Assembly: GCA_903928915.1 (NCBI GenBank) | Contig: CAIYSL010000079.1 | Location: 1-34,864, forward strand | Origin: an uncultured Syntrophobacterales bacterium | GTDB taxonomy: Bacteria > Desulfobacterota > Syntrophia > Syntrophales > UBA5619 | Length of the DNA: 34,864 nucleotides | Reading direction: 5' to 3' | Part shown: one piece after another, positions 1 to 34,864 of the stretch | Numbering within the stretch: the stretch's first letter is position 1 | How the letters are laid out: every line of letters begins with the position of its first letter | Translations under genes and position numbers: made by a program | The notes under the pieces: model-generated | The model's database searches: none | What the model was told of the DNA's origin: nothing | What the model saw: the letters and a program-made list of their open reading frames with translations, nothing else

Positions 1-231
1 CAGGTCCAACTCAATTTTCTTCAGGAATTCATCCTCGATGGTGGTCGTCAGCTCATCTCCGTATTTGATTAAATAATGCGGGTAATCCATCACATGGATG
101 ACCGGGCGGATCATGTGCAAGTCGTTCACCGCCGTCCACAGCTTTCGGTTATGCTCCTGAATCGGCAGCTCCGCGATTTCCCTGATTTCTCTTGCCAGTT
201 CTCGAAGCCTGGCGATCTCGTTCTTCAGCAT
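1..231 (-). CDS. UroD-family protein (methyltransferase-like), N-terminal part only
   Basis: This is the first 77 codons of a gene that runs off the left edge. The readable part has a helical N-terminus, then the pattern ELPIQEHNRKLWTAVNDL, then GDELTT and ED.F. This resembles the N-terminal segment of uroporphyrinogen decarboxylase-like proteins of anaerobes (COG0407 group), many of which act as methyl-transfer proteins on corrinoid carriers rather than in haem synthesis. The ATG at 231 is preceded by GAGGAG about nine bases upstream, which supports this start. It lies 42 bases downstream of the oligopeptide-transporter remnant and on the same strand as the IclR regulator, so the three may be co-transcribed. 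The catalytic barrel is outside the window, so the substrate cannot be judged. Family assignment rests on pattern memory of the N-terminus. Confidence 0.6.
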   Translation of the reverse strand, partial: MLKNEIARLRELAREIREIAELPIQEHNRKLWTAVNDLHMIRPVIHVMDYPHYLIKYGDELTTTIEDEFLKKIELDL

Positions 232-273
232 GCGGTTGTCTCCTCAATCCTTTTCACTCGTGTTTTCGGTTTC

Positions 274-483
274 TCAGGTAATGGGATAGTGGCAGCTCAG
301 CCAATGATCCGGTTCGATTTCCTCATACTCCGGCACGACCATTTCGCACTTCTCCCGACGGTAGCGGCAGCGTGGATGAAAGACGCACCCCATCGGCGGA
401 TTGATGGGCGACGGTACGTCGCCGCTCAGCGTGATCCTCTTCTTCGGCTTGGCGGGATCGGACATGGGAACCGGTTCATCCAT
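274..483 (-). CDS. Stand-alone oligopeptide ABC transporter C-terminal domain (oligo_HPY-like remnant)
   Basis: A 69-residue reading frame begins at ATG 483 (or ATG 465) and overlaps the last eight bases of the IclR gene, so it may be translated by coupling. It contains [18 protein letters not shown], a third cysteine in REKCEM, and DHWLSCHYP. This is the usual C-terminal tail of DppD/OppD/OppF-type ATP-binding subunits, where four cysteines can hold an iron-sulphur cluster in some members. No Walker A, signature or Walker B motif occurs upstream, because that DNA encodes the IclR protein in another frame. What remains is therefore only the tail of a roughly 330-residue family. It is most simply a remnant left by recombination, but the frame is open and all four cysteines are kept, so a functional small protein is not excluded. 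Confidence 0.6.
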
Positions 484-1276
484 TATCCTTCTGCCCGTGC
501 CGGACGTCACGTGAGGCTCCGGTTTGGCCGATCGCGGACCGGATCTTCGCCGAGATCCGCTCGGCCGATTCCCGGATATCGCTCCGGGCATCGAGTGGGT
601 TGTACCGGAATTTGGGACCGAAAAGGGAAAGGGCAACCGGACAGACGTACCCTGTCACAGGGACCGAAATGCCCGTGACGTCGGGACGCGTCTCCCCCCG
701 GTTCAGGGCATATCCCTGCCGCCGGATTTCGTTGATCTCCTTCATGCGCAACTCCGGGTCGCTCATGAAATTCGAGGCCTCCGGCGGGATATCCAGATGG
801 GCGAAAAGCTTCTGCAATGTCTGATCGTCGTACTGAGAAAGAATCACCCGGCCGGACGACCCAACGCAGATGGGCATGGTCGACCCCTCCCCCAGGGAGA
901 AGCATATTTCCTGGTCGCTCGGCAGCTCCTTGAGAACCAGCCGCCTGTCGCCAACGGGAATGATGAGCAGAGCTGTCTCGTGATGGGCTGCCTGCAGACG
1001 GCGCATCTCATCCGCTGCGGATACGATGAGCAGGCGATGGAGAGTAGGAGTCTTGGCCGAGATCTGAAGGAGCAGCGGCCCGACGTGGTAGGTGTGGGCA
1101 ACAGGGTGCTGAAAGGCGAGGCCGGTCTGGGCGAGGCTTTTCAGGATGCGGTGTGTCGTGCTCTTGCTGAGACCGACCTGCCGGTAGATATCTTCCAGAC
1201 GGGAGGTGCCGTCGGCCAGGACCTTCAGAATTTGCGCGCCGAGGAGTATGGTATTGACCGTTTTCGTCGAACCCAT
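476..1276 (-). CDS. IclR-family transcriptional regulator
   Basis: The protein has about 266 residues, normal for the family. The N-terminal winged helix-turn-helix is seen in [15 protein letters not shown] followed by [15 protein letters not shown]. The ligand-binding half carries the family's [18 protein letters not shown] stretch and a late segment reading [13 protein letters not shown]. IclR proteins act in the cytoplasm as dimers or tetramers and usually control genes for breakdown of aromatic or other carbon sources. I chose ATG 1276, which has a weak GTGAG element just upstream; an in-frame GTG at 1285 has no better site. Two palindromes and a good promoter lie upstream and suggest self-control. 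Likely targets are the genes downstream on the same strand (UroD-like protein), but the effector is not visible. Confidence 0.88.
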
Positions 1277-1317
1277 AAATCTCACTATGCGTGATTATGA
1301 TGGTATGATGTAAGATT

Positions 1318-1345
1318 ATTATCATCCACTCGCAGTCATTGTCAA
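1318..1345 (-). promoter_or_regulatory. Predicted sigma-70 promoter of the IclR gene
   Basis: On the minus strand a perfect TTGACA (1340-1345) is followed after 16 bases by GATAAT (1318-1323). It reads toward the IclR gene, with a leader of about 35 bases. Prediction from consensus only. Confidence 0.55.
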
Positions 1346-1351
1346 GACAAT
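1338..1351. promoter_or_regulatory. Inverted repeat over the IclR promoter, possible operator
   Basis: ATTGTC-AA-GACAAT forms two six-base arms separated by two bases. It overlaps the minus-strand -35 element, a position typical for self-repression. A further imperfect repeat (ATGAT, 11 bases, ATCAT at 1305-1325) overlaps the -10 element. Binding by the IclR protein is inference. Confidence 0.35.
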
Positions 1352-1377
1352 ATTTTGTGTATTTCTCCTGTAATTAC

Positions 1378-1393
1378 CCACCATATATTGTGG
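1378..1393. promoter_or_regulatory. Second palindrome in the iclR-smc gap
   Basis: CCACCATATATTGTGG pairs at seven of eight positions. It lies in an AT-rich stretch between the IclR promoter and the smc promoter. It could be a second regulator site; nothing shows which protein would bind. Confidence 0.25.
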
Positions 1394-1430
1394 TTTATTT
1401 CCTCTGCCATACATTCCATAGTATTTTCTC

Positions 1431-1459
1431 TTTACAACCCACATTTCTTCTGTTAGAAT
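1431..1459 (+). promoter_or_regulatory. Predicted sigma-70 promoter of smc
   Basis: TTTACA (1431-1436) and TAGAAT (1454-1459) are separated by 17 bases. Each matches consensus at five of six positions. The expected start of transcription is about 30 bases before the smc start codon. Confidence 0.6.
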
Positions 1460-1497
1460 CCCCGCGAAATGTTGCCATCTAGCGGATATTAGAGAAG

Positions 1498-4400
1498 ATG
1501 AGACTCAAGAAACTGGAAATCAGCGGTTTCAAATCCTTCCAGGAGAAGGTCGTCCTCGACTTCTCCCCGGGAATCAGTGGCATCGTCGGCCCGAACGGCT
1601 GCGGCAAGAGCAACATCGCCGATGCGATCCGCTGGGTCATGGGGGAGCAGCGGGTCAAGACGCTCCGGGGGAAGAAGATGGACGACGTGATCTTCAACGG
1701 CTCCGAGGGGGCCGCCCCCGTCGGGATGGCCGAGGTCTCGATGATTCTCACGGCCGAGGGGCAGCAGTTCCCCGGCGCCTATGCGGAGTGCAACGAGATG
1801 ATGATCACCCGTCGCCTGTTCCGCGACGGCGAAAGCGAATACACGATCAACAAGATCCCCTGCCGCCTGCTGGACATCAAGGAATTCTTCATGGGGTCGG
1901 GGATCGGCGCCCGGACCTACTCGCTCGTGGAACAGAACAGCGTCGCCTCGCTGGTCGAGGCCAAGCCGGAGGAGCGGCGGCAGTTCATCGAGGAGGCCGC
2001 CGGCATCTCCAAGTACAAGAGCCGCAAGGAGTCGGCCGTCCGGAAGATGGAGGCGACCCAGCAGAACCTGCTGCGCCTCAACGACATCGTCCGGGAGGTC
2101 AAGTCGCAGCTCGGGTCGATCTCCCGCCAGGCGAAGAAGGCCGAGCAGTTCAAGGCCCTCCGGCAGGCGGTGAAGGAGGCGGAGCTGACCGTGGCGCTGC
2201 AGACCTACACCGACCTGTGCGAGAAGCGCAGCGCCCGCGAGGAGTCGAAGGCCGCCTGCAGGACCCGGGAGACCGAGGCCCGCACCCGCCTGCAGGGGCT
2301 CGAAGCCGCCCTGGAGGAGCTGAAGGCGCAGGTGCTCGAACAGGAGACCCTGATCGCGACCCTGCAGGAAAAGCTGTACGGGACGAGAAACGCCGTCAAC
2401 ATCAACGAACAGGGGATCGACTTCGCCCAACGGAAGACCGCCGACCTCGCCGGCCGGCGGGAGAAGGACCTCGCGGAATGCGAAGCCCTGAAGCAGCGGG
2501 AGGGGGCGACCGGAGAGGAAATCGAGACGCTCCGGACCGCCGCGGCCGATGCGGAGGCGGCCATCGCCTCGCTGCGCGCGGGGGTCGCGGAAGTGGCGAA
2601 GACCCTCGACGAGCTCCGGCAGATGGAGCGGACCAGCCGTCAGCAGCAGGAGGAGATGAAGGTCCGGTACATCGACATCGTCACCGAAAAGGCAAAACTC
2701 AAGAACACCGTGGCGGGCCTCACCCGGATGATCGACGACTTCGGCAAGCGGGAGGCGCGCGAGGAACGGGAGATCGAGGAGAACGGAAAGCGCTCGGCGG
2801 AGCTCGACCGCACCCTGGAGAACCTCCGCGCGGGACTCGTCGCCGAGGAGGCCGGGGTCGCGGAGCTCGGCAGCCGGCGGGAGGAGATCACCGACGAGCT
2901 CGAACGGACGCGCACCGATCTTGCCGAATGCGACGAGCGGATCGCCGCGCTCCGGGAGGAGAGCGGTCGGAAGGCGTCGCGGCTCGCCTCGCTGAAGGAA
3001 TTCGACGAGAGTTACGCCTGGTGCGGCGAAGGGATCAAGTCCCTGATGACCGGCGCCCGGGAGGCGGGCAGCCAGGAGCTCTCCCGGGAGCTGTTTCTGG
3101 GGCTCGTGGCCGACCACATCCGGGTGCCCCGCGAGTACGAAACAGCGGTCGAGGCGGTCCTCGGCGAAAAGCTCCAGTACGTGGTGGTGAAGAGCCAGGC
3201 CGACGGCGTCCGGGCGATCGATTACCTCAAGAGCGCCTCGCTCGGCCGCGGGAGCTTCGTCCCGCTCGAGGTCCGGCCCCACACCACCGCCGGGTGCGAC
3301 TTCGAGCACCTCCGCGAGGCGGTGCCGCTGCTCGAACGGATCACGGTGCACGAAGACTACCGACCGATCGTCACGGAGCTGCTGGGCGACGTCCTGCTCA
3401 TCCCCAGCCTCACAAACGGCATCTCGCTGTGGCAGCAGAACGGGTTCTGCGGCACCTTCGTCACCCCGGAGGGGGACATCATCAACCCCAACGGGATCCT
3501 CACCGGCGGCAGCAGCAGCGGCGGCGGCGAGAAGAGCCTGCTGCGCAACCGCCGGGAAATTGCCGAGCTGAGCGCGGAGGTCGAAACGCTGGCCGAGGAG
3601 CTCCGGGAGGCGCAGGAGGGGCGCAAGAGGACCGCCGGCCTGATCGCCCAGTGGGACGAAGAGCTCCTGCGGCTCCGCTCCCAGCTCCACCTGGCGGAAC
3701 TGCGGATCAACGGGATCCGGAAGGACCGGGAGCGGTTCGACGGGGAGATGCGCCAGGTCGCGGACCGGCTGAAGGTCCTGGAATTCAACCGGGACAATCT
3801 CCGGTCGGAGGCCGCCGAGGCGCGGCAGAGGTGCGCGAAGCACGAAGAGGAGATGAAGGCGCTGGAGGGGCGCGAGGCCAGCCTCAACCAGGAGATGGCC
3901 GCGGCCCAGCAGCGGTGGGAGGCGCTCCGCACCGAGCTGGAGGAACGCGAAGCCGGCCTCACCCAGCAGAAGATCCGGCTGGCCTCCCTCGAGGAAAAGC
4001 GCGAGGCCGATCTGAAGACCCTGGCCCGCCTGGAGGCCTCGCTCACCGACCACTCCCGCGAGATCGCGGCCCGCCTCGCCGACGCCGAGGCCTGCCAGCG
4101 GGAGGCGCAGACGCTCGCCGCCACGATCGCCGCCGACCAGGAGACGCTGAAGGGGCTGTACGCTGAATGCGAACAGGTCGAGACGGCCCTCGCGGAAAAG
4201 CGGGGCGCCCAGTCGGAACGGGAGATCCTGCTCCGGTCGCGGGAGACGGAGATCCGCGAGGCGAAGCGGGAACTCGAGGCCCTTCTCCAGGAGGGAAGCG
4301 AGGTCGAGCTGGCCTTCCGGGAGATCGCGATGCAGATCGACAACCTCCGGCAGAACATCCAGGAGAAGTACACGGCGGACCTGGGCCAGCTGATCGGGGA

Positions 4401-5070
4401 ATTTACCCCGCTCGGCGCCGAAGCGGTTGCGGAGCTCGGCGCGAAGCTGGAGAAGGACCGCCAGGCGATCGAAAACTTCGGCGAGGTCAACCTTCTGGCC
4501 CTGAGCGAGCATGACGAGCTGAAGACCCGCTACGAATTCCTGACCGGCCAGGTGGCCGACCTGAACACGTCGCTGGAGACCCTCCAGACGACGATCACCC
4601 GGATCAACGCCATCTCCCGCAGCCGGTTCGCCGAGACCTTCGACGGGATCAACAAGTGTTTCCAGGAGGTGTTCGTCCGCCTCTTCCCCGGCGGCCACGC
4701 CGAGCTCATCCTGACCGACGAGAGCGACCTGCTCGAGACGGGGGTCGACATCAACATCCGGGTCCCGGGCAAGCGGACCCAGAGCGTGACCCTCCTGTCG
4801 GGCGGCGAGAAATCCCTGGCGGCGATCGCACTGATCTTCTCGATCCTCTTCTACCGTCCCGTCCCCGTCATCCTCCGGGACGAGGTGGACGCCGCACTCG
4901 ACGACAACAACATCGGGCTGTTCAACCGCCTCGTCAAGGAGACGGTCTGCAACTCCCAGATCCTGGTGATCACCCACAACAAGAAGACGATGGAGATCGC
5001 CGACAGCCTCTACGGCGTCACGATGCAGACCCAGGGCGTCTCCACGCTGGTCTCCGTCAACCTCAACTGA
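1498..5070 (+). CDS. smc: Chromosome segregation protein SMC
   Basis: This 1190-residue ATPase of the SMC condensin folds and segregates the nucleoid together with ScpA and ScpB, which are not in this window. The order is the standard one: Walker A GPNGCGKS at residues 31-38, a long charged coiled coil, a hinge at roughly 515-665, a second coiled coil, the signature LSGGEKS near residue 1100, and Walker B ending in DEVDAALDD (Asp1128, Glu1129). The start MRLKKLEISGFKSF is the family start. One oddity is Arg1127 directly before the Walker B aspartate, where relatives usually have Leu or another hydrophobic residue. The gene has its own promoter and is followed by a convergent gene, so it is probably a single-gene unit. 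Confidence 0.98.
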   Translation: MRLKKLEISGFKSFQEKVVLDFSPGISGIVGPNGCGKSNIADAIRWVMGEQRVKTLRGKKMDDVIFNGSEGAAPVGMAEVSMILTAEGQQFPGAYAECNEMMITRRLFRDGESEYTINKIPCRLLDIKEFFMGSGIGARTYSLVEQNSVASLVEAKPEERRQFIEEAAGISKYKSRKESAVRKMEATQQNLLRLNDIVREVKSQLGSISRQAKKAEQFKALRQAVKEAELTVALQTYTDLCEKRSAREESKAACRTRETEARTRLQGLEAALEELKAQVLEQETLIATLQEKLYGTRNAVNINEQGIDFAQRKTADLAGRREKDLAECEALKQREGATGEEIETLRTAAADAEAAIASLRAGVAEVAKTLDELRQMERTSRQQQEEMKVRYIDIVTEKAKLKNTVAGLTRMIDDFGKREAREEREIEENGKRSAELDRTLENLRAGLVAEEAGVAELGSRREEITDELERTRTDLAECDERIAALREESGRKASRLASLKEFDESYAWCGEGIKSLMTGAREAGSQELSRELFLGLVADHIRVPREYETAVEAVLGEKLQYVVVKSQADGVRAIDYLKSASLGRGSFVPLEVRPHTTAGCDFEHLREAVPLLERITVHEDYRPIVTELLGDVLLIPSLTNGISLWQQNGFCGTFVTPEGDIINPNGILTGGSSSGGGEKSLLRNRREIAELSAEVETLAEELREAQEGRKRTAGLIAQWDEELLRLRSQLHLAELRINGIRKDRERFDGEMRQVADRLKVLEFNRDNLRSEAAEARQRCAKHEEEMKALEGREASLNQEMAAAQQRWEALRTELEEREAGLTQQKIRLASLEEKREADLKTLARLEASLTDHSREIAARLADAEACQREAQTLAATIAADQETLKGLYAECEQVETALAEKRGAQSEREILLRSRETEIREAKRELEALLQEGSEVELAFREIAMQIDNLRQNIQEKYTADLGQLIGEFTPLGAEAVAELGAKLEKDRQAIENFGEVNLLALSEHDELKTRYEFLTGQVADLNTSLETLQTTITRINAISRSRFAETFDGINKCFQEVFVRLFPGGHAELILTDESDLLETGVDINIRVPGKRTQSVTLLSGGEKSLAAIALIFSILFYRPVPVILRDEVDAALDDNNIGLFNRLVKETVCNSQILVITHNKKTMEIADSLYGVTMQTQGVSTLVSVNLN

Positions 5071-5158
5071 AAACCCTGAGGCCGCTGCGCCGGGGAGTCA
5101 CGAGCAGGGGCCCGTGAAACCGCCGCTGAATCAGCAGGAGCACGGGGATCTGCCCTTC

Positions 5159-7672
5159 TCAGTTCGCTCCGCGCATCAGTCTTCTTACGGCAATGCCTCC
5201 CCCGAGCAGACAGACCAGAACGAAGACCACGCTCCAGAAAAGACCGACCCGCAGCGCCAGGGCACTGAAGCCGACCGCGGGCAGCAGCATGACGCGCACG
5301 ATCGCCCGGGCGTACGCATGCGGGGCAATCGTCGCTGCCAGCGGCGGGGACAGCCGGTAGTACCAAGCGACAAAGGTGCGGCCGGCCCCGTTTGTCAGCA
5401 GATAGGCATCCCGGAACTCCCGGAGCAGTCCGACCGAGCGATGGAGAGAGGAGCCGAAGGCCGCCGTGGCGATGAAGCACTTCGCATCGCCGGAGGAGCC
5501 CACCTGAACTTCAACCGTCTCGGCGGACGACAGGCCCGCGCCGTTGGTGGCCGTGACGGTTATCCGGTGACGGCCGGCCGGCAGATTGCGCACCACAAGC
5601 TCCGAGCCGTATCCCAGCTCTCCGGATACGTTCGACGTCCATCGGATCTTGTCGTCGGGCAGCCATCCCTCCTGGGGGTCGAAGGCTTCGGCCGTCAGCA
5701 GGATGTCGGCGCCCGGCCGATAATCGGTTCCCCAGGGCGGCTCGTCGAGGAATACCTCCGGCTGCTTGAGCGGCACGCTGAACTCGGCGCTTTCCGCTTC
5801 GGCGTACAGCGTGCCGTCGTGCGCGGTAACCCGAATCCGGGCATGGCTGCCGCCCGGAAGCTGGCTGAAATCTTCCCTCCAGGAGGAAGCTGCCAGGTCA
5901 TCGGCGAGAATAATCCAGGCGGATGACGGATTTGTCACGTCCGGGTTGTACTCTACGGTATAGGCAAGCCGGTCGCCGTCCGGATCGACTCCCGTCCAGG
6001 TGATGGTGTAGGGACCGTTCAGCGTGGCCGCCGTGCGGGGGGTGACGCCGCCCACGGCCGGTTCGTTGGCGCTTACCGCTACTTCGGCCAGCACCCTGCC
6101 ATCCTTGACGACCCGGAACTTCTCCGTACCGGACGGAAAATTGACGACGCCCTCGAAGGGGGCCGCGGTCAATTCCCGCGGGGGATGCACCGTGAAAAAC
6201 TGGACGGTGAAGGCAGTGGAGGCCACGACGCTCCCGGCCCCGTTGACGGCCTGCACCATCAGTGAGCCGGTGGAATCGGCGAGGGTGACCGTATCGGTAT
6301 AGCTCTTCCAGAGGTCCACGGTGACCGCGTCGGTCTGGGAGAGTGTCCCGGAAAAGCTGATAAACCGCTCAACCGTCGGCGATGCCCCCACAATCAGGGA
6401 TCGCTTTTTCAGCCCCGCCTCCTGTTTGACCAGTCGCCGGTACAGCCAGTCGTAGCTGTCCTTCGTGATCCACAGCTGTTCCTGCAAGGCGCCGCCCTCG
6501 CTCATGAAGTCGGCCATTTCGGCGAGGGCTCCCCGGCCGGCTGCTTCATAGGGGTGGTCCGAGGCCGCCACCTGCGCCCCGTTGATGATCGTTTCCCCAT
6601 CCTCGCCCATGAGGGTGGAGGCCGGACGGCCGACGGTGCAACTGGTGACGGTCTTCAAGCCCGTATCCCAGTCCCTGCCCTTGAACCCGTTCGGGGCGGG
6701 GTTGACCGTGCAGCGGATGGATGACAGGTCCTTGTCGTCGTAGGTATCGCCGATGCCGTACTGGTGGGCCAGTTCGTGGGCGACCGTCCCCGGCGCATCG
6801 TCGTCTTCGGCCACCGCCACGACGGCCTTTGTCCCGGTATAGACGTAGCCGGCGAGCGTCTTGCCGTTGTCCTGGGTTAGCGACTCCTTGATGAATCCCA
6901 CCACGAAGTCGTAGCACCCCTTGCCCTGGGGATTCGTTTTACAACGGGTGGGAATCAGATTGGCCAGGGCCTTGGCAAGATTCTCGTCCCCATCTCCTTT
7001 CGATTTCTGCAGGTCGTAGTCATCCCCCGATGCGTCCAGAACGGTCGGGTGGATACGCCAGACCAGGCTTTCCTCCGCCAGCGGATAGACGTTCTGCATG
7101 AACTCTCCCATTTTTTTCCAGCGCGTGTCGGAAACCGATTTGATCCCGCCTGTGCCGTAGTTGGCCTTGACGGCCACGGCAAGCACGCGGATTGCCGTGC
7201 CGGCGGAAAACACCCGGGGGTCGGAAACGCCTCCCTGCGTCCCGTTGATGGTGGCCTGAAAGGTATAGGACCCCGCCGTCCAGTCCTGGCAGGCCGTACT
7301 GTTCGTGCACAGAAAATCAGCCGTGGGTACCGCCTCGTCGGTTTTTTTCGGAGAGAGTTTAAAGACCTCCTTTCCGTCGCGCGACACAGTCACCCAGGTG
7401 TCGTCTCGATCGATCTCTACGGCCCGATCGAGAAACACCCTGACGACCGTATTCTTACCGGCCACGTAATACTGGTGATTATCCTTCTGTACCCCCAGGA
7501 CCTGGTTGACTTCCAGGCCGGTGATCTTGAAAACCGGCGCTTGGGCAGAGATGCCGCCGGCGCCGACGATCACCCCCAGGGCTGCACAGACGACCAGCGC
7601 CGCTGGCAACCATACGTATTTCTTCCCCGCCGTCCGGAGCAGCAGGCACGCCCGCTTACGGGTATTCGACAT
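5159..7672 (-). CDS. Secreted metzincin-like zinc protease with Ig-like repeats and CFI-box C-terminus
   Basis: The product has about 837 residues. A signal sequence or anchor (hydrophobic core LPAALVVCAALGVIVGAGG) is followed by a protease region with HELAHQYGIGD (His299, Glu300, His303, Asp309). That is the metzincin zinc pattern with Asp as third ligand. A later TLMGED could be the Met-turn. After it come beta-rich segments resembling Ig or fibronectin repeats, for example YTITWTGVDPDGDRLAY. The last ~95 residues form a CFI-box C-terminal domain: CFIATAAFGS, LLREFRD, FVAWYYRLSPP, then hydrophobic segments and a basic end. It should act on the cell surface or outside, held by its tail. I chose ATG 7672 (GGAAAGA upstream); ATG 7693 overlaps the previous small ORF as ATGA and is an alternative. 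It follows the exporter genes. Confidence 0.85.
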   Translation of the reverse strand: MSNTRKRACLLLRTAGKKYVWLPAALVVCAALGVIVGAGGISAQAPVFKITGLEVNQVLGVQKDNHQYYVAGKNTVVRVFLDRAVEIDRDDTWVTVSRDGKEVFKLSPKKTDEAVPTADFLCTNSTACQDWTAGSYTFQATINGTQGGVSDPRVFSAGTAIRVLAVAVKANYGTGGIKSVSDTRWKKMGEFMQNVYPLAEESLVWRIHPTVLDASGDDYDLQKSKGDGDENLAKALANLIPTRCKTNPQGKGCYDFVVGFIKESLTQDNGKTLAGYVYTGTKAVVAVAEDDDAPGTVAHELAHQYGIGDTYDDKDLSSIRCTVNPAPNGFKGRDWDTGLKTVTSCTVGRPASTLMGEDGETIINGAQVAASDHPYEAAGRGALAEMADFMSEGGALQEQLWITKDSYDWLYRRLVKQEAGLKKRSLIVGASPTVERFISFSGTLSQTDAVTVDLWKSYTDTVTLADSTGSLMVQAVNGAGSVVASTAFTVQFFTVHPPRELTAAPFEGVVNFPSGTEKFRVVKDGRVLAEVAVSANEPAVGGVTPRTAATLNGPYTITWTGVDPDGDRLAYTVEYNPDVTNPSSAWIILADDLAASSWREDFSQLPGGSHARIRVTAHDGTLYAEAESAEFSVPLKQPEVFLDEPPWGTDYRPGADILLTAEAFDPQEGWLPDDKIRWTSNVSGELGYGSELVVRNLPAGRHRITVTATNGAGLSSAETVEVQVGSSGDAKCFIATAAFGSSLHRSVGLLREFRDAYLLTNGAGRTFVAWYYRLSPPLAATIAPHAYARAIVRVMLLPAVGFSALALRVGLFWSVVFVLVCLLGGGIAVRRLMRGAN

Positions 7673-7689
7673 ACAGGCATCTTTCCAGT

Positions 7690-7896
7690 TCATAGGCCTT
7701 CCGATGATGTTAACGAAACCCTCCCCGTTGCCTGCCGCACCCGGCAGGATCGCGCGGGGTTCAGATCGCACAATTCCACTCCCTGCGCCGTCGTGCGGTA
7801 GGACTGCCACCGCCACGGCTCGACCGGCCTTCCGTGCCTCTGCACCCAATCGTCCGCCGCTTTGCCGTTTTCATCGGCATTCATCCGCCTGCTCAC
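7690..7896 (-). CDS. Small hypothetical ORF between exporter and protease genes
   Basis: An open frame of 68 codons starts at GTG 7896, which has GGAGG five bases upstream, and ends in an ATGA overlap with the alternative start of the protease at 7693. It begins about 40 bases after the upstream permease stop. The translation (NADENGKAADDWVQRHGRP near the start, two cysteines in the second half) matches nothing I recognise, with no membrane segment or signal peptide. The ribosome site and the overlap argue for a gene. The short length in GC-rich DNA argues against. It may simply be leader sequence of the protease mRNA. Confidence 0.28.
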   Translation of the reverse strand: MSRRMNADENGKAADDWVQRHGRPVEPWRWQSYRTTAQGVELCDLNPARSCRVRQATGRVSLTSSEGL

Positions 7897-7935
7897 CGCT
7901 ACCTCCCGCCCATGCACGTTCCTCCATTGTCCCGC

Positions 7936-9111
7936 TCAGGCCGCCCGCAGCGCCTCGACGATCCGCATCCGGCTGGCGCGCAGGGCCGGCAGGACGCCGC
8001 CGATCAGCCCCATCACCAGTGCAAACAGTAGCGACTCCAGGGCGACCCGCGGGGTGAGGGTGAACTTGAAGGCGAGCTCCGAGAAGGTCTGAAAATTCAC
8101 GGTGGAGACGGTGATCAGCTGCATGAACGAAGCGGCCGCGAGCCCCAGGACACCGCCGAGCAGCCCCAGCAGCAGCGACTCGGCGAGAAAGGCCGCCAGG
8201 ATACTCCGCCGGCGAAACCCCAGCGCGCGGAGCGTTCCGATCTCCCCGACCCGGTTCGCCACGGCGGTATACATGGTGATCATCGCCCCGATGATCGCGC
8301 CGAACGAGAAGATGATCGTGAGCGACAGCCCGAGGATCCGGAGGAACTTGGCCATCATCTCCGACTGGTCGAGGTAGTAGCGCGTCTCCCGCTTGGCCTC
8401 GAGGGTGAGCCGCGGGTCCCTCTCGATTGCCGCCTTGGCCGCCTCGAACGAGGCCGGGTCGTGGAGTCTGAAGATGAGCGACGAATAGACTGGCCTGCGG
8501 AAGGCCTGCATCACCTGGTCGGCATCCCCCCAGATCTCGGAGCTGAACCCGGTGTTGCCCGCGTCGAAGATCCCCACCACGGTCCAGCGCTGCATGCCCC
8601 AGCTGAGCTGCCCCCGGAGCCCCACCCCGACGAACCCCGCGGCGATGCTGTTGCCCACGATCACCTCCGTGGACCCGGGCCTGAACAGGCGCCCGGCCAC
8701 GAGTTTCACCTGGGGCCTGAGCGGCACCGACACCCCCTGGACACCGCGGACGACGACGTTGGAGTGGCTCGTCGCCTTTCCCATCCCCCGCTTGGGCAGG
8801 GCGATCAGGAACACCCCCTCCCGGGCCACGAGCCGGCGGCCGTCCGGTCCGACGGCGACCTGGGGGAGCATCTCCACGATCGCCGCCTGGCTGCGGTCGA
8901 TCCCGCTCATCACCTCCGAGGTCGACCCCTTGCGCACCACGACCACGTTGTCCGGCGAGCCCGTCTCGATGAGGGTCTTCTGCAGCCCCTCGGCCATCAT
9001 CAGCACGGCGGCGAACACGAACACCACCAGGGCCATCCCGAGGACGGTCAGGGTCGTCGTCAGACGGCGCTTCCCGAGGTTCCGCATGCTGTAGGCAAAG
9101 GGTACCGCCAT
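7936..9111 (-). CDS. ABC transporter permease, FtsX/MacB type (second of two)
   Basis: A 391-residue inner-membrane protein with the MacB/LolCE layout. There is one membrane segment near residues 18-40 (TTTLTVLGMALVVFVFAAVL), a periplasmic domain of about 220 residues with GRLFRPG and IVGNSIA, and then three membrane segments forming the FtsX domain, including VGEIGTLRALGF. The start ATG at 9111 overlaps the upstream stop codon (TGATG), a sign of tight translational coupling. Together with the next permease and the ATPase it should form a heteromeric pump that moves a substrate from the periplasm or inner leaflet outward. The substrate is unknown; the protease encoded downstream is a possible client or partner. 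Confidence 0.9.
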   Translation of the reverse strand: MAVPFAYSMRNLGKRRLTTTLTVLGMALVVFVFAAVLMMAEGLQKTLIETGSPDNVVVVRKGSTSEVMSGIDRSQAAIVEMLPQVAVGPDGRRLVAREGVFLIALPKRGMGKATSHSNVVVRGVQGVSVPLRPQVKLVAGRLFRPGSTEVIVGNSIAAGFVGVGLRGQLSWGMQRWTVVGIFDAGNTGFSSEIWGDADQVMQAFRRPVYSSLIFRLHDPASFEAAKAAIERDPRLTLEAKRETRYYLDQSEMMAKFLRILGLSLTIIFSFGAIIGAMITMYTAVANRVGEIGTLRALGFRRRSILAAFLAESLLLGLLGGVLGLAAASFMQLITVSTVNFQTFSELAFKFTLTPRVALESLLFALVMGLIGGVLPALRASRMRIVEALRAA

Positions 9112-10268
9112 CAGCCGATCCTCCTCAGGCCGTCGGCGATCCCGATGCGGATCGCCTGGCGGGTCGGGATCAGTGCGGCGACCACGGCGATGACGAGGCT
9201 GGCCAGGAGGTCCAGCCAGAGCGTCTCGGCCGACACGAGGAAGATCGGGAAGTAGGTTGCCAGCCCCTGACTGAACCCCTTGGCCGCGGGGAAGGTCGCC
9301 GCCATCCCCGCCAGACAGCCGGTCAGCGATATGACGAGCGACTCGCCGAAGATCACCGTCGCGATCCCCCCGCTCCCGAACCCGAGGGTCTTCATGATCG
9401 CGTAATCGCCGATCCGCTCGCGGGTGGTCATGGCCATGGTGTTGGCGAGGACCGCCATGATGATGAAGATGACGACGAAGGAGACCATCTGGATCGCCGT
9501 TACGATGGCCCCGCTCATGGCGATGAATCCCTGGTTGAAGGCCTTCTCGGTCTCGGTCAGCGTCTCGGCCAGCGAGTTTTTGAAAGTCTTGTCCACCGCC
9601 AGGGCCACCTCCGCCGCTACCTCCGGCCGGGTCACCGCGATCATGTAGAACCCCACCTGGTCGGCGCGCCGGGGGGCGGTCCGCTTCAGCGTCTCGTTGA
9701 GGTATGCCCAATGGAACAGGAACTGGGTTTCGTCGATGGTCTCGTCCCGGCCCCGGTAGGTCCCCCGCAGGACAAAGTCCCAGTTTCCCGGGAAGATGGT
9801 TCCCCGGAGGGTGACCGTGTCGCCGATTCGCCACCCGTACCGGGCGGCCAGTTTCCGACCGGCGATGAACCCCTTGCGGTCGGCGAGGAAGGCCTTCTTT
9901 TCGGCAGGGGCAAGAACGAATTCGGGATAGATCTCCAGGTAGCCCTTTGCCTCGACGCAGAAGTTCGCGAAGAAATGCTTCTCGTCGATGTAGATCCCGC
10001 CGAACCAGTTGCCGTGGGAGACGCGCTTGACCCCGTCGATCTGGCGGATCTTCTCGCTGTAGGCCAGGGGAAGGGGGAAGATGATCGAGATGGCGTTGCG
10101 GGTGACAAGGCGCGAGGCCGAGGCCGCCTCGACCCCGGAGTACCAGGCGTCGATCACGGTCCTGAGCAGCCCGAAGGCCAGGATAGCCACGGCGACCCCC
10201 AGGATCGTGAGAGCGCTGCGGAGGCGGTTGCGGAAGGCGTTCCTAAACAGGATCTTGAGTAGCAGCAT
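9111..10268 (-). CDS. ABC transporter permease, FtsX/MacB type (first of two)
   Basis: A 385-residue inner-membrane protein, paralogous in plan to the next permease: N-terminal membrane segment (ALTILGVAVAILAFGLL), a large periplasmic domain (about 45-260), then three C-terminal membrane segments with ERIGDYAIMKTLGFG, the usual FtsX coupling region. It overlaps the end of the ATPase gene by 26 bases and shares one base with the following permease. Separate, unequal permeases resemble LolC/LolE or the split MacB-like pumps. The linked membrane-fusion protein favours an exporter of the MacAB kind rather than lipoprotein release. Confidence 0.9.
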   Translation of the reverse strand: MLLLKILFRNAFRNRLRSALTILGVAVAILAFGLLRTVIDAWYSGVEAASASRLVTRNAISIIFPLPLAYSEKIRQIDGVKRVSHGNWFGGIYIDEKHFFANFCVEAKGYLEIYPEFVLAPAEKKAFLADRKGFIAGRKLAARYGWRIGDTVTLRGTIFPGNWDFVLRGTYRGRDETIDETQFLFHWAYLNETLKRTAPRRADQVGFYMIAVTRPEVAAEVALAVDKTFKNSLAETLTETEKAFNQGFIAMSGAIVTAIQMVSFVVIFIIMAVLANTMAMTTRERIGDYAIMKTLGFGSGGIATVIFGESLVISLTGCLAGMAATFPAAKGFSQGLATYFPIFLVSAETLWLDLLASLVIAVVAALIPTRQAIRIGIADGLRRIG

Positions 10269-10950
10269 CGCCCATGTATCCCTTGTCCAGATGCCGGATC
10301 ACCTTAGCCCGCTGCGCCGCCCGGGGGTCGTGGGTGACCATCACGACGGTCTTGCCCATCGCGCTGTTGAGCTGCTCCATCAGCCCCAGGATCTCCTCGG
10401 CGGAGACGCGGTCCAGGTCCCCGGTCGGCTCGTCGGCGACCAGGATCGTCGGGTCCGTGACGATGGCCCGGGCAATGGCGACGCGCTGCTGCTCGCCGCC
10501 GGACATCTCCCGGGGGTAGTGGTCCAGCCGGTGGCCCAGGCCGACCATCCCGAGGGCCGTCTCGGCGTGCTCCCGCCGCTGCCGCCGGGACAGGGAGGTC
10601 AGGTGCAGCGGCAGCTCGACGTTTTCCACCGCCCTGAGGACGGGGATCAGGTTGTAGAACTGGAAGATGAACCCCACGTGGTTGGCCCGCCAGCGGGCGA
10701 GTTCGGTCTCCGTCAGCGTCGTGATGTCCACGCCGCCCACGCGGATCACCCCGCTGTCCGCCTTGTCGATCCCGGCCAGGAGGTTCAGCAGGGTCGTTTT
10801 CCCGGAGCCCGAAGGCCCCATCAGCGCCAGGAACTCACCCGCGGCGATGTCGAAGCTGATTGCGTGCAGGACCGGGACCACGAGGTTTTCCCGGCGGTAA
10901 GACTTGGAGACATTGCGGATCTCGACGATGGGTGCTCCGGGTTCGGTCAT
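10243..10950 (-). CDS. ABC transporter ATP-binding protein, LolD/MacB type
   Basis: This 235-residue cytoplasmic ATPase powers the two FtsX-type permeases. Walker A is GPSGSGKTT (Lys51), the Q-loop region reads FIFQFYNLIPVL, the signature is MSGGEQQR, Walker B ends in VADEPTGDLD, and the switch histidine is in VMVTHDPR. The PTGDLD motif and the length are typical of the LolD/MacB/FtsE group. The ATG at 10950 lies 22 bases after the membrane-fusion gene, and the end overlaps the next permease gene, so all belong to one operon. Confidence 0.95.
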   Translation of the reverse strand: MTEPGAPIVEIRNVSKSYRRENLVVPVLHAISFDIAAGEFLALMGPSGSGKTTLLNLLAGIDKADSGVIRVGGVDITTLTETELARWRANHVGFIFQFYNLIPVLRAVENVELPLHLTSLSRRQRREHAETALGMVGLGHRLDHYPREMSGGEQQRVAIARAIVTDPTILVADEPTGDLDRVSAEEILGLMEQLNSAMGKTVVMVTHDPRAAQRAKVIRHLDKGYMGDAATQDPV

Positions 10951-10972
10951 GGCGTTACCGCATGTCCCTCGT

Positions 10973-12193
10973 TCAGCGCTCGGCCACCTTGATCCGCGCG
11001 CCGTCCTTCAGCCCCTGCGGCGGGACAGCGACGATCCGGTCCCCTGCCTTCAGTCCGGCGATGATCTCCACCAGGTCGCCGAGCGCCGGACCGGTCCGGA
11101 CAAAGACCCGCTGGGCGCGGTTCCCCTCCACGCGGTAGGCGACGCTCCCGCCGGAGGCGGCGATCAGCGCCGACCGGCTGACGGCGAGGCGCGGCTTGAG
11201 CTCCGCGGGGGTGAGGGGCCGCGAGAGGAAGGCGACCTTGGCGCTCATGTCGGGCAGCATTCGCGGGTCGCGGTCGAGGAAGCGGACTTTGACCAGGACC
11301 GTCGCCTTGCTCCGATCGACGGTCGGCACGACGGCGTGGACCCGGCCGCGGAACCGCTTGTCCGGGATGGCGTCGAGCTGGATGTCGCAGGGTTGGCCGA
11401 CCCGGATGGAGGTGATGCTCGTCTCCGATACATCCACCTCCACCTGCAGCGACCCCATGTCGGCGATCGTCACAACGGCGGCCTTGGCATTGGCGGCGGC
11501 GCCGAGGGGGGTGATGATGTCGCCGATATCGGCGTTCTTGGTCAGGACGACCGCATCGAAGGGGGCCCGGATCAGGGTATAGTCGAGACCTGCCTCCGCG
11601 TTCACGAGGGCCGCCTCGGCGGCGCGGATCGCCGCTTCGGCCGCCGTTACCCCTTCGACTGCCCGGCGGTGGCGCGTTTCGGCCACCTCATAGTCGGACC
11701 GGGAGATGTAGCCGCCGGTGACGAGCGTCCGGTACCGTTCGTACTCCGCCCGGGCGTTGTCCTGTTCCGCCTGCGCCTGTTTGAGGGCGGCACGGGCCGT
11801 GCCCAGGTTGGCCGCGGCCTGGTCCCGCAGGGCGGTGACGTCGGCGTTCTCCATCCGGGCGATCACCTCCCCCTGCCGGACGCGGCTCCCCTCCTCCACG
11901 GCAAGGGCAATCAGCCGGCCGGTCACCTTGGAGGCCACCGCGGCCTTGCGCTGGGCCACGATATACCCGCTGGCGTTGAGCAGCGACAATGTCTGGCTGG
12001 GGTAGACCTGGGAGACGGCGGTCACATCGACCGAAACCGCCGGGACGAGGAGACCGCCGGCGTACAGCCCTCCCAGTGCCAGGATCAGCAGGAGCAGGAC
12101 CGCGGCGAGCAGGAGTTTCCGCCCCCGCCGCGCGGGGCCGGCCGGTTTTTCCGTTCGTTCGATCTTCAGCTTGGCGATCTCTTCCGCGGGCAC
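10973..12193 (-). CDS. Periplasmic adaptor (membrane-fusion) protein, HlyD/RND type
   Basis: A 406-residue adaptor linking the ABC pump to an outer-membrane channel. It has a short cytoplasmic N-terminus, one membrane segment (LLLAAVLLLLILALGGLYAG), a lipoyl-like half-motif (EEGSRVRQGEVIARM), a coiled hairpin rich in Ala and Glu around residues 130-215, the second lipoyl half (YTLIRAPFDAVVL), a beta-barrel with GQPCDIQLDAIP, and a C-terminal domain with VFVRTGPALGDLVEI. I chose the GTG start at 12193 because GGAGA lies about seven bases upstream and the frame further upstream is not protein-like. It is the first gene of the operon. No TolC-like gene is nearby, so the outer-membrane partner must lie elsewhere. 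Confidence 0.92.
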   Translation of the reverse strand: MPAEEIAKLKIERTEKPAGPARRGRKLLLAAVLLLLILALGGLYAGGLLVPAVSVDVTAVSQVYPSQTLSLLNASGYIVAQRKAAVASKVTGRLIALAVEEGSRVRQGEVIARMENADVTALRDQAAANLGTARAALKQAQAEQDNARAEYERYRTLVTGGYISRSDYEVAETRHRRAVEGVTAAEAAIRAAEAALVNAEAGLDYTLIRAPFDAVVLTKNADIGDIITPLGAAANAKAAVVTIADMGSLQVEVDVSETSITSIRVGQPCDIQLDAIPDKRFRGRVHAVVPTVDRSKATVLVKVRFLDRDPRMLPDMSAKVAFLSRPLTPAELKPRLAVSRSALIAASGGSVAYRVEGNRAQRVFVRTGPALGDLVEIIAGLKAGDRIVAVPPQGLKDGARIKVAER

Positions 12194-12252
12194 GGGCCGA
12201 TCTCCGGATGAAGGGGGGTTGCCGCCGCCTGCACGAGCCGACGCTGTCCTCC

Positions 12253-12281
12253 TGTATACCAGAAGAGGATGCGCTTTGCCA
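12253..12281 (-). promoter_or_regulatory. Possible promoter of the exporter operon
   Basis: On the minus strand TGGCAA (12276-12281) and TATACA (12253-12258) are 17 bases apart. The -35 match is poor (three of six) and the -10 match fair (four of six). It is placed correctly to start the adaptor gene at 12193. Confidence 0.33.
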
Positions 12282-12370
12282 GCGCGGAGATCGGCGGCCG
12301 CAGGAGTCGGCGATTGACTTATCGGGTGAAATGTGTGAGCTATGCGGCCGGGAAAGGAGCGGTCCGTGCC

Positions 12371-13600
12371 ATGAAGCGCATATGCATCGCCATGCTGGTG
12401 TTTGGTTTCTTCTTCCTCTGCCGCGCGCCGCTGTGGGCTGCCGAACAGCCGGTCGTGGCCGAGGTCCGGCAGAAGGTAGCTGAAGAGTTCGCCCGCCTCG
12501 ACGCGGCCCTGAAGGATGCCGCCCGGAAGCTGCGGCTCGCGGGCCTCACCGGGGAGGGCGCCCGGTCGGCGCTGGCGGAGCTCTGCGGGGGCTTCGCCTA
12601 CGCGGTGGATTGTGCCGCAGTCGACGCCGCGGGGCGAATGGTCACCGTCGAACCGCCGCCCTTCCGCCACGTCGAGGGGACCGACATCAGCGACCAGCCC
12701 CAGGTCAAGCAGGTCATCCGGACCCGCAGGCCGGTGATGAGCCCGGTCTTTCGGGCGGTCGAAGGGTTCGATGCCGTCGACCTGGAATATCCCGTCGTTG
12801 CCCGGAAAGGGCGGTACCTCGGTTCGGTCAGCCTGCTGTTCAAGCCGGAGAGGCTGTTCGCCCAGCTCCTGCCGCCGCTGCTCAAGGGGATCCCGGTGGA
12901 CATCTGGGGGATGGATGAAACGGGACGCATCCTGTATGACGCCGATGCCCCCCAGATCGGTCAGAACCTGTTCACCTCTCCGCTGTACCGGGCGTACCCC
13001 CAGCTGCTGAAGCTGGGGCATCGCATCGCCTCCGCACCGGAGGGGCGCGGCAGCTACCGGTACCGGGTCCGGAACGAAAACCGCGTGGCCACGAAGCGGG
13101 CCTACTGGAAAACCGTCTCCCTGTACGGAACCGAATGGCGCATCGTGGGCGTGCATGTGGAGCAGGGCGAGTCGGGGGTCCATTCGCGGCAGACCCCCTC
13201 GGTCATCGAACCGGAGGAGCGGCTCGCCGCCTTTGCCGCCGAGGCCGACCTGCTGCAGGCCCTCGCCGCGGGCGACAGCGCCCAGGCGATGCGGCTCCTG
13301 AAGGGGTTTTACGACGCCACGCCCGGCATCTATGCGATCCAATGGATCGACGAGAACGGGGTGAACCGATTCGGCTATCCCGCGGGGAACAGCCTGACCG
13401 ATTACGACTACCATCAGAGACGGTTTCCCCGGGATCAGGCGATCCTCGACCTCCTGAAGAGCCGCAGGAAGGCAACCTGGGAAGCGCCGCTGATCGAGGG
13501 CGGGGTAGCCGGCTTCACCTTCGTACCGCTCCTGGAGGGAAACCGCTACCTGGGAATGGTCTACACGATCCGGATGCGGCGCCTCGACCAGAGCCAATGA
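12371..13600 (+). CDS. Periplasmic double-Cache-like sensor protein without output domain
   Basis: The 409-residue product has a cleavable signal sequence (residues 1-24, ending LWAAEQ) and no later membrane segment. The first half looks like a Cache ligand-binding domain: GTDISDQPQVKQVI, then VMSPVF, VDLEYPVVARKGRYLGSVSL. A second Cache-like part follows residues ~290, with IYAIQWIDENGVNRFGYP and GVAGFTFVPLLEGNRYLGMV. Cache domains normally form the outside part of chemoreceptors or kinases, but no such output module exists here. It could be a binding protein or an accessory sensor. The start ATG 12371 is the first methionine of the signal sequence; GGAG lies 11 bases upstream. It is divergent from the exporter operon. 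Confidence 0.78.
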   Translation: MKRICIAMLVFGFFFLCRAPLWAAEQPVVAEVRQKVAEEFARLDAALKDAARKLRLAGLTGEGARSALAELCGGFAYAVDCAAVDAAGRMVTVEPPPFRHVEGTDISDQPQVKQVIRTRRPVMSPVFRAVEGFDAVDLEYPVVARKGRYLGSVSLLFKPERLFAQLLPPLLKGIPVDIWGMDETGRILYDADAPQIGQNLFTSPLYRAYPQLLKLGHRIASAPEGRGSYRYRVRNENRVATKRAYWKTVSLYGTEWRIVGVHVEQGESGVHSRQTPSVIEPEERLAAFAAEADLLQALAAGDSAQAMRLLKGFYDATPGIYAIQWIDENGVNRFGYPAGNSLTDYDYHQRRFPRDQAILDLLKSRRKATWEAPLIEGGVAGFTFVPLLEGNRYLGMVYTIRMRRLDQSQ

Positions 13601-13638
13601 CGGCCCCCCATCCTGCTTCGCTTCCCGCCACATCCTGC

Positions 13639-13668
13639 TTTACATCCGGACACAAACAGGGTTATAAC
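13639..13668 (+). promoter_or_regulatory. Predicted sigma-70 promoter of ftsY
   Basis: TTTACA (13639-13644) and TATAAC (13663-13668) with an 18-base spacer. The leader to the ftsY start would be about 70 bases. Confidence 0.5.
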
Positions 13669-13744
13669 GACTCGCGCAGGGCCGCTTCCCTTCGCAGCGC
13701 GGACGGGCCACCGGGAGGCGCAATTCAACATCAGGGACGGGTTC

Positions 13745-14689
13745 ATGGACGGGAGTAACGGGAAAACGGGGTTCTTCGATCGCCTGAAATCGGGGCTTGC
13801 CAAGACGCGCAAGCTCCTGTTGACGGACGTTGACGACATCATTCTCGGGAGTAAGCAGATCGACCAGGCGCTGTTCGACGAGCTGGAAGAGGCGCTGATC
13901 GTGGCAGACGTGGGACCCGCCTTCACGGCCGAACTGATCGCGTCGCTGCAGGAAAAGGTCAAACGGAAGGAGCTGGGGAGTCCGGAGGTCCTCCGCAAGG
14001 TCCTCCGGGAGACGATGCGGGAGATCCTCTTCACCGGCGAGGCCCCGCTTCGGGTGCCTCCGGGCGAGGTGTACACGATCATGGTCGTGGGGGTAAACGG
14101 TACGGGAAAGACCACGACGATCGGCAAGCTCGCCCATAACCTCAAGGCGGAGGGGCATGAGGTGACGCTCGTCGCGGCGGACACCTTCCGCGCCGCGGCC
14201 ATCGAGCAGCTCGAGGCCTGGGCCAAGCGGGCCCAGGTGCCGCTCATCCGCCAGGCAGCCAACGCCGACCCCGCCGCGGTCGTGTACGACGCCGTTCGCG
14301 CCGCCAAGACCGGCCGGGCCGGGGTGGTCATCGTCGACACGGCGGGACGCCTCCATACGAAGGTCAACCTGATGGAGGAGCTCAAGAAGATGAAGCGGAT
14401 CATGGGCCGGGAACTCCCCGGCGCGCCCCACGAGGTCCTGCTCGTCCTCGACGCGACCACCGGCCAGAACGCCATCGCCCAGGCGCGGATGTTCACCGAC
14501 GAGATCGGCGTCACGGGGCTGATCCTGACGAAGCTCGACGGGACGGCCAAGGGGGGGGTGGTCGTCCGGATCGCCAAGGAGCTCAACATCCCCCTCCGGT
14601 ACGTGGGCGTGGGCGAACAGATCGACGACCTCAGACCCTTTCGGGCCGGGGAGTTCGTGGAGGCCCTGTTCGCCGAAAACGGCCGCTGA
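13745..14689 (+). CDS. ftsY: Signal recognition particle receptor FtsY
   Basis: FtsY is the membrane-associated GTPase that receives SRP-bound ribosomes and passes them to the SecYEG channel. At 314 residues this is a short form, lacking the long acidic A domain of E. coli. The N domain covers about residues 1-105. The G domain has GVNGTGKTTT (Lys122), DTFRAAAIEQLE, DTAGR (Asp198), the SRP-GTPase motif TKLDGTAKGG, and the closing GVGEQIDDLRPF. ATG 13745 has AGGGACGGG upstream. In many related genomes ftsY lies next to smc; here about 8.7 kb of other genes separates the two. Confidence 0.97.
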   Translation: MDGSNGKTGFFDRLKSGLAKTRKLLLTDVDDIILGSKQIDQALFDELEEALIVADVGPAFTAELIASLQEKVKRKELGSPEVLRKVLRETMREILFTGEAPLRVPPGEVYTIMVVGVNGTGKTTTIGKLAHNLKAEGHEVTLVAADTFRAAAIEQLEAWAKRAQVPLIRQAANADPAAVVYDAVRAAKTGRAGVVIVDTAGRLHTKVNLMEELKKMKRIMGRELPGAPHEVLLVLDATTGQNAIAQARMFTDEIGVTGLILTKLDGTAKGGVVVRIAKELNIPLRYVGVGEQIDDLRPFRAGEFVEALFAENGR

Positions 14690-14702
14690 CCCGCTGCGCA
14701 GC

Positions 14703-14735
14703 CCCCGTGCGCTGCGGAATGCGCCCCGCACGGGG
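14703..14735 (+). terminator. Hairpin after ftsY
   Basis: CCCCGTGCG and CGCACGGGG form a nine-base stem with a 15-base loop 14 bases after the ftsY stop. There is no T-run, so it may be an attenuator or processing structure rather than an intrinsic terminator. Confidence 0.35.
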
Positions 14736-14782
14736 CAGACCCGGAGCCTGCACCGCAGCAGCGGGGGAAACGGGATTCGGCC

Positions 14783-15427
14783 ATGACGGGAAGGATACTG
14801 GCCATCGGCGACGTCCACGGCTGCAACCGCCGGCTGCGGCAGCTCCTCGACCGGGTCGAGCTCGACCCGCAGGCCGACCGGATCGTGTTCGTCGGCGATT
14901 ACCTCGACCGCGGGGAGGATGTGCAGGGGACCGTCGATACCCTCCTCGAGATCCAGGCGGCCCACCCTGGCACGATCTTCCTCAAGGGAAACCACGAGGC
15001 GCTGTTTCTCGACTTCTACCGGGAGGGGCGCGGCGAGGAGCTCTTCCTGGTCAACGGCGGGATGACCACCCTCGCCTCCTACGGCCTTTCCCTGGCCGAG
15101 GCCCGCAGCGGGAGCGGATTTCCCGCAGAGCACCTCCGCTTCCTGGCTGGTCTTTTACTCGCGCACGAAACTCCGGAGTACTTCTTCGTCCATGCCGGCG
15201 TCAGGCCGGGCGTCCCCTTCGCCCGCCAGAGGCCGGAGGACCTGCTCTGGATCCGCCACGACTTCATCGATTCGGCCGAGGAGTTCGGCCGCGTGGTCGT
15301 GTTCGGCCACACCCCCCTTCCCGAACCCCTGATCGGGACGAACAAGATCGGCATCGACACCGGCGCGGTCTACGGCGGCCGGCTGACCTGCGTCGAACTC
15401 CCCTCCCGCAGGATCCTGCAGGCCTGA
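14783..15427 (+). CDS. PPP-family metallophosphoesterase (serine/threonine or nucleotide phosphatase type)
   Basis: A 214-residue cytoplasmic phosphatase with the full calcineurin-like motif set: GDVHGC near residue 9, GDYLDRGED near 39, GNHEALF near 71, and later VHAGVRPG and FGHTPLP. These supply the Asp, His and Asn ligands for the two-metal centre. The length and motifs match bacterial PPP enzymes such as phage lambda PP or PrpA/ApaH-like proteins, which act on phosphoproteins or dinucleotide polyphosphates. The substrate cannot be told from the sequence. It follows ftsY by about 90 bases on the same strand, with a hairpin in between. Confidence 0.88.
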   Translation: MTGRILAIGDVHGCNRRLRQLLDRVELDPQADRIVFVGDYLDRGEDVQGTVDTLLEIQAAHPGTIFLKGNHEALFLDFYREGRGEELFLVNGGMTTLASYGLSLAEARSGSGFPAEHLRFLAGLLLAHETPEYFFVHAGVRPGVPFARQRPEDLLWIRHDFIDSAEEFGRVVVFGHTPLPEPLIGTNKIGIDTGAVYGGRLTCVELPSRRILQA

Positions 15428-15499
15428 CACCACGACCGATCCCCGCGGGCGCCGTCTGAGCCGATGTCCGCAGGAGCTGCCGGCACCGAAAGAATATCC

Positions 15500-15528
15500 T
15501 TGACTTGTCGGGTCCGTTTTCATATTTT
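15500..15528 (+). promoter_or_regulatory. Predicted promoter of the FHA/HD-GYP gene
   Basis: TTGACT (15500-15505) and TATTTT (15523-15528) with a 17-base spacer. The leader to ATG 15646 would be about 110 bases. Confidence 0.5.
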
Positions 15529-15645
15529 CACCACGCACGGCGGCGCCTCTCCACCGGCACTGCGGCCGGGTTTCGGCCGGGCGCGGGCCTCTTGCGGGGT
15601 GCCTTCCCCGAACGGGACATGCCGCCGATCGGAACGGGGGAATCG

Positions 15646-17043
15646 ATGGAATCGACAGACATCCTGGCGGCCGTACGGGAGGAAGCGGCCCTGCCACGGC
15701 CGGAGCCCGGCGCGGGGGCCTCAGCGGTCCGTCTGCAGGGGCTCAACTCGACCAGCGCCAGGGCCCTGTACGGACAGGAGATGATCATCCGGTACTTCCC
15801 CTTTCGCATCGGCAGGATGGAGAATTATCCGAATCCGCTCAGCACGAGTCCCGATCTTCTGCTCGAAGACCGGCCGCCGTTCCACATCTCCCGCCTCCAT
15901 CTCGCCCTGGAGCGCCGGGGAGACCACCTCGTCCTCAGGGACCTGGACAGCAGCTCCGGATCGATCGTCGACGGCCGGCTCCTGGGCGAACGCCGCGGAG
16001 GGGTGAACGAGATCGCCCTCGCGGAGGGCCGACACGAGATCCTCCTGGGCGGAACGGCGTCTCCCTTTCAGTTCGCGCTCCAGGCGGTGACCGCGGAGGA
16101 GGTGTTCGGCATCGCGGAGGAGGTCCCGTTCGGCGAGGGCACCGTGCCGGTCGCGGCCCTGTACGGCCGCCTGCACCAGCAGACGCGGATGGTGTTCGAC
16201 CGCTTCTTCGCGGACCGCGCCCAGGGCCTGGAGCTGGCCTATACCCTGGTCAATTCTCTGCTCGCGCACCCGGAGGCGATCGACCCGCTGTACCATTTCT
16301 CCGCCCTTCCCGAGATGTACGACGACGTGATCGTCACCCACTCCCTGAACGTGGTCATCTACACCCTGAAACTGGCCGCGACACTCCCGAGCCCGCTGCC
16401 GGCCGCAGACCGGAAGCGGCTCGCCCTGGCGGCCCTGTTTCACGACATCGGCATGTACGACATTCCGCGGGAGATCGTCAATAAACGGGAGGAGGTCACG
16501 GCCGCGGAATTCGAGGTGATCAAGCGCCACCCCGTCCAGGGCCGGACCTGGCTGGCGGAATCCGGTGTGGACGATTTCCTTACCGCCGTGGTCCTGACCC
16601 ACCATGAACGGGTCGACGGCCAGGGGTATCCGCGGGGCATCAAGGACCTGACCGAATACGCGGAGGTGGTGGCCCTGGTGGATTATTTCGAGGCCATCAC
16701 CCACGAGCGCCCGCAGCGCGGCCCGATCACGCCCCACGAAGGCATGCGCAGGATCATCGACCTCAAGAAGGCGGTGTTCAGCCCGCCCCTGCTCAAGCAG
16801 TTCATCGCGGGGTTCTCGCTGTACCCCGCCTACAGCATCGTGCGCCTCAATTCGGGCGAGACCGGCCAGGTCGTGCGGACGAACCGCAACGCGCCGCTGC
16901 GGCCGACCGTCCGAATATTCTTCGACCGGAACGGAACGGCGCTCCCGGCAGGGGGGACAATCGATCTTGCCAAGAACGGCACCCTCTACATCACCCGGGA
17001 CATCTCCGACAGGATCTTCGTGGACCAGTACTTCAAGCTGTAG
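15646..17043 (+). CDS. FHA and HD-GYP domain protein (predicted cyclic-di-GMP phosphodiesterase)
   Basis: The 465-residue cytoplasmic protein starts at ATG 15646 (GGGGGA five bases upstream). An FHA domain at about 45-145 shows FRIGR (Arg57), HISRLHL (Ser82, His85) and DLDSSSGSIVDG, so it should bind phosphothreonine. The HD-GYP domain covers about 230-400: HSLNVVIY, HDIGMYDIP (His266, Asp267), HPVQG, HHERVDGQGYP (His319-Pro329). A C-terminal beta segment with SGETGQVV is common in this group. The metal ligands and GYP are intact, but the usual Lys after HDIG is Met270. It likely degrades cyclic di-GMP under control of a phosphorylated partner. No kinase is in the window; a PPP phosphatase lies directly upstream. 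Confidence 0.9.
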   Translation: MESTDILAAVREEAALPRPEPGAGASAVRLQGLNSTSARALYGQEMIIRYFPFRIGRMENYPNPLSTSPDLLLEDRPPFHISRLHLALERRGDHLVLRDLDSSSGSIVDGRLLGERRGGVNEIALAEGRHEILLGGTASPFQFALQAVTAEEVFGIAEEVPFGEGTVPVAALYGRLHQQTRMVFDRFFADRAQGLELAYTLVNSLLAHPEAIDPLYHFSALPEMYDDVIVTHSLNVVIYTLKLAATLPSPLPAADRKRLALAALFHDIGMYDIPREIVNKREEVTAAEFEVIKRHPVQGRTWLAESGVDDFLTAVVLTHHERVDGQGYPRGIKDLTEYAEVVALVDYFEAITHERPQRGPITPHEGMRRIIDLKKAVFSPPLLKQFIAGFSLYPAYSIVRLNSGETGQVVRTNRNAPLRPTVRIFFDRNGTALPAGGTIDLAKNGTLYITRDISDRIFVDQYFKL

Positions 17044-17060
17044 CGGCGCACCTCGGGCCG

Positions 17061-19208
17061 TCACTTGGTCGTGACGACCCATACCCCCTCCCAGGCCTCC
17101 GGCGGCTGTTCGTGCAGGGAGCGGCACTTGGCCGCGTAGGCGCGGGCCGCTGCATCGCGCGGGGCAATCTCCGCGAAGATCCGCTCCGCCTCGGCAAACC
17201 GGCCGCGGTAAAACTCCGCGAGCCCGGCGCCGAAAATCCGGAGGTCCTCCTGCCGGGTCGCCTGCTGGTCGGCGGTCAGCGGCTCGAAGATCCGCACCGC
17301 CTCCCTGCGGCCGACCACCGCGACCCGGGCGAGTTCGCGGACCGGGACGCCGCCGGCCAGGAGGTCGAGGGTCGCCTGGGAGAGGACGGTGTAGGTCCCG
17401 AACTGCTTGTTGATCCCCTCCAGGCGGGAGGCCAGGTTCACCGCGTCGCCGAGCATGGTGTAGTCGAAGCGGGTGCGGGAGCCGAGGTTCCCCACCACCG
17501 CCGGCCCGCTGTTGATCCCGATGCGCATCCGCAGGTCCCGACCGATCCGCTCCCGGAACGCGGGCCGCAGCGCGGCCAGCTTCTCCTGGCAGCGCAGGGC
17601 CGCCCGGACGCACCGCAGGGCGTGGTCGGGCTGCGGCAGCGGGGCGTTCCAGAAGGCGATGATCGCGTCCCCCTCGTACTTGTCGACGGTCCCCCCCTCC
17701 TCGTGGATGATGTCCGTCATCGCCGAGAGGTAGTCGTTCAGGAGCGCGGTCAGCTCCTCCGGTTCGAGCCCCTCGGATATGCCCGTGAACCCCTCGAGGT
17801 CCGAGAAGAAGATCGAAAGCTCGCGCCGCTCGCCGCCCAGCTTCAGACGTTCGGGATAGCGGATGAGCTCCTCGATGACCGCCGGGCTCAGGTACTGCTT
17901 GAAGGCATTTTTGATGAAAAGCTTCTGCCTGCCCTCGGTGGTGTAGTAGAGCACGCCGGCCGCGAAGAGCGTGGCGCCGACCGCGACCTCCGGGAGGACG
18001 AGCGGGAGCCAGAACCCCAGCCGGTAGGCGGCCGCGGCCAGGAGGGCCGGAAGCAGGAGGAAGCCCCCGGTGACGGAGAGGCTCCCGGCGATCCCCGCGA
18101 CCCGGCTGGTCACCGTCCCGGCGAGCAGGGCCAAGACCAGGGTCAGCGCCAGGGCCGCCGCGGCCGGCGCAGGCCGGAGGAAATCGCCCGCCAGGATGTT
18201 GTCCAGGGCCGTGGCGGAGATCTCCACCCCGGGGTAGACGCCGGAGACGGGCGTGGGCCGGAGGTCGAACAGCCCCGGCGCGGAGATGCCGAAGAATACG
18301 TACTTGTCCCGGAAGAGGTCCGTGCCCGGGATGACCGGCTCCTTCCCCTCCCGGATGCGGAGTTCGCTCTGGATGACGGCCGCGGCACTGTAGCTTAGGT
18401 GCGTCCCGGAGCCCCCCCGGAAGTTCAGGATCGCCTCTCCCCGCTCGTCGATCGGGATGGGCCGCTCCCCCACGGTGAGGGCGCCGCGGGCGATCGCAAG
18501 CGGCGTGTCCGGGGCCGCGGCCAGGTATGCCCCCAGGGCCGGCGCAGGCAGGATGCGGCCGGCAAAGAGGCTGAACAGCTTCACCCGGCGGTAGACGTTG
18601 TCGGGATCGGGGTTGAGGCGGGTGTCGGCCAGGATGGCGCTGCTCCTGGCCACCTCCGGGACGGGGAACGCCCCCCGGAGGGCGGGCCCCTCCCCGGCGC
18701 CGGTTTCCCCGCGCCAGGCGTCGAGGCCGGCGATTGCGGTTTTCGGCTCCGGGATGCCGGGGGGCCAGCCATGCTCGGCGCCCTGGGTCCGGCTCAGGAA
18801 CAGCGAACCCACGAAGGGCGGCCCGCTCCGGATCGCCTCGCCGAAGGCGGCATCGTCGGCGACGCCGTATGTGGAGGGCTCCGTGAACAGGAGGTCGAAC
18901 ACCACGGCCTTCGCCCCCTGGCGGCGGCAGAAGTCGAGGACCGCGCCGTACACCTCCCGCGGCCAGGGCCAGCCGATGGCGTTTTCGCGCTTTGCCCAGT
19001 CCAGGCTGTTCTGGTCGATCAGGATCAGGCGGATCGCGTCGGTGGCCGGGACCGGCCTGGCCAGGAGATTGACCCGCCAGTCCCAGGCCGTGCCCTCCCA
19101 GCCATCCAGCCACCCGGGAAGCCAGAGCAGCAGGGCGAGGCCGAACCCGATGCCGCCCGCCGCCAGGCCCAAAAGCAGTTTCTTCAGCTGGGGCGCAATC
19201 GCCGCCAT
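17061..19208 (-). CDS. CHASE2-domain class III adenylate/guanylate cyclase
   Basis: The 715-residue membrane protein has an N-terminal membrane segment, an extracytoplasmic CHASE2 domain (about 45-335, with ILIDQNSLDW, WPWPREVYG and VFFGISAPGLFD), then three membrane helices. The catalytic domain at about 465-655 has FFSDLEGFT (Asp470), DKYEGDAI (Lys510, Asp514) and DYTMLGDAVNLASRLEG. The two metal aspartates, the substrate lysine and the transition-state Asn and Arg are present, and the Asp before YT favours ATP, so active cAMP synthesis is expected. A TPR-like tail (FYRGRFAEAERIFAEI) closes the protein. It starts two bases after the M48 stop codon and is the last gene of that operon. Confidence 0.95.
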   Translation of the reverse strand: MAAIAPQLKKLLLGLAAGGIGFGLALLLWLPGWLDGWEGTAWDWRVNLLARPVPATDAIRLILIDQNSLDWAKRENAIGWPWPREVYGAVLDFCRRQGAKAVVFDLLFTEPSTYGVADDAAFGEAIRSGPPFVGSLFLSRTQGAEHGWPPGIPEPKTAIAGLDAWRGETGAGEGPALRGAFPVPEVARSSAILADTRLNPDPDNVYRRVKLFSLFAGRILPAPALGAYLAAAPDTPLAIARGALTVGERPIPIDERGEAILNFRGGSGTHLSYSAAAVIQSELRIREGKEPVIPGTDLFRDKYVFFGISAPGLFDLRPTPVSGVYPGVEISATALDNILAGDFLRPAPAAAALALTLVLALLAGTVTSRVAGIAGSLSVTGGFLLLPALLAAAAYRLGFWLPLVLPEVAVGATLFAAGVLYYTTEGRQKLFIKNAFKQYLSPAVIEELIRYPERLKLGGERRELSIFFSDLEGFTGISEGLEPEELTALLNDYLSAMTDIIHEEGGTVDKYEGDAIIAFWNAPLPQPDHALRCVRAALRCQEKLAALRPAFRERIGRDLRMRIGINSGPAVVGNLGSRTRFDYTMLGDAVNLASRLEGINKQFGTYTVLSQATLDLLAGGVPVRELARVAVVGRREAVRIFEPLTADQQATRQEDLRIFGAGLAEFYRGRFAEAERIFAEIAPRDAAARAYAAKCRSLHEQPPEAWEGVWVVTTK

Positions 19209-19210
19209 GG

Positions 19211-20203
19211 TCAGAGCGTCCCGAGCGCCCGCTGGAACCGCTGCTGCCGCGCCGCCGGCGACGGGGCCGCGGCGGCCGCCTGCGCAGCGTTGCGTACCTG
19301 GGCGATGCGGTCGTCCGGCGCCGGGTGGGTCTTGGCGAAGTCGAGGCCGCCCGCCTTCAGGTTCGTCTTCATCACCCGGAGCATGTCGAGCAGACCGGCG
19401 GGGTTGTAGCCGACCCGCTCGAGCAGGACCAGCGCCGCCCGGTCCGCCTCGAACTCGAAGGACCGGGAGTAGCCGTTGTTGATCATGGTGTTGGTGATGT
19501 CGGTGATGGTGCCGCCGAAGGTCTGGGTGAGCTGGGCGACCTCCCGCGACCCGAAGGTCTTGGCCCCCTCCGTGGCGAGGGTGGCGAGCGCCTCGGTCAC
19601 CCGCGCCTTCTCGATGGCCTGCATCCCGTGCCGCAGCTGGATGTGGCCGATCTCGTGGGCGAGGACCGCGGCGAGGGCGTCCTCGCTTTTGCAGCAGCGG
19701 ACCAGCCCCCGCGTGACGAACACCAGGCCGCTCGGCGTGGCAAAGGCGTTGATCTCGGCGGAGTCGACGACGAGGAACCGATAGCCGCCGAAGATCTGCG
19801 GCACATCCGACGCCTGGGCGAGGGTCTGGCCGATGCGGTTCACGTACTGGTTGAGCGGGTCCCGGTCGAAGGCGGGGTACTTCGCCAGGACCACCGCGCC
19901 GACGGACCGGCCGATGTAGTACTCCTGCTCCGGCGTGAACTCCTCGGCGCTGCGCGCCACGGCCTTCGCCGTCTTCCGGATCGACTCGGCCTGGCCGCCG
20001 GTGATCACCCCGGTCCCCTGGCCGATCACCGTGGCCAGGGTGGTCGCGGACTCCATCGTCTCGCAGGAGAGGAAGGCCGTACAGGCGACGAGCAGGGCCA
20101 ACAGCGGCAGCGCCTTCGCGCTCCGTCCGCGCCCCGGGGCGCCGAGTCCCGCGCCCCGTTCGGTGCCCCTGCGAAGGGGGGTGCGTGCGTCAGGTCCGTT
20201 CAT
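19211..20203 (-). CDS. M48-family zinc metalloprotease lipoprotein
   Basis: A 330-residue protein with a lipoprotein signal ending AFLSC, so it is probably anchored to a membrane facing the periplasm. The zinc site is HEIGH (His183, Glu184, His187) with Glu252 in FEFEADRAAL as third ligand. Other M48 marks are NAFATPSGLVFVTRGL and THPAPDDRI. It resembles LoiP/BepA-like periplasmic proteases that handle outer-membrane protein quality, though here the TPR tail of BepA is missing. ATG 20203 has a strong AGGAGG upstream and overlaps the preceding stop. The signal sequence is preceded by an unusually long basic N-terminus of about 28 residues. Confidence 0.92.
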   Translation of the reverse strand: MNGPDARTPLRRGTERGAGLGAPGRGRSAKALPLLALLVACTAFLSCETMESATTLATVIGQGTGVITGGQAESIRKTAKAVARSAEEFTPEQEYYIGRSVGAVVLAKYPAFDRDPLNQYVNRIGQTLAQASDVPQIFGGYRFLVVDSAEINAFATPSGLVFVTRGLVRCCKSEDALAAVLAHEIGHIQLRHGMQAIEKARVTEALATLATEGAKTFGSREVAQLTQTFGGTITDITNTMINNGYSRSFEFEADRAALVLLERVGYNPAGLLDMLRVMKTNLKAGGLDFAKTHPAPDDRIAQVRNAAQAAAAAPSPAARQQRFQRALGTL

Positions 20204-20700
20204 CGCCCCCCTCCTTCCGCCGGCACCACGTTCCCCTCCTTGAGGAAGGCCTGCATCTGCTCGGGCGAGACCTGGAACCGCTCCATCCGGTCCACCCAGG
20301 TGTAGTCGAGGCTGCGGTTGCGCTGCTTGTACTCCCGCTCCACCTCCTCGCTGAACCCCTTGCCGGCCAGGGCGATCTCGCCGCTCGTGGCGCTCGTCTG
20401 CACGTCGCCTGCGCCAGCCTTCAGCACGATGTTCTTCGTCGTCAGGGCGGAGGCGTGCATCCAGCCCTGGCCGCCGCCCCGGACGGCCACCCGCAACCAG
20501 TTCCCCCGGTCCTGGACGATCTCGACCCGCTCGCCGTAGGCGAGCCGCGCCACGATCGCCCCCAGGAACGAGGCGGAGCTTCGCACCTGCCCCTCCTTGA
20601 CCTGAACGCTCATCGCCTTCTGCGGGGCCGCGGAAAGGAAAACAGCGCACCCGAAACAGAGAATCAGCGCGATGCCGACGGTCCTGACCTTTTGTGCCAT
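20200..20700 (-). CDS. Secreted SH3-like domain protein
   Basis: The 166-residue product has a signal peptide (VRTVGIALILCFGCAVFLSAAP) and a bacterial SH3-like domain at about 30-90: VKEGQVRSSASFLGAIVARL, GERVEIVQDRGNWLRVAV and GWMHASAL. Such domains bind peptidoglycan or proteins in the periplasm. The rest is charged and lacks recognisable motifs, with EEVEREYKQRN and a C-terminal MQAFLKEGNVVP. It is the first gene of the operon with the M48 lipoprotein (ATGA overlap) and the cyclase. GGAGG sits seven bases before ATG 20700. It may guide or regulate the protease; that is inference from the coupling. Confidence 0.82.
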   Translation of the reverse strand: MAQKVRTVGIALILCFGCAVFLSAAPQKAMSVQVKEGQVRSSASFLGAIVARLAYGERVEIVQDRGNWLRVAVRGGGQGWMHASALTTKNIVLKAGAGDVQTSATSGEIALAGKGFSEEVEREYKQRNRSLDYTWVDRMERFQVSPEQMQAFLKEGNVVPAEGGGR

Positions 20701-20740
20701 GTTATGCCTCCCGGGAATGGCGTCTTTTCTCGTTCAGACG

Positions 20741-20769
20741 ATTCTCCCCGACCCGGGAGGAAATGTCAA
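20741..20769 (-). promoter_or_regulatory. Predicted sigma-70 promoter of the SH3-M48-cyclase operon
   Basis: On the minus strand TTGACA (20764-20769) and GAGAAT (20741-20746) are exactly 17 bases apart, about 40 bases before ATG 20700. Confidence 0.6.
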
Positions 20770-20798
20770 GAGGGGACGCCTGGTTGCACGATGATCTG

Positions 20799-20827
20799 TT
20801 GACACCCGCCGGAAAGCGTGTTAGACG
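20799..20827 (+). promoter_or_regulatory. Predicted promoter of tRNA-Arg
   Basis: TTGACA (20799-20804), 17 bases, then TAGACG (20822-20827). Transcription would start about 15 bases before the tRNA. It is divergent from the operon promoter at 20741-20769. Confidence 0.5.
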
Positions 20828-20848
20828 GAACATCCATCCATCGGGAAA

Positions 20849-20925
20849 GCCCCTGTAGCTCAGAAGGATAGAGCGACGGATTCCTAATCCGCAGGCCGCG
20901 TGTTCGACTCACGCCAGGGGCACCA
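20849..20925 (+). tRNA. tRNA-Arg (anticodon CCT)
   Basis: The cloverleaf is complete: acceptor GCCCCTG pairs with CAGGGGC, the D arm is GCTC/GAGC, the anticodon stem ACGGA/TCCGC holds the loop TTCCTAA, and the T arm is GCGTG TTCGACT CACGC. The anticodon CCT reads AGG. The discriminator base is A, and CCA is encoded. Confidence 0.95.
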
Positions 20926-20955
20926 CTGTCCTGGAGTTTTGTTGAGGAGACGCCC

Positions 20956-21318
20956 ATGAAGGTGATAACGGTATCCCGGATAGCCGCAGAAGCCGCCGGG
21001 GGGCGCTTGTTCACCGGAGCCGTTACCCGCCAGCCAATGATCCGCGGCGAAGGAGACGCCGAGTTTGTGGTGAGCCAGGTCAATTTTTCCCCTGGCGCGA
21101 GAAACAAATTCCACCGCCGTTCCCGCGACCAGGTGCTCATCGTCACCGCCGGGAAAGGCATCTGTGCCACGGAAGCGGAGGAGATCGCCGTTTTCCCCGG
21201 GGACGTGATCCTGTTCCCGGCCGGAGAAAAGCACTGGCACGGAGCGGCCCCGGACTCGGCCTTCTCCCACATCTTCGTAACCGGCGCGGACAACACCACA
21301 ACCCAGATCGAGGAGTAA
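20956..21318 (+). CDS. Small cupin-domain protein
   Basis: A 120-residue single-domain cupin. Motif 2 is intact as GDVILFPAGEKHWHG. Motif 1 reads PGARNKFHRRSRDQVLIVTAGKG: the first His is there, but the second position, His in relatives (for example FHTH.NDQ), is Arg. A metal site would therefore lack one usual ligand. Relatives are often annotated as cupins linked to carboxymuconolactone decarboxylase proteins, with unproven function. GAGGAG precedes ATG 20956. It starts only 30 bases after the tRNA and ends eight bases before the hydratase gene, so the three are probably one transcript. Confidence 0.85.
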   Translation: MKVITVSRIAAEAAGGRLFTGAVTRQPMIRGEGDAEFVVSQVNFSPGARNKFHRRSRDQVLIVTAGKGICATEAEEIAVFPGDVILFPAGEKHWHGAAPDSAFSHIFVTGADNTTTQIEE

Positions 21319-21326
21319 CTGAACCT

Positions 21327-22178
21327 ATGGCCTATCGGACCCTGCAGGTAGAGATCAGAAACGGCATCGGCATCGTCTGGATGAACCGCCCGAAGGAGCT
21401 CAACAGCCTCACCGAGGCCATGATCGCGGAGATGACCGCGGCGATGCGGGCCCTGGACGAGGACCCACGGGTGCGGATCGTGGTCCTCGCCGGCGCGGGG
21501 GAGAGCTTCTGCGTCGGCGCCGACATCGACCGGACTGAACGCCTGGCCGAGGGGGCCCCGGCACGGAACCGCGCCGACGCCCTGGCCTTCGCGACCCTGC
21601 TGGCGACCATCGACTCCCTGCAAAAGCCCACCGTTGCCCGGATCCACGGCCCGGTCTCCTGCGACGGCGTGGGACTCGTGGCGGTCTGCGACATCGCGGT
21701 GGCGGAGCACGGGGCGGAGTTCTGCCTGTCCGACGTGCGGATGGGCCTCATCCCGGCGGTGGTGGCCCCGTACGTGGTGCGGGCGATGGGCGAGCGCGCG
21801 GCGCGGCGCTACCTCCTCACCGGCGAGCCCTTCACCGCCGCCGAGGCCTACCGCACCGGGCTGATAAACGACCTCACCCCGCCCGGGGAGATCGATGGCT
21901 GGATCAACGACCTCCTCGGCCATCTCATCCAGGGGGGGCCCAAGGCGCAGGTGCAGACCAAGGAGTGGGTCCGCACCCTGGCCGGCCTCCCTGTCACCGC
22001 CGACCTCAGCACGGCAAGCGCGGAGCGCCTCGCACGGGTGCGCGGCTCCGCGGAGGGGCGCGAGGGGATCGGCGCCTTCCTGAAGAAGCGCACCCCGGCA
22101 TGGCTGAAGGAAAAGAAACCCGCTGCCGGGAAGAAGGCCCCGGCCAAGACCGGGGCCAAGGCCAAACACGGGCGGTGA
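21327..22178 (+). CDS. Enoyl-CoA hydratase/isomerase family protein
   Basis: The 283-residue crotonase-fold protein has SFCVGADIDRTERLAEG and GPVSCDGVGLVAVCDIAV, which provide the oxyanion-hole NH groups. At the acid-base positions it has Gly (in DGVGL) and Asp (in LSDVRMGLIP). Close hydratases of the methylglutaconyl-CoA type have Glu in SEVRLG, so activity may be altered. The RMGLIPAVVAPYVVRAMG stretch resembles that subfamily. The final ~30 residues are a Lys/Ala/Pro-rich tail like histone H1, absent from ordinary hydratases. ATG 21327 lies 11 bases after GGAG. It would act on short or branched acyl-CoA esters in the cytoplasm. Confidence 0.88.
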   Translation: MAYRTLQVEIRNGIGIVWMNRPKELNSLTEAMIAEMTAAMRALDEDPRVRIVVLAGAGESFCVGADIDRTERLAEGAPARNRADALAFATLLATIDSLQKPTVARIHGPVSCDGVGLVAVCDIAVAEHGAEFCLSDVRMGLIPAVVAPYVVRAMGERAARRYLLTGEPFTAAEAYRTGLINDLTPPGEIDGWINDLLGHLIQGGPKAQVQTKEWVRTLAGLPVTADLSTASAERLARVRGSAEGREGIGAFLKKRTPAWLKEKKPAAGKKAPAKTGAKAKHGR

Positions 22179-22188
22179 GGGGACGGCG

Positions 22189-22434
22189 CTAGCCGATCAG
22201 CAGGGGCATCAGCAGGGGGAGGAAATACAGGAGGGAAACGACCACGGCGCCGATGCACGCCCCGTCGACCCAACGGGCGCAGACGCACCGTTCCACCCGG
22301 TCGTCCGATTCGATGAACCGGCGCACGCGCCGGAGCGGACCCCGTTGCGACGCGATTTTCCAGTGCGCCGACCGGGGCTGCCGGACGGCCCCGGAAGATG
22401 CTGCCCGTAACGGAACGGGTACGAAGATTCTCAT
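22189..22434 (-). CDS. Small protein with C-terminal membrane segment, downstream of LexA
   Basis: An 81-residue protein of no recognised family. The first 55 residues are basic and Arg-rich, with one CVCARW pair of cysteines. The last ~25 residues form one hydrophobic segment (IGAVVVSLLYFLPLLMPLLIG) that ends at the stop codon, a tail-anchor layout. ATG 22434 has GGAGG seven bases upstream, and this site lies right after the LexA stop codon with only 13 bases between the genes. The pair is thus almost surely one transcript, under the SOS-type operator of the repressor gene. Small membrane proteins under LexA control in other bacteria block division or depolarise the membrane (YneA, SidA, TisB), but similarity is only in size and layout. 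Confidence 0.62.
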   Translation of the reverse strand: MRIFVPVPLRAASSGAVRQPRSAHWKIASQRGPLRRVRRFIESDDRVERCVCARWVDGACIGAVVVSLLYFLPLLMPLLIG

Positions 22435-22447
22435 TTTCAACCCTCCT

Positions 22448-23035
22448 CTAGGGGTGATACTTCCGGATCACCGCGGTGACGACGCCCCCGAGCCGGAGCT
22501 CCGCCTTCGGTCTGATGACGGGATAGCGGGGATTCGCCGCCTCCAGGACCACCTGCTTCCCTTCCCGCCGGAAATACTTCATCGTCCACTCGCCGTCGAC
22601 CTCGGCCACCACGACGTCGCCGCTCTTGGGTTCCCGCCCCCGCTCGACGATGACCAGGTCTCCGGCCATGATCCCCTCGCCGATCATCGAATCGCCGCTG
22701 ACCTGCAGCAGGAACGAGGCCTCCGGCTTCGCCACCAGGTATTCATCCATCGAGATGATGTCGCAGAGGGCCTCCTCCTCGGGCGAGGGGAATCCGGCCT
22801 GGACCGACCCGACCAGCGGGATGGCGAAGGAGCGCTTCGTGAAGGTCAGATGCCCCTTCTCGTCCTTTTCGAGGACCCCGGCCTCCATGAGCTTGTTGAT
22901 CCAGAAATTGACCACGCTCTTCGAACCGACGCCGAGCAGGCCGACCATCTCGGCAAAGGAGGGCATGCGGCGGTTGTCCCGCAGGAAGGCGGCGATCAGT
23001 TTCTGGACCGATTGGACCGTGCGTTTTTCTTTCAT
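22448..23035 (-). CDS. lexA: LexA-family SOS repressor (S24 self-cleaving)
   Basis: The 195-residue protein has an N-terminal winged helix (MPSFAEMVGLLGVGSKSVVN) and a C-terminal S24 peptidase domain. The self-cleavage site is Ala80-Gly81 in VQAGFP, the catalytic serine is Ser116 in SGDSMIGEG and the lysine is Lys153 in WTMKYF. The spacing between these residues is nearly that of E. coli LexA. On DNA damage RecA filaments should trigger cleavage and free the SOS genes. The operator and promoter sit immediately before ATG 23035. UmuD or a phage-type repressor are alternatives, but the intact DNA-binding domain excludes UmuD and no phage genes are nearby. Confidence 0.88.
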   Translation of the reverse strand: MKEKRTVQSVQKLIAAFLRDNRRMPSFAEMVGLLGVGSKSVVNFWINKLMEAGVLEKDEKGHLTFTKRSFAIPLVGSVQAGFPSPEEEALCDIISMDEYLVAKPEASFLLQVSGDSMIGEGIMAGDLVIVERGREPKSGDVVVAEVDGEWTMKYFRREGKQVVLEAANPRYPVIRPKAELRLGGVVTAVIRKYHP

Positions 23036-23041
23036 GGCCCC

Positions 23042-23070
23042 CGTATATAGAACATTCGTTCTATTGTCAA
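23042..23070 (-). promoter_or_regulatory. Predicted promoter of the lexA-like gene
   Basis: On the minus strand TTGACA (23065-23070) and TATACG (23042-23047) are 17 bases apart. The whole spacer is occupied by the palindrome listed separately. Confidence 0.7.
23048..23063. promoter_or_regulatory. SOS box (LexA operator)
   Basis: TAGAACATTCGTTCTA is a palindrome with six-base arms and a four-base centre. On the minus strand its core is GAAC-GAAT-GTTC, which fits the GAAC-N4-GTTC operator known from Gram-positive LexA proteins. It fills the space between -35 and -10 of the repressor promoter, so binding would block RNA polymerase. Confidence 0.75.
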
Positions 23071-23164
23071 GGAAAAATTTGAGCCGGTGCGGGACCCGCT
23101 GTTTCGTGGTATAGGGACCCCCCGACCGGGAGAAGGGAAACGCAGAGGAGCCCTGGGATACACC

Positions 23165-24193
23165 GTGGATACGCCATCGCCAGCGCCAGCCGCGCTCGCG
23201 CCGCCGCAGCGGCCGGCCGGAACCGCCCCTCCGGGACAAAAACGCGCCCCCGCCCCCCGCGCCGGGACGCGGACGGACCGCCGTTCGACCCGGCTGGCGG
23301 TGCTGGCCCTGATCGCCCTCTCCTCGATCTGGGGCTACAACTGGGTGGTGATGAAGGAGTGTCTGAAGTACGCCGGCGTGTACGACTTCGCCGCGCTCAG
23401 GACGGGCCTCGGCGCCCTCAGCCTGTTCGCCCTGCTCATCGGCACGCGCCGTCCGCTGCGCCCGCGGACGGTCGGGATGACGGCCCTGTTGGGCCTGCTG
23501 GGCACGACGCTCTGCATCGGCCTGGTGACCGCGGCCCTGACCACGGGGGGTGTCGGCAAGACCGCTGTCCTGGTCTACATCATGCCCTTCTGGGTCCTGC
23601 TGCTGGCCTGGCCGATCCTCTCCGAACGGGTTCGCGGGGCCCAATGGGTCCCCGTCGTCCTGGCGGTCGCGGGCCTTACGGTCATCCTCGAACCCTGGCA
23701 CCTCCGGAGCACCTTCGTCAGCAACCTCCTGGCCGTCCTGGCGGGGGTGGCCTGGGCGCTCAGCTCCGTGCTGACCAAGAGCATGACCCGGCGGGGCGGC
23801 TTCGATCTGCTCTCGCTCACGGCCTGGCAGATGCTGCTGGGCTCTCTGCCGCTGGTCGCGATCGCGCTGTTCGTCCCGGAGCGGCCGGTGCAGTGGTTCC
23901 CCTATTTCTTCGGCGGGCTCCTGTTCAGCGCCGTCGTCAGCCAGGGGCTGGCGCTGCTGCTGTGGACCTTCGTCCTGAGCGAGCTGCCCGCGGGCGTGGC
24001 GAGCATGGGAATGCTCGCCACGCCGGTGATCGGCACCATCGCGGCATCGATCGAACTGGGCGAACGGCCGTCATTGGCGGAGGCCGGGGGGATGCTCCTG
24101 ATCATCGCGGCGCTTTCGCTGTTGTCGCTGCAGGGGTACCTCCAGCAGCGCCGGCTCGGCGACCTGCCCGGCGGCCCGCCGCGCCAGTCGTGA
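23165..24193 (+). CDS. EamA/DMT-family membrane transporter
   Basis: A ten-helix drug/metabolite-type exporter of about 342 residues with two EamA repeats. The first repeat starts at ALIALSSIWGYNWVVMKE, and the second has LAVLAGVAWALSSVLTKSMTRRGG and LATPVIGTIAASIELGERPS. It should export amino acids or other small metabolites across the inner membrane; the substrate is unknown. I chose GTG 23165 (GGGA about seven bases before). An in-frame GTG at 23087 would add 26 residues that do not look conserved. Even so, about 40 residues rich in Pro, Ala and Arg precede the first helix, more than is usual. It is divergent from the lexA-like gene. Confidence 0.85.
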   Translation: MDTPSPAPAALAPPQRPAGTAPPGQKRAPAPRAGTRTDRRSTRLAVLALIALSSIWGYNWVVMKECLKYAGVYDFAALRTGLGALSLFALLIGTRRPLRPRTVGMTALLGLLGTTLCIGLVTAALTTGGVGKTAVLVYIMPFWVLLLAWPILSERVRGAQWVPVVLAVAGLTVILEPWHLRSTFVSNLLAVLAGVAWALSSVLTKSMTRRGGFDLLSLTAWQMLLGSLPLVAIALFVPERPVQWFPYFFGGLLFSAVVSQGLALLLWTFVLSELPAGVASMGMLATPVIGTIAASIELGERPSLAEAGGMLLIIAALSLLSLQGYLQQRRLGDLPGGPPRQS

Positions 24194-24219
24194 CCATCCG
24201 CCGGGGACCATTGTTCCCC

Positions 24220-24248
24220 TTGCAGAATACCGCAACCTCGCTTAGAAT
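24220..24248 (+). promoter_or_regulatory. Possible promoter of the RraA-family gene
   Basis: TTGCAG (24220-24225) and TAGAAT (24243-24248) with 17 bases between. The -10 is good, the -35 only partial. Confidence 0.42.
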
Positions 24249-24299
24249 CAAGACAACGGCGGAAAAGTGACCGCCTTTCACCGACACGGGAGGTCTGGC

Positions 24300-25025
24300 A
24301 TGAAAAAACTGACGGAACGGGAGATGCTGCTGGCGCTGAAGGACTTCGACACCCCCTCCATCACGAACGTGGTGGCCACCTATCCTGCGAACCCCCTCTG
24401 CCTGGGGCTGTACAACCCCTGGACCGAGAACTGGTACACCGATCAGACGGTGCGCTGCATGTACCCCGAGCTGGGCCGGACCGTGGGCTACGCGGTGACC
24501 TGCGTCTACGGCCTGCCCGATCCGAGCTTCAAACGGCTCACCTTCATGGACGTGATCGACGCGCTCGACGCCTCGCCCAAGCCCACGATCCTGGTCCTCG
24601 AACAGCGGTTCCCGCCCGCGATCGCGGGCAAGGTGGGGTTGTCGGGCGGCAACATGACCTCGGCGATGAAGGCGGTGGGCTGCGTGGGGGTGGTCTCGAA
24701 CGGCCCGTCGCGCGACATCGACGAGATCCGGCCGATGAAGTTCCAGTACATCCTGAGCGGCGTGACGCCCGGCCACGGCGACATGGCGGTGCAGGCCGTG
24801 AACGTGCCCGTGTCGGTGGCAGGGATGGACGTCGCCCCGGGCGAGATCATCCACATGGACGAAGACGGCGCCGTCAAGTTTCCGGCCGGCAAGCTCGAGG
24901 CGGTGCTGACCAACGTAACCGCCCTGCAGAAACAGGAGGCGGAGCGCATCGGCCGGGTGCTCAAGGCCACCTCGGCGGCTGAGGTGCGGGCGATCTTTGC
25001 CGGCCAGTCTTACGCGAAGAAATAG
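24300..25025 (+). CDS. RraA-family protein (demethylmenaquinone methyltransferase-like or aldolase-like)
   Basis: The 241-residue protein has the RraA-like core: FDTPSITNVV near the N-terminus, GGNMTSAMKAVGCVGVVSNG, then SRDIDEI with Arg138 and Asp139, the pair that in HMG/CHA aldolases binds substrate and metal, and later PGEIIHMDEDGAVKFP. Members include RNase E inhibitors, 4-hydroxy-4-methyl-2-oxoglutarate aldolases and uncharacterised enzymes. The Arg-Asp pair favours an enzyme over the RNase inhibitor, with an aldol or decarboxylation reaction on a keto acid. ATG 24300 has GGGAGG eight bases upstream. It seems to be a single-gene unit, closed by a GC-rich hairpin. Confidence 0.85.
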   Translation: MKKLTEREMLLALKDFDTPSITNVVATYPANPLCLGLYNPWTENWYTDQTVRCMYPELGRTVGYAVTCVYGLPDPSFKRLTFMDVIDALDASPKPTILVLEQRFPPAIAGKVGLSGGNMTSAMKAVGCVGVVSNGPSRDIDEIRPMKFQYILSGVTPGHGDMAVQAVNVPVSVAGMDVAPGEIIHMDEDGAVKFPAGKLEAVLTNVTALQKQEAERIGRVLKATSAAEVRAIFAGQSYAKK

Positions 25026-25037
25026 CGCGGCGCGAAG

Positions 25038-25068
25038 AGCCCCCCCGCGGCGTGCCGCGGGGGGGGCT
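25038..25068 (+). terminator. Very strong GC hairpin after the RraA-family gene
   Basis: AGCCCCCCCGCGGC and GCCGCGGGGGGGGCT pair over about 14 bases with a tiny GT loop, beginning 12 bases after the stop codon. There is no T-run, so it is an atypical terminator or an mRNA 3' end protector. Confidence 0.5.
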
Positions 25069-25376
25069 GCGCCCGCCGGCGCAGGCGGAGCATCTGCGGG
25101 GCCGGAGATGGCCCGTGCGAAGGATCAGCGGGGTCGAAGAAGGGCGCATTTTCCCCCTTGCACAAATAAATTCACCTGTGATAAGGCTGTAACCTTTCAT
25201 CGTGGTTGAATATCGGGGCCATTTCGAAAGCGGCCCCTGGGCGTTTCTCAGCGGTTCATACGATCCCCTTCTCCGCCCAACTTTTTCGAACCGATGCTCG
25301 GCGGGGGACGGCAGTCACTCCGTCTCCTCGGTGATGCTATGGTGCATATGCAGACCACCTATCGCGGGAGGTACGA
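25069..25376 (+). other. 308-base non-coding stretch upstream of livG
   Basis: I see no convincing gene here. It holds a possible promoter (25158-25185) and, in the leader that would follow, a hairpin GGGGCC/GGCCCC at 25215-25237 enclosing TTTCGAAA. The leader to the livG start would be about 185 bases. No known riboswitch pattern was recognised. Confidence 0.5.
25158..25185 (+). promoter_or_regulatory. Possible promoter of the liv cluster
   Basis: TTGCAC (25158-25163), 16 bases, then GATAAG (25180-25185) with an extended TGT before it. Moderate match, in a locally AT-rich stretch. Confidence 0.4.
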
Positions 25377-26183
25377 GTGACAGCAAGCCGGATTAAGGAA
25401 GAAATCGTCCTCAAAGGCGACCAGATAACCTTGAGCTTCGGCGGGATCACGGCCCTGTGGGGGGTGAGTTTCACCGTGAAGCGGGGAGAGCTGTTCTCCA
25501 TCATCGGCCCCAACGGCGCGGGGAAAAGCAGCCTGTACAACGTCATCAACGGTTTTTACCGCCCCCAGAAGGGGCAGATCATCTTTAAGGGGCGGGACAT
25601 CACCCGCCTGAAGCCCTACGAGATCGCAAAAATCGGCATTGCCCGCAGTTTTCAGAATATCGAGCTGTTCAAGCACATGACGGTCCTGGAAAACCTGATG
25701 CTGGGGCGCCATATCCACATCAAGTACGGTCTGTTGAAGTCGATGCTGTACTTCGGCCCCTGCCTGAAGGAGGAGGTGCGGCACCGCAAGCGGGTCGAGG
25801 ACGTGATCGACTTCCTGGAGATCGAACATATCCGGAAGAAACACGTGGGAACGCTCCCCTACGGGCTCCAGAAGCGCGTGGAGATGGCGCGGGCGCTGTG
25901 CCTGGAGCCGGAGATCCTGCTTCTGGACGAACCCATGGCGGGGATGAACCTCGAAGAGACCGAGGACATGGCCCGGTTCATCATCGACGTGAACACCGAA
26001 TGGGGAATGACGGTGCTCCTGATCGAGCACGACATGGGCGTGGTCATGGACCTCTCCGACAGGATCATGGTCCTGGACTTCGGCGAAAAGATCGCCGAGG
26101 GGACCCCCGAAGAGATTCAGCAGAACCCGGTCGTCGCCAAGGCCTACCTGGGCGAGTCGGACGGGGCATTTCTCGGAAGGTAA
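25377..26183 (+). CDS. livG: Branched-chain-type ABC transporter ATPase LivG
   Basis: The 268-residue ATPase is one of two that drive the LIV-type importer. It has FGGITALWGVSF, Walker A GPNGAGKSS (Lys50), GIARSFQNIELF, the signature-like LPYGLQKRVEMARAL, Walker B LLLDEPMAGMN (Asp184, Glu185) and LLIEHDMGVVMDLSDRI, the classic LivG run. The signature SGGQ is replaced by YGLQ, as in many LivG proteins. The start is GTG 25377 with GGAGG six bases upstream. The acyl-CoA ligase gene follows after 16 bases. Confidence 0.93.
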   Translation: MTASRIKEEIVLKGDQITLSFGGITALWGVSFTVKRGELFSIIGPNGAGKSSLYNVINGFYRPQKGQIIFKGRDITRLKPYEIAKIGIARSFQNIELFKHMTVLENLMLGRHIHIKYGLLKSMLYFGPCLKEEVRHRKRVEDVIDFLEIEHIRKKHVGTLPYGLQKRVEMARALCLEPEILLLDEPMAGMNLEETEDMARFIIDVNTEWGMTVLLIEHDMGVVMDLSDRIMVLDFGEKIAEGTPEEIQQNPVVAKAYLGESDGAFLGR

Positions 26184-26199
26184 CGGTAGCGGAGGGCGC

Positions 26200-28092
26200 A
26201 TGGCGGCGGATACGTTTCCCAAGCTGCTCGTGGAAAAGGCCAAGAGGTACGGAGGGGGCAAGATTGCGCTCCGGGAAAAAGACCTCGGCATCTGGCAGTC
26301 CTTCACCTGGGAGCAGTACCTGGAGAAGGTAAAATACTTTTCGCTGGGCATGATCAGCCTCGGGTTCCAGCCGGGGGACAAGATCTCCATCATCGGCGAC
26401 AACAAACCCGAATGGATCATCGCCGAACTCGCCGCCCAGGCCGCCGGCGGGTACGGCACCGGCATCTATCAGGATTCGATCCTGAAAGAGGTCGCCTACA
26501 TCATCAACCACTCCGACACGAAATTCGTCATCGCCGAGGACCAGGAGCAGGTCGACAAGATCCTCGACATGCAGGAAGAGCTGCCGAACGTCCGGAAGAT
26601 CATCTACTACGACCCGAAGGGGATGAGCAAATACGCCTCGGAGATGCTCATCCATTTCCCCGACGTCATCGAGCTGGGAAGGCGCCGCGAACAGGACCAT
26701 CCCGGCGAGTTCGAAGGGAACGTGGAGCGGACCAAACCCGAAGACGTGGCATGGATCTGCACCACCTCGGGGACCACGGGATTCCCGAAGCTGGCCATGT
26801 TGACCCACCGGAACCTCATCGCCATGGCGACCAACCTCGGCCAGTTCGACCCCAAGTACGACACGGACGAGTTCGTCTCCTTCCTCCCGCTCCCCTGGGT
26901 CGGCGAACAGATGATGGCCGTGGCGAGCGGTCTTCTGTTCGGGCTCACGGTCAACTTCCCCGAGAGCGTCGAGTCGGCCCAGGCGGACCTGAGGGAGATC
27001 GGGCCGCACATCATGTTCTCCCCCCCGCGGGTCTGGGAGAATATGTGCGCCAGCGTGCAGGTCAAGGTGATGGACGCCTCGTTCCTGAAACGGTGGGTGT
27101 TCAACGCCTGCCTGCCGATCGGCCGGAAGTGGTCGGAGTACCGATTCGAGAAGAAGACCCCGCCCTTCAGTCTCAAGGCTGCCTACGCCCTGGCGTATCT
27201 CGCGGTATTCAAGGCGCTGAAGGACCGGCTGGGGTTCAGCAACATTCGCTCCGCCACCACCGGCGGCGCGGCCCTGGGACCCGACACCTTTAAATTTTTC
27301 CATGCCCTCGGCATCTCGCTCAAGCAGATCTACGGCCAGACCGAGATCAGCGGCATCTCCTGCGTCCACCGGAATTCCGACATCAACCCGGACACGATGG
27401 GGGAACCGATCCCCCAGACCGAGGTGCGGATCTCCGCAACGGGGGAGATCCTCTCGCGGAGCCCCGCCGTGTTTGCGGGGTACTACAAGCAGCCCGAGGA
27501 GACGGCAAAAACGGTCGTCGACGGCTGGCTCCAGTCCGGCGATGCCGGCTATCTCACCCCCGAGGGACATGTCGTCGTCATCGATCGGATCAAGGACGTG
27601 ATGAGTCTGGCCGACGGGGTCAAGTTTTCGCCCCAGTTCATCGAGAACAAGCTGAAATTCAGCCCCTTCATCAAGGAAGCCGTGACGGTGGGCCACAACC
27701 GGGCCTTCATCATCGCGATGATCTGCATCGATTTCGGCATCGTGGGCAATTGGGCGGAAAAGAACCGGGTCAACTACACGACCTACACCGACCTCTCCTC
27801 CAAGCCGGAGGTGGTCGACCTGATCCAGCGGGAGGTGGAGCGGGTCAACAGGGGGCTGCCCGAAAACGCCAAGGTGAAGCGGTTCGTCCTGCTGTACAAG
27901 GAACTCGACCCCGACGACGACGAATTGACCCGGACCCGGAAGGTGAGACGGCATTTCGTCGAGGAGAAGTACAAAGAGATCATCGACGGGATGTACCAGG
28001 GCGATGATTCGATCCGGATCGAGGCGATCATCAAATTCCAGGACGGGAAGACTTCGACGATCCGGACCGTGATGGCGGTGAAGAATGTGTAA
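26200..28092 (+). CDS. AMP-dependent acyl-CoA synthetase, FadD15-like long form
   Basis: A 630-residue ANL-family ligase that should activate a carboxylic acid to its CoA ester with ATP. The nucleotide loop is TTSGTTGFPKLAM (Thr189-Lys197). Further marks are TTGGAALGPDTFKFF, YGQTEISG, WLQSGDAGYL, and DRIKDVMSLADGVKFSPQ near the hinge. The length and the late ELDPDDDELTRTRKVRR match the FadD15/eukaryote-like long group. Its place inside the liv cluster, between livG and livH, suggests that the imported acid is the substrate or that CoA trapping drives uptake. Such clusters are frequent in anaerobic Desulfobacterota. ATG 26200 has GGAGG upstream. Confidence 0.93.
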   Translation: MAADTFPKLLVEKAKRYGGGKIALREKDLGIWQSFTWEQYLEKVKYFSLGMISLGFQPGDKISIIGDNKPEWIIAELAAQAAGGYGTGIYQDSILKEVAYIINHSDTKFVIAEDQEQVDKILDMQEELPNVRKIIYYDPKGMSKYASEMLIHFPDVIELGRRREQDHPGEFEGNVERTKPEDVAWICTTSGTTGFPKLAMLTHRNLIAMATNLGQFDPKYDTDEFVSFLPLPWVGEQMMAVASGLLFGLTVNFPESVESAQADLREIGPHIMFSPPRVWENMCASVQVKVMDASFLKRWVFNACLPIGRKWSEYRFEKKTPPFSLKAAYALAYLAVFKALKDRLGFSNIRSATTGGAALGPDTFKFFHALGISLKQIYGQTEISGISCVHRNSDINPDTMGEPIPQTEVRISATGEILSRSPAVFAGYYKQPEETAKTVVDGWLQSGDAGYLTPEGHVVVIDRIKDVMSLADGVKFSPQFIENKLKFSPFIKEAVTVGHNRAFIIAMICIDFGIVGNWAEKNRVNYTTYTDLSSKPEVVDLIQREVERVNRGLPENAKVKRFVLLYKELDPDDDELTRTRKVRRHFVEEKYKEIIDGMYQGDDSIRIEAIIKFQDGKTSTIRTVMAVKNV

Positions 28093-28104
28093 GGAGAGCA
28101 TGGA

Positions 28105-28989
28105 ATGGAATCGATACTACAATCGTTGATCAGCGGCATCGTGGTGGGGAGCATCTATGCCCTGATCGCCCTGGGGTTCGTCCTGATCTACAAATCCACG
28201 GCGGTGATCAATTTCGCCCAGGGCGAACTCCTGATGTTCGGGGCCTACCTCTGCCTCACCCTGGTCGTCGTGCTGCAGGTCCCTTTCTGGCTTGCCTTTC
28301 TGGGGACGCTGATCGCAGCGGCACTCCTGGGATTCTTCCTGGAGCGGCTGTTCCTGCGGCCGATGATCGGCGAGCCGGCGATCTCCATCATCATGCTCAC
28401 CATCGGTCTGGCCAGCCTGATGCAGGGGATCATCCACATGACCTGGGGCTCCGAAACCCGGGTTTACCCCGCCATCTTTCCCGTGGAACCGCTGCGATTC
28501 GGGGGGATGGTCGTATCCCAGGTCTACCTGTACAGCGTGCTGTTCGCGGTCGTCTGCCTGATTCTGTTCAACCTCTTTTTCCGCTACTCCTCCTCGGGCA
28601 TCGCCATGCGGGCCGTGGCAAACGACCAGCAGGCCGCCCAGTCGATGGGGATCAGCATCAAGAAGATCTTCGCGATCGCCTGGGCGATCGCCGCGGTGGT
28701 GGCCGGGGTCGGGGGGATCCTGATCGGGAACATCAACGGCGTGAACGCGTCGCTGAGCTCCTTCGGCCTCAAGGTGTTTCCCGCGGTCATCCTGGGCGGC
28801 CTGGACAGCATTCCCGGCGCGATCCTGGGCGGGTTCATCATCGGGCTCCTCGAGGCCCTGAGCGGCATGTACCTCGACCCGCTGTTCGAAGGGGGCTCCA
28901 AGGAGGTCGTCCCCTTCGTGATCCTCGTCGTCGTGCTGATGATCAAACCCTACGGCCTGTTCGGGACCGAAGAAATAGAGAAGATCTGA
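28105..28989 (+). CDS. livH: Branched-chain-type ABC transporter permease LivH
   Basis: The 294-residue inner-membrane protein is mostly hydrophobic, with about eight helices. Family marks are SGIVVGSIYALIALGFVLIY, INFAQGELLMFGAY and AVILGGLDSIPGAILGGFIIG. It forms the channel with LivM. I chose ATG 28105; an earlier ATG at 28100 is in another frame and meets a stop after nine codons. AGGAG lies nine bases upstream. It follows the ligase gene by 12 bases. Confidence 0.94.
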   Translation: MESILQSLISGIVVGSIYALIALGFVLIYKSTAVINFAQGELLMFGAYLCLTLVVVLQVPFWLAFLGTLIAAALLGFFLERLFLRPMIGEPAISIIMLTIGLASLMQGIIHMTWGSETRVYPAIFPVEPLRFGGMVVSQVYLYSVLFAVVCLILFNLFFRYSSSGIAMRAVANDQQAAQSMGISIKKIFAIAWAIAAVVAGVGGILIGNINGVNASLSSFGLKVFPAVILGGLDSIPGAILGGFIIGLLEALSGMYLDPLFEGGSKEVVPFVILVVVLMIKPYGLFGTEEIEKI

Positions 28990-29001
28990 CGGAGAGATGC
29001 C

Positions 29002-30057
29002 ATGGCGGTGAAATGCGGCGTATTCAAGACTACCTACCGGGATGACGAGGCCATCTGGCAGACCAAGGTGTCCAAGTTCTGGCTGGCCCTGCTGCTCATC
29101 GCCCTGCTCGCGTTCCCCTTTGTCTTTCAGGGCTCCCGGTACCTGCTGTACGTCGTCAACAGCGTGTTCATCGCCGTCATCGCCGCGATCGGGCTGAACA
29201 TCCTGACCGGGTTCACGGGCCAGATATCCCTTGGCCACGGCGCCTTCATGGGGGTGGGGGCGTACTGCTCGGGATATTTCATGACCACCCTGGGGATGCC
29301 GTTTCTGGTCTGCGTCGTCGCGGCGGGGTGCGTGACGGCCATCGTGGGGATGATCTTCGGCATCCCGTCGCTTCGGCTCAAGGGGCTGTACCTTGCCATC
29401 GCCACGCTGGCGGCCCAGGTCATCCTGGAGTTCGTGTTCGTGCGCTGGCGCGGGGTCACCGGCGGCAGCCAGGGGATGCTCGTCCCGCCGGCGAGCATCG
29501 GGGGGCTGACGTTCAACAGCGATTTCAAATTCTATTTTCTGGCCCTGGCCTTCACCATCCTCACCGTGATGATCGCCAAGAACATCGTCCGCACGAAACC
29601 CGGCCGGGCGTTCATGGCGATCCGGGACCGGTACATCTCGGCGGAGATCATCGGCGTTCCGCTGTTCCAGTATAAGCTGATCTCCTTCGGGATCAGCTCC
29701 TTTTACGCCGGCGTCGCGGGCAGCCTCTGGGGGCACTACATCGGTATCATCACCCCCGAGCACTTCAACGTCATGATCTCGATCCAGTACCTCTCGATGA
29801 TCATCATCGGAGGGCTGGGAAGCATCCACGGCACGATCATGGGCGCCGTGTTCATGACCCTGCTGCCGGAGGTGCTCCGGGTGATCAGTGGTCTTTTTTC
29901 GGGCCAGTATCCGGTACTGGTGAACATCTTCGGCGCGATCCGCGAGAGCGTGTTCGGGCTGGTCATCATCCTGTTTCTGATATTCGAGCCGGACGGATTG
30001 GCGGCTCGCTGGAAAACGATCCAGAACTACTGGAAGCTGTGGCCGTTCTCGTACTGA
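29002..30057 (+). CDS. livM: Branched-chain-type ABC transporter permease LivM
   Basis: The 351-residue second permease has about eight to ten membrane helices after a polar N-terminus of about 25 residues. Family motifs are NILTGFTGQISLGHGAFMGVGAY, FGIPSLRLKGLYLAIATLA, AFMAIRDRYISAEIIGV and IIIGGLGSIHGTIMGAVF. It starts 12 bases after livH with GGAGAG in front. It is followed by a 200-base gap containing one repeat element, before livK. Confidence 0.94.
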   Translation: MAVKCGVFKTTYRDDEAIWQTKVSKFWLALLLIALLAFPFVFQGSRYLLYVVNSVFIAVIAAIGLNILTGFTGQISLGHGAFMGVGAYCSGYFMTTLGMPFLVCVVAAGCVTAIVGMIFGIPSLRLKGLYLAIATLAAQVILEFVFVRWRGVTGGSQGMLVPPASIGGLTFNSDFKFYFLALAFTILTVMIAKNIVRTKPGRAFMAIRDRYISAEIIGVPLFQYKLISFGISSFYAGVAGSLWGHYIGIITPEHFNVMISIQYLSMIIIGGLGSIHGTIMGAVFMTLLPEVLRVISGLFSGQYPVLVNIFGAIRESVFGLVIILFLIFEPDGLAARWKTIQNYWKLWPFSY

Positions 30058-30084
30058 ATTCTGCTCCCGGTGCCCGTACCGGAA

Positions 30085-30171
30085 GCCCCGGATCGGGTCC
30101 GGCGGGGGGCTTGCACCGGTGTCGGGGATTCGCCGGGAGGAGGTCCGGATTCCGGCCTCCGCCGGAATGAC
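30085..30171 (+). repeat. Palindromic intergenic repeat, copy A
   Basis: Two hairpins in one unit: CCGGA/TCCGG around 30088-30102, and ATTCCGGC-ctcc-GCCGGAAT at 30149-30168, ending GCCGGAATGAC. The same building blocks in inverted order occur at 31505-31586. It resembles REP/BIME-like repeats found scattered between genes in many GC-rich bacteria. Confidence 0.65.
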
Positions 30172-30259
30172 GACCGGGCAAGGAGTGTTGCCGCAGGAAC
30201 AACAGAGGCGGTTGTGTCGGTTAACAAGGGAACCACGGAGAGAAAAAAAGGGGGAGCGT

Positions 30260-31405
30260 ATGAAAAGATTTTTGCTCGTTGTGTGTGCGGTTTTGTTGCT
30301 CAGCGGTGTGGGGTATGCCCAGCAGACGATCAAGATCGGCGGTATCTTCGATCTGACCGGCGCCACGGGCGACGTGGGCGCGCCCTATGCGGTCGCCGCG
30401 CGGGACTACATCAACTACGTCAACAAGCAGGGCGGTGTCAACGGTAAGAAGATCGAGCTGATCGACACCGACTACGCCTACAAGATTCCCCAGGCGGTCT
30501 CGGCATACAAGGATCAGGTGTCCAAAGGGGTGATCGCGATCCTCGGCTGGGGAACCGGCGACACGGAAGCGATGGCCCCGATGATCGCCACCGACAAGAT
30601 CCCCTACATCTCCGCCTCCTATTCGGAGCACCTCGTGTTCGACAAGACGCCCTACAACTTCATCGGCGCCACCACCTACTCCGATCAGGCCCGGCTCGCC
30701 CTGCAGTGGATCAAGGATAACTGGAAGGACAAGGGCCGGAAGCCCCGGGTCGCCCTGATCTACAACGACACCGGGTTCGGCCGCTCGCCGATCCAGGATG
30801 CCGAAGACTTCGCCAAGAAGATCGGGGTCGAGATCGTGGACAAGGAGATCGTGGCGCTGCAGGCCCTCGACGCGACGACCCAACTGCTCAACATGCAGAA
30901 GAAGAGCCCCGACTTCGCGATCAACCAGCACACCCTGATGGCGACCAGCACCATCCTGAAGGACGCCAAGAAACTGGGCCTGAAGAACCAGTTCATCGGG
31001 CTGAACTGGGCATTCTCCGAAAAGCTGATCGAGATGGCAGGGGGAGCGTCGGAAGGGTTCATGGCGCCGATGCCCTTCGCCTTCTGGAGCGAGATGAAGG
31101 TGCCGGGCGTCCAGTTCATGCACAAGGTGCGCAAGGAGGTCGCCGGCAAGGAAGACGCCCAACCCGTGAACTACACCCAGGGGTTCATCGGCGCCTACCT
31201 GCTCGTGGAGGCGCTCAAAAAGGCGGGGAACAACCTGACCGGCGAGAACATCAAGAAGGTGCTGGAGTCGAACACCTTCGACATGATGGGGCTGTGCGCC
31301 AACATCGCCTACAAACCGCAGCTGCGCAAGCCGAACGTCTCGGCCAAGATGTACGCGATCAAGGGCGGCAAGATCGAGCCGATAACCGGCTTCCTGAAGT
31401 ACTAA
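30260..31405 (+). CDS. livK: Branched-chain-type ABC transporter substrate-binding protein LivK
   Basis: The 381-residue periplasmic binding protein has a signal peptide (LLVVCAVLLLSGVGYA) cleaved before QQTIKIGG. The mature part is a two-lobe Peripla_BP_6 fold: FDLTGATGDVGAPYAVAARD, YVNKQGGVNGKKIELIDTD, GWGTGDTEAMAPMI, IPYISASYSEHL and VALIYNDTGFGRS. Such proteins bind branched-chain or other amino acids, or aromatic and aliphatic acids, and the nearby CoA ligases favour an acid ligand. ATG 30260 has GGGGAG just upstream. Repeats lie on both sides, so livK may be expressed at a different level from livHM. Confidence 0.93.
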   Translation: MKRFLLVVCAVLLLSGVGYAQQTIKIGGIFDLTGATGDVGAPYAVAARDYINYVNKQGGVNGKKIELIDTDYAYKIPQAVSAYKDQVSKGVIAILGWGTGDTEAMAPMIATDKIPYISASYSEHLVFDKTPYNFIGATTYSDQARLALQWIKDNWKDKGRKPRVALIYNDTGFGRSPIQDAEDFAKKIGVEIVDKEIVALQALDATTQLLNMQKKSPDFAINQHTLMATSTILKDAKKLGLKNQFIGLNWAFSEKLIEMAGGASEGFMAPMPFAFWSEMKVPGVQFMHKVRKEVAGKEDAQPVNYTQGFIGAYLLVEALKKAGNNLTGENIKKVLESNTFDMMGLCANIAYKPQLRKPNVSAKMYAIKGGKIEPITGFLKY

Positions 31406-31504
31406 CCCTTTTTCCGGGAGCGGGCCGCGGCCCGCTCCCGGGGGTTCACGAAGCCCGGTGCCGGAGCCTTAGTACCCCGGCAACAACTTTGGCCATCCGG
31501 GGTG

Positions 31505-31586
31505 GTCATTCCGGCGGGCCGGAATCCGGTGACATATGGCCTGGATGCCGGACTCCGGATCAAGTCCGGGGCGCCCGGCATGGCGT
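31505..31586 (-). repeat. Palindromic intergenic repeat, copy B (inverted)
   Basis: ATTCCGGC-gg-GCCGGAAT (31508-31525) is followed by CCGGACT/AGTCCGG (31548-31569) and GGGGC. Its reverse complement lines up with copy A (GCCCCGGA...TCCGG...CCGGATTCCGGCC...GCCGGAATGAC). It separates livK from livF. Confidence 0.65.
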
Positions 31587-31613
31587 CTTGTCTGTTTGAT
31601 TGCGGGAGTCAGA

Positions 31614-32408
31614 ATGCTGAAGATCAACAACGTGGAAGTGATCTACGACGACGTGATCCTCGTTCTCAAGGGGATGTCGCTGGTGGCGAAGGAGGGGGAG
31701 ATCACCGTCCTCTTGGGCGCCAACGGCGCCGGCAAGACCACCACCCTGAAGGCGATCTCGGGGCTGCTGAAGTCGGAGGAGGGGGAGGTCACCGACGGGT
31801 CGATCGAGTTCATGGGCGAGAAGATCAACAACCGGGACGCCGAGGACATCGTCCGGATGGGGATCTCTCAGATCATGGAGGGCAGGAGGATCTTCAAGGA
31901 CCTGACCGTGACGGAAAACCTCCTGGCCGGCGCCTACACCCGCCGGGACAAGCAGAACGTCAAGCGGGACATGGACACCGTGTTCGAGTACTTCCCGAAG
32001 CTGCAGAGCCGGCGTACCCAGGTCGCCGGGTACATGAGCGGCGGGGAGCAGCAGATGCTCGCCATCGGCAGGGCATTGATGGCGCGGCCGAAGCTGATGC
32101 TCTTGGACGAACCCTCGCTCGGCCTTGCGCCGCTTCTGGTCAAGGAGATCTTCGAGATCGTCAAGAAGATCTGCACGGAGGAAAAGACCACGATCCTGCT
32201 CGTCGAGCAGAACGCCAACCTGGCGCTTTCCGTGGGCCACTACGGATACGTCATGGAGATGGGCAAGGTGGTGCTCGACGGCGAATGCGAAAAGCTGCGG
32301 GAGAACGAGGACGTCAAGGAGTTCTACCTCGGGCTTTCCGCCGTGGGGGAGAAGAAGAGCTTCAAGGAGGCGAAGCACTACAAGCGGCGGAAGCGGTGGC
32401 TTTCCTGA
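31614..32408 (+). CDS. livF: Branched-chain-type ABC transporter ATPase LivF
   Basis: The 264-residue second ATPase of the importer has LKINNVEVIYDDVILVLKG, Walker A GANGAGKTTT (Lys41), MGISQIMEGRRIFKDLTVTENL, signature MSGGEQQMLAIGRAL, Walker B MLLDEPSLGLAP and LLVEQNANLALSV, all standard for LivF. ATG 31614 has GGGAG six bases upstream; the open frame before it is the repeat and not protein-like. The C-terminus carries an extra basic tail of about 20 residues (KEAKHYKRRKRW), longer than usual. The PaaK-like gene follows after 25 bases. Confidence 0.94.
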   Translation: MLKINNVEVIYDDVILVLKGMSLVAKEGEITVLLGANGAGKTTTLKAISGLLKSEEGEVTDGSIEFMGEKINNRDAEDIVRMGISQIMEGRRIFKDLTVTENLLAGAYTRRDKQNVKRDMDTVFEYFPKLQSRRTQVAGYMSGGEQQMLAIGRALMARPKLMLLDEPSLGLAPLLVKEIFEIVKKICTEEKTTILLVEQNANLALSVGHYGYVMEMGKVVLDGECEKLRENEDVKEFYLGLSAVGEKKSFKEAKHYKRRKRWLS

Positions 32409-32433
32409 CACCTGCGGGACGAAGGAGCGGCGC

Positions 32434-33723
32434 ATGCCCAGGCTGAGCAAGCAAGAACGTAACAGCGGCTGCTACGACGAGCGGGCCGAACGGATGGACC
32501 GGGCCGAACGGACCGCCCTCCAGGAGCAGGCGGCGCTCCGGATCTTCCGCCACGCCGCCGGCCACGCCCCGGGGTACAAACGGTTCCTCGCCGCCACCGG
32601 CGTCGTCCCGGAGACGGTCACGGAGATCGGCGCGTTTTCGCGCCTCCCGGTCCTGAAGAAGAACCGCATGCCCGAATTCCACGAGGCCGACCCGCCCTTC
32701 GGCGGGTTCCTCGCCGTGCCGGCCCACCAGCTCAAGCGGATCTACGTCTCCCCCGGCCCCATCTACGACCCGGAAGGCAGGCAGGAGGACTACTGGGGGC
32801 TCAGGAAGTGCCTGTACAACGTCGGGTTCCGGCCGGGCGACGTGGTCATGAATACCTTCTCCTACCACCTGACCCCGGCGGGTATCTTCCTCGACGAGGC
32901 CTGCAACGGCATCGGCTGCGTCACCGTTCCCACCGGAGTCGGGAATACCGAGATCCAGGTCAAGACCATGGCGGGCCTCAGGGTCAGCGGGTACATCGGG
33001 GTCCCGTCGTTCCTGATGTCGCTGATCAAGAAATGGGAAGAGCCGGGAAGCGGCGCCGGCGGAGACCTCCCGCTGGAGATCGCCCTGGTGGCGGCGGAGA
33101 TGCTGCCCCCGTCGCTGCGCGCGGCGCTCAACGCATACGGCCTCATCGTGCGCCAGGCCTACATAACCGCCGACCTGGGCGGTGTGGCCTACGAATGCCC
33201 GGCGGAGGACGGCATGCATGTCTCCGACGACCTGTACCTGGAGGTCTGCGACCCCCTCACAGGCGAACCGCTGCCGGCGGGGAGCATCGGCGAGGTGGTG
33301 GTCACCACCCTGGGCAACGAAACCTACCCCCTGATCCGCTACGGCACCGGCGACCTCTCGGCGCTCGCGGAGGAGACCTGCCCCTGCGGCAGGACCTCGC
33401 GCAAACTCAGGGGGATCATGGGCAGAGCGGATGAGGTGACGAAGGTCAAGGGGATGTTCGTCCACCCCCGCCAGGTCGACGAAGCGGCCGGCCGCTTCGT
33501 CGACGAGGTGGAAAAGATCCGTCTCGTGGTCACCCGCGAAGGGGTGACGGACGTCATGACGGTGGAGGTGGTGCTGAAACCGGGCGTGGCAGCCGCGGAG
33601 AGCCTGAAGTGCGGCCTGGAGGAACGGATCCGGGAGGCGACGAAACTGCGCGGGAATGTGAAGTTCGTTGCGGCCCTGCCGGAGGGTTCCAAGAAGATCG
33701 AAGACCGCCGGACCTGGAAGTAA
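32434..33723 (+). CDS. PaaK-like AMP-binding protein with altered nucleotide loop
   Basis: The 429-residue protein has the length and order of phenylacetate-CoA ligases: an N-terminal helical part (HAAGHAPGYKRFL), a core, YPLIRYGTGDLS, a zinc-like cysteine pair in ETCPCGRTSRKLRGIMGRADE, and the C-terminal lid with KVKGMFVHPRQV. Two active-site signatures differ from PaaK. The SSGTTGKPT loop reads VSPGPIYDPEG, and the YGLTE motif reads AYITADLGG. The ATP site may therefore work differently or not at all. It belongs to the liv cluster (ATG 32434, AGGAG seven bases upstream) and would be the second ligase or a non-catalytic relative. The substrate cannot be told. Confidence 0.85.
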   Translation: MPRLSKQERNSGCYDERAERMDRAERTALQEQAALRIFRHAAGHAPGYKRFLAATGVVPETVTEIGAFSRLPVLKKNRMPEFHEADPPFGGFLAVPAHQLKRIYVSPGPIYDPEGRQEDYWGLRKCLYNVGFRPGDVVMNTFSYHLTPAGIFLDEACNGIGCVTVPTGVGNTEIQVKTMAGLRVSGYIGVPSFLMSLIKKWEEPGSGAGGDLPLEIALVAAEMLPPSLRAALNAYGLIVRQAYITADLGGVAYECPAEDGMHVSDDLYLEVCDPLTGEPLPAGSIGEVVVTTLGNETYPLIRYGTGDLSALAEETCPCGRTSRKLRGIMGRADEVTKVKGMFVHPRQVDEAAGRFVDEVEKIRLVVTREGVTDVMTVEVVLKPGVAAAESLKCGLEERIREATKLRGNVKFVAALPEGSKKIEDRRTWK

Positions 33724-33731
33724 GGATCTCC

Positions 33732-33759
33732 GACACCGGACCTCCGGCGCCCCGGTGTC
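33732..33759 (+). terminator. Hairpin after the liv cluster
   Basis: GACACCGG and CCGGTGTC pair with a 12-base GC-rich loop eight bases after the PaaK-like stop. It has no T-run. Confidence 0.4.
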
Positions 33760-33777
33760 TCCCCGGCCGGGGGAAAA

Positions 33778-33804
33778 CCCCTCCATCCACCACAGGGGGA
33801 GGGG
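33778..33804 (-). terminator. Intrinsic terminator of the CBS-ACT gene
   Basis: Read on the minus strand, CCCCTCC and GGAGGGG form a seven-base stem with a 13-base loop and are followed directly by TTTT. It lies about 33 bases after the stop codon of the minus-strand gene. Confidence 0.55.
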
Positions 33805-33836
33805 CCATTATTCCGATCCTTCCCGGGAGGTCTACC

Positions 33837-34538
33837 CTACCCCTCCGCGTGCTTCCCCTTCTGCTCGATGATCCGGGGGACGTACCCGCCCTCGCTCATG
33901 TCGACGGCGTTGAGTACCTTTTCCCGTGCCTCTTCGAGGCTCTTCAGCAGGGCCTCCTTGGGCGCGCCGGTCACCTTGACCGTGACGATCCGGTCGTTGG
34001 AATCCCTGCCGCTGAAGGTGGCCAGGCTGACGATGTTCCCGTCGTGCTGGGCGATCACCGATGCCATGGAGGCCAGCACCCCCTTGCCTTCGGTCACGTC
34101 CAGGGTCAGGCGCAGCCCCTTTTCCCGGCCCCCCAGGATCTCCACGAAGGTCTTGAAGATGTCGGTCTCGGTGATGATGCCGACCGGCTTGTCGTCACGG
34201 ACGATGGGCAGGCAGCCGATCTTGTAGTCGACCATCAACCGGGCCGCCTCTTCGATCGGGCAGTCTTCCCCCACGGCCACGACCCGCTTGGTCATCACGT
34301 CTTTCATCTTCAGCTTGGACAGGAGGTAGTGCACCTCGAACACGCTGAGGCTGGTGGCCTTGGAGGGGGAAGCGGAGAAAAGGTCCTTCTGGACGACGAT
34401 GCCGACGAGCTTCCCCTCCTTGTTGACGATCGGGAGGCGGCGGATCCTCTTTTCCTTCATCAGATGGAGGGCATTTTCGAAGGAAGAATCATCGGTGACC
34501 GTGACGGGGTTGGGGGTCATGCGATCTTTGACTAACAT
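33837..34538 (-). CDS. CBS-pair and ACT domain protein, AcuB-like
   Basis: A 233-residue cytoplasmic protein. Two CBS repeats cover about residues 1-135: VKDRMTPNPVTVTDDSSFENAL with RRLPIVNKEGKLVGIV, and MKDVMTKRVVAVGEDCPIEEAA with GCLPIVRDDKPVGIIT. An ACT domain follows (about 140-215: GLRLTLDVTEGKGVLASMASVIAQHDGNIVS). CBS pairs bind adenine nucleotides and ACT domains bind amino acids, so it is probably a regulatory sensor of energy and amino-acid state. AcuB of Bacillus, linked to acetate and acetoin use, has the same order. ATG 34538 has GGAGG eight bases upstream. It converges on the liv cluster. Confidence 0.9.
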   Translation of the reverse strand: MLVKDRMTPNPVTVTDDSSFENALHLMKEKRIRRLPIVNKEGKLVGIVVQKDLFSASPSKATSLSVFEVHYLLSKLKMKDVMTKRVVAVGEDCPIEEAARLMVDYKIGCLPIVRDDKPVGIITETDIFKTFVEILGGREKGLRLTLDVTEGKGVLASMASVIAQHDGNIVSLATFSGRDSNDRIVTVKVTGAPKEALLKSLEEAREKVLNAVDMSEGGYVPRIIEQKGKHAEG

Positions 34539-34623
34539 GGGTATTCCCTCCTGGAATGGGTGTTCGGGCGAGGAGACTGCCGCCCGGGTACGGGAGCGAA
34601 AGCCAGCGGGGTCATATGGTTTA

Positions 34624-34652
34624 TTCATCGCATACCCCCCCTGCTTTGTCAA
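34624..34652 (-). promoter_or_regulatory. Possible promoter of the CBS-ACT gene
   Basis: A perfect TTGACA on the minus strand (34647-34652) has only a weak -10 (GATGAA, 34624-34629) at 17 bases. The leader would be about 80 bases. Confidence 0.35.
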
Positions 34653-34684
34653 TACCGCTGAAGAGAGGGGATGCATTTTCCCTG

Positions 34685-34713
34685 TTGAAATTGCGATTTG
34701 TTTGTGGTATTGC
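34685..34713 (+). promoter_or_regulatory. Possible promoter of tRNA-Gln
   Basis: TTGAAA (34685-34690), 17 bases, TATTGC (34708-34713). The -10 is weak and the leader of about 70 bases is long for a tRNA. Confidence 0.25.
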
Positions 34714-34788
34714 CTGTTCACCGTGCGGCCTTTCGTGATCGAGGAATGTTCTCGGCGAGGGGCCCGGCAGGCGGTGCGCATACATCGC

Positions 34789-34862
34789 TGGGGGATCGTT
34801 CAATGGTAGGACAACGGACTCTGACTCCGTGAATCGTGGTTCGAATCCACGTCTCCCAGCCA
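34789..34862 (+). tRNA. tRNA-Gln (anticodon CTG)
   Basis: Acceptor TGGGGGA pairs with TCTCCCA (one G-T pair), the anticodon stem ACGGA/TCCGT encloses CTCTGAC with anticodon CTG, and the T arm is CGTGG TTCGAAT CCACG. The discriminator is G, and CCA is encoded. It ends two bases before the window edge. Confidence 0.95.
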
Positions 34863-34864
34863 AA

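Follow-up and report, generated by a model that had tools for sequence, protein, structure and literature searches.

In Bacillus, Listeria, Staphylococcus, Corynebacterium and Mycobacterium, small lexA-linked proteins with one transmembrane (TM) helix and unrelated sequences act as SOS division inhibitors (PMC6851548). YneA of B. subtilis acts on FtsW via its TM helix (PMC13396833), and SidA and DidA of Caulobacter are small TM inhibitors that act on FtsW/FtsN (PMC4211646). Phages also carry genes that act on cell shape or division: expression of Mu kil turns E. coli cells spherical, and the kil genes of lambda and Rac block division (PMC3961180). Here we characterize a small gene situated immediately 3' of lexA in an uncultured Syntrophobacterales bacterium, within a window of 34,864 nucleotides (the whole stretch of DNA analysed; contig CAIYSL010000079.1). 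A preliminary description, made from the letters of the window, had proposed that it could be an SOS effector of a new family. We obtained no family name from Pfam, NCBIfam, PHROGs, PADLOC or PDB sequences, where one or two members gave weak matches at most, so the novelty of the family stands with respect to these libraries. We found no literature linking lexA, SOS and Syntrophus.

The lexA locus of the window

The LexA protein encoded in the window (Table 1) scores 122.2 bits against the NCBIfam lexA model, above the cut-off of 110.95, and contains a Peptidase_S24 match in Pfam (E 7e-28). Its N-terminus obtains 11.9 bits with Pfam LexA_DNA_bind (cut-off 23.7), the full-length alignment with TIGR00498 covering residues 8-193. 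In agreement with the preliminary description, the cleavage and catalytic residues are intact, with Ala80-Gly81 as the cleavage site and a Ser-Lys dyad made of Ser116, located in GDSM, and Lys153. The palindrome reported in the lexA promoter was also found where it had been placed. The full 16-bp pattern of this box occurs three times in the 4.34-Mb genome of the organism, 5' of lexA and 5' of two Y-family polymerase genes, and the arm pattern occurs five times; the reversed controls yielded 0 occurrences for both.

The small ORF likewise has the traits first attributed to it. Its 81 codons begin 13 bases past the stop of lexA and are preceded by a GGAGG of their own, and the encoded protein has a single hydrophobic segment at its C-terminal end, with the hydropathy maximum within the final 20 residues. 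A start at an in-frame TTG two codons 5' of the ATG is possible but less likely. No terminator-like site was detected in the 13-base gap. A separate terminator scan found none in the gap and none 3' of the small ORF either, which makes that scan uninformative.

Table 1. Coordinates of the lexA locus features within the window
Feature	Position	Strand	Details
lexA, SOS repressor (S24 peptidase)	22448-23035	-	ATG at 23035, 195 aa; Ala80-Gly81, Ser116, Lys153
lexA promoter	23042-23070	-	TTGACA 23070-23065, 17-bp spacer, TATACG 23047-23042; read directly
LexA-type box TAGAACATTCGTTCTA	23048-23063	.	Perfect palindrome within the lexA promoter, nearly all of the 17-bp spacer
Small ORF, 81 aa	22189-22434	-	ATG; variable N-terminal ~32 aa, helix RRVRRFIE, SDDRVE motif region, C-terminal transmembrane helix
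Gap, lexA stop to small ORF start	22435-22447	-	13 bases, holds GGAGG ribosome-binding site

A conserved protein family behind lexA

Used as a single query, the window protein already retrieved partners just 3' of lexA in related genomes. We built a profile (A1) from 21 family members, all of them host sequences, and searched it in 155 genomes assigned to the order Syntrophales and in 395 from the phylum, a sample mostly composed of metagenome-assembled genomes (MAGs). Matches occurred in 81 of the 155 Syntrophales genomes, across more than 20 genera, with named loci in Syntrophus, Smithellaceae and Syntrophaceae MAGs. Outside Syntrophales there were none in the 395-genome phylum sample, its six positives all belonging to the order, and no small ORF was seen behind the lexA relatives of Nitrospirota or Omnitrophota. 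Comparison of coordinates with a lexA search in the same genomes showed that 71 of the 102 family matches, from 70 genomes, lie at most 1.5 kb from lexA, all of them 3' and co-directional. The conservation of the ORF downstream of lexA in relatives, which the preliminary description had put forward as a test, is thus clear. Nearly half of the Syntrophales genomes have no detectable copy, so the protein is not essential to the SOS response there.

For sequence features, 60 lexA-linked loci were re-extracted from the DNA. Their products have a median length of 77 amino acids (range 46-85), mostly with an ATG and a good ribosome-binding site, and the median distance from lexA is 46 bases. The substitution ratio, suggested at the outset as a way to recognize neutrality, indicates constraint: over 17 independent pairs, pN/pS was 0.39 in frame versus 1.02 and 1.16 for the shifted frames, a reduction seen in frame only, from which we conclude that the small protein is under purifying selection. 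Conservation next to lexA in 70 genomes together with the in-frame constraint rules out a chance ORF.

The members share a characteristic layout, with ~32 variable residues, a short basic helix (RF-RxFIE), a turn of the form S/T-D-W-D-E and a long C-terminal hydrophobic helix. The juxtamembrane motif is well conserved (Trp 98%, Asp 78-80%, Glu 73%). In all 60 copies, a single strong hydrophobic segment stops no more than 6 residues short of the C-terminus, and its N side is always the richer in Lys/Arg; hydropathy and charge bias thus predict a tail-anchored protein with a cytoplasmic N-terminal part. An AF2 model (disordered 1-32, helix 33-42, helix 48-80) agrees weakly with this anatomy, its mean pLDDT of 64 being too weak for a fold search.

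The copy of the window is peculiar. Its codon 46 (22297-22299, minus strand) encodes Arg, whereas Trp is found in 98% of copies, and it reads D-D-R-V-E where the family consensus is S/T-D-W-D-E, with the reading frame, the ribosome-binding site and the TM helix all intact. In a related, degenerate copy (G002:C83), the corresponding codon is a TAG stop. The window's copy, devoid of this Trp, is an atypical member and may be drifting. The loss of a near-invariant residue here and the stop in G002 could be taken as signs that the open frame behind lexA is neutral or has no function, but the spread over genera, the consistent length and ribosome-binding sites, and the difference in pN/pS between frames refute this for the family, making it an extremely improbable explanation.

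LexA-type boxes, additional copies and a version in Mu-like phages

The layout seen in the window, TTGACA-TAGAACN4GTTCTA-TAT, was found with slight variations 5' of lexA in 56 of the 60 re-extracted loci; the remaining four are truncated by contig ends, contain N runs or have a shortened lexA. No second box exists between lexA and the small ORF in these 60 loci. Three copies without lexA keep a box of their own (G120:C31, G121:C66 and G119:C77), and in the former two dinB follows 3' of the small ORF. In G119:C77 (locus ~2780-3170), lexA has suffered an internal deletion that fused its start to its last ~13 codons, with the SOS-box promoter and the small ORF retained. No other lexA was found in G119 at 1e-40, so that the small protein may be constitutive there or under another repressor. 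Since the box recurs in three different arrangements, SOS control of the family appears likely, and comparative genomics strongly supports the SOS link anticipated for the window. LexA would bind to the box, and the small ORF would be co-transcribed with lexA.

The original idea that the protein is produced only when LexA is cleaved was nevertheless too strong, because a lexA operon under autoregulation is expressed at a basal level, and because the genome of the window also encodes a paralogue without box (G000:C103). This paralogue keeps the motif and follows a gene for a receiver-only response regulator, as does another one in G001:C126. A second class of paralogues (G121:C196, G119:C72 and G048:C58) exhibits a different conserved promoter, TTGCACTATATATTGTA...TATGATA followed, ahead of the ribosome-binding site, by a palindrome similar to CACAATATATTGT, which points to another regulator for the same protein.

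Elsewhere in the order, boxes are mainly located 5' of lexA/umuD-like and Y-family polymerase genes. Both G023:C1 and G008:C18 have a second SOS-box locus, in which a Y-family polymerase gene comes after a gene for a LexA-like protein that is apparently devoid of most of its DNA-binding domain and thus UmuD-like. Directly 5' of a gene that, judged by eye, resembles IS91-type transposases (MSFPTAVYRPRSPQSSDYY...; G021:C53:573 and G015:C2:3661), this SOS box occurs again together with TTGAC, suggesting LexA control of transposition.

Profile A1, although containing host sequences only, also recovered phage homologues, namely 50-aa proteins reduced to the helix, the Trp turn and the TM helix. A comparison of A1 with another profile, A2, was not counted as evidence, since two host sequences were present in A2. 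In Mu-like prophages, a B-like transposition gene precedes this core, either immediately or with one ORF in between. The surrounding genes resemble those for the transposase and B (PHROGs 310 and 296); further downstream there are matches to GemA and Mor, as well as a Gam-like gene that falls just below its cut-off. Viral contigs of IMG/VR, searched with single proteins, contain the core in the same gene order; INPHARED (phages) and PLSDB (plasmids) yielded no credible match to it. In phage Mu (AF083977), the slot after B is occupied by kil (Mu_5), whose product is also annotated as control of immunity. Homology to Mu Kil was rejected (hhalign probability 0.1%) and, given this lack of sequence similarity, the parallel with the phage copies is positional only.

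Proposed role and comparison with known systems

We propose, with about even confidence, that proteins of this family restrain division or envelope growth as part of the SOS response, being produced together with LexA and switched off once LexA recovers. The small ORF would be the second gene of a lexA operon and encode a tail-anchored inner-membrane protein. Upon DNA damage, RecA-stimulated cleavage of LexA would free the box in the shared promoter, leading to the joint synthesis of LexA and the small protein. The C-terminal helix would then insert into the membrane while the N-terminal part, which is positively charged, would stay in the cytoplasm. The short helix, the Trp-Asp-Glu turn and the TM helix would contact a partner in the membrane, most probably part of the machinery for division or cell-wall growth. 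Division would be held back until LexA re-accumulates. In this model, the computations show that the gene is real, linked to lexA and controlled by the box, and that it has phage homologues in a defined position, whereas we infer the co-transcription, the topology, the divisome target and the timing. In Mu-like phages of these hosts, the stripped-down version, as an early gene after B, would stop host division during lytic growth.

Several observations make a division or envelope brake the most likely role: the linkage to lexA and to LexA-type boxes, the purifying selection, the single TM helix of every copy, the phage core in the slot of kil, the lexA-linked inhibitors of other bacteria, the existence of SidA and DidA, and the absence of SulA. 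Indeed, SulA (PF03846) was detected in none of 61 genomes of the order, with a positive E. coli control, and P0001 showed no SulA match. As SulA is missing from these 61 relatives and the boxes otherwise mainly precede lexA/umuD-like and polymerase genes, the SOS division inhibitor would be otherwise unaccounted for. Against this reading, the layout is opposite to that of the known lexA-linked inhibitors, the Kil parallel concerns position, and some paralogues lack a LexA-type box.

Other roles can be envisaged. The protein might be an SOS-controlled modulator or membrane-tethered adaptor of LexA, RecA or a translesion polymerase, affecting their turnover or localisation instead of division. 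The constant proximity of lexA, joined by dinB in several genomes, fits this possibility, and a conserved cytoplasmic acidic/Trp motif beside the membrane suggests protein binding. We nonetheless regard it as unlikely because the early phage copies reside in an operon without lexA or dinB, some paralogues follow a response regulator, and G119 preserves the promoter and small ORF in spite of its deleted lexA and the lack of any other at 1e-40. The host might instead have captured a phage-related function, or the phages a host function, for use in phage-host conflict (for instance lysogeny control or superinfection); the induction of prophages by SOS would then account for the coupling. The homologous 50-aa core after or near B in Mu-like phages and prophages would agree with such a role, as would the annotation of Mu Kil as control of immunity, but host copies are far commoner, accompany lexA across many families within the order and keep their SOS boxes, and the PADLOC models gave no match, so that we find this origin improbable too. 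Nor do we find it probable, and here our doubt is slightly greater, that the family represents an SOS toxin of the TisB type, which would make the membrane permeable or depolarise it and so favour dormancy. SOS control, small size and a single hydrophobic helix with conserved central residues would suit a toxin of this kind, yet conservation peaks in the soluble juxtamembrane motif and not in an amphipathic pore-like helix, and a good Shine-Dalgarno of its own and adjacency to lexA are unlike tightly silenced toxins.

The division-brake proposal can be extended, more tentatively, to homologous roles in hosts and phages: the host protein would be an SOS checkpoint effector pausing division or envelope growth, and the phage one an early kil-like protein arresting the host as lytic growth begins. 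If this is true, one protein family serves bacterial checkpoint and phage alike. The Syntrophales, largely uncultured syntrophs where SulA is absent, would gain a candidate DNA-damage checkpoint with a clear regulon signature. Because annotation passes over them and their sequences change quickly, small SOS membrane effectors are difficult to detect; in this case, the minimal 50-residue unit and the near-invariant Trp open the way to direct functional tests in laboratory E. coli.

Compared with YneA, ChiZ, SosA and DivS, the Syntrophales family has in common the adjacency to lexA, a LexA-type box, a small protein with one TM helix and sequence divergence between lineages. However, the genes of those inhibitors are divergent from lexA, whereas the Syntrophales gene is downstream and co-directional; they have an N-terminal TM helix and an extracytoplasmic C-terminus, whereas the TM helix is C-terminal in our family and its soluble part is predicted to be cytoplasmic. 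YneA and ChiZ also contain LysM, unlike the Syntrophales family, for which neither LysM nor any other credible Pfam/NCBIfam match was found in 27 members. SidA and DidA are similarly small, single-TM and induced by DNA damage (SidA under LexA control), with no sequence relation to the family in the searches run. The resemblance to SulA lies in the role of SOS-induced division inhibitor, proposed for the Syntrophales family, but SulA is a soluble FtsZ binder. Neighbouring lexA and sulA genes exist in pseudomonads. The phage copies share with Mu Kil the slot after the transposition gene B and before gam, but they have a TM helix and Mu Kil has no clear one. TisB-type toxins are also SOS-induced, small and hydrophobic; they are very short, mostly hydrophobic amphipathic peptides under antisense RNA control, in contrast with a family of 77-aa median length endowed with a conserved soluble motif and without sequence match to them. 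The kind of system to which the family belongs, a lexA-linked small SOS membrane effector, is therefore known. The family sequence and its tail-anchored layout appear to be new with respect to the known inhibitors, and, judging from these tools, the core common to the host family and Mu-like phages has not been described before.
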